Shown here piece by piece: positions 1 through 64,000 of a stretch of DNA of 64,000 bases. Numbering within the stretch: position 1 is the stretch's first letter; every line of letters starts with the position of its first letter. A program made the translations under genes and the position numbers. The notes under the pieces are model-generated. The model did no database searches, had not been told where the DNA came from, and was given only the letters and a program-made list of their open reading frames with translations. Source of the stretch: a virus; the IMG/VR virus record IMGVR_UViG_3300022908_000070, positions 1 through 64,000 of that record; one strand, given 5' to 3'.

Positions 1-915
1 TTACAAATGCCTTTTCTGTCGTAATCGTTGTCGTGGCTCCGGGCTGTTGTCTTTCAGCCATTCATTCAAGTCTTTGTGATGGGGGTAAAAATCGCTTCGG
101 TCAATGTATTTACCGCTCCATTCCAAGGCCTTTCGGGTGTGCATTTTTCCAGCGGCATCGTTATCCAGGACCAGGTGGATGTGGTCATACTTTTCCATCA
201 GGGGACGGCTCTTTTCGAAAAAGGAAAGCGAGTTCAGCACAAGGCAATTTGTCAGTGGGGCATGAAGATCTTTATTGATCGCCTGAAACGTAAGGAAGCT
301 AAAAAACCCCTCAAAGACGGCAATCTGTTCGGTACGATTGTCGATTAGAGAAATGTCTTTGGGAGCGCTGCTGCCTTTAAAATTGGGATTCCGCAGCTCG
401 TATCCACCTGACCGGTTGGGAAATCCCAGGGCCGTTATTTTTTTATCGTACAGCTCAAAATCAACCTGTCTGCAGAACTTATCGGCCAATTCTACCGGTA
501 TCTTACGGCTGTTCAAATAATGGATGAGGGCAAGGGATTCGATAGCTTTTTCAGACAAGATTTTGATCCGGCGTTTTTCGTAAGCCGGATCTTTTTTCTC
601 AGGGTTGGGGGAAAGTGCAGGAGATGGCTGTTGAAAGGAAGAAGGAGTATTTAATTTTTGCAATAATTCCCGGACGCTGCATTGATAGTACAACATCCCG
701 AAGTCGATCAGGTTGCCGCCCTTTCCGATCCCATGATCATACCAGACATTAAATTGCTGATTGACTTTGAAGGAGGGCGTTTTTTCTTCCCGGAAGGGAG
801 ATAAATACCAATGATCAGCGCCGTGAATTTTTGTGGGCCGATGGCCCAGGGCCGCAAGGTATTCTACCAGATCCTTTTGCTTTGCTTCCCGGCACGAAAA
901 TATATGAGGATTCAT
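1..915 (-). CDS. CHC2 zinc-finger/Toprim primase-like protein
   Basis: A 304-residue protein, complete, with its stop at the very edge of the window. The N-terminal 90 residues resemble a DnaG/CHC2-type domain (PFREEKTPSFKVN, then GKGGNLIDF), although the zinc-binding Cys/His set is incomplete. Residues about 195-270 look like a Toprim fold, with an acidic EGFFS motif and LVLDNDAAG near residue 250. Such proteins are the primase-like component of many Bacteroidota mobilizable elements and probably synthesise primers during replication or transfer. The gene lies downstream of a primase-helicase-like ATPase on the same strand, separated by a repeat-rich 160-base gap. The family assignment is good; activity is inferred. 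Confidence 0.75.
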   Translation of the reverse strand: MNPHIFSCREAKQKDLVEYLAALGHRPTKIHGADHWYLSPFREEKTPSFKVNQQFNVWYDHGIGKGGNLIDFGMLYYQCSVRELLQKLNTPSSFQQPSPALSPNPEKKDPAYEKRRIKILSEKAIESLALIHYLNSRKIPVELADKFCRQVDFELYDKKITALGFPNRSGGYELRNPNFKGSSAPKDISLIDNRTEQIAVFEGFFSFLTFQAINKDLHAPLTNCLVLNSLSFFEKSRPLMEKYDHIHLVLDNDAAGKMHTRKALEWSGKYIDRSDFYPHHKDLNEWLKDNSPEPRQRLRQKRHL

Positions 916-980
916 GCTGTAATTTTTTGATGATTAGATGAAAGCAGCCGTTAGCCAGCTGATTTTCTTTCGGTTAGGGC

Positions 981-1060
981 TTCATCCGGTTTTCATCCGG
1001 AACGCATCGGGGTTCATCGGCCTGATTTTTTGATGACGGATTGATGACGGTTTTGATGAC
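981..1060. repeat. Iteron-like short direct repeats
   Basis: Seven short repeats lie between the two replication genes. TTCATCCGG occurs at 981-989 and 992-1000, with variants near 1003-1010 and 1013-1020. TTGATGACGG occurs at 1030-1039 and 1041-1050, and TTGATGAC at 1053-1060. The 11-12 base spacing puts the repeats on one face of the helix, as in iterons bound by replication initiators. An origin role is inferred from this spacing and the neighbouring primase and helicase genes. Confidence 0.5.
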
Positions 1061-1076
1061 CACATTTTTTTCTTTT

Positions 1077-2303
1077 TCAATCGCTTATACCTTTTTCATC
1101 AAAATCATCAAGATTATTAAGGGTCAGGACCTCTTTTTTCGAGAGGGAATAGAACCGGCCTTTCTGATTAAACTCGTAGATCACCCCATCAGACCCGATC
1201 CGGTACTGGAGATAGGCATTGGAATTGGGGGAAGGCTGCAATTTCCAGCCGTCCTGCAGCAAGCGACGGATCGCAGCAGCATCTTGCCCCCTCCACCCTC
1301 TTTTCAACAGCCAATCCTGTACATCGCTGATACAAAAAGTGACCGTTGCCACATCATCCCGGTTGTCCAATAGAAAAAGGAGGATCTGGGCGACCTCGCC
1401 TTCGAGTTTGTTCCGGTTGTAGCGTTTTACCCGGTGCAGAGCGGCAGTGTCGATTTGTTCCGGACGAAACCACATCCGGGTAGCTGCCTGGGAGATGAAA
1501 GGACGCTCAACCAAATAGTGAATAAAGAAGGGAATCTCGGTCCGCAGTTCCGCCAGCAGGCTTTTGTTATCCTGCTGCAATGGCGGTAGCCGTCGTATCC
1601 AATAGCGAATCTCTCCGGGGTCGATCTGGATGAAATTATCCTCGTTGTTGCTGCAGAGAACGAACTTTCCAAAAAACTCAATCTCCTGTCGGTCCTGCCC
1701 TTTTGCTTCGATCTTGTAATATTTGGAGGTGCTGAGACTTTTGATCCGTTCGCTGTCTTCCTTCCGATCCAGGAAAGTTTCATCAACTCCGATTAATAGT
1801 TTATGCGCCCATTCCGCATTGAAATTGCTCCGGAAATCCTCATTACTGTTAATAGTCATATTATCCCCGAAAATGGCCTTCAGGAAGTTGAGGAAAGTTG
1901 TTTTGCCGGTATTGCGTTCAGTACTGACTAAGCACAGGATTGGCAGCATTTGGGTTGGATGCAGCAAAAGTATTTTTAGATAGTCCAAACCCAGGTCAAG
2001 CTGTTCTCCAAAGACATGATTCAAAAAGAGCAAAGTGAGCTTCGGATAACCGGGTTGGGGTCCATGAGGAAAAGGGTGATAGCTATTGTAAAACCGACCG
2101 ATCTCCCGTTTGTAGTCCAGGTGGCCGGGAACAAAGCAAAAGCCGTCATATTTTGGAATAGAGGATAAAAAGGATTTCCCGTGGTCCTGCTTGATGCATT
2201 CCACCGACCAGGGAAGCAAGCTGATCACAAATTTTCCGCCGACGAGGGGCTTTTCAACCTTTTTGAAATACGTAGTGCCAATCCGGATATATTCCAGTTC
2301 CAT
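1077..2303 (-). CDS. Phage/plasmid primase-helicase ATPase (DUF5906-like)
   Basis: A 408-residue P-loop ATPase. The Walker A motif STERNTGKTTF lies near residue 130, followed by a Walker B-like LIGVDETF near residue 170 and a conserved CSNNEDNFIQID segment near residue 215. The C-terminal 100 residues look like a winged-helix region. This pattern matches superfamily 3-like helicases of plasmid and phage primase-helicases. It would unwind DNA at the origin of the element. It is co-directional with the CHC2/Toprim gene downstream and the small HTH gene upstream, a common replication module in Bacteroidota integrative elements. Confidence 0.75.
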   Translation of the reverse strand: MELEYIRIGTTYFKKVEKPLVGGKFVISLLPWSVECIKQDHGKSFLSSIPKYDGFCFVPGHLDYKREIGRFYNSYHPFPHGPQPGYPKLTLLFLNHVFGEQLDLGLDYLKILLLHPTQMLPILCLVSTERNTGKTTFLNFLKAIFGDNMTINSNEDFRSNFNAEWAHKLLIGVDETFLDRKEDSERIKSLSTSKYYKIEAKGQDRQEIEFFGKFVLCSNNEDNFIQIDPGEIRYWIRRLPPLQQDNKSLLAELRTEIPFFIHYLVERPFISQAATRMWFRPEQIDTAALHRVKRYNRNKLEGEVAQILLFLLDNRDDVATVTFCISDVQDWLLKRGWRGQDAAAIRRLLQDGWKLQPSPNSNAYLQYRIGSDGVIYEFNQKGRFYSLSKKEVLTLNNLDDFDEKGISD

Positions 2304-2347
2304 TGAAGTTCCTTTTTTGTCAAATGATAATTACCAATGCAAAGAAG

Positions 2348-2665
2348 TCAGGAAACAATAGGCGGGCTGTTTGGGACGCAGGTTTTGAGAAGGGCCTCAA
2401 TGTCAGCCATGAGAAAATAAACCCTTGCCCGGACCTTATATGGCTTAAGCTTGCCGTGTCGGGTCCATTCGTAAATAGTAGGCTTGGTGATCTGAAACAG
2501 GTTGCAGACCTCTTTGATGGACAAAAGGGGGCGTGAAGTCATTCCAGCGGGAGGAGCCGGGTAGCTGCCGTTTTTCAGTTTTTCGCTGAGGAGCCGATCC
2601 ACTATCTCAGACAGCTTTTGCCAGTATTCATCCGGCGAAATGGGAAATAAAATAGGAGTTTCCAT
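2348..2665 (-). CDS. Helix-turn-helix (excisionase-like) DNA-binding protein
   Basis: A 105-residue protein. The segment LLSIKEVCNLFQITKPTIYE followed by WTRHGKLKPYKVRARVYF is the MerR/excisionase-type HTH_17 motif common in Bacteroidota mobile elements. The start at 2665 is preferred over one 20 codons upstream because family members begin shortly before the predicted amphipathic N-terminal helix. It probably binds DNA near the recombination or replication site, as an excisionase or a regulator of the downstream helicase. Confidence 0.75.
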   Translation of the reverse strand: METPILFPISPDEYWQKLSEIVDRLLSEKLKNGSYPAPPAGMTSRPLLSIKEVCNLFQITKPTIYEWTRHGKLKPYKVRARVYFLMADIEALLKTCVPNSPPIVS

Positions 2666-2756
2666 ACTTGTATTCTTTTGAATGCAAGATCGGGTCTCCT
2701 GTAAGGATGAATAAGAATGATACATCTTTCGAAGCCAAAAGACATATCTTATCTTA

Positions 2757-3719
2757 CTATTTCTTCCGGATAGCTGTCTTTTCTATAAAGGATTGTAAAT
2801 CCTCCGCGGTATTGTATAAGGCATCATCACCTATTTCCGCATAATGCTGCAGCAGGATATCAAGGTATTTCTTATGAGTAGTTCGGGCATTGGGTGTGGA
2901 AAGTACTATAGCATCACGCTTTTTATAATATTTAGTCTTATCCAGAATGTTCTTGGGCTTACACCCGGTTATTTGCGCATAATAGAGTACGGCTTTATGT
3001 ACGTCCCCGCTATGAATGTTAGGCCGACCAGCTTCCTTCTTAACCAGTTCATGTAAAAGAATCGTATTAATACTTCCCTTATTGGGGCCTTCCGCAATCT
3101 CGCCCTCCTTTCTCTGACATAATTCATCGACCACACCTGGGATATCTAATAATTCTGTCTCCGACTGCATTATTTCCGCAGTGATCAAAGGTACTTCCTT
3201 GATTTCCGTAGTCAAGACAGTTTCGGAAACCGATTTAGGGGGTTCAGGTTGTACATCACCGAAAGGTAATCTTTGCGCCTCTATGGGTATAGAAGATGGC
3301 TGTTTTGTAGCGACCTTTTCCAATAAATTATCGCCAGCAAAATAAAGGGTACGGCAAGCATCCAGATATTGAGCAAAAAAAGTTTGCCGATAAATAATTG
3401 CGAATGTGAAAATAAGGCCGGAAACAACCCAAACGTGAAGCGGGCTGGTTGAAATCATTGCTCCACGTAAAAGAAAAATAGCGGAGCAGGCAAATGCCAG
3501 TAGCGGTAGGTATAGCGAGATCCATTGAATTTCCAATTTTCGCCTGTCAATAGCGTATTGCAAAACGAACGTCCCTATATCCCCATCTCTCTTTTCAACA
3601 GCACTAAGTAATTGCTGTCGGCTGCGGTCAATCGTACAATATTCCGAAAGAGCAAGTTTGCGAAACACCGTACGTACAGTTCCTTCCCCTTCTATCCACG
3701 TGTTTGCATTTCTTTTCAT
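2757..3719 (-). CDS. Two-helix membrane protein of unknown function
   Basis: A 320-residue protein with two hydrophobic segments at about residues 67-85 and 93-110, separated by a short loop. The N-terminal 60 residues are charged and probably cytoplasmic. The C-terminal 200 residues are soluble and lysine/glutamate-rich, with LHELVKKEAGRPNIHSGDVH near residue 225. I recognise no family. The gene lies between an excisionase-like gene and the sce7726 gene, in what looks like cargo or defence territory. An accessory role is inferred from position only. Confidence 0.6.
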   Translation of the reverse strand: MKRNANTWIEGEGTVRTVFRKLALSEYCTIDRSRQQLLSAVEKRDGDIGTFVLQYAIDRRKLEIQWISLYLPLLAFACSAIFLLRGAMISTSPLHVWVVSGLIFTFAIIYRQTFFAQYLDACRTLYFAGDNLLEKVATKQPSSIPIEAQRLPFGDVQPEPPKSVSETVLTTEIKEVPLITAEIMQSETELLDIPGVVDELCQRKEGEIAEGPNKGSINTILLHELVKKEAGRPNIHSGDVHKAVLYYAQITGCKPKNILDKTKYYKKRDAIVLSTPNARTTHKKYLDILLQHYAEIGDDALYNTAEDLQSFIEKTAIRKK

Positions 3720-3861
3720 AATAAGGCCATTTTACTCAATTTAATAAAAAAAGGCAAAATTCTACCCTTGCAAATCACATTTTATCAATTCCTTTGCTAA
3801 TTTGATTACCTATTATTAGATTTACACTGTTATATTGCAGTTTTTCTTAACAACTCCCCAT

Positions 3862-4644
3862 ATGATTGCTCTCAAAAGCAGCATGATTGATACCAAAGCA
3901 ATAACCTTTCTGGCCAAAAACTACAATACGCTTAATTATTCTCCAGAATTAATTGAACTCTTATCTATAGTTTATCCAAATCAAAATTTTGTTGACTGTT
4001 CAAAATATGAACTTCATCAAAAGCTAAATGAAGTTCTGGTAGAATATTATCATGGAGAGCAAACATTAAAATATTCTCTTTTTAAACGATATGTAAAAAA
4101 AAAGAGTTACGTCGGCGCCTTCGAAATTAAGGTCAACAATAGCCGAGCTGACTTCCTAACAATTAACGGCCACACCACTTGTTTTGAAATAAAATCAGAT
4201 TTAGATAATTTTTCAAAATTCGATAAGCAGGCAGCGGATTATTCGCTTGCATTTGAGTATAATTATCTCGTTGTCTCAAAATATCACATGGAGAAGGCGC
4301 AACGAATTTTACCAAACCATTTTGGTCTTATGATTTTTCAAAAAGGAAAATATAGGGAGATAAAGAGAGCATGTCTAAACAATAAAATCGATGCTAAGAC
4401 GCAGCTAACATTATTAAGCAAGAGAGAGATTATTCAAGCTTTTCGAGAGGTAGACGGAAATCACGATGAAATACTGAAACATTTTACTCCAAAAACAATT
4501 AATACGCGGTTTAAAAAAACACTAAAAAATAGGTATTTAACTCGTTGGAATTTTTTGACATTGCATCAAACAAAAATCTTGCCGATTGATATCCAATTTT
4601 TCTTTCAGACCAACATATTACCCGATCATGTATACCATCATTGA
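3862..4644 (+). CDS. sce7726 family protein
   Basis: A 260-residue protein, counted from the ATG at 3862; a TTG start at 3835 would add 9 residues. The segment RADFLTINGHTTCFEIKSD near residue 110 has the D-x(n)-E-x-K arrangement of PD-(D/E)XK nucleases, which fits the sce7726 family. The gene is the only plus-strand gene in the left element and ends 12 bases before the convergent sce7725-type gene. The two families are known to be neighbours in many genomes; their joint function is not established. The base composition is AT-rich compared with the prophage genes. Confidence 0.7.
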   Translation: MIALKSSMIDTKAITFLAKNYNTLNYSPELIELLSIVYPNQNFVDCSKYELHQKLNEVLVEYYHGEQTLKYSLFKRYVKKKSYVGAFEIKVNNSRADFLTINGHTTCFEIKSDLDNFSKFDKQAADYSLAFEYNYLVVSKYHMEKAQRILPNHFGLMIFQKGKYREIKRACLNNKIDAKTQLTLLSKREIIQAFREVDGNHDEILKHFTPKTINTRFKKTLKNRYLTRWNFLTLHQTKILPIDIQFFFQTNILPDHVYHH

Positions 4645-4655
4645 ATCTAACGGCC

Positions 4656-5768
4656 TTAATTAAAAAAACCTTCCATAATTTTCTCTCTAAGACAATGTAA
4701 GTAATGTTCCATTCCGATCCTCTTGAACTTAGCCGCACTTTGACCAGGTTCTTGCCTATTATGTATCCTATCAAGTATTTTCCACCCCACATTTCGTAGG
4801 CCCAAATAATCCAATTTACTTTTTTTCATTCGCTGGGTGGGGGCAGAGTTTACGATATCAGGGATCATAATTGTTTCATATGTTTCCGGCCTCTGATAGA
4901 TTCCCTTAAACCCATAGAACTCATTTCTAACGGCATCATAATAAATAAATCCGGGACTTACAGTACCGCCATCGTTAACTTCATCTTTTTTTATCCCTGC
5001 GTAATCAGAAAAGCAATCACCTCCAAAATCTTTATACTTCTCTAACAAACCATTATCAATACAATCTACTTTTTCATTATGCTCAAGCCCAACATTAGTT
5101 AATTCATTAGAAATAGAATTTCGATGAATTATTACCGTACATAATAGACGGCGCAGCTGCTCAACTATTTCAATTTGATCTTCGTCAGTAATATCTAATT
5201 CTGTTTCGCCCCAGTCCATTATTAAATAATCATCGATAGTTATTACTTTCTTAATTTGCTCTAAATCTCTTGATATGAAGCCATCAGGAAATGTCCTAAA
5301 TGCCAAACTTTTAAAATGAGGTCTTAAATCCTTCTCCTGTAATAGAATAGACCCTCGCTCACTTGATCTTCCGAAGTAAGTAGAAATAACCGGTATAACT
5401 TTCGACGCAAGCGGTTCTAATTTTTTAATGTATTCAGTGCGTTTCAAGCGATCACCTACAACAGTTCTCAGAAAAGAAAAGGTGGGAAGCTTCATTTTAC
5501 GAGACTCTTTTAGATGAATAGGCAGATCGACAAAAACTTTTTCCGACTTAATTTCCCTTATAAGTGGCAAGTAAACTTTTTCAAACGTCTTATCTTCACG
5601 TCTTTTAATTGAGCTTCCCATGCCCTTCTGCTTAGGAGGCATCCGATCCAATTCCTTAATTATCTCCAAGCAAGGGTAAATATTTTCACCGAAATCGAAG
5701 GATTTCAGTACGTAAAACTCCTGTTGCCTCCCTCTAAAAATTGGTACATACTTTAAATTTATGTTCAT
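4656..5768 (-). CDS. Beta family protein (sce7725/T4 beta-like)
   Basis: A 370-residue protein. It begins with the characteristic YVPIFRGRQQEFYVLKSF segment and has later landmarks DYLIMDWGETELDI near residue 185 and GDCFSDYAGIKKDE near residue 255. These match the beta family, named after a phage T4 protein and also called sce7725. It is convergent with the sce7726 gene. Members occur in accessory and defence regions, but the biochemical activity is unproven. The AT-rich composition is shared with its neighbours, so this cluster may have been acquired as a unit. Confidence 0.7.
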   Translation of the reverse strand: MNINLKYVPIFRGRQQEFYVLKSFDFGENIYPCLEIIKELDRMPPKQKGMGSSIKRREDKTFEKVYLPLIREIKSEKVFVDLPIHLKESRKMKLPTFSFLRTVVGDRLKRTEYIKKLEPLASKVIPVISTYFGRSSERGSILLQEKDLRPHFKSLAFRTFPDGFISRDLEQIKKVITIDDYLIMDWGETELDITDEDQIEIVEQLRRLLCTVIIHRNSISNELTNVGLEHNEKVDCIDNGLLEKYKDFGGDCFSDYAGIKKDEVNDGGTVSPGFIYYDAVRNEFYGFKGIYQRPETYETIMIPDIVNSAPTQRMKKSKLDYLGLRNVGWKILDRIHNRQEPGQSAAKFKRIGMEHYLHCLREKIMEGFFN

Positions 5769-5788
5769 AATATGGCTTTAAATTTATA

Positions 5789-6901
5789 TCAGGCACCTTT
5801 CACATTATTAATCACGTCATCCAAAACAACTTTTAATTTAAGATCATTACCGAACGAATATGGAATGATTTTCAAATACTGCAATCTCGCTACAATTATA
5901 GCTGGGTGAGTTTCGTGTTTTCGAGCTATTTGTCTTATTTCTTTTTCAGTAGGTCGCCCACTTATCTCTGTGGTAATATCGACAGGAAGAAGCGATCTAT
6001 TTGCAAATTCATCTGCCTCTTTTTCTTTGTCAGGATCCAGTTTATGTTCATCCAAATCTTCAATAAATACTTCTTTCTTTCCATGTAAAAGAATATGCGC
6101 TGCTTCGTGATAAAAAGTAAACCAAAAATGGTCGTTTGATTTATATCTGTCTGTTAATTGAATAATAGGATTTCCTCCAATCCATCTTGCAGCTCCACTA
6201 ATCGGAGCTTTAGAAATACACATAACATAAACTACAACTACTCCAGCCAATAAACACATTTCTTGCAAACGTGTGGCAAAATCTTCAGGATGATCCTTAA
6301 CCAGCTTGCGTACGCCTATTAAACTTTGTTTAAACGTACCTTTATCGTAGGATTCCAAGTCGCCTATTTTTCGCATTTCTATTTCTCCTATCCTTAGCCA
6401 TGCTGCCATACTGCCTAGAGTAGTCTGATGGGCATCACTTTTGCGAAATCCTGTTGTTACATATTGATCAACATATAACGACTCCCATTGGGAAGGGGTC
6501 GCTACTCCGTAAAACTGAAGACATTCATCCACCATAGCAGTTCCCACCTTATCGCTCTTAATATATCCTGCATTTTTTAATTCTTTGATAGGCTGAGCTT
6601 TTAACCAATCCATGCATTCCTCCAAAGCTTCTTCCTGTTCAAGCCTTGCCAATTTTTCACGGAAAATCATCTCTCTATTAAGCCAAAACTTCGCATCGAT
6701 CCCTAACACTTTCTCCAGTTGTAAAGCTGTTGCTACAGTAATAGGTTCTTTCCCTGAGATTAAATCGTTCACTTTAGAAGGTGTCCTTCCCATTCTTTCG
6801 GCTAACTCAGCCTGACTCATTTTAATATACTCAATAGTTTCTAATATAGTATCTCCAGGCTTGGAGAGTAAGTCTCTTTCATCTTTTAATTTGTTACTCA
6901 T
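5789..6901 (-). CDS. higA: HigA-type antitoxin fused to ImmA/IrrE metallopeptidase
   Basis: A 370-residue two-domain protein. Residues 15-80 form an XRE helix-turn-helix (MSQAELAERMGRTPSKVNDL) of the HigA type. Residues about 220-340 carry an ImmA/IrrE metallopeptidase domain with the zinc motif HEAAH in FTFYHEAAHILLHG and a downstream EKEADEFANR segment. The gene follows a HigB-like toxin gene by 22 bases. HigA normally binds the toxin and represses the operon. The fused peptidase may cleave a partner under stress, by analogy with ImmA; that part is inference. Confidence 0.85.
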   Translation of the reverse strand: MSNKLKDERDLLSKPGDTILETIEYIKMSQAELAERMGRTPSKVNDLISGKEPITVATALQLEKVLGIDAKFWLNREMIFREKLARLEQEEALEECMDWLKAQPIKELKNAGYIKSDKVGTAMVDECLQFYGVATPSQWESLYVDQYVTTGFRKSDAHQTTLGSMAAWLRIGEIEMRKIGDLESYDKGTFKQSLIGVRKLVKDHPEDFATRLQEMCLLAGVVVVYVMCISKAPISGAARWIGGNPIIQLTDRYKSNDHFWFTFYHEAAHILLHGKKEVFIEDLDEHKLDPDKEKEADEFANRSLLPVDITTEISGRPTEKEIRQIARKHETHPAIIVARLQYLKIIPYSFGNDLKLKVVLDDVINNVKGA

Positions 6902-6923
6902 GATCTTCTTTTAGTTGTAGCAG

Positions 6924-7256
6924 TTAGTGATAGTCTCCAGTTTCAATAATACGGATGTCTGTTACAAAAATCGAATTAATACCTCCATCCTCTGTTTTGG
7001 GAATTGGATCATTTGCAATGACGAAAATCAAACGGTGATTTGCAGATATATCTACAGCCCATTCTCCCACCCTATCACCAGTCAGCGGATGACAATTAGC
7101 AGCAGGGATTTGCATTAACACTGCCAAATTTGGCGAAGCTCTAATATCTTCCATTCTTGCTGACACCCTCTTAGCATTAACCCCAAATGCTTTTTTGATT
7201 TCCGAAGCATCACTCAACTGCTTCTTTAATTTATTATTCTTATAATCTATATTCAT
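6924..7256 (-). CDS. higB: HigB-type toxin (plasmid maintenance killer protein)
   Basis: A 110-residue RelE/ParE-superfamily protein. LADRVGEW-type features appear as GDRVGEWAVDISANHRLIF near residue 60, the core strand of HigB family ribosome-dependent mRNA interferases. It precedes the antitoxin gene, which is the reversed order typical of higBA. A perfect 9-base inverted repeat lies 14 bases upstream and a TATTTTTG element lies just before the start. Toxicity is expected from the family, not shown. Confidence 0.85.
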   Translation of the reverse strand: MNIDYKNNKLKKQLSDASEIKKAFGVNAKRVSARMEDIRASPNLAVLMQIPAANCHPLTGDRVGEWAVDISANHRLIFVIANDPIPKTEDGGINSIFVTDIRIIETGDYH

Positions 7257-7258
7257 TG

Positions 7259-7294
7259 CAAAAATAGTTTTTATTACCGAAAAAGGGTAATAAA
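7259..7294 (-). promoter_or_regulatory. higBA promoter and operator
   Basis: A perfect inverted repeat, TTTATTACC and GGTAATAAA with a 7-base loop, spans 7270-7294. On the minus strand TATTTTTG (7259-7266) matches the Bacteroidota -7 element TAnnTTTG and ends only two bases before the higB start codon. The repeat overlaps the expected upstream promoter region, so binding by the HigA-like protein would block transcription. If the -7 assignment is right, the message has almost no leader. Confidence 0.65.
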
Positions 7295-7500
7295 TTTTAC
7301 AAATTTATATATTTATTATCTAGGTTGGTTAAAACACCAAAAAACAATCAATCATTTTTTATATAACTACACAACTGATTGATATCTAACTATTAAGTTA
7401 CTAATAAGGAGATGAAAGAGGAATTTTTGCATGGCAAAGGTTTAGTTAATAAGGAGTTATACGTAAAGTATATAAATAATCCTTAAAAAAGCAAATCAGG
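7295..7500. other. AT-rich intergenic region between toxin and integrase genes
   Basis: About 200 AT-rich bases with no credible gene on either strand. It contains the upstream part of the higB promoter and the 3' flank of the integrase gene. I see no clear terminator. Confidence 0.5.
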
Positions 7501-8823
7501 TTAAATCATTTCTCCTCGTTTTTTCCATATCTCTTGAATCTTCCTTCCCGCTTCCTCAGGTGTAATACGAATATATTTATAGAAATCTTTCAGACTTTTA
7601 TGCCCGCTGATCTTCATAATCAGTTCAGGCGGTGTCCCAGCTAGAAACTCATTCGTACAGAAAGAGCGCCGACACGTATGGGTCGTAATCCAGGAATATT
7701 TTGGCTTAGTACTGACAACATCCTGATTCCCCTTCTTATGAGAAGCCTTAATGGGAGAAATGATGCCCGCCAACTGACCTACCTTCTTTATATACCGGTT
7801 AAGCTCAGCGTTAGTTGTCTTGGGAACGTTCTGTCCAAACCGATTGATCAATATATCATGCGCCTCCGGGCGGAGCGGGATCACAACCCAATGATCCGAT
7901 TTACCCTGCTTTTTATATAACATTCCCTTACGAATATCCTCCGGCTTGATCCCGTTAAAATCGGAAAAACGCAGTCCAGTAAAACATCCCAGGACAAACA
8001 AATCCCGGAAACGGCACCATTCCGGATGCCCAGACAGGTCCACGTTATATAAGGTCCGAATTTCCTGAACCGTCAGGTAAATAGCGTCCGTTTCCTCGTC
8101 CAGGATCTTAAAGTCGGTAAGGTCTATCGCCGGAATGATCTTCCGTCTCATCCTGTCCCGGAGGAATATCCGCAGCTGCTTGATACTCGTCCCAACAGAG
8201 TTCTTTTTCAAGCCGCGCAGGACTGTCAGTCGACGTCTGTGGATATGCTCATAAGTAAGGTAATTAACGAAGGACTCATAAAAATTGTAGTCGAAGCTGG
8301 AAAAGGTAATTTTCTCTTTACGGTGCTTTTGAAAGGAAAGTAACCGCTGTTTCATCACATTATAGGTCCGGACCATCCCGGTGCTGACTTTCCGGGTTTT
8401 AGTCTTTATATAATCATCAAGCTGATAAAAGAAATCGAGATTGGCGGCTGTCTGCCTCTCCTCAACTAATGCCTCCTGCTTTGCCCTTTCGGATAGAGTA
8501 GCCGGGTCAAAATCCGGCTGGAACATTTTCTTTAAGAAATCAACCGGATCTTCCATTTTCTGCTGGATGGCAAAAGATACAATATCCTCCGCCGTCCGAA
8601 CCATCTTCTGCAGCCGCAGGTTCAGTTCATCCGCCTTCCCATACTGTTCCGGCAGTTCCTGCGATATTCTCAGCAGCTTCTTGTTCCAATACTTTGGCGG
8701 CACAGCCAGGCCGGTATACAACAGGGTCCGTTTGTCGGACGAATAACAATATTGAATGGAAATAACACTGGTTCCGTTCCGGCGCGGCCGGCGGTCGATG
8801 ATCGGTTTGATAGGTAGTAACAT
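7501..8823 (-). CDS. int: Tyrosine recombinase / integrase
   Basis: A 440-residue site-specific recombinase. It has an arm-binding N-terminus, a SAM-like core-binding domain (about 130-230) and a catalytic domain with Arg285 (TGLRFSDF), a possible Lys308, the His382-x-x-Arg385 box (THTCRRSF), His408 (ISGHKSL) and the presumed nucleophile Tyr417. It integrates and excises the element. It lies at the edge of the left element, reading away from a tRNA-like fragment at 8983-9004, the position expected for an integrase next to its attachment site. Confidence 0.93.
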   Translation of the reverse strand: MLLPIKPIIDRRPRRNGTSVISIQYCYSSDKRTLLYTGLAVPPKYWNKKLLRISQELPEQYGKADELNLRLQKMVRTAEDIVSFAIQQKMEDPVDFLKKMFQPDFDPATLSERAKQEALVEERQTAANLDFFYQLDDYIKTKTRKVSTGMVRTYNVMKQRLLSFQKHRKEKITFSSFDYNFYESFVNYLTYEHIHRRRLTVLRGLKKNSVGTSIKQLRIFLRDRMRRKIIPAIDLTDFKILDEETDAIYLTVQEIRTLYNVDLSGHPEWCRFRDLFVLGCFTGLRFSDFNGIKPEDIRKGMLYKKQGKSDHWVVIPLRPEAHDILINRFGQNVPKTTNAELNRYIKKVGQLAGIISPIKASHKKGNQDVVSTKPKYSWITTHTCRRSFCTNEFLAGTPPELIMKISGHKSLKDFYKYIRITPEEAGRKIQEIWKKRGEMI

Positions 8824-8951
8824 GATTTTGTCGATTTTTTTGTCGATCTAAATAATGTTTACCCAAATAAAGTTACGAAGTAAAACAGCCACCCCCTTGT
8901 TACAAAATACTGAAAATCAACCCTTCCAAAGTAAAACGGGGTAAAATAAAA

Positions 8952-8976
8952 TAAGGATTACTTCGTGTAATCCTTA
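8952..8976. other. Perfect 10-base inverted repeat near element end
   Basis: TAAGGATTAC and its reverse complement flank a TTCGT loop. It has no U-tract on either side, so a terminator is less likely than a recombination-related structure. It lies between the integrase gene and the tRNA-like fragment. Confidence 0.5.
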
Positions 8977-8982
8977 CTGTTA

Positions 8983-9004
8983 GTGACCCGGATTGGATTC
9001 GACC
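8983..9004 (-). other. tRNA 3'-end-like fragment, possible attachment site
   Basis: On the minus strand the sequence GGTCGAATCCAATCCGGGTC resembles the T-loop and 3' acceptor strand of a tRNA, with one T missing from the usual GGTTCGAATCC. No D-arm, anticodon arm or 5' acceptor strand is present, so it is not a gene. Integrases of this type often use a tRNA 3' end as attachment site. I could not find a matching copy elsewhere in the window. Confidence 0.4.
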
Positions 9005-9089
9005 TTGTTTTATAATATATTAACACTCATTTACTTAAGAGGACCAAAATATAAGTGGTACAACATATTTGGATTTTATCAATGAAAAA

Positions 9090-9117
9090 CGGCCCCAAGT
9101 CTCTCCGATCGGGGCCG
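9090..9117. terminator. GC-rich hairpin terminator, probably bidirectional
   Basis: CGGCCCC and GGGGCCG pair around a 14-base loop. The minus strand continues into five Ts (9085-9089) and the plus strand into CTCTTTT, so it could stop transcription from both sides at the element border. Confidence 0.6.
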
Positions 9118-9173
9118 CTCTTTTCCACCGACCCGGGCGGCGACTACTAAATCTCGGCCCTACCAAAAAAGTA

Positions 9174-9199
9174 AGCCCCGGACCTATTCGGTTGGGGCT
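9174..9199 (-). terminator. GC-rich hairpin terminator
   Basis: AGCCCC and GGGGCT form the base of the stem, extended by GACC with GGTT around a TATTC loop. On the minus strand it is followed by AC and a run of six Ts. It is the second of three GC-rich hairpins in this gap. Confidence 0.55.
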
Positions 9200-9245
9200 C
9201 ATAAATAAGTTGCTACGAACCAGAGTGCTACTATAAGATCGTGAT

Positions 9246-9261
9246 CCGGGGACCTACCCGG
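9246..9261. other. Small GC-rich hairpin
   Basis: CCGGG and CCCGG pair around GACCTA. It shares the GGACCTA core with the hairpin at 9174-9199, which suggests a repeated structural unit. No adjacent U-tract is seen. Confidence 0.35.
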
Positions 9262-9366
9262 CGAAATCCCACAGGCGTCCATGTGATCCGCCTCCGGCAG
9301 CCAGAGCCCTACAACCTAAACCTTGAACCTGTAAGAAGACCAATATACGAATTATTTTCATTTGTT

Positions 9367-9378
9367 GGGGTATACCCC
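9367..9378. promoter_or_regulatory. Palindrome upstream of XRE gene, probable operator
   Basis: GGGGTATACCCC is a perfect 12-base palindrome starting 47 bases before the start codon of the plus-strand XRE regulator. Its position suggests autoregulation by that protein. Confidence 0.5.
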
Positions 9379-9413
9379 TACTTTATTGCCTTAATTTTCT
9401 AGGACATTGCCGG

Positions 9414-9641
9414 ATGATCGGCAATAGGGATAAAAAGGTTTTACGGGCGTTTGGCAACAACTTGAAAAAGATTAGGTTATCTCGCAAATTGAGCATCCGA
9501 AAATTAGCACTGGAGGCCGACATTGACTTTAGCCACCTCAATGAGATTGAGAAAGGGAGGAGCAATCCAGCGCTTACGACTATCCTTGTTCTGGCTAAAG
9601 CTCTTCAGATTCCCCCCGCCGACCTCCTGCCCTCTTCATAG
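9414..9641 (+). CDS. XRE-family transcriptional regulator
   Basis: A 75-residue single-domain helix-turn-helix protein. RKLSIRKLALEADIDFSHLN followed by EIEKGRSNPALTTILVLAKAL is the complete Cro/C1-type fold. It lacks any sensor or peptidase domain. It faces a palindrome just upstream and its end overlaps the convergent neighbour by 47 bases. It could be a maintenance regulator at the prophage border or a leftover of a restriction or toxin locus. Confidence 0.8.
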   Translation: MIGNRDKKVLRAFGNNLKKIRLSRKLSIRKLALEADIDFSHLNEIEKGRSNPALTTILVLAKALQIPPADLLPSS

Positions 9642-9894
9642 CCCAGTTATATTTCTTTTGGCCTTCAACCAAGCGACGCAAGGTAGATTCCTTTATGCCG
9701 GTAGCCTGATGGATATGGAAAACATGCCGGAAAGCAAAACGCTTCGGATCCTCTATCAGCCTTTCAATGACCCCTTTTCGGAAGCCGATAGCCTCTTTCC
9801 ATTGAGATATAGGGGCATAGTCGAACAGCTGATTGATCCTGGTGATGGTCTTGTCTTTGATGGCCTGATGTATGGAGTTGAGTGGGATAGGCAT
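9595..9894 (-). CDS. Small HTH-like protein of unknown function
   Basis: A 99-residue protein from the ATG at 9894. Residues 55-90 (RHVFHIHQATGIKESTLRRL) resemble a helix-turn-helix, which suggests DNA binding. Its 3' end overlaps the end of the plus-strand XRE gene by 47 bases. I recognise no family. It may be a phage-encoded regulator at the left end of the prophage. Confidence 0.5.
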   Translation of the reverse strand: MPIPLNSIHQAIKDKTITRINQLFDYAPISQWKEAIGFRKGVIERLIEDPKRFAFRHVFHIHQATGIKESTLRRLVEGQKKYNWAMKRAGGRRGESEEL

Positions 9895-9965
9895 GGGGCT
9901 AAGGTACAAAAAAGCCCGACATAGAAATGCCGAGCCAGATGATACAAATGGTCACCCGGTTATTT

Positions 9966-10196
9966 TTAAGAAATGATGTGAAGGGGGATTTCGATGAACT
10001 CGAAAAACTTGAATAGATCTTGGATTTCCTGAGCTCTGACTACGAGCATGTGCCGCCCCTGATTTTCTTCATCCTCTTCGTATTCAGAGGACAACTTCGG
10101 ATAGTTGCTCAATACGGCACGTATGCCTTCCTCTTCGATAAGAGAGTAGCCCCTTATGACTACCTCGCTGTTCTGTACTATTAGTTTTGCTTTCAT
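9966..10196 (-). CDS. Small acidic hypothetical protein
   Basis: A 76-residue acidic protein with a YEEDEENQGRHMLVVRAQEI stretch in the middle. No membrane segment or known motif is visible. It follows the terminator of the late operon, so it must have its own promoter in the about 55 bases upstream. Confidence 0.5.
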   Translation of the reverse strand: MKAKLIVQNSEVVIRGYSLIEEEGIRAVLSNYPKLSSEYEEDEENQGRHMLVVRAQEIQDLFKFFEFIEIPLHIIS

Positions 10197-10250
10197 GAAT
10201 CAAAGGAAAACAAAACCCCGGACAATATCTTACGGTAAACCGTAAAGAAG

Positions 10251-10278
10251 AAAAAAGGCCCGGATAAAAATCCAGGCC
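10251..10278 (-). terminator. Rho-independent terminator of the late operon
   Basis: On the minus strand GGCC-GGA and TCC-GGCC form a stem around a short A/T loop, followed directly by six Ts (10251-10256). It lies 36 bases after the stop codon of the Ig-like protein gene and marks the end of the prophage structural and lysis operon. Confidence 0.75.
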
Positions 10279-10313
10279 GTGGCCAAAACTTTCTGCTGAT
10301 GAAAATGCGCTCT

Positions 10314-10694
10314 TTAGACGGCTGGCGTCTCTGCCACCGGCTGAGGATCGCCAAGCGTGACGACCAGGTCCGTGTCGGCTTCGCTGACCGGGGCGCTGAT
10401 GGTTACATGCACAGTAACGGACTTGCTCTTTGTAACGACCTCGTTCGTGTTTGGGTCGGCATACGTTGCGTCCGCAGTGATCGTAATATCAGTTTCCCCT
10501 ACAGCCACGCCCTGAATATCCAGGATGGCGGTATCCGGGCCGTCCGTGGGATCTACCACCACCACTGCGATATTAGGATCAGCGGATACAAAAGTCTCAT
10601 TTGCGAATGTGGCTGTGATTGGCGAACCGTCGGCATGATTGACAAGGCTGATGACGCCCTGTACAAATTCCTTGATGTTTAACTTGCTGCTCAT
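10314..10694 (-). CDS. Ig-like (BIG2-type) fold small phage protein
   Basis: A 126-residue protein. After an N-terminal helix (LNIKEFVQGVISLVNHADG) it has a beta-rich body with GVAVGETDITITADATYADP, typical of bacterial Ig-like domains such as BIG2, and an acidic, proline-containing tail. The start at 10694 has a GAGGGA ribosome-binding site. The frame stays open upstream to an ATG at 10838 that would add 48 residues with a membrane segment; that start overlaps the previous gene as ATGA. The domain may decorate the virion or bind a surface. It is the last gene of the late operon. Confidence 0.6.
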   Translation of the reverse strand: MSSKLNIKEFVQGVISLVNHADGSPITATFANETFVSADPNIAVVVVDPTDGPDTAILDIQGVAVGETDITITADATYADPNTNEVVTKSKSVTVHVTISAPVSEADTDLVVTLGDPQPVAETPAV

Positions 10695-10834
10695 AATAAT
10701 TCCCTCAAATTTTAAATGTTTATAAATAATGGATGATACGACAAGTCGGGTCTTTGCCTGCCGGGGGCGCCTGCGCCGGGAAAGAATTATCCCCGATGCA
10801 ATGACGATAGCCGAGAGGCAAATGAGTGTTTTAA

Positions 10835-11017
10835 TCATATATCCTGTTTTACGTTCTCTCCCGTTCTCCAGTCCCACAGCTGCCATCCTTTAGTGGGCTG
10901 GTCCTGCGGGATGCCCACGATCCGGCAGGGTTGACCCAGCTGAAGAAAGGGCAGCCAGCGGGCTATATCCGGCTTCCACGGTTTAGGGGGTGGGTGTCTG
11001 ACCAATTTACGGGCCAT
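10835..11017 (-). CDS. Small tryptophan/proline-rich hypothetical protein
   Basis: A 60-residue protein rich in Pro, Trp and basic residues (HPPPKPWKPDIARWLPF). It lies tightly between the HNH-like gene and the Ig-like gene, with an ATGA overlap to an alternative downstream start. No family is recognised. It is plausible because it fills the operon gap without other coding potential. Confidence 0.5.
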   Translation of the reverse strand: MARKLVRHPPPKPWKPDIARWLPFLQLGQPCRIVGIPQDQPTKGWQLWDWRTGENVKQDI

Positions 11018-11034
11018 GGTTAGAGGTTAAAATC

Positions 11035-11691
11035 TCAGGAGACTGACGATCGTTTGTCCAAGATTTTATTAGACTTAATTCGATTATCTATTCCCCAAAG
11101 AGGTTGTATGTTGCTATAAAGGAAGCATATAGCCTGCTGAGAAGCATCTGTCAAATCGAAGCTATCGCAAGGGACTATGTGATCTAAATGCCACTCCCCG
11201 TAGTTCTGAAAAGACATTCCCTCTGAGAACAAGGCCTGTAGATGATTCATAAAAAATGGAATATCGCACCCGAGCAATACCATTGTTTGAGCGCTCTTCT
11301 TTTCAAGATGAAGCCTAAGTAAGAATGAAAGCCTTTTTCTGAGATTGCACTGAATTCTAAAACCGGGGCTCTCGGCGCGCCTTTGCTTTCTCCGTTCATT
11401 GATCCTGTCTTTATTTATCTTGTGCCACTCCCTGGTTCCTTGGCGCCATTTTGCTAAAGATGCCGCCCTCTCTTCCTGAGATTTTTTATTATGCGGAGGC
11501 GAACCCTTTTTGAAGGATGTAATATTTGCCCCTTTCTTTTTATGCTCTGTTTTGGGTTGCCTTGCCTTCCAAGCTGCTTTTGTGGAATTATTTTTAACTC
11601 GAAATTCAATTACCCATGGATCGGCGGGCAGGCCGTTCGCGACCGCCTTATTTGAAAGCGCAATTCTATCTTTTATTTCTTGCTTAGTCAT
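11035..11691 (-). CDS. HNH endonuclease-like protein
   Basis: A 218-residue basic protein. The C-terminal part contains GEWHLDHIVPCDSFDLTD (near residue 165), the DH of an HNH nuclease, and an Asn-rich NIQPLWGIDNRIKSNKILD, which supplies the later conserved positions. The N-terminal half is highly basic with repeated Lys/Arg clusters and may bind DNA. It sits inside the lysis region, where a homing-type or free-standing HNH gene could have inserted. Confidence 0.75.
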   Translation of the reverse strand: MTKQEIKDRIALSNKAVANGLPADPWVIEFRVKNNSTKAAWKARQPKTEHKKKGANITSFKKGSPPHNKKSQEERAASLAKWRQGTREWHKINKDRINERRKQRRAESPGFRIQCNLRKRLSFLLRLHLEKKSAQTMVLLGCDIPFFMNHLQALFSEGMSFQNYGEWHLDHIVPCDSFDLTDASQQAICFLYSNIQPLWGIDNRIKSNKILDKRSSVS

Positions 11692-11695
11692 CGTC

Positions 11696-12166
11696 TTAAA
11701 ACCTTAGATATCCGATGATTGGTTTACCTTGATGTCTCACCTTCCGTTCTACGGCGTACCCATTTCTTGAACCATCGGCGTTTGTATTACCTTCGATGGT
11801 GTGCAGGGTTCCGTCCTCGTCGATCTTTTCGATAATGCCGGTATGACCCAGACCGTGGCCGAGGTCCATAACGAACACATCCCCTACGGCTGGGAGCCTC
11901 ACCTGGCTGCGCGGGCGGTTGCCCCACCCTGTCAATACACCGCCCGTTTTACACATTGGATTGACGAGCCCCAACGAATCCGCTGCTTTTTGATAGCACC
12001 AATACATGAAGGCCATGCACCAGGAGGCCGGAAAGTTGATGCTGACGCTGGCCAGGTATTCCGGTACAGGATCACCAGGTTTCCCCCAGTTGCTTCCGCG
12101 GGGATTCTCTTCCTTGCCTATTTGGGAGATAGCGATTTCCAGTGCTTTATTTGATAGTTCGCTCAT
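11696..12166 (-). CDS. CHAP-domain endolysin
   Basis: A 156-residue peptidoglycan hydrolase. It shows the CHAP/NlpC-type order: Cys in PASWCMAFMYW near residue 47, His in GHGLGHTGIIEKI near residue 105 and a following EGNTN near residue 122. The ATG at 12166 overlaps the stop of the upstream membrane protein gene (ATGA). Such amidases or endopeptidases degrade the cell wall at lysis. The genes before it encode several small membrane proteins that could deliver or release it. No signal peptide is visible, so a holin is expected. Confidence 0.85.
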   Translation of the reverse strand: MSELSNKALEIAISQIGKEENPRGSNWGKPGDPVPEYLASVSINFPASWCMAFMYWCYQKAADSLGLVNPMCKTGGVLTGWGNRPRSQVRLPAVGDVFVMDLGHGLGHTGIIEKIDEDGTLHTIEGNTNADGSRNGYAVERKVRHQGKPIIGYLRF

Positions 12167-12546
12167 ATAAACAGTTGAATAATTAAGAATATAAGCCCCA
12201 GTATACACTCCGTTATCCACGCCCTGCCGCCAAATAGCCGACCTTCTAGCTGGTCAATGACCGATGTTGTCGTTGGACTGGAATACTTCCAGGATAGGCC
12301 CCGGAAGAGGTTCAGGGATATATTAAAGACGGCCAGCCGTGAACATGCCTGCGCGGTGACAAAGAGAACCAGCTGTAGGTCGGATAGATCAGGCCACACC
12401 CACCAGGTTGCGCCGGCAATCAGGGCACCGGCCAGCAATCCCCACCAACCGTGTTGTATAGGCCGGCCAGCTTTTATCAACCGGGAATGCCAGAAGGCGA
12501 TACCGACGGTCAGCAAAATCAGGATCAGCTCAGGCAGCCAGATCAT
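12163..12546 (-). CDS. Multi-helix membrane protein, possible holin
   Basis: A 127-residue protein with hydrophobic segments at about 4-20, 33-50, 57-72 and 110-127. Length, number of helices and position directly before the endolysin gene fit a holin or a lysis-associated membrane protein. It overlaps both neighbours by four bases. No family motif is recognised. Confidence 0.55.
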   Translation of the reverse strand: MIWLPELILILLTVGIAFWHSRLIKAGRPIQHGWWGLLAGALIAGATWWVWPDLSDLQLVLFVTAQACSRLAVFNISLNLFRGLSWKYSSPTTTSVIDQLEGRLFGGRAWITECILGLIFLIIQLFI

Positions 12547-13019
12547 TTGTAAAGATTTTGATCCCAGAATACTTTGAGATTGCCGTCGGCCTTCATCAGG
12601 CTATCGTATGTCGCTTTCGGGATCTCAGCCTCTTTAGTAACCGCCCAGTCGATAGAAGAAGCCGCTACAGGTAACAAGAGGATAGCAAGGATAAACGCCC
12701 CAATGCCTATATAGCTCTTCCCGGCCCCTGACAGATAGATGATCCCGAATACGATCAGGGCAATTGACAATCCCAGAAAGACATAGCAGACCACCAGCTG
12801 GCCGTTCGATTTGGCAAGGGCGTATTTCTGGACCTTTGACGGAACGACTTTGTAAAGGCTGTCGAAGACCAGAACCCTCCGAATGATCTTATCAGAAGAG
12901 TCGCCTACCAGCTCCCAATGTCCCTGCTGTGAGATGTATCGCTGAGTTATCTTATCTCCATATTTTTGGCATGACGCCAGCAGGAGGAGAATGGGAATAA
13001 GAAAGAGAAGTTTTTTCAT
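12543..13019 (-). CDS. Lipoprotein with two membrane segments, lysis region
   Basis: A 158-residue protein. The N-terminus MKKLLFLIPILLLLASC is a lipoprotein signal with lipobox LLASC. Two further hydrophobic stretches follow at about 76-95 and 101-121. A lipid anchor combined with internal membrane helices is unusual. It may take part in envelope disruption, as outer-membrane spanins do, but the helices argue for an inner-membrane location. Confidence 0.55.
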   Translation of the reverse strand: MKKLLFLIPILLLLASCQKYGDKITQRYISQQGHWELVGDSSDKIIRRVLVFDSLYKVVPSKVQKYALAKSNGQLVVCYVFLGLSIALIVFGIIYLSGAGKSYIGIGAFILAILLLPVAASSIDWAVTKEAEIPKATYDSLMKADGNLKVFWDQNLYK

Positions 13020-13025
13020 GATTTG

Positions 13026-13664
13026 TTATTTGAAGATGAAGATTTTAGCCCCAGCTGCCAGTAAAGCAATTGCGAGCCCCCTGGACAATGTCTTGTTGAA
13101 CTTTAGGCGGAAATTGGCCTTGGTGTAATCGGAGTAAAGGCTTGCGTATTTCGCCCTTTGCAAGGCATAGGCCGTGTCCGCCTTATAGAATAGCCCCTGC
13201 CAATGGGTGATAAGGGTGTCTTTAATAAGCCCTTCCTGTACGCAGGCATTGACCATTTCCATGGTGATGCTGTCATTGGCTACGACAATAGGAAGGCCGG
13301 CCTTTACTTCAGCCCGCAGACTATCCCAGTTTACCAGGATAGCAGCCGTGTCTCTGCGAATAGCCGCCGCATCCCCGCTTGAAAGGGTCTTGCGGACGGC
13401 CTTACCTCGATCGGAGAGGTCTGCTCGGAGATTTTGAGACAACTCGCTAAGGCTGTCGAACCTGTTTTGCCATTGTTTTTCCTTGGTGGTCAGCTGGTCG
13501 ATGGCGGCAAGCTTCGCCTCCCTTTCTGCAGAATAGGCGGTGGCAAGACTATCCATCATCTTTTTGTCGTCCTTATGGCCCGGGAGATTATTGCAACCCC
13601 GAAAGGCTATTACGAACAAAACGACGGCGCCGACTATTCCGGCAATCAAAAGAACTTTTTTCAT
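13026..13664 (-). CDS. Membrane-anchored coiled-coil protein, lysis region
   Basis: A 212-residue protein with a membrane segment at residues 4-21, a long charged coiled-coil-like region (AYSAEREAKLAAIDQLTTKE and beyond) and a second hydrophobic stretch at the C-terminus (about 193-211). It resembles an inner-membrane spanin in layout, though longer. It is followed by the lipoprotein gene, so the two might act as a pair. Confidence 0.55.
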   Translation of the reverse strand: MKKVLLIAGIVGAVVLFVIAFRGCNNLPGHKDDKKMMDSLATAYSAEREAKLAAIDQLTTKEKQWQNRFDSLSELSQNLRADLSDRGKAVRKTLSSGDAAAIRRDTAAILVNWDSLRAEVKAGLPIVVANDSITMEMVNACVQEGLIKDTLITHWQGLFYKADTAYALQRAKYASLYSDYTKANFRLKFNKTLSRGLAIALLAAGAKIFIFK

Positions 13665-13665
13665 G

Positions 13666-13818
13666 CTACAGTTTTTTGATGAGCTTGCCAGTTGCGTCGA
13701 CGACCGCCTTTCCTTTGGAGATCAGAGAATTGACGGCGGAAATATTGGGGTTGTTCCGGCCTACAAAGAAGCCGAAGAGCCAAATACAAACAATTCCGAA
13801 AATGATTAAGAATGCCAT
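13666..13818 (-). CDS. Small membrane protein (50 residues)
   Basis: A 50-residue protein beginning MAFLIIFGIVCIWLFGFFVG, a single N-terminal membrane helix, followed by a soluble basic tail ending TGKLIKKL. Its TAG stop lies one base before the start of the next gene. It is short but fills the gap exactly and agrees with the membrane-protein character of this region. Confidence 0.6.
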   Translation of the reverse strand: MAFLIIFGIVCIWLFGFFVGRNNPNISAVNSLISKGKAVVDATGKLIKKL

Positions 13819-13838
13819 ATGCTTAGTTTTTGATGATG

Positions 13839-14255
13839 TTATTGAGGCTTGCCTGCTGGAGTCGGGGCATCCAGATTACCGGTCACCCTATCCGCCTGCG
13901 TGGTCTTATAATCGATGGCCGCATTGATCCGGCTATTGACTACGCTGAAGAAACGGGACGCCAGGTCGCTGCCCAAATACCCGAATGCCGCGAATATGAT
14001 CAACGTCAGCAGCGTGTTATCGGCAAAAGATGGATACTTTTTAAGGAAAGGCCCCAGAAGGATCAGCGCCATCCCTACCATAACCAGCGTACCAGCTACT
14101 GATATCCATATATCGGCCTTGAAAAAAAGCTTCCAATCGAAAATGACATTTGCTAATTTTGCTTTGGTCATCTGACTTTTCAGGACCATCAATAGGGATA
14201 ATATCAGTCCCAGCAGGCTGATAAAAAAGCAGTTGAAATAAAGAGCTAAAGACAT
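13839..14255 (-). CDS. Holin-like membrane protein
   Basis: A 138-residue protein with three hydrophobic segments at about 5-25, 50-70 and 81-99 and a charged, proline-rich C-terminus. The pattern is that of class I holins. It lies five genes before the endolysin, among other membrane proteins, so more than one gene here could be the holin. Confidence 0.5.
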   Translation of the reverse strand: MSLALYFNCFFISLLGLILSLLMVLKSQMTKAKLANVIFDWKLFFKADIWISVAGTLVMVGMALILLGPFLKKYPSFADNTLLTLIIFAAFGYLGSDLASRFFSVVNSRINAAIDYKTTQADRVTGNLDAPTPAGKPQ

Positions 14256-14258
14256 ATG

Positions 14259-14600
14259 CTATGTTTTTTTTATGAATAGATGATCGATGACTGTCTTCGC
14301 TATCGTTCCCAGCACAACTCCAAGAGTACCGATGAAAGCAAAGAGATATTTCTGATTGAGCCGGGCGACCCTTTCTATGTCATCGAGACGGCTTTTCAAT
14401 TTCACATGCTCCTCAATTATTGCCCGCACCTGGGCTACCATACCCTCCCTGCCCAAATCATCACCCTTGAAGGCCGTCACAAGCTTACCCACTTCACTGG
14501 TGAGCTTGTTGAGTTCCTTTCGGATGATGTATATGTCGTCCTGCGACCCTCTGTAGCGCTCCTCCCGGTCATCTCTTTCTTGGCTTTCTTCCAGGCTCAT
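14259..14600 (-). CDS. Coiled-coil protein with C-terminal membrane anchor
   Basis: A 113-residue protein from the ATG at 14600. Residues 5-80 are highly charged and helical (DDIYIIRKELNKLTSEVGKL), and residues 88-106 form one membrane helix (LFAFIGTLGVVLGTIAKTVI). The architecture matches hemolysin XhlA-type phage proteins, which help holins. That relation is by architecture only. Confidence 0.6.
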   Translation of the reverse strand: MSLEESQERDDREERYRGSQDDIYIIRKELNKLTSEVGKLVTAFKGDDLGREGMVAQVRAIIEEHVKLKSRLDDIERVARLNQKYLFAFIGTLGVVLGTIAKTVIDHLFIKKT

Positions 14601-14686
14601 TTTGTAGATTATTGCATGCACGGTGATTGAATGGTGGTTTGTCGAAATAATTTAATTCGTCGTTACTATGTCTCATCTGACGGATT

Positions 14687-14971
14687 TTACTTTTTCAGGT
14701 AGTTCAAAATGATTGCAACTATCACGGTGATGACTACGGCCCAAAACTCTTTCCTGCTTAGAAAGCTTACCATTTGGTCCTTAAACTGAGCCCTCCATTC
14801 ATTTTGCGCCTCAAATTTTTGCGTATTAGTGTCCTTTACTTCTCTTACGGCCGCCATATTCGTAGCCTCTACTTTGTTGACCGCCTCCCGAACGGCCCGG
14901 ATTTCTGCCGCCTGGTGCTCTTTAAGCCAGTTTATTTGATTGTCGACATATGCCTTGGTGGATATTTTCAT
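14687..14971 (-). CDS. Coiled-coil protein with C-terminal membrane anchor
   Basis: A 94-residue protein with a charged helical body (EIRAVREAVNKVEATNMAAV) and a C-terminal membrane helix (FWAVVITVIVAIILNYL). It has the same layout as the next gene, at 14259-14600, which suggests a duplicated XhlA-like function. It starts one base after the upstream esterase gene ends. Confidence 0.55.
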   Translation of the reverse strand: MKISTKAYVDNQINWLKEHQAAEIRAVREAVNKVEATNMAAVREVKDTNTQKFEAQNEWRAQFKDQMVSFLSRKEFWAVVITVIVAIILNYLKK

Positions 14972-14972
14972 A

Positions 14973-16058
14973 TTATTTGGCTAACGGGATAATCGTCCCA
15001 TCCGAATAAACTATCGATGAAATACCTGTTGTCAGATCGCTGATTATTTTGACTGCCGTTCGCTGGGCAGGGCATACAACTGGCGGAGGGCATGCAGGGC
15101 ACGGATGGGCTGCCACATACGCTTTAATAATGCCTGCGCTATCTGCCACAGGGCAGGGATGTGAGGAGACGTAAGCCTTTATGATGCCGGCAGAGTCCAC
15201 TTTTGGAACGACGACAACTGGCGGAGTAATGACAACCGGAGGAGGTATAGCATTTACCCGGTATTGCAATGCCCACTGGTATATGTTCATTCCGTTTTGG
15301 GTAAATGCCGGATCGTAAAACTGTCCCCAGCAACAATGCCCACCACTATAGGCTGTTGAAATTCCATAGCCAGCCTTTATGTTGTTAATATCCCAGGTGA
15401 CTAACGAAAGCGTATTGGCTCCGTGCGTGTCGGTTGCGGATCCGAAGCCCCATATTCTGACACTATCCGAAACGATCTGTTTTGCATACGTCGGGCGGTA
15501 GGCTGCATTCATAACCGCAGACATAGGGATGAAGGCGGCTATTTTATGCGTCGCCGGCACCTTTACGCCATTGGCATCTATCTTGCCAACATACTCCAGA
15601 ATGCCCTCGCCTCCCGCTGAAAGACCGGTAAGATAGATACGGGATGTATCGATGCGGTAATTTTGGATGAGCCATGTGAGGATGTATTCCAGTTTCGCGG
15701 CTGTGGTGGAAGTTCCGGCGGCCGCGCTCTGTGGGGAAACAATAATAAACTTATAGGGCTGTTTATCAACTGGGTTTACGAAAGACGATGGGAATTTGCC
15801 AGATGCGATAAAATACGCCGGTCCGCCGGCGGTCGTGCTACTATAAATAGCCGCGGGATTGGTACCGGCTTCGCCAATTCCGTGAAGAAAGACCATGATA
15901 GGATACCTGGTTGTTGTCTTACTGTAGTCATCAGGCAGGTGCAATATTGCCTGCTGGGTTGCGGCTGGTCCGATAGGAACTGAAATAATAGTCTGATCTC
16001 CCTGTCCGAAACAAAGAAGAGAAGCGAAAATGAGAATGATCGATAATAGTTTTTTCAT
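14973..16058 (-). CDS. Secreted PHB-depolymerase-like alpha/beta hydrolase
   Basis: A 361-residue protein with a signal peptide ending FASLLCFGQ. An alpha/beta-hydrolase domain follows: oxyanion HG in MVFLHGIGEAG near residue 55, nucleophile Ser in TGLSAGGEG near residue 145 and a late His in YSGGHCCWG near residue 240. A proline/cysteine-rich C-terminus holds two copies of ADSAGIIKAYV-x-(S/A)HPCP. It is probably an esterase or depolymerase acting on surface polymers. It lies just after the tail spike and RCC1-repeat genes and may be a tail-associated or secreted enzyme. Confidence 0.75.
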   Translation of the reverse strand: MKKLLSIILIFASLLCFGQGDQTIISVPIGPAATQQAILHLPDDYSKTTTRYPIMVFLHGIGEAGTNPAAIYSSTTAGGPAYFIASGKFPSSFVNPVDKQPYKFIIVSPQSAAAGTSTTAAKLEYILTWLIQNYRIDTSRIYLTGLSAGGEGILEYVGKIDANGVKVPATHKIAAFIPMSAVMNAAYRPTYAKQIVSDSVRIWGFGSATDTHGANTLSLVTWDINNIKAGYGISTAYSGGHCCWGQFYDPAFTQNGMNIYQWALQYRVNAIPPPVVITPPVVVVPKVDSAGIIKAYVSSHPCPVADSAGIIKAYVAAHPCPACPPPVVCPAQRTAVKIISDLTTGISSIVYSDGTIIPLAK

Positions 16059-16066
16059 AATTGTTT

Positions 16067-17824
16067 TTATTTAAATCTGAATGGTCTTGGTAAAATGAGG
16101 CAGTTGGAGCAACGAGTAGGGCCGACCGTGACCGCCGCAGTAGTCGAGTCGGAAAGCCAGCCGTTATCAACAACTTTCAATTGGAAGGTGTAGGTGCCCG
16201 GCGGCACGTTATAGATGGTGTCTTTGGGACTGGTGACAATCCCCATGCTGACAGTATTGCCGGTTAGTTTTGAATGCGTGTAATAGCTGATGTGTACATT
16301 ATCGGTTGAGGTAGAGCCGTCCAGAATAACCGTGCTACCTGATGCCGTTGCAGTAAGGTGCGGTACTGGTTTGGTATTGGCTGGAGGAGAGTAGACGTTA
16401 CAACCTGTCGCTCCGGGGTTGCTTATACACCAGGGAGAAGTAGAGTAGGCAGTAGTTCCGCCTGAAAAAGGAAAGATTTCCGTGAGGAAGGTCCTGTCCC
16501 AGGAATTGGCATAGTTTGATCCCAAAGCCCCATTGCTGGGGCTGCCTTCCGAAATACCGTCCGCCAATACAGATCCCTTGTTTCGGCCTACAGCATAAAG
16601 TCTACCGCCGGCGCGAATGAAGTGTTTGTAAAATACGTAGTCATACCCCTCCGACATATCGATAAAATCGGTGATTCCCGGCGCCATGTTGATCGGCTTA
16701 TGCACCTGTAGCTGCGCAGTGCTGGCGTCCTGGTTCCATGCATATGGCCATGGCGTTGTTGTACCATAGGGGAAAGGGTCTCCATAGGCCGCCCAGTTGA
16801 TTTCGTACCCGGCCCCTGCCTGTCCACATTCATTGGCCCCCCAGCTCCATAAGCTCCCATCGTTTAGAATGACATAGGTTGTGTAATAATTGGTGGACAG
16901 TTTGTTGATCGGAGAAGGCAAGTTAAGGGCTGTATCGAGGAGTATCGGCGCATTCAGCGGGTTATAGCCGCTTGTTGCCGCGCTGCCTACTCCCATATAT
17001 CCCGGCCACAGTCCCCAACCATAAAGCTTGTTGTTCGTCAGGAGTGCATAGGAAAAGAAGCCCCCGCCGGCTATATCCTTAGCGGCGGTAGGAAGAGTGA
17101 GCTTAACCGGTGTCATGTAATTGGTCCGGGAAGTGCTTCCCAAGAGAGAGTTATTCGGCCCGTTTCCGCCCCATGTCCATACGGAACCAGTGTTGTCCAG
17201 TGCAATTACCACGTTTTGGATCATCACCTTGGTGATCACCGTTCCCCCGGGGAAAGGCACTTGTACAGGTCGCGTGTTCACTTGACCATAAGTCCCGTCA
17301 CCACGATAGCCACCCTTCGTATTGCCCCAAACCCACAAAGTACCATCCGATTTTATTGCGTAAATAATGGCGCCATAGCCCGCGCCCCCGGTAAAGATTG
17401 ATGAGCCCATGCGCAGTTGGGTGACGCCATTAAAAGGATTACCGAGAGAATCGACGTCTATTTTCCTGAAATAATTCGTTCCACCGGAAGTAGATCCATT
17501 GCCCCAAGTCCCATCTTCATTATTCCCGGTTATGTACACATAGCCGGCTGCATCAGCGCAGGAACCGGTATGAAGACCTCCAGCGACAAATGCGACGGAG
17601 GGGGAGGCTATTGTTGTCCCGGCCGAATTTTGGAACTGGGCGGCTGTAGCGTATCCAATATTTTGAGTTGCCGATCCAATCCCCAGCCCGGTCCCCAGCG
17701 CATAGAGAACATGCGAATTTTGATCGAGAATAAAATTCTCATACTCGCCATTGCCGATTTGGTATGGTGATTGCGCAAAGCTAAAGACCGGCAGAAAAAG
17801 TAGTATGAGGAGGAGTCTTTTCAT
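16067..17824 (-). CDS. Secreted RCC1-repeat protein with PKD-like C-terminus
   Basis: A 585-residue protein. MKRLLLILLFLPVFSFAQ is a signal peptide. Residues 20-470 contain RCC1-like blades, marked by repeated (V/L)WxWG motifs such as GTLWVWGNTKGGYRGDG, VWTWGGNGPNNSLLG and GSLWSWGANECGQAG, and form a beta-propeller. Residues about 490-575 resemble a PKD domain (ILDGSTSTDNVHISYYTHS, then FQLKVVDNG). The start overlaps the tail spike stop as TAATG. A binding role, perhaps to a host surface ligand, is inferred. Confidence 0.7.
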   Translation of the reverse strand: MKRLLLILLFLPVFSFAQSPYQIGNGEYENFILDQNSHVLYALGTGLGIGSATQNIGYATAAQFQNSAGTTIASPSVAFVAGGLHTGSCADAAGYVYITGNNEDGTWGNGSTSGGTNYFRKIDVDSLGNPFNGVTQLRMGSSIFTGGAGYGAIIYAIKSDGTLWVWGNTKGGYRGDGTYGQVNTRPVQVPFPGGTVITKVMIQNVVIALDNTGSVWTWGGNGPNNSLLGSTSRTNYMTPVKLTLPTAAKDIAGGGFFSYALLTNNKLYGWGLWPGYMGVGSAATSGYNPLNAPILLDTALNLPSPINKLSTNYYTTYVILNDGSLWSWGANECGQAGAGYEINWAAYGDPFPYGTTTPWPYAWNQDASTAQLQVHKPINMAPGITDFIDMSEGYDYVFYKHFIRAGGRLYAVGRNKGSVLADGISEGSPSNGALGSNYANSWDRTFLTEIFPFSGGTTAYSTSPWCISNPGATGCNVYSPPANTKPVPHLTATASGSTVILDGSTSTDNVHISYYTHSKLTGNTVSMGIVTSPKDTIYNVPPGTYTFQLKVVDNGWLSDSTTAAVTVGPTRCSNCLILPRPFRFK

Positions 17825-20800
17825 TATTGCATAATTATATAGTCCCAAGAATAATTAGTGCTCGCCGCTATGGTATCGCTTCCTTGAAGAGTTATCGTCC
17901 ATGTTGTGCCAGAAGTATGTTGAACATATACATGCGCTATCGTTGGAGATGTTGGCTGAAGGATAACTACGTATGTAGCACTTGTTGGCATTGTGAAGGT
18001 GGCGATTGTCGACCCGGTTCCGGTTCCGGTTCCGGACGTAAATTGAAATGAACCTTTTATGAGATTGCTTCCACTGCCCATTGAGCTTGGAGCACCGCCG
18101 CCGCCAGTTGGTACGGCCCCTCCTAAGCTAAAAGAAGGCGCCGATCCTGTCGTAGTGATCGTAGAAAAAGGCATCGAAGACCCTCCTGAAAGCGACGATT
18201 GCGATACCCACTTCAATTCTCCTGTACCTGTTACTCTGACAAGCACCGAATCGCCAGAAGAGCCTGTCGCAGGCGTTTGAAGCATGTAATGTTTTCCCAG
18301 TCTGTCGATTTTGAAAAGTGGAGTACTACCGGCTCCAAATTGGACATTGTTGCCTGTTGATACCTTAAAGGAAGAGTCCGATGGATCGAGTCCTGCATAG
18401 TAATCTCTACCCCAAACTGTGCTCCTAAAAGTGAGCAGAGGGGCACTATTGCCTGTAGTTCCGTTGGATTCAAAATATCCATTAGCATAGGCCCCTGATG
18501 CAGAAGAAGTGTTTTTAAGATAATATTGCAATCCGGATGAAGCCGATCCATTAGCAGCCATATGTTGGTATGTGCCAGACACTACAAAAGAAGAGGCGTT
18601 AACGCCTATCTCGCCAGCATACGGGATGATATCAATCCCATTGCCTGATGTTGTATTAGCTCTAACCGTTGAATTGAATTGAGCATTGAGGATAGTGTTA
18701 CCGCTTCCAGAATAATTGAATTGAAGAAAAGTATTAGCGCTTACCTCATTGTCTAGTACAGCCCTGAATTGAAGCGAAGCGCTACCATAAGGTTTGTAGA
18801 TATCAATTAATTTTTGATTTGTCGAACCAGTGGGATCGTAAAAAGAAATTAAGTTTCCGAATTGATTCCACCCAACTGTCATTCGGGCGTTTTTTTCTGA
18901 GGTTATGCCGCCGCCGACGTCTACAAGATTAGCGCTTAACTTATCTCCAATATAACTATGGTTCAAAACATTAAAGCCGCCAGTTTGCGGATAAGCTGTT
19001 TGATTCATTACCCCAATCGAATCCTCAGCAGTCATTATCCGGGCATCCGTATTATCATTTCGACGGACATGGAGCCCGTTACGCATGTAATAGACCATCC
19101 CCGGCGCAATTGGCGTATTAGTATAGCTGACAACAGCTAGACTATCTGCCTGGTAATGGTGATAATACCCCAGCGTGTCCGGGTGTATGCCATCAGTATA
19201 AAGATCTGTGGCGATATTGAAGTAGGTATTGACATGAGAGACCAGGATAGGGTATCCTGGCAGCGTCTGCGCTTTTAAAGAATCGATCCGGCCATTGAGT
19301 GTATCCTGCAATGCTTGTGTAGAATTAGCGGGAGCAGTGGCGTATCCCGTCGAGTTCATATGCGTCGCTTGAATCAGCATGATGCCATACGCCTTCTTTT
19401 TATCAACCAAATTGCCCACATAGTCCATTATGAAAAGCCCCGATCCCGTCTTAACGATCTTTAGAGTATGTGCCGCATTTGTAAGCCCGGTGATAAAAAA
19501 GGCCATCGGGATGCAATCGTTCGAATAGCTGGAGACATCTACTTTACCGTCGGACTGCTGAACAGTTGTACCGGAAAACTGAAGGACATTATCTATATAG
19601 ACCGAAAAGGCACTCCCGGTATACCCGTTGAGCCCCGAATTACCCAATGGCACCAGGAAAACCGTGGAGTCGGTGAACTGGTAAACCAGGGAGTCGTTGG
19701 CTGTGCTGGTGTATGCGGCGTTGGTAAACTTACCTGTCTGCAGAGTAGCATCCCACGGAGTAGTCCAGCTCCCGTATCTCGTCACGCCAAGCCCAGTACT
19801 ACCCGCCGGCACCTGCTTTTTCGCAAACTGATTCGCTATAGCAGCCTTCATGGCATTAAGGACTTTCTGAGAAGTAGGGCGGGGTAAGCCATTTTGCCGC
19901 ACATCGTTAAACTCACCGCCAAAGTTCGTAAAGGTGGAGTGACCCGGATTTACTTGTTTGTTCATGTTGGCAATAGCTGTCGCTACCCCGGTTGAAGACA
20001 CTGAATAGTTTTTCTCTTGTACATGCAGAACTTTCGAAGCCAGTTGATAAGACCAGCGGATTGTTGTATCCGTATAGGGGTAGCCGACACCGATGGAGTT
20101 ATCGAACGTGCTCATTGTGGTTGGATAAAGTAGTCCCCCTAAATTCGTGTATTGAGACGAGTCTATATAATCGAGGTGGGTTCTGGAAGAATCGGAATTG
20201 AGCGTACCCGTTGTCTTGTTAACCTTCAGGTTTGTCACCGTTCCGAAGGCGCCAGAATTATTTATCTGAATCTGTCCGTCTGAAGCCGCCGGCGTGCCCG
20301 ATGACGCCGATATAACTGCTCCCAAGCTATCTATTACCTTCCTGGTCCTGGCCAGCGTAGTATACCCAACGCCAGATGAGTCTCCTTTATGTAGAATGAT
20401 CAGGTTAAGGCTATCCAGAGTCTTGTAGAGTCGCTTAAAGGTGGCATAAGAAGTTGAGTCTTTTATCTGGATGTACTTTCCCTGGTTGAAGCCATCAGTA
20501 TGAAATCCCCCGCCCTGAGTCGCTGCAGAGTCAAAAGCGGCTGCTGCCGGATCAACGTAGACGGTTACTGTGCTATCCGGATTTAAATACACATGGGCTG
20601 CTCCGCTATCAATTATGCCTTTAAGAGCTATCACACTATCGTGACCCCGACCGAGCATGATACCTCTTCCTCCATCCTTCTGAAAATAGATATTCGCCTT
20701 TGTCCCCGTATCCACTTTCCCCAGCAGGAGGTTATTAAACACTGCCCGTAAACTGTCTGCGACCTTATTTGTATGAGCCACTGTTGTGTACCCTGAAGGA

Positions 20801-21477
20801 ACAACGGAGTCCGCTTTGAGCTTATATAAAGTCAGGAGGGCATTGAAGTTTGCCGTCAGGCTGTCCGCCAACTTATTTTTGTTCGCTATCGTCGTATACC
20901 CGGAAAGACGGACCGAATCCGTTGACAATTTGTACAAACTGATCAACGCATTGAAATTGGCCGTAAGACTATCAGCAAGCTTGTTTTTGTTGGCGATGGT
21001 GGTGTATCCCGAGAGTCTTACTGAGTCCGTGCTCAGTTTGAAAAGAGAGTTGAAGATAGCTGTAAGGCTGTCGGCGAGTTTAAGGCGGTTCGCGTTTGTG
21101 CTATACCCAGATAATGATACAGAATCGGATTTATCCTTTTTGGCGTTGATCCGGTTCGAAAGGGAGGTGGTGTCGGTTGAGCCACCGGTGCCTGAGCCAA
21201 TTTCAGTCCAAATGTGTCCCCCCGTCAGGACTGTGTCTCGCTTATACTGCTTTCCATTGCCGATAATTTGAATTATCAGGCCAAGTTCGTCTTTGCCGTT
21301 ATGTAGCCCATGGGCCGTATCTACGACCGTCGGGATAGCTAGATTAAACATGACCTTTTGCCGATAATCTATTACTCTCACGGTTGAATCGCCGCGTGTC
21401 AGGCTTGGCTGCTGTCCATATGCCAATGTGCTCGAAAAGAGCAGGAATGCTGTAATTAACTTATAATACAAACGCAT
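17824..21477 (-). CDS. Tail spike/fibre with SGNH hydrolase domain
   Basis: A 1217-residue protein. It begins with a signal-like segment (MRLYYKLITAFLLFSSTLAYG). Residues 117-253 hold four related repeats of about 37 residues. A central SGNH hydrolase domain has Ser461 (FDNSIGVG, block I), Asn524 (GGEFND, block III) and the Asp762-x-x-His765 pair (DGIHPDTLGY, block V). The C-terminus is glycine/serine/threonine-rich beta structure. It would bind and deacetylate or cleave a cell-surface glycan. It follows the distal tail genes. Its start overlaps the upstream gene by 17 bases. Confidence 0.8.
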   Translation of the reverse strand: MRLYYKLITAFLLFSSTLAYGQQPSLTRGDSTVRVIDYRQKVMFNLAIPTVVDTAHGLHNGKDELGLIIQIIGNGKQYKRDTVLTGGHIWTEIGSGTGGSTDTTSLSNRINAKKDKSDSVSLSGYSTNANRLKLADSLTAIFNSLFKLSTDSVRLSGYTTIANKNKLADSLTANFNALISLYKLSTDSVRLSGYTTIANKNKLADSLTANFNALLTLYKLKADSVVPSGYTTVAHTNKVADSLRAVFNNLLLGKVDTGTKANIYFQKDGGRGIMLGRGHDSVIALKGIIDSGAAHVYLNPDSTVTVYVDPAAAAFDSAATQGGGFHTDGFNQGKYIQIKDSTSYATFKRLYKTLDSLNLIILHKGDSSGVGYTTLARTRKVIDSLGAVISASSGTPAASDGQIQINNSGAFGTVTNLKVNKTTGTLNSDSSRTHLDYIDSSQYTNLGGLLYPTTMSTFDNSIGVGYPYTDTTIRWSYQLASKVLHVQEKNYSVSSTGVATAIANMNKQVNPGHSTFTNFGGEFNDVRQNGLPRPTSQKVLNAMKAAIANQFAKKQVPAGSTGLGVTRYGSWTTPWDATLQTGKFTNAAYTSTANDSLVYQFTDSTVFLVPLGNSGLNGYTGSAFSVYIDNVLQFSGTTVQQSDGKVDVSSYSNDCIPMAFFITGLTNAAHTLKIVKTGSGLFIMDYVGNLVDKKKAYGIMLIQATHMNSTGYATAPANSTQALQDTLNGRIDSLKAQTLPGYPILVSHVNTYFNIATDLYTDGIHPDTLGYYHHYQADSLAVVSYTNTPIAPGMVYYMRNGLHVRRNDNTDARIMTAEDSIGVMNQTAYPQTGGFNVLNHSYIGDKLSANLVDVGGGITSEKNARMTVGWNQFGNLISFYDPTGSTNQKLIDIYKPYGSASLQFRAVLDNEVSANTFLQFNYSGSGNTILNAQFNSTVRANTTSGNGIDIIPYAGEIGVNASSFVVSGTYQHMAANGSASSGLQYYLKNTSSASGAYANGYFESNGTTGNSAPLLTFRSTVWGRDYYAGLDPSDSSFKVSTGNNVQFGAGSTPLFKIDRLGKHYMLQTPATGSSGDSVLVRVTGTGELKWVSQSSLSGGSSMPFSTITTTGSAPSFSLGGAVPTGGGGAPSSMGSGSNLIKGSFQFTSGTGTGTGSTIATFTMPTSATYVVILQPTSPTIAHVYVQHTSGTTWTITLQGSDTIAASTNYSWDYIIMQ

Positions 21478-21835
21478 AAAAATGAAAATTTGATGTTGTT
21501 GCGTCAAAGTCCGGAATCAGGATTCTGAACCCACCTCCAGGCAGGTCCGTCCATTCTCCATTGGCTTTAATCAAGAACCTCGAATTCTCATTAAAGAACA
21601 CTGCTATATTCTTACCCGCTAAAGTTGTAAGCGGGCAGTCTGTTGCATTGATAAAATTTGCGCTCGTCAATTCCACCACCGTAGACCCGTTGCCGCCTCC
21701 ACCACCATATGAATCCGCCAGGTCGGTGATCATTAACAGAATTCTGTTCAACCCCATATCATGGAAGGCCTCGACCGCATAATTGCGAACGATCTTATTA
21801 ATAAGGGTCTTTATGTTTTCTGCATTTGCACTCAT
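21461..21835 (-). CDS. Small distal tail protein with shared C-terminal domain
   Basis: A 124-residue protein. After an N-terminal helical part and a glycine linker (SYGGGGGNGS), the last 70 residues (GKNIAVFFNENSRFL, then FRILIPDFDATTSNFHFYAF) match the C-terminus of the tail protein at 28681-29367, where DFDATLHNYNLYVLL occurs. This suggests one fold used twice in the virion. It lies between the tube-like distal protein and the tail spike and may attach the spike. Confidence 0.65.
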   Translation of the reverse strand: MSANAENIKTLINKIVRNYAVEAFHDMGLNRILLMITDLADSYGGGGGNGSTVVELTSANFINATDCPLTTLAGKNIAVFFNENSRFLIKANGEWTDLPGGGFRILIPDFDATTSNFHFYAFVL

Positions 21836-21836
21836 A

Positions 21837-23120
21837 TTATAATCCTGCTACCTGCGTTATTGAATAATCATCCCCGTTTGGAATGAAAGTAAATTGCAAT
21901 ATGTTTCCAAACGCTTGATCTTGTGTTTCTCCGAATAATTGCGTCGTGAGCGTTACGTCGTCCACCGTCATTTCAATGTGTGTCATACTTACATGAGGAT
22001 CAGGCCCTACCGCTTCCATAAATGCCTTTACAGAACTTCCAACCGGAAGATTTAAAGTGCCTGTTTTATTTCCGGTTTCCGATACGGTTAATACCCCGTT
22101 TATGTAGATCCTGAAGAAAGTATGATAGGGTGCGTTGTAACTTGTATTGAAAGTGTAGTTCAAAATAGACTGCGACGGCTGTACGGATATAGTGAAATTT
22201 TTAACGAATCCCGTTCCTTCAATATTATTAGCGCAGATAGGAACCATTTCCACTGTATGACCACCTACCGACAAGCTTCCCATATACACCGGATTGGCGA
22301 TCAGGGCTGGTTGCCATGGGCCGCCATCGATCCGATATTTCATTTGAGTAGCGGCGCCGGCATATACGGCTGTTGCAGTAGCCGGGCCACTCGTAATGGT
22401 TATATCGGATATAACTGTACCACATGTCAAAGACTGAGTAACTACGAAATCTTGAGCTAGTCCCGTCCCTTCATATCCGTTAACGCACACTGGTATCATC
22501 TCAATTGAGTGGCTTCCCAAAGACAACCCTGGCACACTTAAAACCAAATCCGCCAATGCAAAAACATAATCCCCGGTATCGTCGATTCGATATTTTATCT
22601 GATATGCCTCTCCGGTGTAGGTATATGATACATGCACTATGCCATCTTCTGCGGTCTGACCATCAACAACGATGGCGTCTATTACTGTAGGACAAGGGGT
22701 AAATCCGTCGAACATATCCATTTTGCCGTTACCCTGAAGTTGAAAATCATTCTTAACAAGGGTGCCCACCGAAAAACTAAAGGTGGATGTTTCAATCATT
22801 ACATAGCCCTGGATAGTCTTCGCATTTCCCTCCTGGTCCTGAAAGCTGCACCGAGCAAGTACATGGTTAAAATTGAAGCTGTTATCCAGCATATCCCATC
22901 CGGTCCAGTTGTCGGTGTCGAAAACCAGCAACCCAGAAAGGGTGATGGAGAACTCCGAATCCTGGTAGGTATACTTTTTCCAATGCCCGTCTCCCCTGGT
23001 TCTGATCGGAAGTTTTGTATTACTTATTTCAATAGAAACATCTGTCCCACAAACAAAAGGAACCCAGTCGTTTTTAAACAGGCTTACTACGGCGTCATTT
23101 CCTTGTATGGTGTTATTTAT
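21837..23120 (-). CDS. Distal tail protein with tube-like N-terminus and two Fn3-like repeats
   Basis: The open frame reaches from 23120 to 21837 (427 residues) but has no ATG, GTG or TTG before the TTG at 22931. The upstream 63 codons encode NNTIQGNDAVVSLFKNDWVP and PFVCGTDVSIEIS, which align with the start of the tail tube protein (QTIQSSDAPIEL, LVCTSDYNIPL). An ATA start at 23120, overlapping the previous stop, or ATT at 23126 is therefore likely. After the tube-like domain come two repeats of about 80 residues sharing (Q)(I/M)KYRID and GLSLGSHSIEMIPVCVNGYE / GSLSVGGHTVEMVPICANN. It is a probable baseplate or hub component. Confidence 0.7.
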   Translation of the reverse strand: MNNTIQGNDAVVSLFKNDWVPFVCGTDVSIEISNTKLPIRTRGDGHWKKYTYQDSEFSITLSGLLVFDTDNWTGWDMLDNSFNFNHVLARCSFQDQEGNAKTIQGYVMIETSTFSFSVGTLVKNDFQLQGNGKMDMFDGFTPCPTVIDAIVVDGQTAEDGIVHVSYTYTGEAYQIKYRIDDTGDYVFALADLVLSVPGLSLGSHSIEMIPVCVNGYEGTGLAQDFVVTQSLTCGTVISDITITSGPATATAVYAGAATQMKYRIDGGPWQPALIANPVYMGSLSVGGHTVEMVPICANNIEGTGFVKNFTISVQPSQSILNYTFNTSYNAPYHTFFRIYINGVLTVSETGNKTGTLNLPVGSSVKAFMEAVGPDPHVSMTHIEMTVDDVTLTTQLFGETQDQAFGNILQFTFIPNGDDYSITQVAGL

Positions 23121-25318
23121 TGAAATAAATAGGAGAATTTATATTGGTCAGGTAAAATGAATCCATCGGCATTCTGGTCGGCCAGGGTTTCGACAAAGAC
23201 TCCCCGCCATTGGCCGGTTGCGTAGTCCTTTTCATAGCTCGTTAGCATATATCTTTTGGTAGGCTCATCGCCCTCTATGAAAGAATAGCTTCCGAGATAA
23301 CCGTTCATCCGAATGACGTATAAGTTATCCTTTGGCAGATAGACAAGGCCCCTCCAGGTTCCCTCAAGTTTTTGGTTCATCCGGAATAGATGGTTGTACA
23401 TGATCCGCTCCATCAGCTGGGCAAACCGGAAGCTTTCTGTTATTCCAGCCCTTTCCCAGGTGGGTCGGCATAGGTCGCCATTCGCTAGCAGGAGCGCGCC
23501 TTTAAAATACCGCTTCGGGCTGTCCGAGATCTCTACATCGTCGGACTCCGTCTGCTTGATGGCATTGTTCGATCCGGAGAAATTGTAATCACCTTTCAGC
23601 GCCTTATATGACCCCTGTAAATAAGGGACGATTGTTACTTGCAGGTTTTTATACCACTGTTCGTCATTCGCGGGACCGTTGGAAGTGGTCAGCAATATCT
23701 TCACGGTTCCGGATACCGGAGCTATAAGAGGGTAAACTGAACCCATCTGCATAGTAATCCAGTCCGTTGCCTTATCTGAAGAAGTACCCTCATATCCGTA
23801 ACCGGGTGTGCCGTTGAATCCGCTGGCCGCGTTACGAAACTGGCTATTCGTGGCAAACCATTGGGCCCTGTTCGAAAATGGATCCGCTATTCCAGGCCCC
23901 TCGGCTCCGTTTACGGCCCAGAAAGTCCCGTCATCGCCGGTAAGGGTTACGATAATATTGCCGTAGGAAGGTCCTCCTGCGCGAGTATTTTTCCACCTTG
24001 CGGTAACGGATATTTGCAAGGCGTCGGATGTGTCAATATAAAAAGTAGAGGATTCTAAATAGGATAACACCGAGGTGGCTTCAATAACCGAGTATCTTTC
24101 TTTCTCATAATCCAGTTGATCCAATACCGACCTTATGTAAGCTCTTTTATCCGGAGTCGTGGCGGGATAAGGGTTTTTGAAAACATCCGCGTTCGTGCCG
24201 TTACTAAGCGCCCAGCAATAAACATCATATCCTTCTGTCTTCAGATCAACCGGCGGCTGTATAGATGGGTCTAAGATTGAGCTACTGATAACGGCATCGT
24301 ACGTCGCGTTCCTATCTCCTTCGGCAAAATCCTGATTGCAAACTTTATTTTGAGACTGATCGTAATTGTAGGTGAGCTTTATCCATTTCGTCGCCAGCTT
24401 CAGATATATAATCTGATCTTCGTTGACCGGGTGAATGATTTCTTGACGGCCAATAGCTATGCTGTAGTCCTGAGACAGTCCTGATCCAACCGCCGTCACG
24501 GGAACAATCCCGCTTACTGGGCTTCCAAATTGGTATTCCCGATATGTAAAGCCGGCTGGGTTCAGGTATTCGTACAAGGAAACCAAATTCCAGACACCAT
24601 CCTCCTGGAAGAGACGACATCGGAAACACCTTACTATCTTTTCCAGCGCCGTATAACAGTCGTCCGCCGATGTAGCGTTTACGTCAACCGACGGGTCATC
24701 CGGAGTGGAATTGAAGGCATCGCCCTGTGAGAACGTGATGGCGCTTAAATAGACCTGTTCCAGGGCGCCTATATTCTGATTGAAGGAAGATTCGAAGAAA
24801 TTGAAATAGACCCGCAGATTGAGGGTTTGGCCGGTCTTGTGTAATATTTGAGCAATCCAGGAGAGTACGGATTGGATGCCGACAAATCGAAGGCTATCCG
24901 TGTCTTCCAGGTCGACGCCCTTGAGCAGGCCCAACCCATCCAGTGCGCGAATGGAAAGAACAAAAGGCTTGTCTAAAAACGGCTGGCTATTATCTTCAAC
25001 AACTACGAAACCCTGAAAAACAGACTTTGTGTAATCCTCGTCCCGGTAGATGGTAACCCGGATTTGGTTATCCTGAGACGCAACTAGGTCGGCTATGGTA
25101 ATATCCGTATCCTCTTCGACCACTATATTTATCAGGGCTTCGGTGCCTATAATCGATTCCAACTTATTCTCGTCGCCAGCTGTTGATCGAAGAGTCAATA
25201 CGTCGTCCGTTCCTTTCAGGATGGTAGGGTCGCCAACAAAATCCAGATATTCCAGATAGATCTCGTAGAACTCATCGAGATCGTTATCAAATGGCAATAT
25301 GTACCTGGTATTATACAA
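23117..25318 (-). CDS. Baseplate/distal tail protein
   Basis: A 733-residue protein placed directly after the tape measure protein, where siphoviruses encode the distal tail and tail-associated lysin or hub proteins. The N-terminal 230 residues (YNTRYILPFDNDLDEFYEIY) resemble baseplate hub folds, with a cysteine-containing EKIVRCFRCRLFQEDGVWNL near residue 235. The C-terminus contains beta-rich carbohydrate-binding-like regions. The start is a TTG that overlaps the tape measure stop. The exact role is inferred from position. Confidence 0.7.
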   Translation of the reverse strand: MYNTRYILPFDNDLDEFYEIYLEYLDFVGDPTILKGTDDVLTLRSTAGDENKLESIIGTEALINIVVEEDTDITIADLVASQDNQIRVTIYRDEDYTKSVFQGFVVVEDNSQPFLDKPFVLSIRALDGLGLLKGVDLEDTDSLRFVGIQSVLSWIAQILHKTGQTLNLRVYFNFFESSFNQNIGALEQVYLSAITFSQGDAFNSTPDDPSVDVNATSADDCYTALEKIVRCFRCRLFQEDGVWNLVSLYEYLNPAGFTYREYQFGSPVSGIVPVTAVGSGLSQDYSIAIGRQEIIHPVNEDQIIYLKLATKWIKLTYNYDQSQNKVCNQDFAEGDRNATYDAVISSSILDPSIQPPVDLKTEGYDVYCWALSNGTNADVFKNPYPATTPDKRAYIRSVLDQLDYEKERYSVIEATSVLSYLESSTFYIDTSDALQISVTARWKNTRAGGPSYGNIIVTLTGDDGTFWAVNGAEGPGIADPFSNRAQWFATNSQFRNAASGFNGTPGYGYEGTSSDKATDWITMQMGSVYPLIAPVSGTVKILLTTSNGPANDEQWYKNLQVTIVPYLQGSYKALKGDYNFSGSNNAIKQTESDDVEISDSPKRYFKGALLLANGDLCRPTWERAGITESFRFAQLMERIMYNHLFRMNQKLEGTWRGLVYLPKDNLYVIRMNGYLGSYSFIEGDEPTKRYMLTSYEKDYATGQWRGVFVETLADQNADGFILPDQYKFSYLFQ

Positions 25319-27482
25319 GCGAGTTGTTTTTATTGGACCGGGCCAATGCCAGACGAATATTGTTTCCTGAGATCATCCCCCGGACATTGATGTCCTGCGG
25401 TCCTCTACCCTGAGTAGATTGAACGAACCTGTTTAACTGGCTGAGTGGGAATATGACTTCCGGGCCAGCCTCACCCACGAGTCCCAGGGTAGGGCCGGTG
25501 ACGATGCCGCCGGTAGCAAAAGCATGGGCGCCAGTTTTTGATACTGAGTTTTTAAGCACTTCGCCCAGAGCAATTGCGCCTATACCAATTGCGATACCTG
25601 CGATAGGATCTTTGAAAAGGCTGTCCAATGCGACTTTTATTCCTTTGATAATAGTGCTAGCCAATATCAACTCCTTGCCTACCGCTATCAGGCCGTTGCC
25701 GAGTATTTCACCAAACGCAGCAATGGACTTATCAAAACTAACGCCCGTTAACGCATCCCCGATCGCTATACCCACCTGATCGAATCCGGCCGCGGCGACA
25801 CCTTGCACGATTGACGTTGCGGCCTTGTTCAAATCCCTCAATACGCCATCTGCTATTGTTTTTTCATCGACAATTGCTTGAATCTTAGGAGTCCATCTGA
25901 TTGTCGGTAGATTTTTCTGTGCGTCATCTGTGATCTGCTTTAATAGGTATCCTTGATCTGTTTTATTCAGCCCCGAATCCTCTATAGCCAGCTTTATATC
26001 AGCCGGCACTTTTAATTGTATTTGCTTGCCAAACGTTTTTTCTATCTGACTTTCCAATTTCTCCGTTGACTTTACTGCATCCTCTGGATTCGCCAGCGTG
26101 AAATCGACACTGGAAAGCAGGTTGGGATTTTTGATCCGGGCAATCTGCCGGTTTACCAGTTCGATCAGCGTTTTTACCTCAGTGGCCGCTTCGGGTGTGC
26201 CGAGTTCGGCGCCCTTTTTTATGGCGTCTGCTATCTGTTTTTGTAATAGTGCAACGCCGTTGAGTTTATCATCAGCGATAGAATCCCGCAGCCGAGTAAA
26301 CAAGGTTCTCGTATCAACTTTATCCAGGGACTTCTGCGCTGCCTCAATTTGTTTAAGCAGATCATCTGTGGGGCCTTTTTTACCAGCCGGCTCATCCTTC
26401 AGGGGCTTCTGCAATAATTGCAGGGCAATATTCTTATTTAGCTCCCCATTGTAGGTTGCTATGGCCGTCCGCAGATCCAACACTGCCGCCCTTTGCTTTT
26501 CGTAAGCAGTATTCGCCGCGTCAAGCGCTTCAAGATTTTTATTGGTTAGAATATCTGGACCGCCTCCCGCTACATTGCCGGCAGATGCGGCAATCGGCCC
26601 CTGTTTGGTGACGGCCGCCTGCGCTCTATCTCTGGCGTCCCTCAGTTTATCGAGTACGTGAGCCTGTTTTTCCAATTCACTGGAAACCTTGGCTATCTCA
26701 TCCACCTGCCCTTTAACAATCGCTTCGGTGATAAGCGCCTGGCTATATTCATTGACGCGACCGGCAAGCGTTTTTAGCGAGTTGGCTTCCAGGGTCAAAT
26801 CCCCGAAATAAGCTTTATTAGTTTCCCTTAATTCGATGAGTGCGTTCTGCCTCTCCTTGTACGACTTATTGGTATCCTGGATGGCTGCTGCCAAGGCTCG
26901 CACCCTGGCGATATTGCCTTGTTCGCCGCCGGTAGCCGAAAGGGTTATATCCCCGGCTTCTTTCAGGCCGTCAATAGCTTTTTGAAGCGCTATTACATCT
27001 TCTGATGCCTTTTTAGCCGTCCTGCCCGTTCCATCCAGCCCCTCGTCAAATATTCCTATGGACTTGGCCGCCTCAAGCAGGCCGGCCCCTATCGCTCCGA
27101 ATATCCCCGCCACTCCGATGCCCGGAAGTACAAAAGCGAGTTTGCGAATGGAACTAAATGCACTGGTGGCAAACCCTGCAACATTACCCCCCGCGTTTTT
27201 CACTTTATTGCCGAACTCGTCGAATCCTTCAACGCCTATTTTCCCCAGTCGGGAAGACTCGGCGCTGAGATCTTTAATTGCACGGTTTAATACCTGCAAC
27301 TCTGCCGGATCTCCTACTTCCTTCTGTGCGTCGCGCAATGACTTCAGCGCCTGGTTGATCGCCGTTATATTACCAACGCCTTCAACCGCCAGCTCTCCCG
27401 TTGCGTCGGTCAGGTCCGAAAGCTTCAAAATAGCCTCCCGAACATCTGCGCTAATTTTTATTTTCAGACCGACGTCACTCAT
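25311..27482 (-). CDS. Tail tape measure protein
   Basis: A 723-residue protein, rich in long helices and Ala/Lys/Asp. It has a hydrophobic glycine/alanine-rich stretch at about 110-135 (FVLPGIGVAGIFGAIGAGLL), another near 640, and a C-terminal GGIVTGPTLGLVGEAGPEVI motif found in tape measure proteins. It sets tail length. It follows the tail chaperone genes with an ATGA overlap. At about 0.15 nm per residue, a tail of about 110 nm is expected. Confidence 0.88.
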   Translation of the reverse strand: MSDVGLKIKISADVREAILKLSDLTDATGELAVEGVGNITAINQALKSLRDAQKEVGDPAELQVLNRAIKDLSAESSRLGKIGVEGFDEFGNKVKNAGGNVAGFATSAFSSIRKLAFVLPGIGVAGIFGAIGAGLLEAAKSIGIFDEGLDGTGRTAKKASEDVIALQKAIDGLKEAGDITLSATGGEQGNIARVRALAAAIQDTNKSYKERQNALIELRETNKAYFGDLTLEANSLKTLAGRVNEYSQALITEAIVKGQVDEIAKVSSELEKQAHVLDKLRDARDRAQAAVTKQGPIAASAGNVAGGGPDILTNKNLEALDAANTAYEKQRAAVLDLRTAIATYNGELNKNIALQLLQKPLKDEPAGKKGPTDDLLKQIEAAQKSLDKVDTRTLFTRLRDSIADDKLNGVALLQKQIADAIKKGAELGTPEAATEVKTLIELVNRQIARIKNPNLLSSVDFTLANPEDAVKSTEKLESQIEKTFGKQIQLKVPADIKLAIEDSGLNKTDQGYLLKQITDDAQKNLPTIRWTPKIQAIVDEKTIADGVLRDLNKAATSIVQGVAAAGFDQVGIAIGDALTGVSFDKSIAAFGEILGNGLIAVGKELILASTIIKGIKVALDSLFKDPIAGIAIGIGAIALGEVLKNSVSKTGAHAFATGGIVTGPTLGLVGEAGPEVIFPLSQLNRFVQSTQGRGPQDINVRGMISGNNIRLALARSNKNNSLV

Positions 27483-27766
27483 TGCTTTTTCCCTTGTTTG
27501 TATTGGCTTAACGTATCTTTAATCTTCTGTTTGAGCCTTTTATATTCCGCATCTTCATCGGGCAGACTATCATCATCAGAGGGCAGCGGCCAAAACTTTT
27601 CAATCTTTGGAAATACCTTTTTTGGATCTCGGTTAACTGCGACGATGTGGTAACAAATGGCCCTGGTATGCTCGAATTCCTGCGACCTTCTTTTATTATA
27701 CCCTCGGGCCATGAATACATATTGCCGCCACGTGGTCCTTGTATACTCTGCTGGTGTCATCCTCAA
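27479..27766 (-). CDS. Tail assembly chaperone frameshift extension (T part)
   Basis: 95 codons that begin at a TTG and are better read as the -1 frame extension of the upstream chaperone. Reading from the nine-A run gives SGDADDRKPDFDEIEAFALG, then ELRMTPAEYTRTTWRQYVFM, with no stop, and joins this frame to make a fusion of about 225 residues. The T domain recruits the tape measure protein in siphoviruses. The gene ends at the tape measure start (ATGA). Confidence 0.8.
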   Translation of the reverse strand: MRMTPAEYTRTTWRQYVFMARGYNKRRSQEFEHTRAICYHIVAVNRDPKKVFPKIEKFWPLPSDDDSLPDEDAEYKRLKQKIKDTLSQYKQGKKQ

Positions 27767-27786
27767 CTCACCCAGCGCGAAGGCTT

Positions 27787-28155
27787 CTATTTCGTCGAAA
27801 TCTGGTTTTCTGTCGTCGGCGTCTCCGCTTTTTTTTTGCCGAATGCCAGTTTTATGTACTTGCTGTCTTCGAACACCTGCATCGCAGCTATAACCTCCCG
27901 TTTGATCGTTTCTTCTTCGATATTTTCAACCAGGTTGTAAAAGGACTCATAGGGGATCGTCGCCAGAGTATCCTTCATGGCGCAGCCGTTCAGGTAGCCT
28001 GCATATAGGATATGAGACAGCCCCAGTTCGTTGTAGTCTTCCCCTGATAGCAGGTCATATTGAGCCATCTTTTCGAATATGCGGCGCAATGCAGGCAACC
28101 CGAACTTCAGGACGAGCGCTTGGCCATCCACAGTTATTTGAGCGAGTCCGTTCAT
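27787..28155 (-). CDS. Tail assembly chaperone (G part)
   Basis: A 122-residue protein, mostly helical, following the tail tube gene by one base overlap. Residues 95-109 (SKYIKLAFGKKK) end in the Lys codons of the slippery run. The zero frame then continues for 13 more residues to a TAG stop. The size, position and slippery run are those of the G protein of tail chaperone pairs. Confidence 0.82.
   Translation of the reverse strand: MNGLAQITVDGQALVLKFGLPALRRIFEKMAQYDLLSGEDYNELGLSHILYAGYLNGCAMKDTLATIPYESFYNLVENIEEETIKREVIAAMQVFEDSKYIKLAFGKKKAETPTTENQISTK
27829..27837 (-). promoter_or_regulatory. Slippery sequence for programmed -1 frameshift
   Basis: On the minus strand nine consecutive As follow GGC, giving the heptamer A-AAA-AAA in the chaperone frame. 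Slipping back one base enters the T frame, which is open through to 27479. The last codons before the slip are Lys-Lys-Lys. I did not compute a downstream stimulatory structure. Confidence 0.8.
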
Positions 28156-28583
28156 TATGCAGGCACGTTTGTGGGAGTTCCCTGACCAGTTAATGTATAG
28201 GTGAACTTGAGGACCTCATTTACGGCACCCTGCAACTCCGTTGCTGTTACCGAGCATTCGCCGGTGAGGTATATGATGCCGCCCACTGACCCGGTTCCAG
28301 GAAACTGGACCCGGAACTCCAGAATGGTTTTTGCAAGCTGCCACGAAACGAGGTCATTATAGGTAACCTGATCGGAGGTAGGTTGTTGCTCGCAAACGGC
28401 GGAGCCGGCGGGGTTGAACTCGATAACGCCCAGGCCCACGGCTCGCCCGCAGAAGGTATCAACCGTGTTCACGGTAGTATTAAGGGGGATATTGTAGTCC
28501 GATGTACAGACCAGTGTTTTATACTCTTCTGTACCGGCTACCCGGAGCTCTATGGGAGCGTCCGACGATTGAATAGTTTGCAT
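28155..28583 (-). CDS. Major tail tube protein
   Basis: A 142-residue beta-rich protein (TIQSSDAPIELRVAGTEEYK, later GIIYLTGECSVTATELQGA) with features of TP901-1-type phage major tail proteins. It lies between the tail terminator-like gene and the chaperone genes, the canonical place. Its N-terminus shares the pattern TIQxxDA...VCxxDxxI with the distal protein at 21837-23120. Confidence 0.8.
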   Translation of the reverse strand: MQTIQSSDAPIELRVAGTEEYKTLVCTSDYNIPLNTTVNTVDTFCGRAVGLGVIEFNPAGSAVCEQQPTSDQVTYNDLVSWQLAKTILEFRVQFPGTGSVGGIIYLTGECSVTATELQGAVNEVLKFTYTLTGQGTPTNVPA

Positions 28584-28655
28584 TTCGCTGATTTTGAGGA
28601 TGAAAATTCAGCGCAATGGCGATCCTTACATATCTGTCTTAGTAGTGTGGGAAGT

Positions 28656-28671
28656 ACATATTACGAGTGAG
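28656..28671. repeat. 16-base inverted repeat copy (partner at 35571)
   Basis: ACATATTACGAGTGAG lies in the gap upstream of the tail tube gene. The same 16 bases occur in reverse orientation at 35571-35586, in the gap after the capsid gene. Related TAATATGTA cores lie in gaps near 32826 and 40270. A regulatory role is possible. Confidence 0.5.
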
Positions 28672-28680
28672 CGAGAAAAT

Positions 28681-29367
28681 CTATTTCAAAAGTACGTATA
28701 AATTGTAATTATGCAAGGTTGCGTCAAAATCTTCTATCAAAATAGTAAAGCCGCCGGATAGCTGGTACTCCCAGTCCACCCCATGTTCAAGGAACTTCGG
28801 CACATCGTTCGAGAATACTTCAAACTGTTTGCCGGCCAAATCCGGGTTGTTGTAATGGGTTGCGTCGGCAAAGTCCGCGCTTTTGATCTGGATAATGCCT
28901 TTTAATCCGAACATGGGTGCAGAGTCTAAAGTTTGACGAACGTGTTGCCTGAATGTAATGCGTCGGCGAACCATGGTACTGGCCTGGGCCAAAGTCAAAT
29001 CCAGGTTGCGGTCATCTGTTACGCGGACGCAGTTTACCTGTATGCCTGTCTGAGCAATCAGGCCCGCTATTCCCGGCGAAGGGAGAACCAAGGCGAGTAT
29101 TTGCCCGGCGACATTATCGACGACCTGCTTATTAGCCCTGGCTGCCTTGTAGACGATATCCAGGACAACATCTTCATCGGTATCGAAGCTCTGCATGGTG
29201 CCGGAATCATTGCCCGACTGGTTGGTAATGAGTACATATAAGTTGGTTCCAGCGTCCTGCAATTTCTTCAGGTCGTCGCTGATCGGCACACCCACCCCAT
29301 TATAGAGCAAGGAGCCGTTCAGCAGCTCATAATAAGACTTTCGCAAGGGGTATTTGACGTCTATCAT
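28681..29367 (-). CDS. Tail completion/terminator-like protein
   Basis: A 228-residue protein. Residues 1-150 (VKYPLRKSYYELLNGSLLYN, later DVVLDIVYKAARANKQVVDN) resemble tail terminator proteins such as DUF3168-type. Residues 155-228 contain GKQFEVFSNDVPKFL and FTILIEDFDATLHNYNLYVL, a domain shared with the small distal tail protein at 21461-21835. The fusion to this extra domain is unusual. It lies in the correct place between neck and tube genes. Confidence 0.7.
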   Translation of the reverse strand: MIDVKYPLRKSYYELLNGSLLYNGVGVPISDDLKKLQDAGTNLYVLITNQSGNDSGTMQSFDTDEDVVLDIVYKAARANKQVVDNVAGQILALVLPSPGIAGLIAQTGIQVNCVRVTDDRNLDLTLAQASTMVRRRITFRQHVRQTLDSAPMFGLKGIIQIKSADFADATHYNNPDLAGKQFEVFSNDVPKFLEHGVDWEYQLSGGFTILIEDFDATLHNYNLYVLLK

Positions 29368-29585
29368 TCTAATTCAAGTAGTTGATCATCAACAGGAGTA
29401 ATATGGTTATATGATCCAGTTACTGGATTAAAGTACATAGCGGCTACCTCCCACTGGGATACAGATTTGCCCTGCATGGTCTCCACCCATTTCAGGGGTA
29501 TCTTTTCTATCAAAAAAGTCAGACCGGATAAGCGGCATTTGTAAACACATCCAACAATAAGATCCTGTACTTTGTAAGTCTTCAT
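29364..29585 (-). CDS. Small hypothetical neck/tail-region protein
   Basis: A 73-residue protein (YKVQDLIVGCVYKCRLSGLT) with no family recognised. It lies between the HK97 gp10-like and terminator-like genes, with an ATGA overlap to the next gene, so it belongs to the same transcript. Confidence 0.6.
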   Translation of the reverse strand: MKTYKVQDLIVGCVYKCRLSGLTFLIEKIPLKWVETMQGKSVSQWEVAAMYFNPVTGSYNHITPVDDQLLELE

Positions 29586-29586
29586 G

Positions 29587-30126
29587 TCATTTGTTTAAAG
29601 CGGTTGCGACCACCTTTTGCACCCTATCATTGATGATCGGGGATATCCGGTTGAAGGCTGGGAAAAAGAAAGGCTGGGGCGTTATCCCATGTACCATGAT
29701 CGACACATAAATCGGATACCATAGCTTTTCGTCGATCCCCTTCCGTTGGCACCAGGCAAAGATTGCCTCTTTGGCAGTCAGCCCGTTAGCTTCAGAATAC
29801 AAACCGCTGGCAAAGTTCCCTTTGAACTGGGCCGCATATTCTTCTAGTCCATCCGGAATGCGGACCTTTTCCATAGTACCGAACTCGATATAAGGGCTAT
29901 ATTCTGCATTACTGGTGATCTCATATCTCAATGCCTCGACCTGGTGATAATCGATCTGTTGACGTAATGTACCCTGATCTCCGGGCGCTCGTTGTTTTGC
30001 TTCCGCCACAATTGCCTGAGAACCGTCCCGCAATTCTCTATCAACATCGCGAACAAGCTTATCCTGCGCTCTATACAGGCGTTGCCTCAGTTCATCGATT
30101 CCTACTATGGCGGGATTGTCAGCCAT
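29587..30126 (-). CDS. HK97 gp10-like neck/tail protein
   Basis: A 179-residue protein. The region AIVAEAKQRAPGDQGTLRQQ and EYSPYIEFGT near residue 80 is the signature of the HK97 gp10/tail component family, which sits at the head-tail interface and seals or matures the tail. It overlaps the head closure gene by 8 bases. The extra insertion at residues 95-145 is longer than usual. Confidence 0.78.
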   Translation of the reverse strand: MADNPAIVGIDELRQRLYRAQDKLVRDVDRELRDGSQAIVAEAKQRAPGDQGTLRQQIDYHQVEALRYEITSNAEYSPYIEFGTMEKVRIPDGLEEYAAQFKGNFASGLYSEANGLTAKEAIFAWCQRKGIDEKLWYPIYVSIMVHGITPQPFFFPAFNRISPIINDRVQKVVATALNK

Positions 30127-30460
30127 CGATTTTATTTAGGGAAAAGGTGAATAAATGACGTTTCTGATCTACTAATTCCCAATCCATTATCTGATACGGC
30201 TGGCCGTTGATCAGCGCCCTGGTATCCTGATTAATAACCAGGTCGGATTGATAGCGGCATTCCAGGTTGTATCCTTTGTCAAACTGAAGGCTACCGGCCT
30301 CTATGGACTTGCCTCCTTTGATCTTTGTCAGCTTGCCCCGAGTCGTTGCTGTGGTTACCCAATTGTCATCCTGTCCCCCGCTGGCATTATCAATCGGCTG
30401 GTTCTGTTGGAAGACTACCGCCTCCCGCATATCGCCAATGCTAAATGCGCTCAATGCCAT
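30119..30460 (-). CDS. Head closure / head-tail adaptor protein
   Basis: A 113-residue beta-barrel-type protein. REAVVFQQNQPIDNASGGQD followed by DNWV is the signature start of the SPP1 gp16/phage head-tail joining family. It closes the head channel after packaging. It overlaps the connector gene by ten bases. Confidence 0.8.
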   Translation of the reverse strand: MALSAFSIGDMREAVVFQQNQPIDNASGGQDDNWVTTATTRGKLTKIKGGKSIEAGSLQFDKGYNLECRYQSDLVINQDTRALINGQPYQIMDWELVDQKRHLFTFSLNKIDG

Positions 30461-31068
30461 ACTATCCTCCTGTATTTATCGGCCAACACCTGAGAGGCAG
30501 CACAGACGCCCGGCTGGTCCGCGTTATACCTTTTCCCTTCATCTCCCCGCTTCTCATAACGGAAAGCGATCTCATTGAGGATTGCGAGTTTTAGATCTTT
30601 CGGAATGGCGTTCTGATAGCCAGAGGTGTACACGATCAGCAAAGCGCAAGCTGCATTCATCGTCATACTCTTGAATTGCGTGCCGGTCAGGCTGAAATCC
30701 TCGTTTTCTGTCAACGTCTGCAATCCGCCGCCGGAAGTCTTTTGAGTGACGCTAAGAAGCTCTTTTATCGGCCCGTACGGAAGTTCAAAGATATTTTCTT
30801 CATCCTCCGGGCTGCGGTAGTTATTCGAAAAGCGGGTGCTGATATTGTTCTCTATTCGAAGTGCGACAGTAACCGTCTTCTCGACCAGGGAGATGTGGCA
30901 GTAGTTTTCCAAAACAGCCCGACAGGCCGGAATGAGCATGTCCGTAAAATAGTCGTCATCCTCATTGTGGGTTACAATACATTGCGCCTTAGCTTCGGCC
31001 AGGGTAACCGGCTCGGTGATGGTGTAGGATTCTTCCTGTTGTATGTCGGTGAAGAAGTTTTGAAGCAT
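30451..31068 (-). CDS. Head-tail connector (gp6/gp15-like)
   Basis: A 205-residue protein. PVTLAEAKAQCIVTHNEDDD begins the characteristic DNA-packaging connector family, with LIPACRAVLENYCH and a C-terminal KLAILNEIAFRYEKRGDEGK helix region. It forms a ring below the portal. The capsid gene normally lies directly before it; here a 4.4-kb cassette intervenes. Confidence 0.8.
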   Translation of the reverse strand: MLQNFFTDIQQEESYTITEPVTLAEAKAQCIVTHNEDDDYFTDMLIPACRAVLENYCHISLVEKTVTVALRIENNISTRFSNNYRSPEDEENIFELPYGPIKELLSVTQKTSGGGLQTLTENEDFSLTGTQFKSMTMNAACALLIVYTSGYQNAIPKDLKLAILNEIAFRYEKRGDEGKRYNADQPGVCAASQVLADKYRRIVWH

Positions 31069-31074
31069 CGGGCC

Positions 31075-32028
31075 TTATTTTGCGTTTTGGATGAAGAGTT
31101 CCAATTCCTGGTATCCCTTCAGCGGATCCAGTTCGCGGCTGCGATGCTTACATATTTCGCTTTGTCGAAGATACGTTTTTTTATTGTCCAGCCGCCTAAT
31201 TTCCCGGACCCAGCCGTCAACGTCGTTCCGGTCCACGAATATTCCAGCCTCACCGGCGTTTTCCTTCAGGCCGAAAGTCGGCGAGCAAATCACTGGGATA
31301 CCGTTACACATGGCCTCCGTGCAGGTCATACCCCAGCTCTCATACTCCGATGGCATAAGAAGGATACGCGTCTGCTGGTATATAGGAAGGATATAGGGGC
31401 TGTTTTCCAGGATCATGACATTGGGCAGGCGTTCAATTATCTGCTCGTCATAGCTTCCCCTAATGCCCATGAACATCTTATCAGGCATTCTCCGGGCGAT
31501 CTCGTAGAAGATATGTCCGCCTTTATTGGCGTTGAGGTTGATAAGGGAAATAAACCGATTATTGATAGGCTCGAGGCAAACATCATATTTTCGATAATCC
31601 ACAGGAGGGCGGAGGACCATTGATGGATGTGGATATTTCAGAAGATCGGCGGCGTATTGGCTGTTATAAATGATGTTCATCGGAATGCGGCCGTCATCCG
31701 CGCAGGCGTACCGGCGGGTATTGTGAACGATGAAGAAAACTGGCTTTTTGTAGATTTTGCAGATATGCGCCGTCCAGTTGGTATATTCCAGGTGGGTGAA
31801 TACCCGGTCGGCCCAGTTGATATGATTCTCCAGCTGCCTTGCCGCCGGCCAAACCTCCACTCCTTCGAAGTTGTAGGTTTGGGTAATGCCGTACCGCTTC
31901 GCCTGATGCAGTAATACCCGGCATTGATGTCCTTTGGAGATCAAGTATTTGGCCATGTTATGGATAAACATCTCCCCGCCGCAGTTGTGCTTCGGCGGAT
32001 ACAGGTGAACGCTAAATAATACTCTCAT
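31075..32028 (-). CDS. Glycosyltransferase family 4
   Basis: A 317-residue GT-B glycosyltransferase. The N-terminus has MRVLFSVHLYPPKHNCGGEM (glycine-rich entry), and the C-terminal domain has the nucleotide-sugar site LLMPSEYESWGMTCTEAM with the E-x7-E pattern. It transfers a sugar from a nucleotide donor. It is the last gene of the glycosylation cassette and lies 7 bases before the connector gene. Confidence 0.8.
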   Translation of the reverse strand: MRVLFSVHLYPPKHNCGGEMFIHNMAKYLISKGHQCRVLLHQAKRYGITQTYNFEGVEVWPAARQLENHINWADRVFTHLEYTNWTAHICKIYKKPVFFIVHNTRRYACADDGRIPMNIIYNSQYAADLLKYPHPSMVLRPPVDYRKYDVCLEPINNRFISLINLNANKGGHIFYEIARRMPDKMFMGIRGSYDEQIIERLPNVMILENSPYILPIYQQTRILLMPSEYESWGMTCTEAMCNGIPVICSPTFGLKENAGEAGIFVDRNDVDGWVREIRRLDNKKTYLRQSEICKHRSRELDPLKGYQELELFIQNAK

Positions 32029-32792
32029 ATGATTATTGCATTTTCGGGGTACAAATCCTTTGTTTCAGGCGTCCAGGCCGGGCCGAACCATTGAGATGGG
32101 CAGACGATCTTTTTCTTCTTAGCGGGCGAAAGGATTGCGGCCATTAAAGAAAAAGAGCTGTTGCCGCAGATAAAGCCGCCGCATCTTTTCATCATTCGGA
32201 AGTCTTCGAAATAGCTTTGTTTTGGTGCGGCATGCAGTCCGCCCGAATGCGACGCATAGGTAGAAGTGGCTATAATCATTGCCGCTGCCAAAGGGTCATC
32301 CGAAAAAACTACAAATTTTGTTGCTGGCGGGAATTGCTCAATAGCACGGGCATAGTAACTTTGATCTAGCCTTGTGTGGTATTGATTATCGTAGTCGCCA
32401 AGGCGTACGTGGATGGCTACAAAGTCTTCGAAAGAGTCTTCTTCCTTCATCGCAAAATAATGCTGTATAACATCTTTGCAATGCTTGAAATACTTCTCGC
32501 TCTGCATATGCCCCGACAGGCTTACGCCATCGGGGATACGCATATCCGGATGATACCCCCATGAGATCGGGAAGTCAGGAAGGTTGATGTCGGAAGCTGG
32601 TAGGGGGTTGACAAAATACTTCTGGAGGTCAACGTCTTCGGTTGAACCAAACCGGTCCTTGTGATCATAATTGATCCACTTCGGGAAGGCGTAACTATAA
32701 CCATGCTTTGTTGCAAGGCCAATGGTCCCGGCTATCTGGAATAGCTGGTTTGCGAAACGACCGTACCGGCCGAGCTGGGAAAATGTGATCAT
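32025..32792 (-). CDS. GT11-type fucosyltransferase
   Basis: A 255-residue protein. QLGRYGRFANQLFQIAGTIG at the N-terminus and FVAIHVRLGDYDN near residue 125 are the motifs of alpha-1,2-fucosyltransferases (GT11). GGFICGNSSFSLMAA at about 210 is the third family motif. It would add a fucose to a glycan acceptor. It overlaps the GT4 gene by four bases. Confidence 0.82.
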   Translation of the reverse strand: MITFSQLGRYGRFANQLFQIAGTIGLATKHGYSYAFPKWINYDHKDRFGSTEDVDLQKYFVNPLPASDINLPDFPISWGYHPDMRIPDGVSLSGHMQSEKYFKHCKDVIQHYFAMKEEDSFEDFVAIHVRLGDYDNQYHTRLDQSYYARAIEQFPPATKFVVFSDDPLAAAMIIATSTYASHSGGLHAAPKQSYFEDFRMMKRCGGFICGNSSFSLMAAILSPAKKKKIVCPSQWFGPAWTPETKDLYPENAIII

Positions 32793-32829
32793 GCGGCTCG
32801 ATCCGCCGTAGTGCTTTATGAGTTACATA

Positions 32830-33462
32830 TTACAGCCAAGACCTGTCGAAATATTGGTCTGCGTTCACCACGCCATCGCCGTCAATCTCAGGGAATAGGT
32901 CGCGGTATTTATTCAGGATAAAAATACAATTGCCTTTATGAGCCAACAGGAAGTACCCTTTAGACAACCCCAGCATGACCATTCCCGAATAGGAGGCGCC
33001 CGACTTGCCTGGTATAACGATCTCAGGCGGCGCAATGGAGCTATTTACCTCGATTACCACTACGTCCGCGTTGCCCCTATAGGCATTCCAGATATGGAAG
33101 TCGTCGTTGTCTACGTCGATGGAAAGCAGGTTCAGCCGTTCGGGAATCAATTCATTGGCGTTATGGGCGGTCACCGACCCGAAATAAAGCTCAATCGGCT
33201 TGCCTATAGTATTGTCGATCAGGGCCTTCGCGCGGACAGGATCAGCTTCTATGAGTTTTCCCGTCCAGCCGTTTTCAAGGAGCAGTCTGGTGTTGCTACA
33301 AAAGATACCGTCAGCTGCTCCGAACTCGCAAAAAGTGCCTTTATCGATCTTCAGACGGCGAAAGACTTCGGAGAGAACTCCATCCTCCCCATTCTGGGAG
33401 TGGATATCAGCCCCGTATCTGGAATAGAAATTAACATGCTCAATAAGTGCTGATGTGCTCAT
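32830..33462 (-). CDS. FkbM-like methyltransferase-fold protein
   Basis: A 210-residue protein. SQNGEDGVLSEVFRRLKIDK followed by GTFCEFGAADGIFCSNTRLL is a Rossmann methyltransferase entry like FkbM proteins, and LLSIDVDNDDFHIWNAYRG follows. It might methylate a sugar within the cassette. The cofactor site is recognisable, but substrate is unknown. Confidence 0.7.
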   Translation of the reverse strand: MSTSALIEHVNFYSRYGADIHSQNGEDGVLSEVFRRLKIDKGTFCEFGAADGIFCSNTRLLLENGWTGKLIEADPVRAKALIDNTIGKPIELYFGSVTAHNANELIPERLNLLSIDVDNDDFHIWNAYRGNADVVVIEVNSSIAPPEIVIPGKSGASYSGMVMLGLSKGYFLLAHKGNCIFILNKYRDLFPEIDGDGVVNADQYFDRSWL

Positions 33463-33662
33463 TTAATTTGATTATAACATACCTGACATAAGTCAGAAAC
33501 GGTTTTCTTTTCTTCCCCTACTTGCACCTCCAGCGTAAACCGCTGGCCCATTATAAAGGCCCCGCAATTTCTGCATGGCAGGCAGCGTGGCGATAAATTT
33601 ACCCCTATTGTCATCCCCAGTACCTTTCGACGCTTCAAAAACATCTTTCTTATTTTTCCCAT
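33459..33662 (-). CDS. Small zinc-ribbon-like protein
   Basis: A 67-residue protein with paired cysteines, CLPCRNCG in the middle and CQVCYN near the end, which could bind zinc. The start overlaps the end of the upstream glycosyltransferase gene by 13 bases, and the stop overlaps the next start (ATGA). This frame is preferred to the overlapping one because of these junctions and the cysteine pattern. Confidence 0.6.
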   Translation of the reverse strand: MGKIRKMFLKRRKVLGMTIGVNLSPRCLPCRNCGAFIMGQRFTLEVQVGEEKKTVSDLCQVCYNQIK

Positions 33663-34387
33663 TCATGATTACGTTTACGGTGGTGCCAAAGTAACACAGG
33701 ATATCTGTCATTTGCAAATCCGGCCCTTAGGTGTTCTGCGGTAATCGTTGGAAACCAATGTAATCGATATCCGTATTTAATTTGCAAACAGCATAGAATT
33801 GACTGATCCCAGCGGTGTTCTTGGAAAGATGCGACATTTAGGTTTTTGCTGGGTTCGTTGTCGATCATCCCGGGAAGCAGGGACCACGCGTACCACTCTT
33901 GAATAAACCGGCGCGTTTCAGTCGTTACCCTTACAAAGAAAGTCGATGCCTGTACCTGGGGTTTATCAATCCGGCAATCATTGTCAAGGTCTCTGTAATA
34001 ATACTCCGGCAGGATGTTCTCGATACAATCCATCTTACACCAATCCGTATGAGGCCACCCATTAGAAAAGAAAAGGATATCTTGGTCCATCCCCTGTATT
34101 GCCTGCCGCATATCCGCTATCCATTCGTTACCGGCATCGCAATACACAAGGATATCTCCGTCGCTTAGTCGGCACATCTCCCGGTGGACAATATAGGGTT
34201 TCCAGCAATAAAAGCCGGCTCCGCGCTCGTGCTTCAGGACGTCGGCCATTGTCTCCTTGAACTCAGGGGACAGATCGCCTGGCGTCCAGATGCTATAAGC
34301 ATCCGCCCCATGCTCCATCGCAGACTGAGCGCATTTGTTGGCGCTTATGGTCATGCGGTCATCGGTGAAGGTTATCAGTTTAATCAC
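33650..34387 (-). CDS. Glycosyltransferase-like protein
   Basis: A 245-residue protein with a GTG start overlapping the previous stop. LITFTDDRMTISANKCAQSA begins the fold, and GDILVYCDAGNEWIADM near residue 77 looks like a DxD-type metal and nucleotide-sugar site. Later KTLNVASFQEHRWDQSI-type features fit a GT-A transferase. The family name is not certain. Confidence 0.6.
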   Translation of the reverse strand: MIKLITFTDDRMTISANKCAQSAMEHGADAYSIWTPGDLSPEFKETMADVLKHERGAGFYCWKPYIVHREMCRLSDGDILVYCDAGNEWIADMRQAIQGMDQDILFFSNGWPHTDWCKMDCIENILPEYYYRDLDNDCRIDKPQVQASTFFVRVTTETRRFIQEWYAWSLLPGMIDNEPSKNLNVASFQEHRWDQSILCCLQIKYGYRLHWFPTITAEHLRAGFANDRYPVLLWHHRKRNHEWEK

Positions 34388-34517
34388 GCGGCTTAGGGTT
34401 TATAATAACGTATACGATTGCGCTTAGCCATCCTGCCAAAAAATCGCTTGCGCCAATGTGTTCCAAAATAACAGCCGCACCAAGTGACGCGACCAAGCCG
34501 AGTATTATATTTTTCAT
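34380..34517 (-). CDS. Small membrane protein in glycosylation cassette
   Basis: A 45-residue protein starting MKNIILGLVASLGAAVIL, with two hydrophobic segments. Its ATG overlaps the GT25 stop (ATGA) and its stop overlaps the GTG start of the next gene. These junctions support translation. It could anchor the enzymes or modify a lipid-linked glycan. Confidence 0.6.
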   Translation of the reverse strand: MKNIILGLVASLGAAVILEHIGASDFLAGWLSAIVYVIINPKPRD

Positions 34518-35152
34518 ATGCTCATTATTTTATTCCCTTCGGCAAAAGCGCCAGTATAGTCCGTATCCGTTCCCCAGAGATCCGATTTCCCTGGACGCTG
34601 CCAGGCAACCATCGGATTGACGATATAGGCGTTACAGGCGGGCAGTATGACCTCTGAAAGCCACGCGTCGTACATAGCCTCTGGGTTGAAGAGCGACACG
34701 ATTCGCGCAGCGCATTCCCGGGTGTAAGCTACTGCGTGAGTTGTCCACGCTCGGTATACCTGGTAGATCGTTGGCGTGATCTGCCGAGGGGGGAAATCTT
34801 TAATCCCGGTTACCATACCGGTAATGTTCGCTCCCAGATACAAAATATCCCAGCCCTTCGGCAAATCCTTCAGCGCGGTCGGCAAGTGCCCTAAATCATG
34901 AAAGACCACATCATCCTCCAAGGCGAGAAGTGTCTGCTTACCCGTAGCCAGAAAGCTTTTAAGCATAGCATACTGAGACAGGCAGAAGGATTTTATCGGC
35001 TGATCAGCCGGCAGACTGGCAAATCGTTCAACTCTTTCCATCTTCGCCCGTGATAATTCTTCCTTGGCCTGCTCCCAACGGTCCGGTCGGCTGTCCTGGT
35101 TGAGGCAATAAATCACTTCGAAGAAGTCCCATACGCTTTTGTTGTTGCTCAT
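34514..35152 (-). CDS. Glycosyltransferase family 25
   Basis: A 212-residue protein. FFEVIYCLNQDSRPDRWEQA is the signature start of GT25 transferases, and QTLLALEDDVVF near residue 72 carries the ExDD-type motif. YDAWLSEVILPACNAYIVNP matches the C-terminal conserved block. GT25 enzymes act in LPS and other glycan synthesis. The beginning overlaps the previous gene by 125 bases. Confidence 0.8.
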   Translation of the reverse strand: MSNNKSVWDFFEVIYCLNQDSRPDRWEQAKEELSRAKMERVERFASLPADQPIKSFCLSQYAMLKSFLATGKQTLLALEDDVVFHDLGHLPTALKDLPKGWDILYLGANITGMVTGIKDFPPRQITPTIYQVYRAWTTHAVAYTRECAARIVSLFNPEAMYDAWLSEVILPACNAYIVNPMVAWQRPGKSDLWGTDTDYTGAFAEGNKIMSI

Positions 35153-35444
35153 GCTTCAATATTTGTGCAATTCCCAGCAGCTCGTCGGTGCTGATTAGGT
35201 CCTTATGGCTAAGATATTGGGCTTTTATACAGTCTACGAACTCCTGCAGGCTTTTAGTTTCGAATATTGGCCCCGGTTCTCCGTCGCTCCATACCCAATA
35301 TGCAATGAATTGATGCGGGATGAATACGACGGTTGACCGCTGGCATTTCAACCCGAAAGGCTGCTTTTTGACCACACAGCGTTCAATCTCTTCGATGGTC
35401 TTTTCGTCACTGCTGGCCGATGATAGATAGACTCGAATATTCAT
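35028..35444 (-). CDS. Hypothetical protein overlapping GT25
   Basis: A 138-residue protein from the ATG at 35444. The first 100 residues (IRVYLSSASSDEKTIEEIER, later STDELLGIAQILKHE) look globular. The last 41 residues lie in another frame of the GT25 start and are low in predicted structure. No family is recognised. The promoter-proximal position after a terminator suggests that it opens the glycosylation cassette. Confidence 0.55.
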   Translation of the reverse strand: MNIRVYLSSASSDEKTIEEIERCVVKKQPFGLKCQRSTVVFIPHQFIAYWVWSDGEPGPIFETKSLQEFVDCIKAQYLSHKDLISTDELLGIAQILKHEQQQKRMGLLRSDLLPQPGQPTGPLGAGQGRIITGEDGKS

Positions 35445-35448
35445 AATG

Positions 35449-35487
35449 AAAAAAGACCGGTCATCAATTCGAGGTTGATTTCCGGCC
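35449..35487 (-). terminator. Terminator between capsid gene and glycosylation cassette
   Basis: On the minus strand GGCCGGA-AATCAAC and TTGATGA-CCGGTC form a long, slightly bulged stem around a short loop, followed by six Ts (35449-35454) directly before the start codon of the next gene. It separates head genes from the cassette. Confidence 0.65.
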
Positions 35488-35570
35488 TTTTGGCTTATCA
35501 ATAAGTCGTTGGCGCCCTCGAAACACTAACGACCTGAACTTTCAAAAAATAGTGAAGGAGTAGAAACCCC

Positions 35571-35586
35571 CTCACTCGTAATATGT
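35571..35586. repeat. 16-base inverted repeat copy (partner at 28656)
   Basis: CTCACTCGTAATATGT is the reverse complement of the sequence at 28656-28671. It lies 35 bases after the stop of the capsid gene, in the 177-base gap that ends at the cassette. Confidence 0.5.
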
Positions 35587-35621
35587 AAGACTCGCACACT
35601 GCGACACGATGTTGATACCCT

Positions 35622-36794
35622 TTATGCGTAAATAAACGCATCAGGGCGAAGGATAGCCAGATCCACGCGGCACTCAGCGCGGGCGGTGATGATATTCTGA
35701 CGAACGTTAGTCCCGTCCTGCTCAAAGAATTCCACCGATAATCCCTCGGCTTGGATCAAGGCTGCCCTCGTGAAGTCACCAATAAGGGTCATGTTGGCGG
35801 CGATGTTGTTTTGGGCGATCAATGGAATGCCCATAAACATAATCGTACCATCGGGCGCTATCTGAATACCGCCAGGAACAGAATAGTCGTTAGGCTTTGT
35901 TTTAAGGATTTTGGCCTTATTTCTTGCGGTGGTTACAATGGCGTTTGCGTAGTAATCATTGGCTTCCAGGTTGGCAATCCAATCGATGTAGTGCTCTGCC
36001 AGAACGGTGCCGCCGTCATTTGATGCGTCACCAACAGCAGCGGCTGCAAGCGCAGAAAAGAATTTCTGACTCTCAGACCTCTTATAGTCTTCGACCAGCT
36101 CATTGGCGACGTAAGACTGAAGGAAGGGTAGATCCTGCATCATCTGCTTTGCGATGAGCGCAAAGCCAGCCAGGTATTCCGCATTGACCGTTACTTCAGT
36201 CAGATCATAATCCAGCTGGTTTTTTGTTGTACCGTGGGAAGACTGTGTACCGAAAGAGCCCTCGCCTACAGGAGTGTTCTGGCGGTAGAACTTCCATGTG
36301 CCGGTAGAGCTGTTGATGACAGGGAGAAGATCGCGTATGTTAATCCTGCGCCTGCCACGTACAGCCGGTGTCAGGTCATATGTAGCCACAGTATTTCCAG
36401 TCAGATTGGCGGCAGCCGTCATCGTCCCAGCGGCTTTCATTTCCAGCTTTACGGAATTACCCTTTCGAGCGCCCTTAATTTGCTCGTGATGTTCAGCGAA
36501 GGCCTCGGCAATAAGGTCAACCGCTTTCTTTTCGAGGCCTGTTTCGCCTCCTTTAAATCGTCCCGTCTTGGCTTTGAAATCACGGATTTCCTTTTGAATT
36601 TCTTCGAGGGTAGCTCCTTTCTTGCTCATTTCCTCGTTGATCGCCTTGACTTCGTCCTGGATTTTCTGCTCCAGTTTGGTGTTCATTTCGGCAGCCACCT
36701 GCTCAACGGAGGCAAACTTGGTATCAAAGGCAGATTTCTGCTCATCGATCTTTTTGCCGACAGATTTTATCTCGTCGATTAATATGTCGCTCAT
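35622..36794 (-). CDS. HK97-fold major capsid protein
   Basis: A 390-residue protein. Residues 1-80 form a charged coiled coil (delta domain, IQDEVKAINEEMSKKGATLE). The rest has HK97 capsid features such as NIRDLLPVINSSTGTWKFYR and the C-terminal GLSVEFFEQDGTNVRQNIIT followed by ECRVDLAIL. It assembles the procapsid; the delta domain is removed by the protease encoded just before it (overlap of four bases). Confidence 0.9.
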   Translation of the reverse strand: MSDILIDEIKSVGKKIDEQKSAFDTKFASVEQVAAEMNTKLEQKIQDEVKAINEEMSKKGATLEEIQKEIRDFKAKTGRFKGGETGLEKKAVDLIAEAFAEHHEQIKGARKGNSVKLEMKAAGTMTAAANLTGNTVATYDLTPAVRGRRRINIRDLLPVINSSTGTWKFYRQNTPVGEGSFGTQSSHGTTKNQLDYDLTEVTVNAEYLAGFALIAKQMMQDLPFLQSYVANELVEDYKRSESQKFFSALAAAAVGDASNDGGTVLAEHYIDWIANLEANDYYANAIVTTARNKAKILKTKPNDYSVPGGIQIAPDGTIMFMGIPLIAQNNIAANMTLIGDFTRAALIQAEGLSVEFFEQDGTNVRQNIITARAECRVDLAILRPDAFIYA

Positions 36795-37756
36795 GACATT
36801 GAAATTTTTAGATTAAGTAATTTGAGAGCAGCGAGTGTCTCGCTTTCGTTCGCATTACTCTTTCCGCTGGCGCCCGGCTCATTGATCTCATGAGTGATCG
36901 CGGTATCGTAGAGAGAAATGATATGTTGAGCCGCTTTTAATTCGGCATCAATTTGCTGTATGCATTCGTCGGATGCCTTCGCCTCCCGAACGAATTTTTC
37001 TGCAGTTGGCAGAAATGATTTTAGGTCAAGCATGGCCGACTCCATCGCTTTCGTACCCCACCGGAGGTTACTCCGCGCATCGCCTATCCAACTTGCCTGA
37101 CCGGAAATAAAATACATGATCCAGTTATACAGGTCGCTGGTCGTATCTAATGAGTCGGCTAGGTTGATGGCGTCCCGCATAACGCTAATGCCTCGGGAAA
37201 TAACACTGGATAGAAACGCCTGTTCATTGTCGGAGAGCGCCTTTAGTTCCAGCCCCTGCACATTCATTGCCTTCTGCAGGAACTTAACCGTACTGAGCGG
37301 ATTAACGGGGGCCAGTTCGTTAGCTAGCGTACTTTCACCATGGAAAACCTCTTTCAGTTCGCGCACCTTTCTCCCTTTAATGGTCGTGGATGAAGACTTA
37401 ATAGCCTTAAAGCCAAAAGAGGCCTCACTAACCATGCCCATATCGACCATTTCCATCATGTCGTTGCCTCTCGTGGTATTGGCAAACTTGCCAGCCGTAA
37501 AAGCCTGTTCGGCGGCCTTATCCTCCCAAACATCAGTCACGACACCCAACTTCTTACCAAAACTGTGATCCTCCAGAAAATAGATCCCGGCTTTGCTTTC
37601 AGACCAAGACTTATCAAACATACCCGGCCGAGAGATATCCCCCAATCGGTCAATGTTGTTATAAGTGGCATGAGCAAAGACGACAGTTCTTTTCTCTGTA
37701 GAGAAATCCTTTTTAGTGAGGGGGAGTGACTTATATTCTAATCCGGCAATTTCCAT
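36791..37756 (-). CDS. Prohead protease with C-terminal extension
   Basis: A 321-residue protein. Residues 1-185 match the HK97 prohead protease family (S78): His in IYFLEDHSFGKKLGVV near residue 63 and Ser in VSEASFGFKAI near residue 112. The remaining 140 residues are helical (SDLYNWIMYFISGQASWIGD) and may act as a scaffold. The expression signal at 37784-37829 lies directly upstream. Confidence 0.82.
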   Translation of the reverse strand: MEIAGLEYKSLPLTKKDFSTEKRTVVFAHATYNNIDRLGDISRPGMFDKSWSESKAGIYFLEDHSFGKKLGVVTDVWEDKAAEQAFTAGKFANTTRGNDMMEMVDMGMVSEASFGFKAIKSSSTTIKGRKVRELKEVFHGESTLANELAPVNPLSTVKFLQKAMNVQGLELKALSDNEQAFLSSVISRGISVMRDAINLADSLDTTSDLYNWIMYFISGQASWIGDARSNLRWGTKAMESAMLDLKSFLPTAEKFVREAKASDECIQQIDAELKAAQHIISLYDTAITHEINEPGASGKSNANESETLAALKLLNLKISMS

Positions 37757-37783
37757 GAATTATTCGTTCATCGAAATTAGGTA

Positions 37784-37829
37784 GATAGATATTCTCTATT
37801 GAAACTATAATATGATTGATTTCACCTAT
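37784..37829 (-). promoter_or_regulatory. Bipartite late-promoter-like element (copy 2)
   Basis: On the minus strand ATAGGTGAAATCAATCAT, exactly 20 bases, then TATCTATC. The same two parts with the same spacing occur at 42226-42271, and both lie at an identical distance (56 bases from the first block) before a start codon. The first block begins inside the TAG stop of the preceding gene. TATCTATC sits where the -7 element would be. Probably a phage late promoter. Confidence 0.65.
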
Positions 37830-38653
37830 GCCGCCTGCCGGGCCATTTCCAGACGGGATACAAAACTGAGGGGTGACGGCTGCTTAGGGATCATATTTCC
37901 GTTCAAATCTCGTTTAGCGAAATACCCCATCGTGCATCTGCAGTTGCAAACTTCCTTGGCTGACCCTTCCGGATCTCCGGGGAACATAAGGCCGTTGCTG
38001 AATGGCTGATTCAGGTCTATGCGTTCGCCATCTACGCCGGCATGGGAGTGAGATTTTCGGGTGCGGTTATCCTCGATGGCAATCCACTGCTTTTCCATCT
38101 CCACATCTTCCTCGTCAGCCGCTGCCATCTGGGTGAAGTTCGTCGCTCTGGCTGATTCTGTCCGCACTATTAACCGGGCCCGGGCCTTGGTGATATCTTC
38201 CTCTTCCAGTTCCTTGACCGTTTTATCGACGCCCCAACCTTCATTTAAGGCGTCCTGCAAGGTGGACTCAATCCGATCCACTGTCGTCTGGCTGATGGGT
38301 ACGACTACTTTGTTGAGCAGGTATTTTTTGAAATAATCGATAACCGAATTGATAAACTCCTCGTTAAAACCAAAGGCTTTTTTATTGGGCTTGTATTTCT
38401 TTGCGGCCAAAGTAGCCGCAGTGCGGTAGAGATCGGCGATAACGTCGCCAATCTCCGTGTTGAGGATGGAACCATGTATATTACCCTGGGCAGCAGCTAC
38501 TCCGTTTTTCTTAACCGCATCCGCAGCCGAGGCAATCTGCGACTGCAGGGCGGCATATACCCGACCGACATACATCTTTTCCATGCGCCGGCGGATGATC
38601 TCCTGGTTACGTGTGTATTGCTCCTTCGTCATACTTAGCTTTAATTTCGTCAT
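37826..38653 (-). CDS. Mu F/SPP1 gp7-like minor head protein
   Basis: A 275-residue protein. The C-terminal third has the signature ARLIVRTESARATNFTQMAA, RTRKSHSHAGVDG and LMFPGDPEGSAKEVCNCRC, typical of phage Mu gpF-like minor capsid proteins. It is a helical protein associated with the portal and injected or retained in the head. A start at 38632 is equally possible. Confidence 0.85.
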   Translation of the reverse strand: MTKLKLSMTKEQYTRNQEIIRRRMEKMYVGRVYAALQSQIASAADAVKKNGVAAAQGNIHGSILNTEIGDVIADLYRTAATLAAKKYKPNKKAFGFNEEFINSVIDYFKKYLLNKVVVPISQTTVDRIESTLQDALNEGWGVDKTVKELEEEDITKARARLIVRTESARATNFTQMAAADEEDVEMEKQWIAIEDNRTRKSHSHAGVDGERIDLNQPFSNGLMFPGDPEGSAKEVCNCRCTMGYFAKRDLNGNMIPKQPSPLSFVSRLEMARQAA

Positions 38654-38732
38654 CAGTCATCCCATCCGCCATATGCTGGAGGATGCGGCGCCGAAATGAC
38701 TCGCGGGTCAGTTCCTTTATCCGAATCGTCAT
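38607..38732 (-). CDS. Small helical protein between portal and MuF genes
   Basis: A 41-residue protein from the ATG at 38732 (MTIRIKELTRESFRRRILQH). It fills the gap between portal and minor head genes and overlaps the latter by up to 47 bases. The frame extends upstream, but into the portal gene, so the short version is preferred. No family is recognised. Confidence 0.45.
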   Translation of the reverse strand: MTIRIKELTRESFRRRILQHMADGMTDDEIKAKYDEGAIHT

Positions 38733-38745
38733 CGGGCAGTCTCGC

Positions 38746-40239
38746 TTAATCCCCTTTGCTGGGTCCGCCCTTCGGCGAATTGGATACCGCAGGTTTTGCA
38801 AATCCAGTATTTGTTGTTCCGTCATCGAATGAATCTAAAGTGTCAGTTAATGCGGCATCATCCATAGTGATCAAGGTATTTGGAATCCAGCGCTTGTCCA
38901 TGTTCGGGTCTGGGTCTTCCTCTTCTCCCATGGCTTTCAGCTTCTGGTTTGGCGTCAACCACCAGGCGGCTACCAACTGGGTGACCAACTGCCCCATTTC
39001 TGTTTGAAGTTCTGGCAACTGGCTGATATCGATGTCGTGAGTAAATGTCTTATCGAGACCGAATGCGGGCAGTAGCACCCGGTTCATCTCATCTCGCAGG
39101 CTGGCGGCCGCTGGTGCGATCAAGTTGGTTACAAAAGCCTTCTCCGCCTGTTCTACATTGGCATACGTGGTATCGGTCAGGAACAGCATTGGGGGGACGT
39201 GAAATAGGTTACAGAGGCGAATAAATCCTTTCTCCCGGACGTTTACCGATTCCATTTCAACCCCCGTCTGACCCATAGGAAGGTAGCCCCATTCGCCCTC
39301 CAGCGCAGTCACCGCGCCTTTCAGCGATCGATTGTTGATCTTCCGGTTGATCATTCGATCCACAGCGCTCTTCTGTTCTGGCGACATGTTACCCAACTGC
39401 TTATTGAACAGGGCGCCTTTTGATCCGTCATTCTGCTGCATAGCCACTGAAGCGTCGGTAGCACTATCATCTTCGGTCAGCCACTTGTTGCCTGGTTGCA
39501 GCGGCGAAAGTCCACGCATGTGCGTCCGGGTCACCGCATCGAAGTTTGGATTCGGGCTTTTCCAGTGGACCATGTCGTCCTTTCGGATAAAATGTTCAAT
39601 GCCACCAACAAGAAATTTATACCCCAAACAACCCCATACGTCCGTCGGGTCGGGTATTATTCGCACATACTGAGTTGGAAGTACGTACATTTCCAATGGC
39701 GGAATAGCGTTAGCCCCTTCATCATCGAGCCCTGTTATATCGCCCCTGTTGAGCCAAATAAAAGCTTCACCCGTAGCCATCTTGAATACCATTGCCAACT
39801 CATAAAAGGCATCCTGCCCCTGCTTCTCGTTCGGCCGGGCCAGCAGCTCGCTAAACCCGTTCTGGACCTCTTGCTCATCGTACGCCTTCTTTTGAAGGTT
39901 CTTTAGATCCTTCAGCTTAAATCCCCGCTGGCGCATCAGCGCTTTCTTTTGCTGATCGGCTTTTGAGTCTTTTATCTTGTATACGTACCGAGGGATGCTA
40001 CCGAACTTAAGAGCGGCGCGAGATATGATCGTATAGACCGATCCATTCCCCGAAAAGGCGTCTTTAACCCACCGCTCAGCGTTCGGATCAGGATAGACAG
40101 CTGGCCCACCTATGAACGTGCCGAATAAACCAGGATTGCTTTGGTTAGTAGATGAACCCCTTCCAAACATGGAAGAAAGGAGATTGCCGAAGGCATTGGA
40201 GATATTTTGAAGCCTGGTGGGTTCTTTCGTTGCTGCCAT
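38746..40239 (-). CDS. Phage portal protein
   Basis: A 497-residue HK97-type portal. It has the family order: FSGNGSVYTIISRAALKFGS near residue 50, NRGDITGLDDEG-type wing, DDMVHWKSPNPNFD near residue 220, RGLSPLQPG near residue 235 and RLCNLFHVPPMLFLTDTTYA near residue 340. It forms the dodecameric ring for DNA entry and ejection. It follows the large terminase by 60 bases. Confidence 0.9.
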   Translation of the reverse strand: MAATKEPTRLQNISNAFGNLLSSMFGRGSSTNQSNPGLFGTFIGGPAVYPDPNAERWVKDAFSGNGSVYTIISRAALKFGSIPRYVYKIKDSKADQQKKALMRQRGFKLKDLKNLQKKAYDEQEVQNGFSELLARPNEKQGQDAFYELAMVFKMATGEAFIWLNRGDITGLDDEGANAIPPLEMYVLPTQYVRIIPDPTDVWGCLGYKFLVGGIEHFIRKDDMVHWKSPNPNFDAVTRTHMRGLSPLQPGNKWLTEDDSATDASVAMQQNDGSKGALFNKQLGNMSPEQKSAVDRMINRKINNRSLKGAVTALEGEWGYLPMGQTGVEMESVNVREKGFIRLCNLFHVPPMLFLTDTTYANVEQAEKAFVTNLIAPAAASLRDEMNRVLLPAFGLDKTFTHDIDISQLPELQTEMGQLVTQLVAAWWLTPNQKLKAMGEEEDPDPNMDKRWIPNTLITMDDAALTDTLDSFDDGTTNTGFAKPAVSNSPKGGPSKGD

Positions 40240-40299
40240 TTTGAAGTGGGTTAATGGCGCAGTATTGGGCTTACATATTTACCAAAGATAGAAAAATTA

Positions 40300-41655
40300 T
40301 TACATGGCACCCCATGAGAATTTGGGAGCCAGTTCAAAGTACTCGCGCATCATCAGGGTATCGGCGAAATCTGGAGATCTACCCAACAGCTCCTTCATCT
40401 CGTCTTTTGGGATAACCCCCCGCTTCATATCGCTGTCCATGTTTTTTTGCTTAATGACCTCCAATTCCTCGATGATCCTTTGCCGAATCTCGGAATCGTC
40501 GGATTCAATGTACACCCCATTCTCATTTATTCGTTTTGCCAGGCGGAAATAGCACTGGGATTTCAGGTTATCGAAGTTCTCCCTTATAGGGTTGCCTTTG
40601 TCGTCCAACTGTCCATCGGGCGATGGCAACGGAGAGCTGTTATTGACGAAGCCTTTGCATTTGTAAAAGTCCACAATCCCACCGCCGATCCCGTCCTCAT
40701 CAACGATAATATCGCTTTTGCCGCACCGCAGGCGCAAACGCACTTCTTCGATCTTTTGTGCAGTGACATCAGTGGGCTGCTTTTCAAAAACAGATACTTT
40801 GCCCCGCCAGCCTATCCACTCGATAATAACAATCTTGTCACTGCCAAACCGGGCTATGTCCGCCGTTATTTTCCTGTCACCATGCTCTACGTGAGTATTG
40901 CTGAAGATGTCTATAATCTTGTCGTAATTCATCAGCACGGACGGATCATCATCGAATTCCCAGTTACCCTTGATTAGCCGCTCGATTTCATTCTTTGAAA
41001 GTGTGCGCAGCAGATTTTCGACATAGCCGGCCGGTAGCATTTTGTTGTCTTGGGGGAATGCCTGAATGAAAGCCTTCCACGATTCCAGCTTTCGGTCCTT
41101 ATGCTTGCGGTAGTATTCCCGATACAGGTAGTTTTTAGCCGGGTTGCAAGTCTGCAAGATCTTTGGGGCCAAATTATATACATCATTCTTCCAGCGCCCT
41201 ATTGAAGCGACCAGATTGTTTTTCGCAGCCTCCTCGAACTCCCCAGCTTCCTCAATCCACCCCCTGGTCATCGTCATTGATCCAAACCGCATATAGTAAG
41301 GATCGGATGGCTGTGGCGCAGCATCCAACAGGAAGACTTGGCTACCATTGTGCAGTTTATAGACATTATCCTGGCCGTTGTACTTGTAATACTGGTCCGT
41401 TACACCCCACTGCTGGAATATCTGTTGAATAGTGGGAACGGTGAATTTGCGAAGGTCGTTGAGCTTCTTTCGGGCGATGAAATACATCGTTTCCGGATAG
41501 ATAAAAGCATCCCCAAAAATAAGGGATGCTCCGGTCCAGCTCTTCGCGCCCCCCTTTGCACCGCCGTAGACGATATCTGTAATGGATGGATCAATCCAAG
41601 CGCGGGCGCAAGCCTTTTGTTTTTCGTTCTCTCGGGTATCAAAGGTTAATTTCAC
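40300..41655 (-). CDS. Terminase large subunit
   Basis: A 451-residue protein starting at GTG. The ATPase part has a Walker A-like GGAKGGAKSWTGA near residue 36 and a Walker B with glutamates in MTRGWIEEAGEFEEA near residue 135. The RNase H-like nuclease part has ITADIARFG (Asp) near 263, IIVDEDGIGGG near 315 and RSPDFADTLMMREYF near 430. It powers DNA packaging and cuts the DNA. Confidence 0.92.
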   Translation of the reverse strand: MKLTFDTRENEKQKACARAWIDPSITDIVYGGAKGGAKSWTGASLIFGDAFIYPETMYFIARKKLNDLRKFTVPTIQQIFQQWGVTDQYYKYNGQDNVYKLHNGSQVFLLDAAPQPSDPYYMRFGSMTMTRGWIEEAGEFEEAAKNNLVASIGRWKNDVYNLAPKILQTCNPAKNYLYREYYRKHKDRKLESWKAFIQAFPQDNKMLPAGYVENLLRTLSKNEIERLIKGNWEFDDDPSVLMNYDKIIDIFSNTHVEHGDRKITADIARFGSDKIVIIEWIGWRGKVSVFEKQPTDVTAQKIEEVRLRLRCGKSDIIVDEDGIGGGIVDFYKCKGFVNNSSPLPSPDGQLDDKGNPIRENFDNLKSQCYFRLAKRINENGVYIESDDSEIRQRIIEELEVIKQKNMDSDMKRGVIPKDEMKELLGRSPDFADTLMMREYFELAPKFSWGAM

Positions 41656-41721
41656 CGCTCAGTGGGATTTTTGCTGTCTGTGGCCGGCGAGAAAATATGA
41701 CTTTGTGGGAAAACCATTCGA

Positions 41722-42198
41722 TTATTTTATCTCCATGCCTGTAATCTGTTCGATCTGAAGCGGGCCACCGTTTGGTCCGGACAACTCGGACTTATCAGAA
41801 AGGCCTAAATCCCGGGCGATAATATTCGCATTGAAGGCGCCAACTGATGCTCCGGTGAACTTCTGAGTGCGGATTATTTCCTCTATGCGCGTGATGATTG
41901 GCAAAAAATCTTCTATGTTGTCTCCTTTCCTGAACTCTTTCCACCATCCTTCAGAGGCATCGCAATATATGCAAAGACCTGACAACGTGTAAGGTATGGC
42001 GGTAGGGACTTTGATAAGCTTATCCGTCGGCTTCGCCTTAGGATTCTTATTGGCTTCTACCTTGTACCAAGGATGCGCATCGCACCAATTAAAATACTCC
42101 TGTGCCGCCTCCCAGAGCAGGTCCGGGCTTGCAAAAAGCTTTTCCCGGCCATGCGTAGACCGTAATTTCCAAAACTGATTTCCTTTTGGGGCACTCAT
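41722..42198 (-). CDS. Terminase small subunit (gp3-like)
   Basis: A 158-residue protein. KGNQFWKLRSTHGREKLFAS and LWEAAQEYFNWCDAHPWYKV match DNA-packaging protein gp3-type small terminases, with a central PYTLSGLCIYCDASEGWW. It recognises the packaging site and loads the large subunit. A promoter-like element lies 28-73 bases upstream. Confidence 0.85.
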   Translation of the reverse strand: MSAPKGNQFWKLRSTHGREKLFASPDLLWEAAQEYFNWCDAHPWYKVEANKNPKAKPTDKLIKVPTAIPYTLSGLCIYCDASEGWWKEFRKGDNIEDFLPIITRIEEIIRTQKFTGASVGAFNANIIARDLGLSDKSELSGPNGGPLQIEQITGMEIK

Positions 42199-42225
42199 AG
42201 ATCAAAGTTATTACTTTTAAAATCA

Positions 42226-42271
42226 GATAGATAGCTGTTGTTCCACAAGAAACATGATTGATTTCACCTAT
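42226..42271 (-). promoter_or_regulatory. Bipartite late-promoter-like element (copy 1)
   Basis: On the minus strand ATAGGTGAAATCAATCAT, 20 bases, then TATCTATC. It begins in the TAG stop of the LuxR-type gene and lies at the same distance from the TerS start as copy 2 does from the protease start. The two copies otherwise differ in sequence, so the conserved blocks look selected. Confidence 0.65.
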
Positions 42272-42510
42272 ATTATTCCAGCCTCCATCAAAATGCCGAC
42301 CGCGCCTGTCATGTTCTTGCTCGTCAGCTTCCAGATAATGCTTCGTCTGTAGTTCTGTACCGTTTTGTGGCTTATGCTCAACTTATCGGCCGTGGCCTTA
42401 ATACTCAGTCCTTCCTTTGCTGCTATGGCTACTTCGATTTCTCTGGGGGCAAGCTTCTTATAAACGCCCTGGTCAAATTGGATACTGTTCATAGCTGTGG
42501 GTGTTTTCAT
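42268..42510 (-). CDS. LuxR-type (GerE) HTH regulator, probable late activator
   Basis: An 80-residue protein. KLAPREIEVAIAAKEGLSIK followed by ATADKLSISHKTVQNYRRSI is a complete LuxR/GerE DNA-binding domain without a receiver or ligand domain. It lies immediately before the packaging genes, and its stop codon is part of the first late-promoter-like element. An activator role on these elements is inferred. Confidence 0.75.
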   Translation of the reverse strand: MKTPTAMNSIQFDQGVYKKLAPREIEVAIAAKEGLSIKATADKLSISHKTVQNYRRSIIWKLTSKNMTGAVGILMEAGII

Positions 42511-42533
42511 GGTTGGGGGTAGGATTCAATGGG

Positions 42534-42776
42534 TTATCTTGTTTTGCGCGGGCATCTTTTGACCTCCTTAAGATCCCAGTCACCGCAGATAGTCTTTATC
42601 ATTGCAATATGCAGGTCGACCCATCTCGGTCGGGTGGCATACAGCCAAATCTTCTTATAGCGTTCAAGCCAGATCGTCCCGCTCGTTGTTTTTACGGGCC
42701 ACCAGGCGTAGTGCAGGGTGATTTTATAGTCTCCTTCGGATGGCTGCTTTTCTGTTTTTTCTTTTTTGAGTAGCAT
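42534..42776 (-). CDS. Tryptophan-rich small hypothetical protein
   Basis: An 80-residue basic protein (YAWWPVKTTSGTIWLERYKK and ICGDWDLKEVKRCPRKT). No family is recognised. It lies 23 bases before the LuxR-type gene, in the same operon as the small accessory genes. Confidence 0.6.
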   Translation of the reverse strand: MLLKKEKTEKQPSEGDYKITLHYAWWPVKTTSGTIWLERYKKIWLYATRPRWVDLHIAMIKTICGDWDLKEVKRCPRKTR

Positions 42777-42809
42777 CTGTCTTTGTAGTTTTCGGGTTTA
42801 TGGGTAGGA

Positions 42810-42971
42810 TTATTTTATTCTGCGGCTTTTATAAGTCAGGTGAACTCCTATCCACCGGGAGCACTCCTTGGCGTTATGGTCATCGAAAAGGATGAAGTAG
42901 GTTATCATCCGTCCAAATAGCCAAAGGAAGTGCCGCCACCAATCGTATTTTATTTTTATCCAGCGTTTCAT
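42810..42971 (-). CDS. Small hydrophobic/aromatic protein (53 residues)
   Basis: A 53-residue protein starting MKRWIKIKYDWWRHFLWLFG and continuing with RMITYFILFDDH. The aromatic, basic N-terminus could associate with membranes. It fills the 227-base gap between two accepted genes and has an ATG and stop in frame. No family is recognised. Confidence 0.5.
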   Translation of the reverse strand: MKRWIKIKYDWWRHFLWLFGRMITYFILFDDHNAKECSRWIGVHLTYKSRRIK

Positions 42972-43003
42972 TTGTTCTTTCTTTTGAGGGTGGTTTTACC
43001 CGG

Positions 43004-43426
43004 TTAATTGATTGGTTGCTTGGCGTTTAAAAGCTCTGGATGTTCGTAGATATTGCCGACGACTTCGATTTGTTCCCAGTTCCATAGCGATTCGCCTTCC
43101 CACCCGAAACTCTCTTTGTCGATCCAAAATCCATGTCCTCTATATTCGACAACGCCGGTCTTTCGGATCCAGCGCACTACATCCCCTTCGAATATCTCGT
43201 TTCCGTTCTTGTCCAGTAGTCCGGTGAATTGCATTACATAGCAGGGTCTGGCTACCCCGTCGTCGATATCCTGCCACGTCTCATAATGGCGAAACGGCAT
43301 TTTCTCCCAGTCGGCCGTTTCTGGATGTTCCAAAATGAATTGAGGGGTTGGCTCGAAGCGATATGGTTCATTGACCATTCGATTATTATAGGGCTCCCAA
43401 GCCCGGAACTTTATTATCCTGCTCAT
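43004..43426 (-). CDS. YopX family phage protein
   Basis: A 140-residue protein. IIKFRAWEPYNNRMV at the N-terminus, QFTGLLDKNGNEIFEGDVVR in the middle and VVGNIYEHPELL at the end are the signature of the YopX family, common in phages and mobile elements. Its role is not established. Confidence 0.88.
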   Translation of the reverse strand: MSRIIKFRAWEPYNNRMVNEPYRFEPTPQFILEHPETADWEKMPFRHYETWQDIDDGVARPCYVMQFTGLLDKNGNEIFEGDVVRWIRKTGVVEYRGHGFWIDKESFGWEGESLWNWEQIEVVGNIYEHPELLNAKQPIN

Positions 43427-43686
43427 TTTAAATCGTTTAAAGGTTCCTCAATCTTTCTTAATTCAATATGAAACCACTCGCCGGTCGTCTGCTCCTGGAT
43501 GGTCCCTTCCACGAATCTGGGCGCTTCAAGGGTCACCATAGCGAAGTATAGAGTCCCGTAGGCATCCTTGATACACTTGCCGAGAAAGGCTTCCTTTTCC
43601 TGTTGCGAGCCGATCCTGACCTTTGCCATGTAGCGGATCATTCGGGTTTGGCGGCGCTCTTTCAGCCAGCGAGCTATTCTACTCAT
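43423..43686 (-). CDS. Small hypothetical protein
   Basis: An 87-residue protein with a basic N-terminus (IARWLKERRQTRMIRYMAKV) and a beta-rich remainder. It overlaps both neighbours by four bases. No family is recognised. Confidence 0.6.
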   Translation of the reverse strand: MSRIARWLKERRQTRMIRYMAKVRIGSQQEKEAFLGKCIKDAYGTLYFAMVTLEAPRFVEGTIQEQTTGEWFHIELRKIEEPLNDLK

Positions 43687-43925
43687 TTTATTTCCTCCTT
43701 TTTAACTGCGGCCGTTGCTGAATCCTCCGGTATCTCCGAATGCTCCTCAATCCACACCGTATCGATGCCCTCGTGCTCCAGAAGTGCCTTTCTTTCCAAC
43801 TGGACGCTATATAAGGTTGATAGACATACGATAAGGGCGATTACTCCTATAAGGCCTGCAATGAACCATTTGAAGGCGCGGGAGTTTTTGTCGAGCTTTT
43901 GCTGTTGGTAGGGAGAGTTGCTCAT
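43683..43925 (-). CDS. Small single-pass membrane protein
   Basis: An 80-residue protein with one membrane helix (AFKWFIAGLIGVIALIVCLS) and an acidic C-terminal tail. It is translationally coupled to both neighbours by four-base overlaps. No family is recognised. Confidence 0.6.
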   Translation of the reverse strand: MSNSPYQQQKLDKNSRAFKWFIAGLIGVIALIVCLSTLYSVQLERKALLEHEGIDTVWIEEHSEIPEDSATAAVKKEEIK

Positions 43926-44149
43926 GGTTGAGGGGTTTGGGAAATTAAAGACTGAAGTTCGACAACGCGGAAATCCATCTTCAGGTCAGGGGATGGCGGC
44001 CCATACATTCCGCTGATCCAATCCTGAATCTCACCAATTGTTGTCCTGTCGGTTACCTTAAGCGAATAGTTTGACATTGCCCAAGTTTCGGGGCCGGTCT
44101 GTTCGCATTTGTCTATCGTCACTTGATATTCTTTTTCCATTTCGGACAT
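43922..44149 (-). CDS. Small hypothetical protein
   Basis: A 75-residue acidic protein (EKEYQVTIDKCEQTGPETWA). No family or motif is recognised. It overlaps the downstream gene by four bases. Confidence 0.55.
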   Translation of the reverse strand: MSEMEKEYQVTIDKCEQTGPETWAMSNYSLKVTDRTTIGEIQDWISGMYGPPSPDLKMDFRVVELQSLISQTPQP

Positions 44150-44183
44150 TTAGTTTGTTGAAGAATGGGGTTATATAGCCCGG

Positions 44184-44528
44184 TTAAAATGCTTCCTGAT
44201 CCTCTTCGTCATCATTTGGCTCAGGCGCGGTTGCAAGCAAAAGCGTTTCCCTGTTCTTTTTAACAAGGGCTTGAATATCCCAGGAATCGATCGGTTTTAC
44301 CTGAAGGTTTTGCGCATAAAACCGGCAAGTCTGCTCGTCTATCGGGTTTATCGCATAGATAGCTGATGAACCAAAAAATCGGGTAAATGCCGGCTGCTTG
44401 TCTGTTTCCGGCACATCAACCCGGAGCATGTTTGTCCCAGCGATGTTTTGCTCAGTGCAAAGGCCGGCGATCTTTTGGTGCCCAAATAATTCGACCAAAC
44501 ACCATAATTCAAATTTTTCTGTAGCCAT
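44184..44528 (-). CDS. Conserved phage hypothetical protein
   Basis: A 114-residue protein from the ATG at 44528. KFELWCLVELFGHQKIAGLC and FTRFFGSSAIYAINPIDEQT look like a conserved hypothetical family of phage and plasmid proteins, often given an unproven acetyltransferase label. The C-terminus is acidic. Function unknown. Confidence 0.65.
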   Translation of the reverse strand: MATEKFELWCLVELFGHQKIAGLCTEQNIAGTNMLRVDVPETDKQPAFTRFFGSSAIYAINPIDEQTCRFYAQNLQVKPIDSWDIQALVKKNRETLLLATAPEPNDDEEDQEAF

Positions 44529-44553
44529 GTTATTGCTGTTTAATTGTTTACGT

Positions 44554-44973
44554 TTAAAATCCGAATACCAACATGCAGGCATCCCGCGCATGGCTTGATG
44601 TGATCCCGGTAAATTGGGTGAGCTTTTTAAAAGCGTCGGCGCTCAGTTTGGTCGTCGATTTCTTTGGGCGTGTCGTCCGGTAATCTACCTTGAGATATTC
44701 CAGATAGGCCTGCCAAATCGAACAATCCCGTTTAACTGATCCTGCACCCTGAGCCTTGTGCATGTCGTCCTTCCGCCCGTAGGTGGCCTGGCGGGCATCC
44801 TCGACCACTACCAGGACTTGGCCGGGGTTAGTGGTATGCCAGTATTTTACAGCCTCCATTGCCTCATGAATCGGGACGGTCCGCAGGTGTCGGATCCTCT
44901 GGTCTTCTTTTGACCAGACGCAGAAGCCGGTTTTTACTCCAGGGTCTATGCCGATATAATATTTATAGCTCAT
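44554..44973 (-). CDS. RuvC-like Holliday junction resolvase
   Basis: A 139-residue RNase H-fold nuclease. IGIDPGVKTGFCVWS gives the first Asp, VLVVVEDARQATYGRKDDM the Glu, and HARDACMLVFG the last Asp. It would resolve branched DNA before packaging. It overlaps the upstream gene by four bases. Confidence 0.85.
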   Translation of the reverse strand: MSYKYYIGIDPGVKTGFCVWSKEDQRIRHLRTVPIHEAMEAVKYWHTTNPGQVLVVVEDARQATYGRKDDMHKAQGAGSVKRDCSIWQAYLEYLKVDYRTTRPKKSTTKLSADAFKKLTQFTGITSSHARDACMLVFGF

Positions 44974-46214
44974 TTCAGGCCCTCCGGTTTAAACCCTTCC
45001 ACACTCACCCCCGTATTCCTCCACCTTCCTAACTCCTGGTAGATAGCTCTTTCTATAGCTGTGGATAAGGTAGCTCGTATGTTCTGCTCGTTCTCGGGGA
45101 GGAGGTCACTATTTACGGATACCTTCAGGAAAAAGTCTTTGGTAAAGCGCTGGTCGAGGGAGGTGCGGGCTTCGGGTATCTCCTGCTTCTCTCCTGTCTC
45201 TACTATAGGGGCCTGCTCTGTGGGAGTCGGCAAAGGATATTTAGAAAGAATATCCCTTGCTATTTGCACCTCATCACTCATCCAATTAGCTCTTTTGATG
45301 ATATCAATAAATGCTTGACGGTAGGCTTGTATCTCTGATACTCTGGGATCTACTATAGGGGAGGGGGATGGATGGGGGGCTGGTATTTCGGTTAGTTTAC
45401 GGTAAAAATCAGCCGACATAAAAGCGACAGGGCCTTTAATAGGCTTCACGAAACAATCTCCTGGGACCCATTCTTGTTCGTCATCATCAAAATCGCAAAC
45501 AGCGCTCGGATATTCTCCACCAGGCTCATTCTTGGTAGGGACGAATATCTTATCGTAAACGATATTAACACCATCCGGTATTTCTCCTTTCTGCTCTCCT
45601 GTCTCTATGACAGGGGGCGGGGCTACGATCGGTTGCGCCACGCTCATTAGCCTGCGATACATCCACATTTGCCCCGATTCGTGAGCTTCGGTGATATCGC
45701 AGCTATCGTAACTCCTTTCGCCTCTCATCTTTTCTATTTTGGCACCATAGTCAAGAGCGGCTATATCTGACTGCGCAGATATCTGGTCACTCATTTGGGG
45801 AATTTCTCTTTCCGGCTTATCCCCTATGACAGGGGAGGCGGCTGGGGCTTCGATCTCTTCGAGCCATTCAATATTATCAATTTGCCATTGAGTGTATACC
45901 CCATTTGCAGTTGTCGTTCGCCACACTTCATCAGAAGCGGTATTTACACATATGCTCCCTTTTTCTGGCTTCCTTTCGCTTGCCTTAACCCATCGGAGTA
46001 TCTTTTGCCTTTCGGCTGGCTGTTCCTCTTTTATATCCTCCTGCTCCAAAGGGCTTAAACAGTACCAACATTTATTTCTAAGTTTACCTTTAATTGCATC
46101 GTTCCATGTGCCGCAGTGCGGGCATTTTATGTGATTTTCTTGCTGTTGTTGCATGGTTATTTGTTTTGCGACTGTATGGAAGCCTAAGTATTTTAAAAAG
46201 TCTCTTCGGGCCAT
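44970..46214 (-). CDS. Modular hypothetical protein with zinc ribbon
   Basis: A 414-residue protein. CPHCGTWNDAIKGKLRNKCW (with a final YC) near residue 35 is a zinc ribbon. Linkers with repeated (V)ETGE-(K/Q)-EIP-type motifs join segments that include RWVKASERKPEKGSICV, a region often found in phage proteins, and an Ala/Gln-rich end. The modular layout suggests several binding parts. No single family is recognised. Confidence 0.6.
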   Translation of the reverse strand: MARRDFLKYLGFHTVAKQITMQQQQENHIKCPHCGTWNDAIKGKLRNKCWYCLSPLEQEDIKEEQPAERQKILRWVKASERKPEKGSICVNTASDEVWRTTTANGVYTQWQIDNIEWLEEIEAPAASPVIGDKPEREIPQMSDQISAQSDIAALDYGAKIEKMRGERSYDSCDITEAHESGQMWMYRRLMSVAQPIVAPPPVIETGEQKGEIPDGVNIVYDKIFVPTKNEPGGEYPSAVCDFDDDEQEWVPGDCFVKPIKGPVAFMSADFYRKLTEIPAPHPSPSPIVDPRVSEIQAYRQAFIDIIKRANWMSDEVQIARDILSKYPLPTPTEQAPIVETGEKQEIPEARTSLDQRFTKDFFLKVSVNSDLLPENEQNIRATLSTAIERAIYQELGRWRNTGVSVEGFKPEGLK

Positions 46215-46216
46215 TG

Positions 46217-46597
46217 TTACGGTTTAGGAATAGGGCGCGGTTGCCGGGCCATTGTTCGAGGAAACTTAGTGACAGCCGCATCTATCATTTCTTCTGCGCT
46301 GGAAAAGCCTGTTCCTATGAGGTTGCTATTGCTGTTCCCTCGGCTATCGCCAGTATAATCCCACCAAGACACGATCATAAACGGCGGGATGGTGTTCACT
46401 TGATAAAGTCCCTGCTTATTGGTATCTCCGGGCGCAAACATTCCATCGAGGCAGTTATAAATCCTCCCGTGGCTTTCAGTACCAAAGTATCTTGCCGCAT
46501 CACTTTCGCGGAGGCTGCTGCTGTCTTCTCTTTCAACGAGATAATGCCCTTTCTGTCGATTACCGCATCCAAAAAAAAGAAGTTTCTGTTCTTGCAT
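46217..46597 (-). CDS. Hypothetical protein
   Basis: A 126-residue protein with GDSRGNSNSNLIGTGFSSAE in the second half. No family is recognised. The start is close after a nine-C tract in the gap upstream. Confidence 0.55.
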   Translation of the reverse strand: MQEQKLLFFGCGNRQKGHYLVEREDSSSLRESDAARYFGTESHGRIYNCLDGMFAPGDTNKQGLYQVNTIPPFMIVSWWDYTGDSRGNSNSNLIGTGFSSAEEMIDAAVTKFPRTMARQPRPIPKP

Positions 46598-46652
46598 TAT
46601 TTTTATTTTATCTCTCCTGTGTAATGGGGGGGGGGATAAACAGAAGAGGGGG

Positions 46653-46937
46653 TTATAGATTGGTCACATCGTCATAGTAATACCGGGGAAGTTTTCCGAT
46701 GGCAAGCAAGTACCCTCTGACCATCCCTTTGAGTATCCACGGTTGTAATTTTTCATTCCAGATTTCAACGGACTTATAAATCTTGTCCATGTCCTCTTTA
46801 GGGATATCGGGATGCCCATAAAGTTTTTGCGTTGGCAGCTGCAAAGTCTTATCTGCCTCTTTTTTTCTCTCAGGGATTGACATACCTCTGGAGGTATACC
46901 ATTCGTCCGTACCGGGAAAGTCTTCTCTGCTAGTCAT
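46653..46937 (-). CDS. Small hypothetical protein
   Basis: A 94-residue protein (MTSREDFPGTDEWYTSRGMS) with no family recognised. It follows the next upstream gene by three bases. Confidence 0.6.
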   Translation of the reverse strand: MTSREDFPGTDEWYTSRGMSIPERKKEADKTLQLPTQKLYGHPDIPKEDMDKIYKSVEIWNEKLQPWILKGMVRGYLLAIGKLPRYYYDDVTNL

Positions 46938-46940
46938 GTC

Positions 46941-47327
46941 TTATACTGTTTTAGGGAGTGATTGGAGATAGATAACGTAGAGTTGTTCCGTTGTGATATT
47001 CTCCTGCGGTCCCCTTGTCCATTGATCTTCGTCAGTCATGGAGTATTCGCAATCAGGACAAGCCGTCCAATTTGTGAAGGCTATAGCCTCTTTTCTCTTC
47101 TCCTGGTCGATGGCCTCTTTAAAGTCATTTACCGTCCATGAAAGGCCGTCGAATCCTAGACCGTCCTCTCCCAGTAGCTTGGCTATATCGCGTATGAAAT
47201 CGTTTACTTTTTTTAGTTCTTGATCAGCGTAGGCTTTCGCAAACTTCAGGATAGCAAGGGCATTTTCCGTTCCACCCGTCTCAACTCCGGCTTCTAATGC
47301 CAGTTGGGTTATTGTCTTATCGCTCAT
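46941..47327 (-). CDS. Hypothetical protein
   Basis: A 128-residue protein, mainly helical, with a Cys pair in NWTACPDCEYSMTD near residue 93. No family is recognised. It overlaps the upstream gene by four bases. Confidence 0.6.
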   Translation of the reverse strand: MSDKTITQLALEAGVETGGTENALAILKFAKAYADQELKKVNDFIRDIAKLLGEDGLGFDGLSWTVNDFKEAIDQEKRKEAIAFTNWTACPDCEYSMTDEDQWTRGPQENITTEQLYVIYLQSLPKTV

Positions 47328-48121
47328 AGCTTTATTTGTTGGGGGTGAGGAAATTCACGTTTACGCAGCGCCAGAGGGAACTCATTGATATTGCTTCCAT
47401 GCCGGTCGCTCATGCCGAGCGATTTGGAAAGATATGTACCCATTTGCTTCACGAATACCGGGACGCCGCAGCTGCTGAAGGCTTCCGATATTTCTTTCAT
47501 CCATTCAATTTCGCAGGGTCGGTAACGGTATTTTCCGGTATCGTTGCCGCTCTCGCCGCCGATGATCACCCAGTCAAAAGACATGATTGTACTCAAATCC
47601 TCGTTGTCAAAATCCAGCCTTTCCCACAGCGGCTCAAATGAGACAAACGTTTTGCATGTCGTCGTAAGATGGCTCAAATCCCATAGTCGATTTTTAGCCG
47701 TCTTGTGGCCTACGCTTGTCCCAAACCAGACGTTTTCCAACCCGTCGCCAAAATCAGGCGGCAAGTGGTCGGCAATGCGTTCAGGACGCTTTGTAAGTAT
47801 TTGGAATATCAGGTGCGGGCATTTTCTGATAATATCCCACGCTTCTTTCCTGTAGCCATCTATTGACTCATGAAAAAAATCAGTTAAAGAATTGGTGAAG
47901 ACCAACGGCCGGCCAGACCAGACGGCGGATTTTGTTTCCTTATACCGCAGCGGCATATCGAAGACGGTCTTAGTCCGGACAACCTGTAAGGGGTCGTACC
48001 TATGGCTATCAAAACTGTCCCGATACATGTAACAGTACTTACAGTCGGCATCCACTTTGGTGCATCCCCGGGCAATATTCCAGGTCGCATCGGTCCATTG
48101 TATTGCGCTTTTTTCGCTCAT
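47324..48121 (-). CDS. DUF5131 (phage Gp37/Gp68) radical-SAM-like protein
   Basis: A 265-residue protein. IQWTDATWNIARGCTKVDAD is the typical start, and CTKVDADCKYCYMYRD supplies the radical SAM Cys cluster. Further Gp37/Gp68 landmarks are QILTKRPERI near residue 105 and WVIIGGESGND near residue 180. An Fe-S cluster enzyme is likely; the substrate is unknown. Confidence 0.88.
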   Translation of the reverse strand: MSEKSAIQWTDATWNIARGCTKVDADCKYCYMYRDSFDSHRYDPLQVVRTKTVFDMPLRYKETKSAVWSGRPLVFTNSLTDFFHESIDGYRKEAWDIIRKCPHLIFQILTKRPERIADHLPPDFGDGLENVWFGTSVGHKTAKNRLWDLSHLTTTCKTFVSFEPLWERLDFDNEDLSTIMSFDWVIIGGESGNDTGKYRYRPCEIEWMKEISEAFSSCGVPVFVKQMGTYLSKSLGMSDRHGSNINEFPLALRKREFPHPQQIKL

Positions 48122-48153
48122 TTTATTGGTTTATAGCTCCTGTAGGAAGCTGG

Positions 48154-48585
48154 TTAGAGTTGACTGTTCAAAAATTCTATTTCTAATCTCAGTTCGCCGT
48201 CAAGTTGCATGAGCTCAATAAGACGGTCCCGATTGTGAATGACGGTCGTATGGTCCTTTGCGAATAACTGACCTATCGACACCATACTCATTTTGGTCCG
48301 GACGGCGAGCAAATACATGATCACCCGGCGGACGGCTACCACCTCTTTCTTCCTGGTCTTCCTGACTATATCCTCCCATTTGGCCCCGTAATATTCCAGA
48401 ACCTTATTACTGATCCTTTCGAAGGTTAGCCGCCCTCTTTTCCTCTTTCTGCTGGTTGCCATTGTTTTAGGGTAGTATCTCTCTGTGATGTAATCTGTAA
48501 GTATTCCGGGCAAATCCTCATGCCTATGAAGACGCTGCATGCGCTTTATCTCGCTTAGTAATAATTCAGGGCTGGGCTTTAGCAT
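48154..48585 (-). CDS. Orphan DnaA domain IV-like DNA-binding protein
   Basis: A 143-residue protein. Residues 65-125 (VVAVRRVIMYLLAVRTKMSM, then QLFAKDHTTVIHNRDRL) match the DNA-binding domain IV of DnaA, including the DHTTVIH box. It has no AAA+ domain. It lies two bases after the DnaB helicase gene and may recognise the phage origin. Confidence 0.82.
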   Translation of the reverse strand: MLKPSPELLLSEIKRMQRLHRHEDLPGILTDYITERYYPKTMATSRKRKRGRLTFERISNKVLEYYGAKWEDIVRKTRKKEVVAVRRVIMYLLAVRTKMSMVSIGQLFAKDHTTVIHNRDRLIELMQLDGELRLEIEFLNSQL

Positions 48586-48587
48586 GG

Positions 48588-49991
48588 TTAAAAGGGGTTA
48601 TCGCGTTGATAATCGACGTCGGGCGCAATGCTGCTGACCGGTCGGAAATTGTTTTGCTTATTGAATCGGAAGGCCATTTTCGGCCCGTCGAACTCCAACG
48701 GGATATGAAGGTTGGGTTCCGCGTTTCTCCATTTCCGCACAATGAGGTCCGCCTGGTTTTCGGTGCTATTCCCATCCGCATCCTGGGTAATGCCCACTAC
48801 CCAGTCCCGGTGAATGAACATGACCACGTCGGCATCCTGCTCGATAGCGCCGGATTCCCGCAGATCACTCAGCTGCGGATAACGGGCGTCTCCCTGCCGT
48901 TTGGTCGCCTCCCGGTTCAGCTGGCAGAGGATAGCGATGGGAATATTCAACTCCTTGGCCATGATCTTCACTGCCCTACTGATCTCGCTGATGATGTTTT
49001 CCCGAGTTTTGTTCTTTGGCTGGTCGGAGCTGATCAACTGCAGATAGTCAATGAAGAGGAAATCCAATCCTTTTTTTGCTTTCAGCTTATCAGCTTTTGC
49101 GCGGATGTCGATGGTGCTGACTTTTGTAGCGTCGGATACGGAAATAGGCAGGTAGGAGGTCGACCGGGCCAGCCGATCATAAAACCGGGCCTTTTCGTTT
49201 TCATCCTGAAACAGACCCCGGTATATCCGCTGGAAATCCATATCCGTATCCAGAGCGCTCAGGCGGCCCGCTATTTCGTTGTTCGACATCTCCAGGGATA
49301 TAATCCCTACCTTCTTCCCTGCCCTCGCCATATTGACCGCTAATTGGCCCATAAAGGCACTCTTGCCGGCGCCGGGTCGCGCGCCGATGACGATAACATT
49401 ACCAGGGAAGAAACCGCCGTTCTTTTCGTCCAGGTCACGGATGCCTGTTTTTATATAGGCTTCCGGATTGGCGGCCAGGTGCTCCTGGTGCTTCAGCAGC
49501 CCCATTGCCAGCTCCGACATATCATACCAGTCTTTTACAAATTCCCCGGAATTGATATCCCGGATGGCCGTCTGGAGCTGAATGAGCTTCATTGAGACGT
49601 CACCCTCCAGCGCTACGCCGCCGGTTGTAAGCTTGATAACCTCCCGTTCCATCCACATGCGTTTCAGTACCCAGGAATGAAATTCGATGTTCGCTGAGCT
49701 GACAACCGCGTTTGTGAGCTTCGTCAGATAATAGCCCACATTGTCCCCCGCCAAGTGCTCGAAAGCGAAGACCCGCCTGATTCGGTCTGTGACCGTGAGG
49801 ATATCCACAGGAAGCCCGATGGAATAAAGTTCGTTGATAGCCCTGTAGGTAACCTGGTTAGCATTGGCGTAAAATATTTCTTCTTTCAAAACCCCATGCG
49901 TACGGCCAAAGGCGGTCTTTTCCAGCATGCTGGCTCCCAGGATGGCCGCTTCAAGGTCGGGTGAGTAGTGTATGTCCTTTTGGAATTCCAT
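48588..49991 (-). CDS. Replicative DNA helicase (DnaB family)
   Basis: A 467-residue helicase. The N-terminal domain begins DIHYSPDLEAAILGASMLEK, and the C-terminal RecA-like domain has Walker A GARPGAGKSAF near residue 205, LEMSNNEIAGR and Walker B DFLFIDYLQLISSDQ near residue 315, then QLSDLRESGAIEQDADVVMF near residue 380. It unwinds phage DNA at the fork. It overlaps the upstream gene by one base. Confidence 0.93.
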   Translation of the reverse strand: MEFQKDIHYSPDLEAAILGASMLEKTAFGRTHGVLKEEIFYANANQVTYRAINELYSIGLPVDILTVTDRIRRVFAFEHLAGDNVGYYLTKLTNAVVSSANIEFHSWVLKRMWMEREVIKLTTGGVALEGDVSMKLIQLQTAIRDINSGEFVKDWYDMSELAMGLLKHQEHLAANPEAYIKTGIRDLDEKNGGFFPGNVIVIGARPGAGKSAFMGQLAVNMARAGKKVGIISLEMSNNEIAGRLSALDTDMDFQRIYRGLFQDENEKARFYDRLARSTSYLPISVSDATKVSTIDIRAKADKLKAKKGLDFLFIDYLQLISSDQPKNKTRENIISEISRAVKIMAKELNIPIAILCQLNREATKRQGDARYPQLSDLRESGAIEQDADVVMFIHRDWVVGITQDADGNSTENQADLIVRKWRNAEPNLHIPLEFDGPKMAFRFNKQNNFRPVSSIAPDVDYQRDNPF

Positions 49992-50764
49992 CAGTTACGA
50001 ATAATTTTTTTAAGAGGCGCGGCGCCAGTCGTTTCTATTTTCACCACAGGAGTTTGTTCTATTTTCTGATCTTTAAGCCAATTGCGGAAATGTTTCACCA
50101 AGTCTGCGCGGGTCTGATAAAACTGTTCGCCGCTTAGGTTTAACCGGAAGGCCGTCCAGTAATCGGCGATTCGCTGATCAGTCAACATGATTTGCTTTAG
50201 CCGGAAAATGAATTCAATGGCCGTGGTCGTCTCTCCTGATTCCAGCAAAATTTCCAGATCAGCTTTTGGGTAATAGTCCCAATTTTCTTTTTTATCTTTT
50301 TCTTTAATTGGATACTGGTTACTGGTTACTGGTATAGCTTTCACTTGGGTTTCGGTTGGGTTAGGCGTTGGGTTTTCCGTCGTTAAGCCGTCGGTTTCCG
50401 AAATTAAACCCGTCGCTTTTCCGTCGCTTAGCGATGGCTTTTTAGGGCGACCCCCCTTTTTCCCATTCTTTGCGTTCGCTTCTATTTTTTTAATCGCCGC
50501 GTTCCTGACATCGATCATAAAGCCATTCTGTAATTCACCCTGGTTTTCGCCCGCCTTAAATTTCTTCGAAAGCAAAGGCCAATTCTTTTTATAACTGGTG
50601 ATCAGCCTGGATAACTCCATCGGATCTTCTGGAATAAAACCCCTGTCGGCCTGCTCAATTAAAAGTTTCACATAAGCGCCCACCTCTTCATCCGACCAGC
50701 CTTTGGTGCTGGCGATAAACCGTTGAAAATAAAAGTCGAAATAATGTAGCTTGTGTTCTGGCAT
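49991..50764 (-). CDS. DUF1376 (YdaU-like) replication protein
   Basis: A 257-residue protein. Residues 1-90 (YFDFYFQRFIASTKGWSDEE and VGAYVKLLIEQADRG) match DUF1376. A linker with KNGKKGGRPKK follows, and the C-terminal part is helical. Proteins of this type often lie beside phage DnaB genes as loaders or initiators. That role is inferred from its neighbour. Confidence 0.8.
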   Translation of the reverse strand: MPEHKLHYFDFYFQRFIASTKGWSDEEVGAYVKLLIEQADRGFIPEDPMELSRLITSYKKNWPLLSKKFKAGENQGELQNGFMIDVRNAAIKKIEANAKNGKKGGRPKKPSLSDGKATGLISETDGLTTENPTPNPTETQVKAIPVTSNQYPIKEKDKKENWDYYPKADLEILLESGETTTAIEFIFRLKQIMLTDQRIADYWTAFRLNLSGEQFYQTRADLVKHFRNWLKDQKIEQTPVVKIETTGAAPLKKIIRN

Positions 50765-50784
50765 CTATGGGCTTTTATGGATTA

Positions 50785-51030
50785 TCAGGTAGCGGATTGT
50801 TTCTGGGTTTCATTGAATAAGGTGAAAAGGTTGGCCTGCTGACCGGGTTGGCATTTCTTCAGCATCCGGAGTAAAGTCTTCGCCGCTTCTACCTGGTGCG
50901 TCAGGGTGTTCATGTTAGTTGCTCCGAAGGCCTGCGCCCCCGCATACCGCTTTTCTTTATCGGCCAACAACTCAGCTGCAAGGGCAACCAGATCGGTATA
51001 TGTGACGGTATGAGGGGATTTGCGCGGCAT
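50785..51030 (-). CDS. Small helical hypothetical protein
   Basis: An 81-residue protein from the ATG at 51030. The longer frame to 51303 lies over the end of the next gene and reads as low-complexity Ser/Arg-rich sequence, so it is rejected. The helix-rich sequence (YTDLVALAAELLADKEKRYA) resembles no known family. Confidence 0.6.
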   Translation of the reverse strand: MPRKSPHTVTYTDLVALAAELLADKEKRYAGAQAFGATNMNTLTHQVEAAKTLLRMLKKCQPGQQANLFTLFNETQKQSAT

Positions 51031-51031
51031 G

Positions 51032-51769
51032 TTATTTCCAAATAATGCAGTGATCGAGATAGCCAGCAACCTGGTCCTTGAATATCTTCTTCCTGTCCGC
51101 GTCGATGATCTCGATAAGCTCCACGGATTCAAACCAGAACCGGACGGAAGCGTCCGTTGCATCAAGACAGATCTCCACCCGGAACTTCTTTGCCGGCTGA
51201 CCCTTAAAGACAGGCATCTCCAAGGTGAACTCTGTGGGGATATTACTGCTGTCGATCGTCTTCTTAAACATTGCCTCCCTGTTGCCCCGGTCGTCAGATT
51301 CATTCTTAAGATTCGTCTGGCCGGTCAGGTTGAGCTTTTGGTATGCGCTCAGCATGATCATGTGCTGGCTGGGATCGGGGAAGAAGCGGCGGTTTAATTT
51401 CAGCAACTTTATCAGCTGCTCCCTGGTAAACTGCGTATCCTTGTTAATACTCCACACCAGTAAGTCGGGGTTGAATTCCAGCTTACCGATAACGACTGTC
51501 CCGAACGGGTGGTTAGGGTCTACATCAAGGGTAATGGTCCCGGCCAATTCGTCCATGGTGATGACGGCAAGGTCCCGGTCAATGTACTGAAGGCAGTCCG
51601 CCGGCTGCAGCGTTCCCCTGCGAGCAGTCAGATAGCTGTTTACGGATTCGATCTGCCCGATGATCTTCAGCGGTAAAGGGTGCTTGGGGTCCAGCGCCTT
51701 GCCTTCCAAAACACTGATGGTATCGCCTCTGGGCGAAATGAGATACTGATTTCCTGATTCCGATTTCAT
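51032..51769 (-). CDS. Hypothetical phage protein
   Basis: A 245-residue mixed alpha/beta protein (YLISPRGDTISVLEGKALDP, then FNPDLLVWSINKDTQFT). No family is recognised. It lies in the replication region, one base before the next gene. Confidence 0.65.
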   Translation of the reverse strand: MKSESGNQYLISPRGDTISVLEGKALDPKHPLPLKIIGQIESVNSYLTARRGTLQPADCLQYIDRDLAVITMDELAGTITLDVDPNHPFGTVVIGKLEFNPDLLVWSINKDTQFTREQLIKLLKLNRRFFPDPSQHMIMLSAYQKLNLTGQTNLKNESDDRGNREAMFKKTIDSSNIPTEFTLEMPVFKGQPAKKFRVEICLDATDASVRFWFESVELIEIIDADRKKIFKDQVAGYLDHCIIWK

Positions 51770-51817
51770 GCAAAAAATTTAGAATTTGTTGTAAAAAATA
51801 TTTCTCGAAATTTGTAA

Positions 51818-52249
51818 TTACTCCCCGTTGGCTACTTTCCCGCCGGGCGCAATGAACAGACGGGCCTGCTTCTCTTCCGGCTTCAGCCTCCGAGATGCCA
51901 CGAACTCACCCATCTCGTCGTAGGTGTTCATGACCGATTGCTCATGGTCCGCGAAATGGAAAAGCATGCCATTGACTTCTTCCTTGCCTGTTTCAACCTG
52001 CTGGCAAAGCAGCCGGGTTTGGTCTTTCAAAGGATCGATCTGAGCCTTAAATGCGGCTACGGCATCCTTCTTTTCTTCTTCCAGGTGGAAAACCCTGATG
52101 CAGTTGGCCGTAAGCGTCTCCCGCTTGATGTCTTTTTCCTCGTTGGTGAGGTCTTTTAAATAGCTGGTCTTCTCGTGACCATCGCAGTTGTCCATCAGGA
52201 CCTGCAGTCTTTGTGCCGGTGGCACGTCCGCAAACATTGTCTTTGCCAT
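51818..52249 (-). CDS. Hypothetical helical protein
   Basis: A 143-residue charged, helical protein (FHLEEEKKDAVAAFKAQIDP and DQTRLLCQQVETGKEEVNGM). No family is recognised. It follows the methyltransferase genes. Confidence 0.6.
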   Translation of the reverse strand: MAKTMFADVPPAQRLQVLMDNCDGHEKTSYLKDLTNEEKDIKRETLTANCIRVFHLEEEKKDAVAAFKAQIDPLKDQTRLLCQQVETGKEEVNGMLFHFADHEQSVMNTYDEMGEFVASRRLKPEEKQARLFIAPGGKVANGE

Positions 52250-52272
52250 AATGGGGGTATTTTTATTGTTTG

Positions 52273-53127
52273 TTAAAAAGCGAGTAATTGTTTTTTTCCT
52301 TCCAGTGCGGCTTTTACATTCTTAACAGCCTGATCGAAATATGCTTTCTTCAGCTCGATGCCGACTCCTTTTCGCCCCATCTTTATCGCCTGGAAGATCT
52401 CTGATCCTATCCCCATGAAAGTGGTCAGGACGGTATCTCCTTCGTTAGTATATAGATGGATAAGCCTTTCTATGGTGGGGAGTTGGAGCGGGCAAATGTG
52501 TTTTTCGTCCTGTTCTTCCCTGGCTGTAGTTGCGTTAAGCGTGTCGCCATAGTCTATGTCCATCCATACAGGGGAGGCGTATCGCTGCCATGTATCGACC
52601 GATATAGGGCACTTTACCGGGTCGGCGCGGTCTCCGTCCTTCCGGAAGATCAGGATGTAATCAGGAATCCCCACCCGGCTCATTGTAGAATCTTTCTTTA
52701 CCTGCTTATGAAGCAGTCCGAGGGCTTTAGTCCGCTGCATTTCGGTGACCGGATTCTTCCATATGGTCACCCGGGAGTGATAGATAAATCCAGCCTTTTC
52801 CATTTCCCGGAGGATAATCCCGGAGAAGTCCCGCAAACCGATGTAACCGTATTTGCCTTTTTGAACAGGAGTATCCATGCAGTGGATAGCAATATTGCGT
52901 CCCGGTTTCGTGACCCGGTATAGCTGCGGAGGAAGAAAACCGAAATGCTCCTCAAATTCCTCGTAGGTCTTACAGTTGCCCATGTCCCGTTTGTCATCCG
53001 AGTAACAGTACAGATCAGGAAACGGGGGGCTGAAGACTGTAAAGCCTATGCTTTCATCCGGGACACCTGGCAACTCTTCAATGCTATCGCCATGAATAAG
53101 CTTATTTCCTTGCAAATCAACGGTCAT
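52273..53127 (-). CDS. DNA N4/N6 methyltransferase
   Basis: A 284-residue enzyme. SPPFPDLYCYSDD (near residue 34) is catalytic motif IV of N4-cytosine/N6-adenine methylases, and DTVLTTFMGIGSEIFQAIKM and GIELKKAYFDQAVKN near residue 230-265 form the SAM site. It would methylate phage DNA, perhaps against restriction. It overlaps the helicase gene by four bases. Confidence 0.86.
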   Translation of the reverse strand: MTVDLQGNKLIHGDSIEELPGVPDESIGFTVFSPPFPDLYCYSDDKRDMGNCKTYEEFEEHFGFLPPQLYRVTKPGRNIAIHCMDTPVQKGKYGYIGLRDFSGIILREMEKAGFIYHSRVTIWKNPVTEMQRTKALGLLHKQVKKDSTMSRVGIPDYILIFRKDGDRADPVKCPISVDTWQRYASPVWMDIDYGDTLNATTAREEQDEKHICPLQLPTIERLIHLYTNEGDTVLTTFMGIGSEIFQAIKMGRKGVGIELKKAYFDQAVKNVKAALEGKKQLLAF

Positions 53128-54401
53128 ACTGCTATATTTTTGGTCATTAAGTATTTCATTTTTTCGAACTGAGCCTGCTTTTGCTTGATGGACTGCGAGA
53201 CGTTCCGCATGGTGTCGGTCGTGATCAGGAAGGCGTTTACGGCATGCCGCTGGCCGAACCGATGGAACCGCCTGATCGCCTGGTAAAGACGCTCAAAGGA
53301 AAAGTCAAGGGAAGCAAAAACGGTATTGTGGCAGTTCTGGTAATTGAGGCCAAACGAGGCAATCTTTTGCTTGGTTATCAGCACCCGGAATTGATTCTCT
53401 GCGAAACCCTGAAGCATTTCCTCCTTATACTCGGAGCTGTCTGAACCCGTAACCTCATAAGACCCAGGGATAAGCCGGCGGAGCATTTCGCCTTCGGGGT
53501 TGTGATTTATCCAGACCACAAAATTTTCAGAAGAATTATTGACGATTTCTGCGGTGGAGTGCATGCGGGCGACCATCGTCCGGCGAAGCTCGGCGTTAAA
53601 TTGGGTAGCCGAAACGGCCATATCATTGTAGAGGGAAAGACCGACGGATTCTGTTTTGATCTGGCGTTCGATGTAATTGAGGCCAGGGAGATTGTAACCC
53701 TCGTCGTCAAATCCGATATCTGACGGCCTGCTGAGCATGGTCGCCCAGCTGCGGACGTATTCATAGAATTTAAACTCTGCATGACCTTTAAGCCGCCATT
53801 TCGCCGTTTCACCGCCATCGTGGACAAAGTACATAGATAGCATCTCCTGCCGGCTCATGGCGCCAAGGAATTCGCTGTGGTTGCCTAACTCCATCGGGTC
53901 GTTCGGGGCGGGCGTAGCCGTCGCTGCCAGCTTGTAGGGGGTATTCCGGAAACCTTCAATGATCATATTCCGGTAGGCTCCTTCGTAATTTTTGAGGATG
54001 GAGCTTTCATCCAGGCCGACACCAGCGTACTTCGAAAAATCAACCTTATCGAGATTCTCGAAGTTGATGACCTCGATGGCATTGTCAGTGCCGAACTTTG
54101 AGATATTGGCACCGTACCCGAATTTCTGAGCCTCCCGGATTGTTTGAGCGCCGACGGCCAAAGGGCAGGTGATTAGAAAAGGGCGTCCGGTATGGTTTGC
54201 TACCTGGCTGGCAAATTCCAACTCCATGAGTGTTTTGCCTAGCCCACAATCCGCGAAGATCCCGAAACGTCCCTTTTCAAGCGCCTGGGTAACAACATGT
54301 TTTTGGAATGGGAAAAGAGAAGGATTTAATGCAGTCGGAGTAAATCCCCCGGCGTGAAACCTCTTTTCCTTTTTTTGAAGAAACTGTTCGTATGTACTCA
54401 T
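53124..54401 (-). CDS. DEAD/SNF2-like helicase
   Basis: A 425-residue helicase. FGIFADCGLGKTLMELEFAS is motif I, VGLDESSILKNY motif II, and the second lobe has a YQAIRRFHRFGQRHAVNAFL motif VI with the final Arg fingers. It is shorter than many SNF2 proteins. It sits between an N4/N6 and a C5 methyltransferase gene with four-base overlaps on both sides, so the three probably act together. Confidence 0.86.
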   Translation of the reverse strand: MSTYEQFLQKKEKRFHAGGFTPTALNPSLFPFQKHVVTQALEKGRFGIFADCGLGKTLMELEFASQVANHTGRPFLITCPLAVGAQTIREAQKFGYGANISKFGTDNAIEVINFENLDKVDFSKYAGVGLDESSILKNYEGAYRNMIIEGFRNTPYKLAATATPAPNDPMELGNHSEFLGAMSRQEMLSMYFVHDGGETAKWRLKGHAEFKFYEYVRSWATMLSRPSDIGFDDEGYNLPGLNYIERQIKTESVGLSLYNDMAVSATQFNAELRRTMVARMHSTAEIVNNSSENFVVWINHNPEGEMLRRLIPGSYEVTGSDSSEYKEEMLQGFAENQFRVLITKQKIASFGLNYQNCHNTVFASLDFSFERLYQAIRRFHRFGQRHAVNAFLITTDTMRNVSQSIKQKQAQFEKMKYLMTKNIAV

Positions 54402-55576
54402 TGGATGTTTAGCTTAAAGATTTTATCGACCATATCAATTCTCAGCCCTATTCTGCGCATGACGGGTATGGCCATTGAGTTGCCGATGCTTTCATATCGA
54501 GGCGAGTCTGCGGCACCAGGAATTCCAGTATAATGATCCGGAAATCCTTGGAGTCTTTCGCATTCAAGTGGAGACAGGCGCCGCACGCAATGCTCCTGCT
54601 GGATGATATCGCCGCCATTATTTGAAATTCCTTGATTGGCGGTTATGGGTTGAGTGACCTGAACTTCTCGAGCTTTGTAATCTTTGGAGCTATTCATCGG
54701 CATGATTGACCATATAAAAGTTTCAGATTCGAAATCGAGGCGGCCGGAGGCCGATTTGCTGCTGTTTACTGCCGTGGCTATACCTATAGGACCAGAAGTA
54801 TTATTGCCGCCAAAAACTAAGGTTGAATGTCCATGCCCAGCGTCCTTTCCGCTGGCGCCCTGCAAGCGGCCATAGGATGCATCTATTGTTCCGGCGATAA
54901 GCAATCCGGCCCCGGCCTCTTCAGCGCCGATGCTACGGCCACCAGTGCGCTTTCCAATGGTTCCGGCAACCGTTTGCCTCTTTTTGCTGCTCTTCGGAGA
55001 ATCCCGGCGCAGGCCTTCGGGCTCAAATAATACCGCTGCAGATGGTCTCCAGTCGTCTCCAAAATGTCCGACAACGAAGACTCTACGGCGTCTTTGGGGT
55101 ACTCCGTAAAATTGAGCGTCCAGCACCCTCCAGGAGCAACTATACCCGCAGTCCCGAAACGAGGTGAGGATGGACGCGAAGTCTGAGGTTTCCCAATCTT
55201 CCGTTTCATGGCTGTAAGAGCTAAAAACACCGGGGACGTTTTCCCAAACAAACCAGCGTGGCCGTTTTGCAATAAGAATTCTGCAAAATTCAAGGGCCAG
55301 GTTTCCACGATCATCCGCAAGGCCTCCGCGGAGCCCAGCTGTGCTGAATGACTGGCAGGGGGTTCCTCCGACGAGAAGATCGATAGCTGATTGCTGGAAG
55401 TGCTCATTATGTCCGATTTTAAGCATGTCTCCCAGGTTGGGGACATTAGGGTAATAGTGCTGAAGGAGACGGCAGGGGAATCTCCCGATCTCGCTAAACC
55501 ATGCCGGTTGCCACCCGAGGGGGTGCCAGGCCACAGTTGCAGCTTCAATTCCAGAACAGACAGATCCGTAAGTCAT
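54398..55576 (-). CDS. dcm: DNA (cytosine-5) methyltransferase
   Basis: A 392-residue C5 methylase. Motif I SVCSGIEAATVAW is at the start, the catalytic Pro-Cys lies in VGGTPCQSFSTAG near residue 73, and motif VI is WFVWENVPGVF near residue 110. The C-terminal FIWSIMPMNSSKDYK-type region and RRLSPLECERLQGFPDHYTG hold motif IX. It likely protects phage DNA. No partner restriction enzyme gene is nearby. Confidence 0.93.
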   Translation of the reverse strand: MTYGSVCSGIEAATVAWHPLGWQPAWFSEIGRFPCRLLQHYYPNVPNLGDMLKIGHNEHFQQSAIDLLVGGTPCQSFSTAGLRGGLADDRGNLALEFCRILIAKRPRWFVWENVPGVFSSYSHETEDWETSDFASILTSFRDCGYSCSWRVLDAQFYGVPQRRRRVFVVGHFGDDWRPSAAVLFEPEGLRRDSPKSSKKRQTVAGTIGKRTGGRSIGAEEAGAGLLIAGTIDASYGRLQGASGKDAGHGHSTLVFGGNNTSGPIGIATAVNSSKSASGRLDFESETFIWSIMPMNSSKDYKAREVQVTQPITANQGISNNGGDIIQQEHCVRRLSPLECERLQGFPDHYTGIPGAADSPRYESIGNSMAIPVMRRIGLRIDMVDKIFKLNIQ

Positions 55577-55682
55577 TCATCCTGCTTTTAATAGATAGAA
55601 AATTGTTTCGATTCAATTTCCAGCAGGGACAGATTAAAGCGCGTGTCTCCGAAGACTGAGGCGCTATGGGGACATTAAAAAC

Positions 55683-56075
55683 TTATTGTATCAGAAGCTT
55701 TTCAACTTCGTCCCTTCTCTTTTTTACTTTCGGCACCTTGTCCAGATCAACCTCAGCTTGTGTGTGACAGTCCGGACAAAGGATCATGATGTTTTCAGGG
55801 GTATGTCGGAACTGCGGATATTTCGCTTTCGGGAGCAGATGATGGAAGAAAAGGGTAAGCGGCTCCTTGCCGAGTTTATTTGAGCATTCTCCGCACACAT
55901 GTGGGCTGGCAAGCCATATCTCCAGGTAAAAGTCTTTGTCCGCTGCTAACACAGCCTTCTCTTCGGCCTGCTTTGCTTTTGTTTTCTCGCTCATTTGCTT
56001 TAGCGGCTGCGGCTTCTTCTTCTCCCTTGGAGTTCGGGCGGCGACAAGTCGGGCAAGTACATCAGCGTTTACCAT
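55683..56075 (-). CDS. HNH endonuclease-like protein
   Basis: A 130-residue protein. CGECSNKLGKE and later CPDCHTQAEVDLDK provide zinc ligands, and FFHHLLPKAKYPQFRHTPEN gives the HH of an HNH nuclease. The first 40 residues are basic. It overlaps the next upstream gene by one base. Confidence 0.78.
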   Translation of the reverse strand: MVNADVLARLVAARTPREKKKPQPLKQMSEKTKAKQAEEKAVLAADKDFYLEIWLASPHVCGECSNKLGKEPLTLFFHHLLPKAKYPQFRHTPENIMILCPDCHTQAEVDLDKVPKVKKRRDEVEKLLIQ

Positions 56076-56500
56076 TACGAGTTCGCATTTTGTTGGTTAG
56101 CATATCCTTCCAGTTTGGCCTCTTCCTTCAGCGCTGAGATGGCAGTTCTGAGGGCATCAACCGTGTGAACGATAGTCCGGCCCGTCCGCTCGCACATATC
56201 ATAGTTGTACTGCTCTTCCGACACCTTGCTGGCGATATAATCCTTTGCCAAGGACGGCGCGAAATAGCTCTCATTGGCGATGCTACTGGCAACAAGGCTC
56301 TCGTAGGCTTTTCTCTTCACGTCGTTCAACCGCTGTTTGGCGACCGCCATCTGACCGTTTATAAAGGCCATGGACTTGACCAACATTCCCAGCTGATCTA
56401 TCAGCCAATGGACTGAAGAAGTTGCTGTATAATCGTCTGCACAGCTTTCCAGCCATTCAGCACATCCGTGGACCCGGGCCATATCGAGAACTGGTTTCAT
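56075..56500 (-). CDS. Hypothetical helical protein
   Basis: A 141-residue mostly helical protein (YTATSSVHWLIDQLGMLVKS). No family is recognised. It overlaps both neighbours by one base, inside the recombination module. Confidence 0.6.
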   Translation of the reverse strand: MKPVLDMARVHGCAEWLESCADDYTATSSVHWLIDQLGMLVKSMAFINGQMAVAKQRLNDVKRKAYESLVASSIANESYFAPSLAKDYIASKVSEEQYNYDMCERTGRTIVHTVDALRTAISALKEEAKLEGYANQQNANS

Positions 56501-57252
56501 TAAAAGGGGGTTTTGTTGAAATTCTCTATCACCATACCTTTATCCGCCGCCCATACTGTTTTGCCGGTCACCTGCTCTACCTCCCGCTTGAAACGCGCCT
56601 CGTCGCTGTGACTGTCCGATAGATGGATCAGCACCACATTGTTGACCTGGCTCAGATCATTTGCCCGTAGAAACGCCTTGCAGTTCTGCAGTGACATATG
56701 CGACTCGATGACTCGGTCCCGCAGCATCTCTATAGTCGACCCGGATTGCCGCTTTTGCTCAAGGATGTCCTCACAGTAATTGGCCTCTACGATGATGTTA
56801 TTCAGGTTCTTAAAGGAATAAGGACTATATACTGTGTCGGTCAGGAAAAGGGTTGTCCCGCATTCTGCATGACGGATCATATACCCGCAAGGCTCCTTTG
56901 TGTCGTGGATGGTTTTAAAAGGCATTATCTGGAAGCCGCCAAGATTGAAAGACTGTTCGGTATGTTTCGGGTGAACCCGATGCGGGTTGGCCTTCCATTT
57001 ATGAACAAGATCGTTGCACGTTCCGGCCGTTCCGTAGACATTGATCCCTGAATAAGTCAAGTCCTTCACACCGCAGCAATGGTCTCCGTGTTCGTGCGTG
57101 ACAATGCACCCGACAACTTTAGACAGGCTAAAATTCAGCGCCTTTTTAATCATATCGAACCGAACACCGCACTCGATAAGCAACGCCTCCTGGTCATTTT
57201 CCACGATGTAGGCGTTACCCTTCGAGTTACTGTTGATTATTTTTAGGCGCAT
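56500..57252 (-). CDS. MBL-fold metallohydrolase, probable nuclease
   Basis: A 250-residue metallo-beta-lactamase-fold protein. THEHGDHCCGVKDL near residue 52 is the HxHxDH zinc motif, FLTDTVYSPYS follows, and VVLIHLSDSHSDE near residue 210 supplies a late His. The family includes YycJ/WalJ-type DNA exonucleases. It lies one base before the RecT gene and may provide the resecting nuclease. Confidence 0.82.
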   Translation of the reverse strand: MRLKIINSNSKGNAYIVENDQEALLIECGVRFDMIKKALNFSLSKVVGCIVTHEHGDHCCGVKDLTYSGINVYGTAGTCNDLVHKWKANPHRVHPKHTEQSFNLGGFQIMPFKTIHDTKEPCGYMIRHAECGTTLFLTDTVYSPYSFKNLNNIIVEANYCEDILEQKRQSGSTIEMLRDRVIESHMSLQNCKAFLRANDLSQVNNVVLIHLSDSHSDEARFKREVEQVTGKTVWAADKGMVIENFNKTPF

Positions 57253-58163
57253 TAGAATCCCGGGCCTCCGATTTGCGTTTGACCATTGTTGTTTACTTCT
57301 GGCTTTGCCTCTTCCTTCTGCCCGGTAGTAACTTCGGCGGCTGTAATTGGCTCCTCAGAAAAACCAAGCTCCTTTTTATTGGCCCCGTTGCTGACCAAGT
57401 TTTTTACATTGGCCTCGGCAGCGTTCGGACGTTCTTCGATTTCTTTATAAAGGTCCGCGTCGTCTGTCCCGTTAATGATACCCTTGCATGCCCTGGCTGT
57501 CACTGTCTTTTCTGCCATTTCATCGGTGAATTTTTGGTGAGCCGGGGAATTGCCCTTGGTTGCTCCCATGGTCCACGCCATGCGGATTTGCTTAATGCTC
57601 ATTATTTCCACATCGACCGTCCCGTCATTGTAGGTTATGACGCAATACGCCCCCTTCACCTTTTCGTGGTCGATATTTTCGATCTTCTGCTTATGGCTGA
57701 TGATCCTGTTGCGACCGGTCAGGGTGTCCTTTTCGAACTCGAACTCGTCATCCTGGTAGATGGTGACCGGCTTAATATCCTTCACATTCCCTACTCTCTT
57801 TGCGGCGACCTCTTTACCGAAATATGACTCGTCGCAGGAAAGCTCGTTTCCGTAGGCTATAAAATAACACTGCTTTTTGACAGGGCTCAACCCCTTCAAT
57901 ACCATATCCAATAGAGAGTTGGCAATACTGGCCTGGGTGCAAACCTCAAGAACCGGCTTGTCGTTCCTATCGAAAGTATCCTGAAGGATAAGCCATGCGG
58001 ATTTAAGCGCATTCTCGGGACTGTAGTTGGCCGGCAGTCTTATTTCTCCTGCGGACTTGAAATGATTTATCTTTTCAAGAACGCGCGTAATGGTTTCTTC
58101 CTGAAATCTTTTAGCGGGGGTCGAAGGTGTGGCCGCCGATGCGACCGGAGTTGTTGTTGACAT
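57252..58163 (-). CDS. recT: RecT-family ssDNA annealing protein
   Basis: A 303-residue protein. FGKEVAAKRVGNVKDIKPVT, AWTMGATKGNSPAHQKFTDE and a MAEKTVTARACKGIINGTDD run match the RecT family core. The C-terminus is acidic and proline-containing. It anneals single strands during phage recombination. A 5' exonuclease normally accompanies it; here an MBL-fold protein and an SbcC-like ATPase flank it. Confidence 0.9.
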   Translation of the reverse strand: MSTTTPVASAATPSTPAKRFQEETITRVLEKINHFKSAGEIRLPANYSPENALKSAWLILQDTFDRNDKPVLEVCTQASIANSLLDMVLKGLSPVKKQCYFIAYGNELSCDESYFGKEVAAKRVGNVKDIKPVTIYQDDEFEFEKDTLTGRNRIISHKQKIENIDHEKVKGAYCVITYNDGTVDVEIMSIKQIRMAWTMGATKGNSPAHQKFTDEMAEKTVTARACKGIINGTDDADLYKEIEERPNAAEANVKNLVSNGANKKELGFSEEPITAAEVTTGQKEEAKPEVNNNGQTQIGGPGF

Positions 58164-58174
58164 AATGAATACGG

Positions 58175-60196
58175 TTAGGCGACGCGCAGTTGCTTGTCGG
58201 CCGGTGAAACAATTAGGTTAATTATCTGAGCATCCGTATCCGGAATGGAGCTTACCGATTCCCGATTATCCAGCCAGATAGGCGCGGATGCTTTGTAGAA
58301 GTCGGATAAGGCGTTGATGATATCGATACCGACCAGGATCTTACCGGCCGTATTCAGGTCGGAGAATGGAACACCCTTATAGGTTGTCTCGCAGCATTCG
58401 GCCTGGCCGCCGTTGATCTGATCTTCAAACAGTTTGAAGCGGGCATATTTAAACCGGCTATTTATCCTTTCGGTGATAGCTTCCATCTTTGCCCGGATGA
58501 ATTGATTGATAATAAACTCCAAACCGTCTTGCTGAACCAGCTGATCGGCAAGGGTTGATTCTTCGGCATTCAGTTGGGCGATGCGCTGATGCGCTTTTTC
58601 GATCTGCTCCTTGGTGTTGTATTGCTTTTTAAGGGCATCCAGTTCTACCGTAAGCGCAGCCCGCCGCGTCTTGATCTCGCTGTTGTCCTCCTGGTCCTGC
58701 GAGGCTTCGATTTCGGCTTGCAGCGCAGCGATGCGTTCCTTCAATTCATTTATCTCCTGGCTCTGTGCGATCTGGGCGGCGATGATCTGATCTGATTCGC
58801 TATCAAGAGTAGCCGTTTCCGCTTCCAGGGCGGAGATGCTTTGACGGAGGGCTTCGGTTTCTTTGGTCAGGGTATTGATTGCAGCCAACGTATCGGTTAT
58901 CTGCTTTTCAGTTGCCTCATGGCTTTTCTTGGCCTCCTGCCCGGCGGCGGTGATTTCTCCGAGGCGCTTGGCCTTATTATCGCTAAAGGTCTTATCGGCC
59001 TTTTCCTGAGCGGCTTTCCTTTCGGCAACGGTTCCGGCTGGCAGAGTCTGCTTGCATGAGGGACAGGTAAAATCGTCATCATGCTTATGGGGCTGTGTGG
59101 CGTTGACTTTCGCCCAGTCGGCGCGGAGGTCGGCCATTTCCTTTTCAAGTGTTCCTTTCTTGCGCTCACAAGACGAAAGGAAAGTCCTTTGAGTGGTCAG
59201 TTCTGAATCCTTCGCCCGGCCATCAGCGCGGAGCTTCTTAACGTTCGTATCCCGGTCGATCTTATCCTGGTTGAGTAAGGACCGGATTTCACTTTCAATG
59301 GTCTGTATCTGTCGCTGATGCGCGTATATCTCATTTTGCCGGGCAAGGTTGGCGTTATTCTTTTCCTTCTGAGCATTGGCGACGTTCTGTAGGGCGGCGT
59401 CCAGCTCTGCTATTTCGGCCTGTTTGGCTTCGATCTCCACTTGCAGGGAATCGAAATCCAGCGCTTCGGGAGTTGCGCGGGTAGCCTCATCGATGCGGGT
59501 AGGCAGCATTTCCAGCTGATCTTTTACCTTCTTTCTTTGGGCGGCTACCTTTCGGCGGTATTCTTCCAGAGCCTTTTCTGAGGTCAGGCCGGATACGATG
59601 CCGTGATTGATGTTGGCTAACAGGTCAGCCCATTCGCCCTTATTACTCGCGGTGATCAGCGGGTCTGTAATTTCCCCGACCGATATCTCTCCGGCAATTT
59701 CCATGAGGACATTGCGGCGGTCCTGCCATTTGATAGAGTTGAAATAGAGGGGGTTGGTGATCAGTTTGAAAACAGATTCATTGATCAGTCCGTTGACTTT
59801 CGCCTGATATTCGCTCAGGTTGACCGGGACACCATTCCAGAATAATTCCGTTTCGTGGCCGGTCATATCTTCCTTTTTACTACCACGCTTAACGGTCCAC
59901 TTTTCCCGATAGATCCTGCGGGCTTCGACCTCCCGGCCATCAACTATAAGGATGCCGCTTACTTCGTGGTCAAGCTTTTCCTTTGCTTTCCCGTTGGAAT
60001 CGAGGGTTTTGATCTCGAAATCCTTTCGGTCTGTGGAGTCTTTGCCGAAGAGCAGGAATAGAAAGGCGTCCATGAGCGTGGTCTTGCCGGCCTCGTTCGC
60101 GCCGTAAATAGACGTAACTGACTGGAAGTCTACTACAAGGCTCTTTATTCCCTTGAAGTTTACCAGGGTCAGCCGTTGAAGTGTTAGAATTTTCAT
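58175..60196 (-). CDS. SbcC/Rad50-like ATPase
   Basis: A 673-residue SMC-like ATPase. The Walker A GANEAGKTTLMDA is near residue 34. Coiled-coil arms flank a zinc-hook motif TCPSCKQTLP near residue 380 (CxxC). The C-terminus holds the signature-like LNTAGKILVGIDIINALSD and Walker B-like PIWLDNRESVS. It would process or tether DNA ends. It is shorter than SbcC. Confidence 0.85.
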   Translation of the reverse strand: MKILTLQRLTLVNFKGIKSLVVDFQSVTSIYGANEAGKTTLMDAFLFLLFGKDSTDRKDFEIKTLDSNGKAKEKLDHEVSGILIVDGREVEARRIYREKWTVKRGSKKEDMTGHETELFWNGVPVNLSEYQAKVNGLINESVFKLITNPLYFNSIKWQDRRNVLMEIAGEISVGEITDPLITASNKGEWADLLANINHGIVSGLTSEKALEEYRRKVAAQRKKVKDQLEMLPTRIDEATRATPEALDFDSLQVEIEAKQAEIAELDAALQNVANAQKEKNNANLARQNEIYAHQRQIQTIESEIRSLLNQDKIDRDTNVKKLRADGRAKDSELTTQRTFLSSCERKKGTLEKEMADLRADWAKVNATQPHKHDDDFTCPSCKQTLPAGTVAERKAAQEKADKTFSDNKAKRLGEITAAGQEAKKSHEATEKQITDTLAAINTLTKETEALRQSISALEAETATLDSESDQIIAAQIAQSQEINELKERIAALQAEIEASQDQEDNSEIKTRRAALTVELDALKKQYNTKEQIEKAHQRIAQLNAEESTLADQLVQQDGLEFIINQFIRAKMEAITERINSRFKYARFKLFEDQINGGQAECCETTYKGVPFSDLNTAGKILVGIDIINALSDFYKASAPIWLDNRESVSSIPDTDAQIINLIVSPADKQLRVA

Positions 60197-60228
60197 AACT
60201 TTATTTCTGGTATTTGATTGATAATTAT

Positions 60229-60256
60229 AGGGCCGGCCTCTACCCCGGCCCTTTTT
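60229..60256. terminator. Hairpin terminator
   Basis: AGGGCCGG and CCGGCCCT pair around an eight-base loop, followed on the plus strand by five Ts. It lies in the 131-base gap between the ATPase gene and the small gene upstream. Confidence 0.55.
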
Positions 60257-60327
60257 GTTTACCTCATGTGTGACTCTACTTTAATTCGTCGGGCATATCT
60301 GAAACCGGGTTACCTTTTCCGGTGGGT

Positions 60328-60693
60328 TTAAAAGTCATCGGTCACGCCGCTATAGGCAAACGTTCCGTCAGTATTACATTGATCCCACCACTCTTGATAG
60401 GAATATTTCCTTTTCCGATTCGGTCTTTTCGAAAATTTTACCCCTGTTTTTTCCGTCACTATTTCCAGAAATTTTGGGAAGTTTTCGAAGTATGAAGAAC
60501 AGCTTAGGATGAAATTTCTATCAACGCAGGGTTTGCCATTATATCTGTTGATATGTCGATCGCTGTATTCAGTGAGGCATTGTTTAACTATTTCAACGGA
60601 GATGCCTTTCTTTATAACCAAGAGGTTATATAAGCCCTGCTGAATGCCCTTCGCTGACTTGCAGTACCACGTATTTTGTTCTGATGCTTTCAT
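60328..60693 (-). CDS. Small basic hypothetical protein
   Basis: A 121-residue basic protein from the ATG at 60693 (SEQNTWYCKSAKGIQQGLYN and FILSCSSYFENFPKFLEIVT). No family is recognised. It is placed at the beginning of the recombination block. Confidence 0.6.
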   Translation of the reverse strand: MKASEQNTWYCKSAKGIQQGLYNLLVIKKGISVEIVKQCLTEYSDRHINRYNGKPCVDRNFILSCSSYFENFPKFLEIVTEKTGVKFSKRPNRKRKYSYQEWWDQCNTDGTFAYSGVTDDF

Positions 60694-60785
60694 GATTTGC
60701 TTTTTAAAAGTAGCAGGACCAGGGTTACTGATCCCGCTTGCCAAACCTCACTGCCTATGAAGACTAAAAAAGAAACTTTTGAAAA

Positions 60786-60809
60786 GCCGATCCTTAGAAA
60801 AGGACCGGC
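60786..60809 (-). terminator. Hairpin terminator
   Basis: On the minus strand GCCGGTCCTT and AAGGATCGGC form a stem with one mismatch around a TTCT loop, followed by four Ts. It could end the transcript of the small early genes to its right. Confidence 0.45.
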
Positions 60810-60836
60810 ACCATTAAACCTAATCCTATGAAAAAA

Positions 60837-61058
60837 TCAGTCGTGATAAAACCGCTCGTATTCATCCAGCTTAATCTTCCTGCGCCTCTTCCAAATCCTG
60901 CTCACTCCCAACCACACCTGCGCCGTGAAATCCTTCAGGCAATCAATTATTCCCGACATCCTGTAGCGGAACTCCTTTACCGACTCGCTTATAGCGGCTA
61001 TATATATCAGTAAAAGGGGTATAAGGGCGACCATCCAGATAAAGAGTATTTGTGTCAT
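60837..61058 (-). CDS. Small membrane protein
   Basis: A 73-residue protein from the ATG at 61058 (MTQILFIWMVALIPLLLIYI) with an N-terminal membrane helix and a basic C-terminus. It overlaps the gene at 60943-61170 in another frame. Either or both could be real. Confidence 0.5.
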   Translation of the reverse strand: MTQILFIWMVALIPLLLIYIAAISESVKEFRYRMSGIIDCLKDFTAQVWLGVSRIWKRRRKIKLDEYERFYHD

Positions 61059-61170
61059 CGTAGTGGGTTTTATGGGTTTTGGCGTTCTTGTTGGCTTCGA
61101 GCATGATCCGGCGGCACAATCCAAAGAGCCAGATAAAGAGGGTTACAGAGGCGAAGAAGATCCAATTCAT
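60943..61170 (-). CDS. Small membrane protein
   Basis: A 75-residue protein (MNWIFFASVTLFIWLFGLCR) with an N-terminal membrane helix. The start overlaps the previous stop as ATGA, which supports translation. Its 3' part overlaps the next small membrane gene. Confidence 0.5.
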   Translation of the reverse strand: MNWIFFASVTLFIWLFGLCRRIMLEANKNAKTHKTHYDDTNTLYLDGRPYTPFTDIYSRYKRVGKGVPLQDVGNN

Positions 61171-61487
61171 AGAAGGTACTTTTTAGCGATCTGGCGGGCC
61201 TCTTCAATAAGCTTGATCTCTTCATCGGTAAAAAAAGTAACGCCGTGATACAATCCAGAAAGCGTGTCGGGAGAAAGCATTTCAGCTACAGTAGCTAACT
61301 TCCTTATGTCTGCCAACAGTGCAGGAGCAGAAGCCGCAAGTTTCGCATTATCTGACGCAGCTGCGGTATGCTCTTCATCAAGCAGATCGCCCTCGTCAGT
61401 ATAAAAGGGTTCTGTTTGAAGATTCCAGTATCCAGCGTATTCGACTGCGAACCAAGGGCCGGGCGTATGTTTAGATTCTTCTGGCAT
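61167..61487 (-). CDS. Conserved phage protein (HTPGPW type)
   Basis: A 106-residue protein. KHTPGPWFAVEYAGYWNLQT and NAKLAASAPALLADIRKLA are typical of a widespread phage family of unknown role. It lies early in the operon. Confidence 0.75.
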   Translation of the reverse strand: MPEESKHTPGPWFAVEYAGYWNLQTEPFYTDEGDLLDEEHTAAASDNAKLAASAPALLADIRKLATVAEMLSPDTLSGLYHGVTFFTDEEIKLIEEARQIAKKYLL

Positions 61488-61636
61488 ACTTTACTTTTTT
61501 TTCTGGGTTAAGGCCAGCATCGCCCATTGAAGAGCAATTGCAGCCGGGCATTTTGTTTTCATATTGTAGGGATTACTTTTGCCGCCAAATCCCGCTCCGA
61601 TTATGGTAGCGGGATGCGGACTGATGGCCGGACCAA

Positions 61637-61939
61637 TTACTTTTCCTTCAGCGCGTTTATCTCTCTGCGCATTGATTCTATCGTGTTTTTGTTGCCGAGC
61701 AGCTTATTCATTTGATGCTGAGAGATATCCTGAACAATGTTTCTTGCAATAGTTGGATCTGCCTCGGCTGCACGGGTAACTGCGCCAACCAAATACACCT
61801 TACCTCTATCGTCCCTTTCAATGAAGGCCCCAAGTATAGCGGGTATTTTAAAGTATTGATTTTCGTCGCCCGTAAGATGTAAGTCAACTTCTTTGCCTGG
61901 AATGCAGGTCGTATCTATTGTAATGATAAGTTTTGCCAT
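61637..61939 (-). CDS. Small hypothetical protein
   Basis: A 100-residue protein (LIITIDTTCIPGKEVDLHLT and EADPTIARNIVQDISQHQMN). No family is recognised. The 149-base gap on its left holds only a possible 23-codon frame and nothing convincing. Confidence 0.55.
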   Translation of the reverse strand: MAKLIITIDTTCIPGKEVDLHLTGDENQYFKIPAILGAFIERDDRGKVYLVGAVTRAAEADPTIARNIVQDISQHQMNKLLGNKNTIESMRREINALKEK

Positions 61940-61998
61940 AAAAATATTTTTACCGCCTTGAGCCCGGTGTTACCCGAGCTGTCCGACGCGTTTATCTT

Positions 61999-62076
61999 TT
62001 AACAAAAAGTCAATTCAATTATCCAGGTAGCGATCGTGAGTAGTGTCAAAAGCGCTACTGCTGTGAGGTGTTTCAT
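61999..62076 (-). CDS. 25-residue membrane micropeptide
   Basis: A 25-residue, almost entirely hydrophobic peptide (MKHLTAVALLTLLTIATWII, then ELTFC). Its ATG overlaps the stop of the HTH protein gene (ATGA), so it could be translated by coupling. Short length makes this tentative. Confidence 0.4.
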   Translation of the reverse strand: MKHLTAVALLTLLTIATWIIELTFC

Positions 62077-62315
62077 AGAGGGTGTTTGATAAATATTTCA
62101 GGGATCGAGTCCGCATCATACAGGTAGGTCGTTTTTACTTTCTTGAATACTAGAACTCCAGTTTTTCGCAACCGATACATGTCATCCTTATTCCACCCGG
62201 TCAACTTCATCACATCCGAAGCGTTTACCCATACCTGCTTTTTCCTCGGCACTACCTGCGCTTTTATCAGCTTCTCTATTCGGTCCAGTCGTTGTATGAT
62301 AGTTGCTTCGTTCAT
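62073..62315 (-). CDS. Helix-turn-helix excisionase-like protein
   Basis: An 80-residue protein. KQVWVNASDVMKLTGWNKDD followed by MYRLRKTGVLVFKK is an HTH_17/excisionase-like motif. It lies next to the Cro-like gene and may regulate early genes or excision. Confidence 0.7.
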   Translation of the reverse strand: MNEATIIQRLDRIEKLIKAQVVPRKKQVWVNASDVMKLTGWNKDDMYRLRKTGVLVFKKVKTTYLYDADSIPEIFIKHPL

Positions 62316-62400
62316 TGAAATGTCTTATTGACTATTGCAAAATCGGTTTAGGAGAATTACTTTTGTCTGGCCACGCCCAAAATCCTCACGGAAAGCCTTT

Positions 62401-62592
62401 TTAACTCCACGCAATATTTTTCTCTGCAAAGACCTCCTTGGCCATATCGGTAGTAAGTCTGATATCCTTCCTGTCAACCCATCGCTTGATGGTCAGCGGA
62501 TCCTTTTTGAACTTGTCAGCCAGTGCGCCGATCACCTCGAAGGGAAGGGTGACCGGTTGGGTCTGGTCCACTTTTTTGATCTGCTTTGCCAT
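62401..62592 (-). CDS. Cro-like early regulator
   Basis: A 63-residue protein from the ATG at 62592. PFEVIGALADKFKKDPLTIK followed by RWVDRKDIRLTTDM looks like a helix-turn-helix. It is the first gene of the leftward early operon and faces the repressor gene across an operator array, like Cro. The longer start at 62613 would overlap that array. Confidence 0.65.
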   Translation of the reverse strand: MAKQIKKVDQTQPVTLPFEVIGALADKFKKDPLTIKRWVDRKDIRLTTDMAKEVFAEKNIAWS

Positions 62593-62613
62593 TGTTTTTG
62601 TATTTTGTTTCAA

Positions 62614-62685
62614 TTCTGAATCAAAGATAAAGAACTTTCTGAATTACGCAAACATTTTCTTAATTATTCTGAATTTATTTCTGAG
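62614..62685. promoter_or_regulatory. Repressor operators and leftward early promoter
   Basis: TTCTGAAT occurs at 62614-62621, 62637-62644 and 62667-62674, with TTCTGAG at 62679-62685. On the minus strand TTTG (62649-62652), 19 bases, then TATCTTTG (62622-62629) is a perfect Bacteroidota promoter. The repeats overlap the spacer and flank the -7 box, so a repressor bound there would block the early operon. Confidence 0.8.
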
Positions 62686-63249
62686 ATGGCTGAATCGGCT
62701 AACATATTGGACAGAACGGAACTATTTATTAAAGCTTACAGAAGACTAGAAGCAGACTCTAAATTGCCTGAAAATAAGCACATTGCAAAGATGATAGGAT
62801 ACAATTCAGCAAGCAGTATTTCTAATATATTGGCCCGGAGGCAGAATATCACTGCTCAGGCATGGAAAACATTTAAGGACCTTTTTGGAATAAAAGAAGG
62901 AAAGAATAATTCAGAAGATTTAGAAATTGAGATTAATCCGCGGGAGCAAAATGACCCCTCGCCACTGCAAATAATGATGACATTGACGGAAGCCTTTCGG
63001 GCATTATCCGAATCCAGCAGGTCTCAAACAGAAATATTAAAAATCATTGAAAACAAAATGGCCCGGGAGGATACCCAGGCCGCGATGGAAACTAATTTGA
63101 ATGAAGTTCGATCAATTGTCGATAAACTTTCAAAGGGTCAGAATAAGGGGCTGGAGATTCTTCGGCAGGAATTTGCCAAAATTCACGCTGAGATTGTTCA
63201 TCCAACGGCAAAAGACAAGCGGAAGATAGGCGGCGGCGAAGGCGGATAA
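62686..63249 (+). CDS. Probable prophage repressor
   Basis: A 187-residue protein, opposite in direction to all lytic genes. Residues 10-75 include HIAKMIGYNSASSISNILAR, a helix-turn-helix. Residues 95-170 are helical and coiled-coil-like (SSRSQTEILKIIENKMARED). There is no LexA-type peptidase domain, so SOS-cleavage is not expected. The operator array lies just upstream, and it probably maintains lysogeny. Confidence 0.75.
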   Translation: MAESANILDRTELFIKAYRRLEADSKLPENKHIAKMIGYNSASSISNILARRQNITAQAWKTFKDLFGIKEGKNNSEDLEIEINPREQNDPSPLQIMMTLTEAFRALSESSRSQTEILKIIENKMAREDTQAAMETNLNEVRSIVDKLSKGQNKGLEILRQEFAKIHAEIVHPTAKDKRKIGGGEGG

Positions 63250-63543
63250 AGCAGTCGCATTCTTCCCTTAGACTACAGGCAAGACATTGGAAGTCCATAC
63301 GATTGTGGTCATTTAGGAGAGTTAAAAAATGGGTTAAGCCGATGATGCTACTAATCAGGCACACCTATTTCTTAGTGAGAACTTTGTTTGGAGAGACTTC
63401 GGAGAAGTAAGAGGATAAAAGTTATATCCGATCGGGCGGCTAAAATAATCATTATTATCAAATGACCAAATTAAAATGAACTATTTTACACTTACATAGT
63501 TCACAGTTATACAAATTTTGTATGACAATCAATAAACCGATAT
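63250..63543. other. Gene-free region at right end of prophage
   Basis: 294 bases without a credible gene. The left half is mixed and the right half AT-rich (63450-63543), and it must contain the promoter of the lipoprotein gene. I found no copy of the tRNA-like fragment seen at 8983, so no right attachment site can be assigned. Confidence 0.45.
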
Positions 63544-64000
63544 ATGAAACGATTATTTCTCCCCATGCTTTGCCTACTATCAGGGTGCAAAAACGACCAA
63601 CAAAGGAACCTCGAACACGCAGACAGCCTCATAGCCGAATCGAAGAAACAATTGCAATATTATAAGATCTCCACCATGGCCGATAGTATTATGAAGGCGG
63701 ACACAAAAACGATCATGTTCGATACCGTAGGCGTGGGGTCAGGCCCTGTCGTTGTAACGTCCAGCGCTTTTGTTGAGAAACAATATTCGAATTTCAAAGA
63801 CATGCATCTTAAATACAAAAATGTCTCTGGCAAAAAGATAGACGCTATTCGTTTCCGATGGTACGGTGAAAATGCGTTCGGAGAGCCCGCTGATATGGGC
63901 ACTTCCCCGGAAAGAGGATTCGGCGGAGGGTTTACCGATTCCCCACTTCTTCCGGGAAAAACCGGATCGGGTACATGGGGCATATTAAGCAGGGACGGGA
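63544..64000 (+). CDS. Lipoprotein, partial (3' end missing)
   Basis: At least 152 residues, running off the right edge. MKRLFLPMLCLLSGCKN is a lipoprotein signal with lipobox LLSGC. The rest contains YKNVSGKKIDAIRFRWYGEN, a pattern seen in Bacteroidota surface proteins. It could be the first host gene beyond the prophage or a gene carried by it. Confidence 0.7.
   Translation, partial: MKRLFLPMLCLLSGCKNDQQRNLEHADSLIAESKKQLQYYKISTMADSIMKADTKTIMFDTVGVGSGPVVVTSSAFVEKQYSNFKDMHLKYKNVSGKKIDAIRFRWYGENAFGEPADMGTSPERGFGGGFTDSPLLPGKTGSGTWGILSRDG

Follow-up and report, generated by a model that had tools for sequence, protein, structure and literature searches.

A tube-like tail gene without a standard start codon behind the hub-like gene of a probable Bacteroidota phage

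Gene callers place the start of a bacteriophage protein at ATG, GTG or TTG, and a conserved reading frame that offers none of these codons at its expected beginning raises the question of where, and how, its translation starts. We examined such a frame in a 64,000-nucleotide stretch of viral DNA (hereafter the window) that covers positions 1 to 64,000 of a 65-kb IMG/VR virus record, IMGVR_UViG_3300022908_000070. The capsid protein of this virus has its nearest counterparts in Cellulophaga and Flavobacterium phages, at 33-34% identity, and a Bacteroidota host is therefore likely.

All of the tail genes concerned are minus-strand genes: the tail tube (28583-28155) comes first, followed by the chaperone, the tape measure (27482-25311), the hub-like protein (25318-23117) and the tube-like frame (to 21837). 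The tail tube protein (142 aa) matches phrog_1407 at 2e-7 and Pfam Phage_tail_2 at 3e-4, just short of the family cut-off, and its model retrieves the tail tubes of 80alpha, Sf11 and lambda in Foldseek. The hub-like gene, which ends with TAA at 23119-23117, is a homologue of gp088 of Cellulophaga phage phi10:1, a virion protein by mass spectrometry. Its start at 25318 is TTG in the window and ATG (MYGTKYIL) in L002, a related contig described below. The chaperone region (27479-27925 on the minus strand; 1222-1593 in L002) carries the signature of a lambda G/GT-type tail assembly chaperone frameshift: in both phages, the last part of the chaperone gene contains a conserved A9 run (27829-27837, minus strand), after which a -1 frame of about 110 codons, likewise conserved, leads up to the tape measure start.

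A conserved N-terminus ahead of the first standard start

The hub-like gene closes with ...TTA TTT CAA TAA, its stop ending at 23117. The tube-like frame is -1 relative to the hub frame in both the window and L002 and, after an in-frame TAA, reads ATT CTC CTA TTT ATT TCA ATA AAT AAC ACC ATA CAA GGA. The original prediction held that this frame contains no ATG, GTG or TTG until 22931, 63 codons downstream of the start it proposed, and both the coordinates and the codon count are correct: the minus-strand frame 23126-21837 lacks all three codons from the upstream in-frame stop to the TTG at 22931-22929, and a search for a standard start farther upstream found none before the in-frame stop was reached. 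The absence of a standard start is thus a real feature of the sequence. Counted from the codon that we prefer as the start (ATT, see below), the full frame (21837-23126) encodes 429 residues and aligns end to end with four relatives, whereas a start at TTG 22931 would omit 65 codons (22932-23126), the N-terminal half of the tube domain. Among 46 start codons sampled in five contigs, 45 are ATG and one is TTG.

Scans of IMG/VR viral contigs together returned the same four relatives of the tube-like protein (L002, L004, L007 and L008). Searches of phage records, and scans of genome collections for prophage relatives by alignment and with the DSPKRYFKGA DNA pattern, yielded no relative. L002, a separate IMG/VR record whose protein is 53% identical to that of the window, also has no ATG, GTG or TTG at the junction. 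After the same in-frame stop it reads ATT TCA GTA GCT AAT ACC ATA CAA GGA, and its first standard start is a TTG at 6199, codon 67, so that both phages are free of standard starts between the preceding in-frame stop and codon 65-66. In the other three relatives, 38-41% identical, a standard ATG is found where the hub stops, in the form ATGA in L004, TAATG in L007 and TAA-ATG in L008, and the N-termini that follow align with the window protein from its first residues. Their ATG is therefore at the same junction and not elsewhere, and their upstream sequence is homologous. The anomaly occurs in two phages only, the window and L002.

Over 61 N-terminal codons compared between these two phages, 47 residues are identical (77%) at saturated synonymous divergence (pS 0.855). 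The pN of this segment, 0.17, is lower than that of the remaining tube domain (0.23) and of the C-terminal part (0.41). The other two frames over the same codons contain stops and give only 22 of 61 matches. Since the synonymous sites are saturated and the protein is nonetheless conserved, the codons before TTG 22931 appear to be translated. The upstream 63 codons are conserved, and a translated N-terminus with no available ATG, GTG or TTG is found in the window and L002 alike. Together, L002 and the codon conservation support a start upstream of TTG 22931 at a non-standard codon.

A tube domain followed by Fn3-like domains

The tube-like protein matches phrog_1407 'major tail protein' (E 1.1e-10, residues 5-161), and all five members of its family do so; it and the tail tube protein are the only phrog_1407 matches in the genome. 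This match disappears when the 63 N-terminal codons are removed by cutting at TTG 22931, and the same is seen in L002, which supports the expectation that callers limited to ATG, GTG and TTG would cut off the tube domain. The proposed resemblance of the codons before the TTG to the tube N-terminus is weak by BLASTP against the tail tube protein (E 0.034) and clear at the profile level, where hhalign of five family members against five tube proteins gives E 1.5e-6 over 137 columns. This alignment places the tube domain at about residues 4-144 (22694-23117). In AlphaFold2 models of modest confidence, the order of strands and helix is that of the tube model (helix 76-84 versus 75-83), and the codons that a TTG start would omit encode the strands preceding the helix.

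The two Fn3-like repeats that had been predicted to follow are seen at about residues 146-232 and 233-316 (22173-22691) as AlphaFold2 blocks with pLDDT mostly 66-89, and this region retrieves NCAM Fn3 pairs in Foldseek (TMt 0.48). A C-terminal beta domain lies after them. The full-length model (mean pLDDT 66) retrieves Fn3 pairs and lambda gpV, with low TM-scores. Lambda gpV consists of a tube domain plus an Ig-like domain. Pfam returned no match to the tube-like protein, and a search of PDB sequences returned chance matches only. Identification of the protein as a tube paralogue is thus supported, and its gene sits behind those for the tape measure and the hub-like protein. The gene order and the fold family suggest a location at the tail tip, possibly as a Dit-like ring between tube and hub.

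Candidate starts and alternative explanations

Three near-cognate codons are common to the window and L002: ATT 23138, ATT 23126 and ATA 23108. The first is forced by the Lys-Phe codons of the hub and is also found in L004. ATT 23126-23124 lies inside the hub gene, 4 nt before the hub stop codon; it is identical in L002 (6001-6003), absent from the relatives with ATG, and conserved along with an aligned MS/IS context. Its joint occurrence in both phages has a chance of 0.013 given the hub amino acids, although it is partly dictated by the hub's own Phe-Gln codons, which counts against it. ATA 23108-23106, 8 nt past the hub stop, is likewise identical in L002, in a region (ACCATACAAGGAAA) kept at the DNA level; its joint chance given Ile is 0.086. 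The Asn before the Thr-Ile-Gln motif is kept via a synonymous change (AAC/AAT) and is present also in L004 and L008, so a start upstream of this Asn is mildly favoured. Upstream context scores, trained on 46 sites in these contigs, reject TTG (-3.4 and -4.7; the -3.4 of TTG 22931 is among the worst) but fail to separate ATT 23126 from ATA 23108. On balance, we prefer AUU 23126, to which we assign about half of the probability, with AUA 23108 as the second choice at about a quarter.

The start originally proposed was a different codon, the ATA at 23120-23118, which would derive from an ancestral ATGA through one G-to-A change to ATAA. L004 has ATGA exactly there, a single substitution would create the TAA stop and remove the ATG at once, and position matters in coupled initiation. 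The described overlap with the upstream stop holds, but when the T-I-Q motifs are aligned the tube ATG falls one codon later, at AAT 23117. L002 has GTA at the site of the proposed ATA, which is not a known start, and among the near-cognate candidates tested in the window this ATA scores lowest for upstream context, making initiation here unlikely. The same G-to-A change could instead be a sequencing or assembly error, or the gene could be decaying. In L002, however, the start is missing independently and the bases differ (CAGTAG), and an error is unlikely given two separate records that differ in this way; with N-terminal codons constrained at saturated synonymous divergence and no internal stop, we regard error or decay as very improbable. 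The TTG at 22931, the first standard start in frame and the one that a gene caller would write, is hardly credible: it splits the tube domain, abolishing half of it and the family match, its context is among the worst, and the codons upstream of it are the most conserved part of the gene.

Two further explanations dispense with a start codon altogether. A -1 ribosomal frameshift near the end of the hub, which the original prediction named as its alternative, would produce a hub-tube-like fusion, and the tube-like frame is indeed -1 to the hub and open across the hub stop in both phages. The last 30 hub codons of the window and of L002, however, contain no X XXY YYZ heptamer, whereas the conserved A9 slip site in the chaperone gene of the same operon, a positive control, was detected. 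Moreover, a -1 frame is just what the ATGA overlap of L004 produces, and in L008 the two genes share a frame, separated by TAA. A programmed frameshift is thus unsupported and improbable. Ribosome bypass would have peptidyl-tRNA-Gln leave the last CAA/CAG of the hub and land 17 nt farther downstream, at the CAA within the conserved I-Q-G motif. Both phages do have a Gln codon directly before the stop and an in-frame CAA at equal distance, but L004, whose gene starts with ATG, has the same two glutamines, so conservation accounts for the match. Further elements of a bypass site were not seen, and we consider this route highly improbable.

A proposed stop-coupled start and its precedents

We consider it likely that the locus is functional and encodes a distal tail protein of the tube fold, and that it has lost its ancestral ATG and is read from a near-cognate start coupled to the hub stop. 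The product would comprise the N-terminal tube domain, two Fn3-like domains and the C-terminal beta domain. After loss of the ATG at the hub stop in the window lineage, ribosomes finishing the hub would restart close to the stop at a near-cognate codon, for which AUU 23126-23124 is the most likely choice and AUA 23108-23106 a less likely one. In a region without structure and free of Shine-Dalgarno (SD) sequence, coupling to the hub stop would position these ribosomes. Both candidates lie within 10 nt of a ribosome that terminates hub translation at 23117. There is little structure at the junction, whose unpaired value (0.62 for the window, 0.57 for L002) ranks in the upper half of the tested sites. 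Bacteroidota have no SD sequences, and their initiation depends on unstructured regions (PMC6847099). AUU is a genuine start in E. coli infC (PMC5472188), and E. coli re-initiation can use a non-canonical start when it is read by a matching mutant initiator tRNA (PMC2268962). Counting against the mechanism, E. coli IF3 represses both non-canonical starts and SD-less re-initiation (PMC2268962). The weak codon may keep synthesis low, fitting a protein of which each tail probably needs about one ring; lambda gpM is used as a single ring (PMC10721106). More tentatively, a Bacteroidota phage lineage may have fixed AUU or AUA as a start that is coupled to the stop codon of the hub and sets the dose of a tail-tip tube paralogue. 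If true, this would be a stop-coupled, SD-free, non-AUG mode of initiation kept by selection in a virion gene.

Each element has partial precedents. The infC (ATT) and sigR (GTC) genes also have near-cognate or non-standard starts that gene finders mis-call (PMC5472188). They differ in being cellular genes repressed by IF3, whereas the window gene is of phage virion type, with an overlapping stop and no SD. Stop-coupled re-initiation in polycistronic mRNA likewise has a start within a few nucleotides of the upstream stop; the known cases mostly use AUG, in contrast to the non-AUG codon that we infer here. Lambda gpM is a tube-fold hexamer at the tail tip with the topology of gpV (PMC10721106), and the window protein would resemble it as a putative tube-fold protein of the tail tip. 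The window protein shows no sequence membership in the gpM/Dit type or gpV, its C-terminal part is longer, and its gene comes after the hub-like gene, not before. The tail genes of phage phi10:1 follow the same order, and gp089, which comes immediately after the hub homologue gp088, is a second tube-family (PF06199) gene; unlike the window gene, it has a normal ATG, encodes 171 aa without Fn3 domains, and shows weak sequence similarity. This gene (L014 9826-10341) suggests a wider occurrence of tube duplication at the tip among Bacteroidota siphophages.

Tip-located tube paralogues are thus already known, and it is unusual for a phage virion gene to have a non-standard start that is conserved; the combination of a second tube protein behind the hub with such a start, common to two divergent phages, is new. 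In a literature search of partial coverage, no virion gene of a phage that starts with ATT came up, a result that speaks weakly for novelty. Non-AUG starts beyond GUG and UUG are very rare in bacteria, and one reconstruction counted a switch from AUG to AUU in 1 of 61,358 ancestral AUG starts (PMC5622118). The locus offers a defined sequence for testing how SD-free Bacteroidota ribosomes pick a start after termination. It also exposes a practical fault, as standard callers would report the tail protein minus half its tube domain, with its family hidden.

Two other features of the window were observed. A block of sugar-modifying genes (31075-35152, minus strand) between the capsid and neck genes encodes a group 1 glycosyltransferase, a family 11 (fucosyltransferase-like) enzyme and three proteins with no Pfam match; L007 and L008 have a glycosyltransferase-like gene at the equivalent position. 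Three consecutive minus-strand late genes, for a large repeat protein (21477-17824), an RCC1-repeat plus PKD protein (17824-16067) and an esterase-like protein (16058-14973), have apparent secretion signal peptides at their N-termini, as does a large protein at the equivalent place in L004 (8801-11794). Such secretion-type signal peptides are unusual among virion or late phage proteins.
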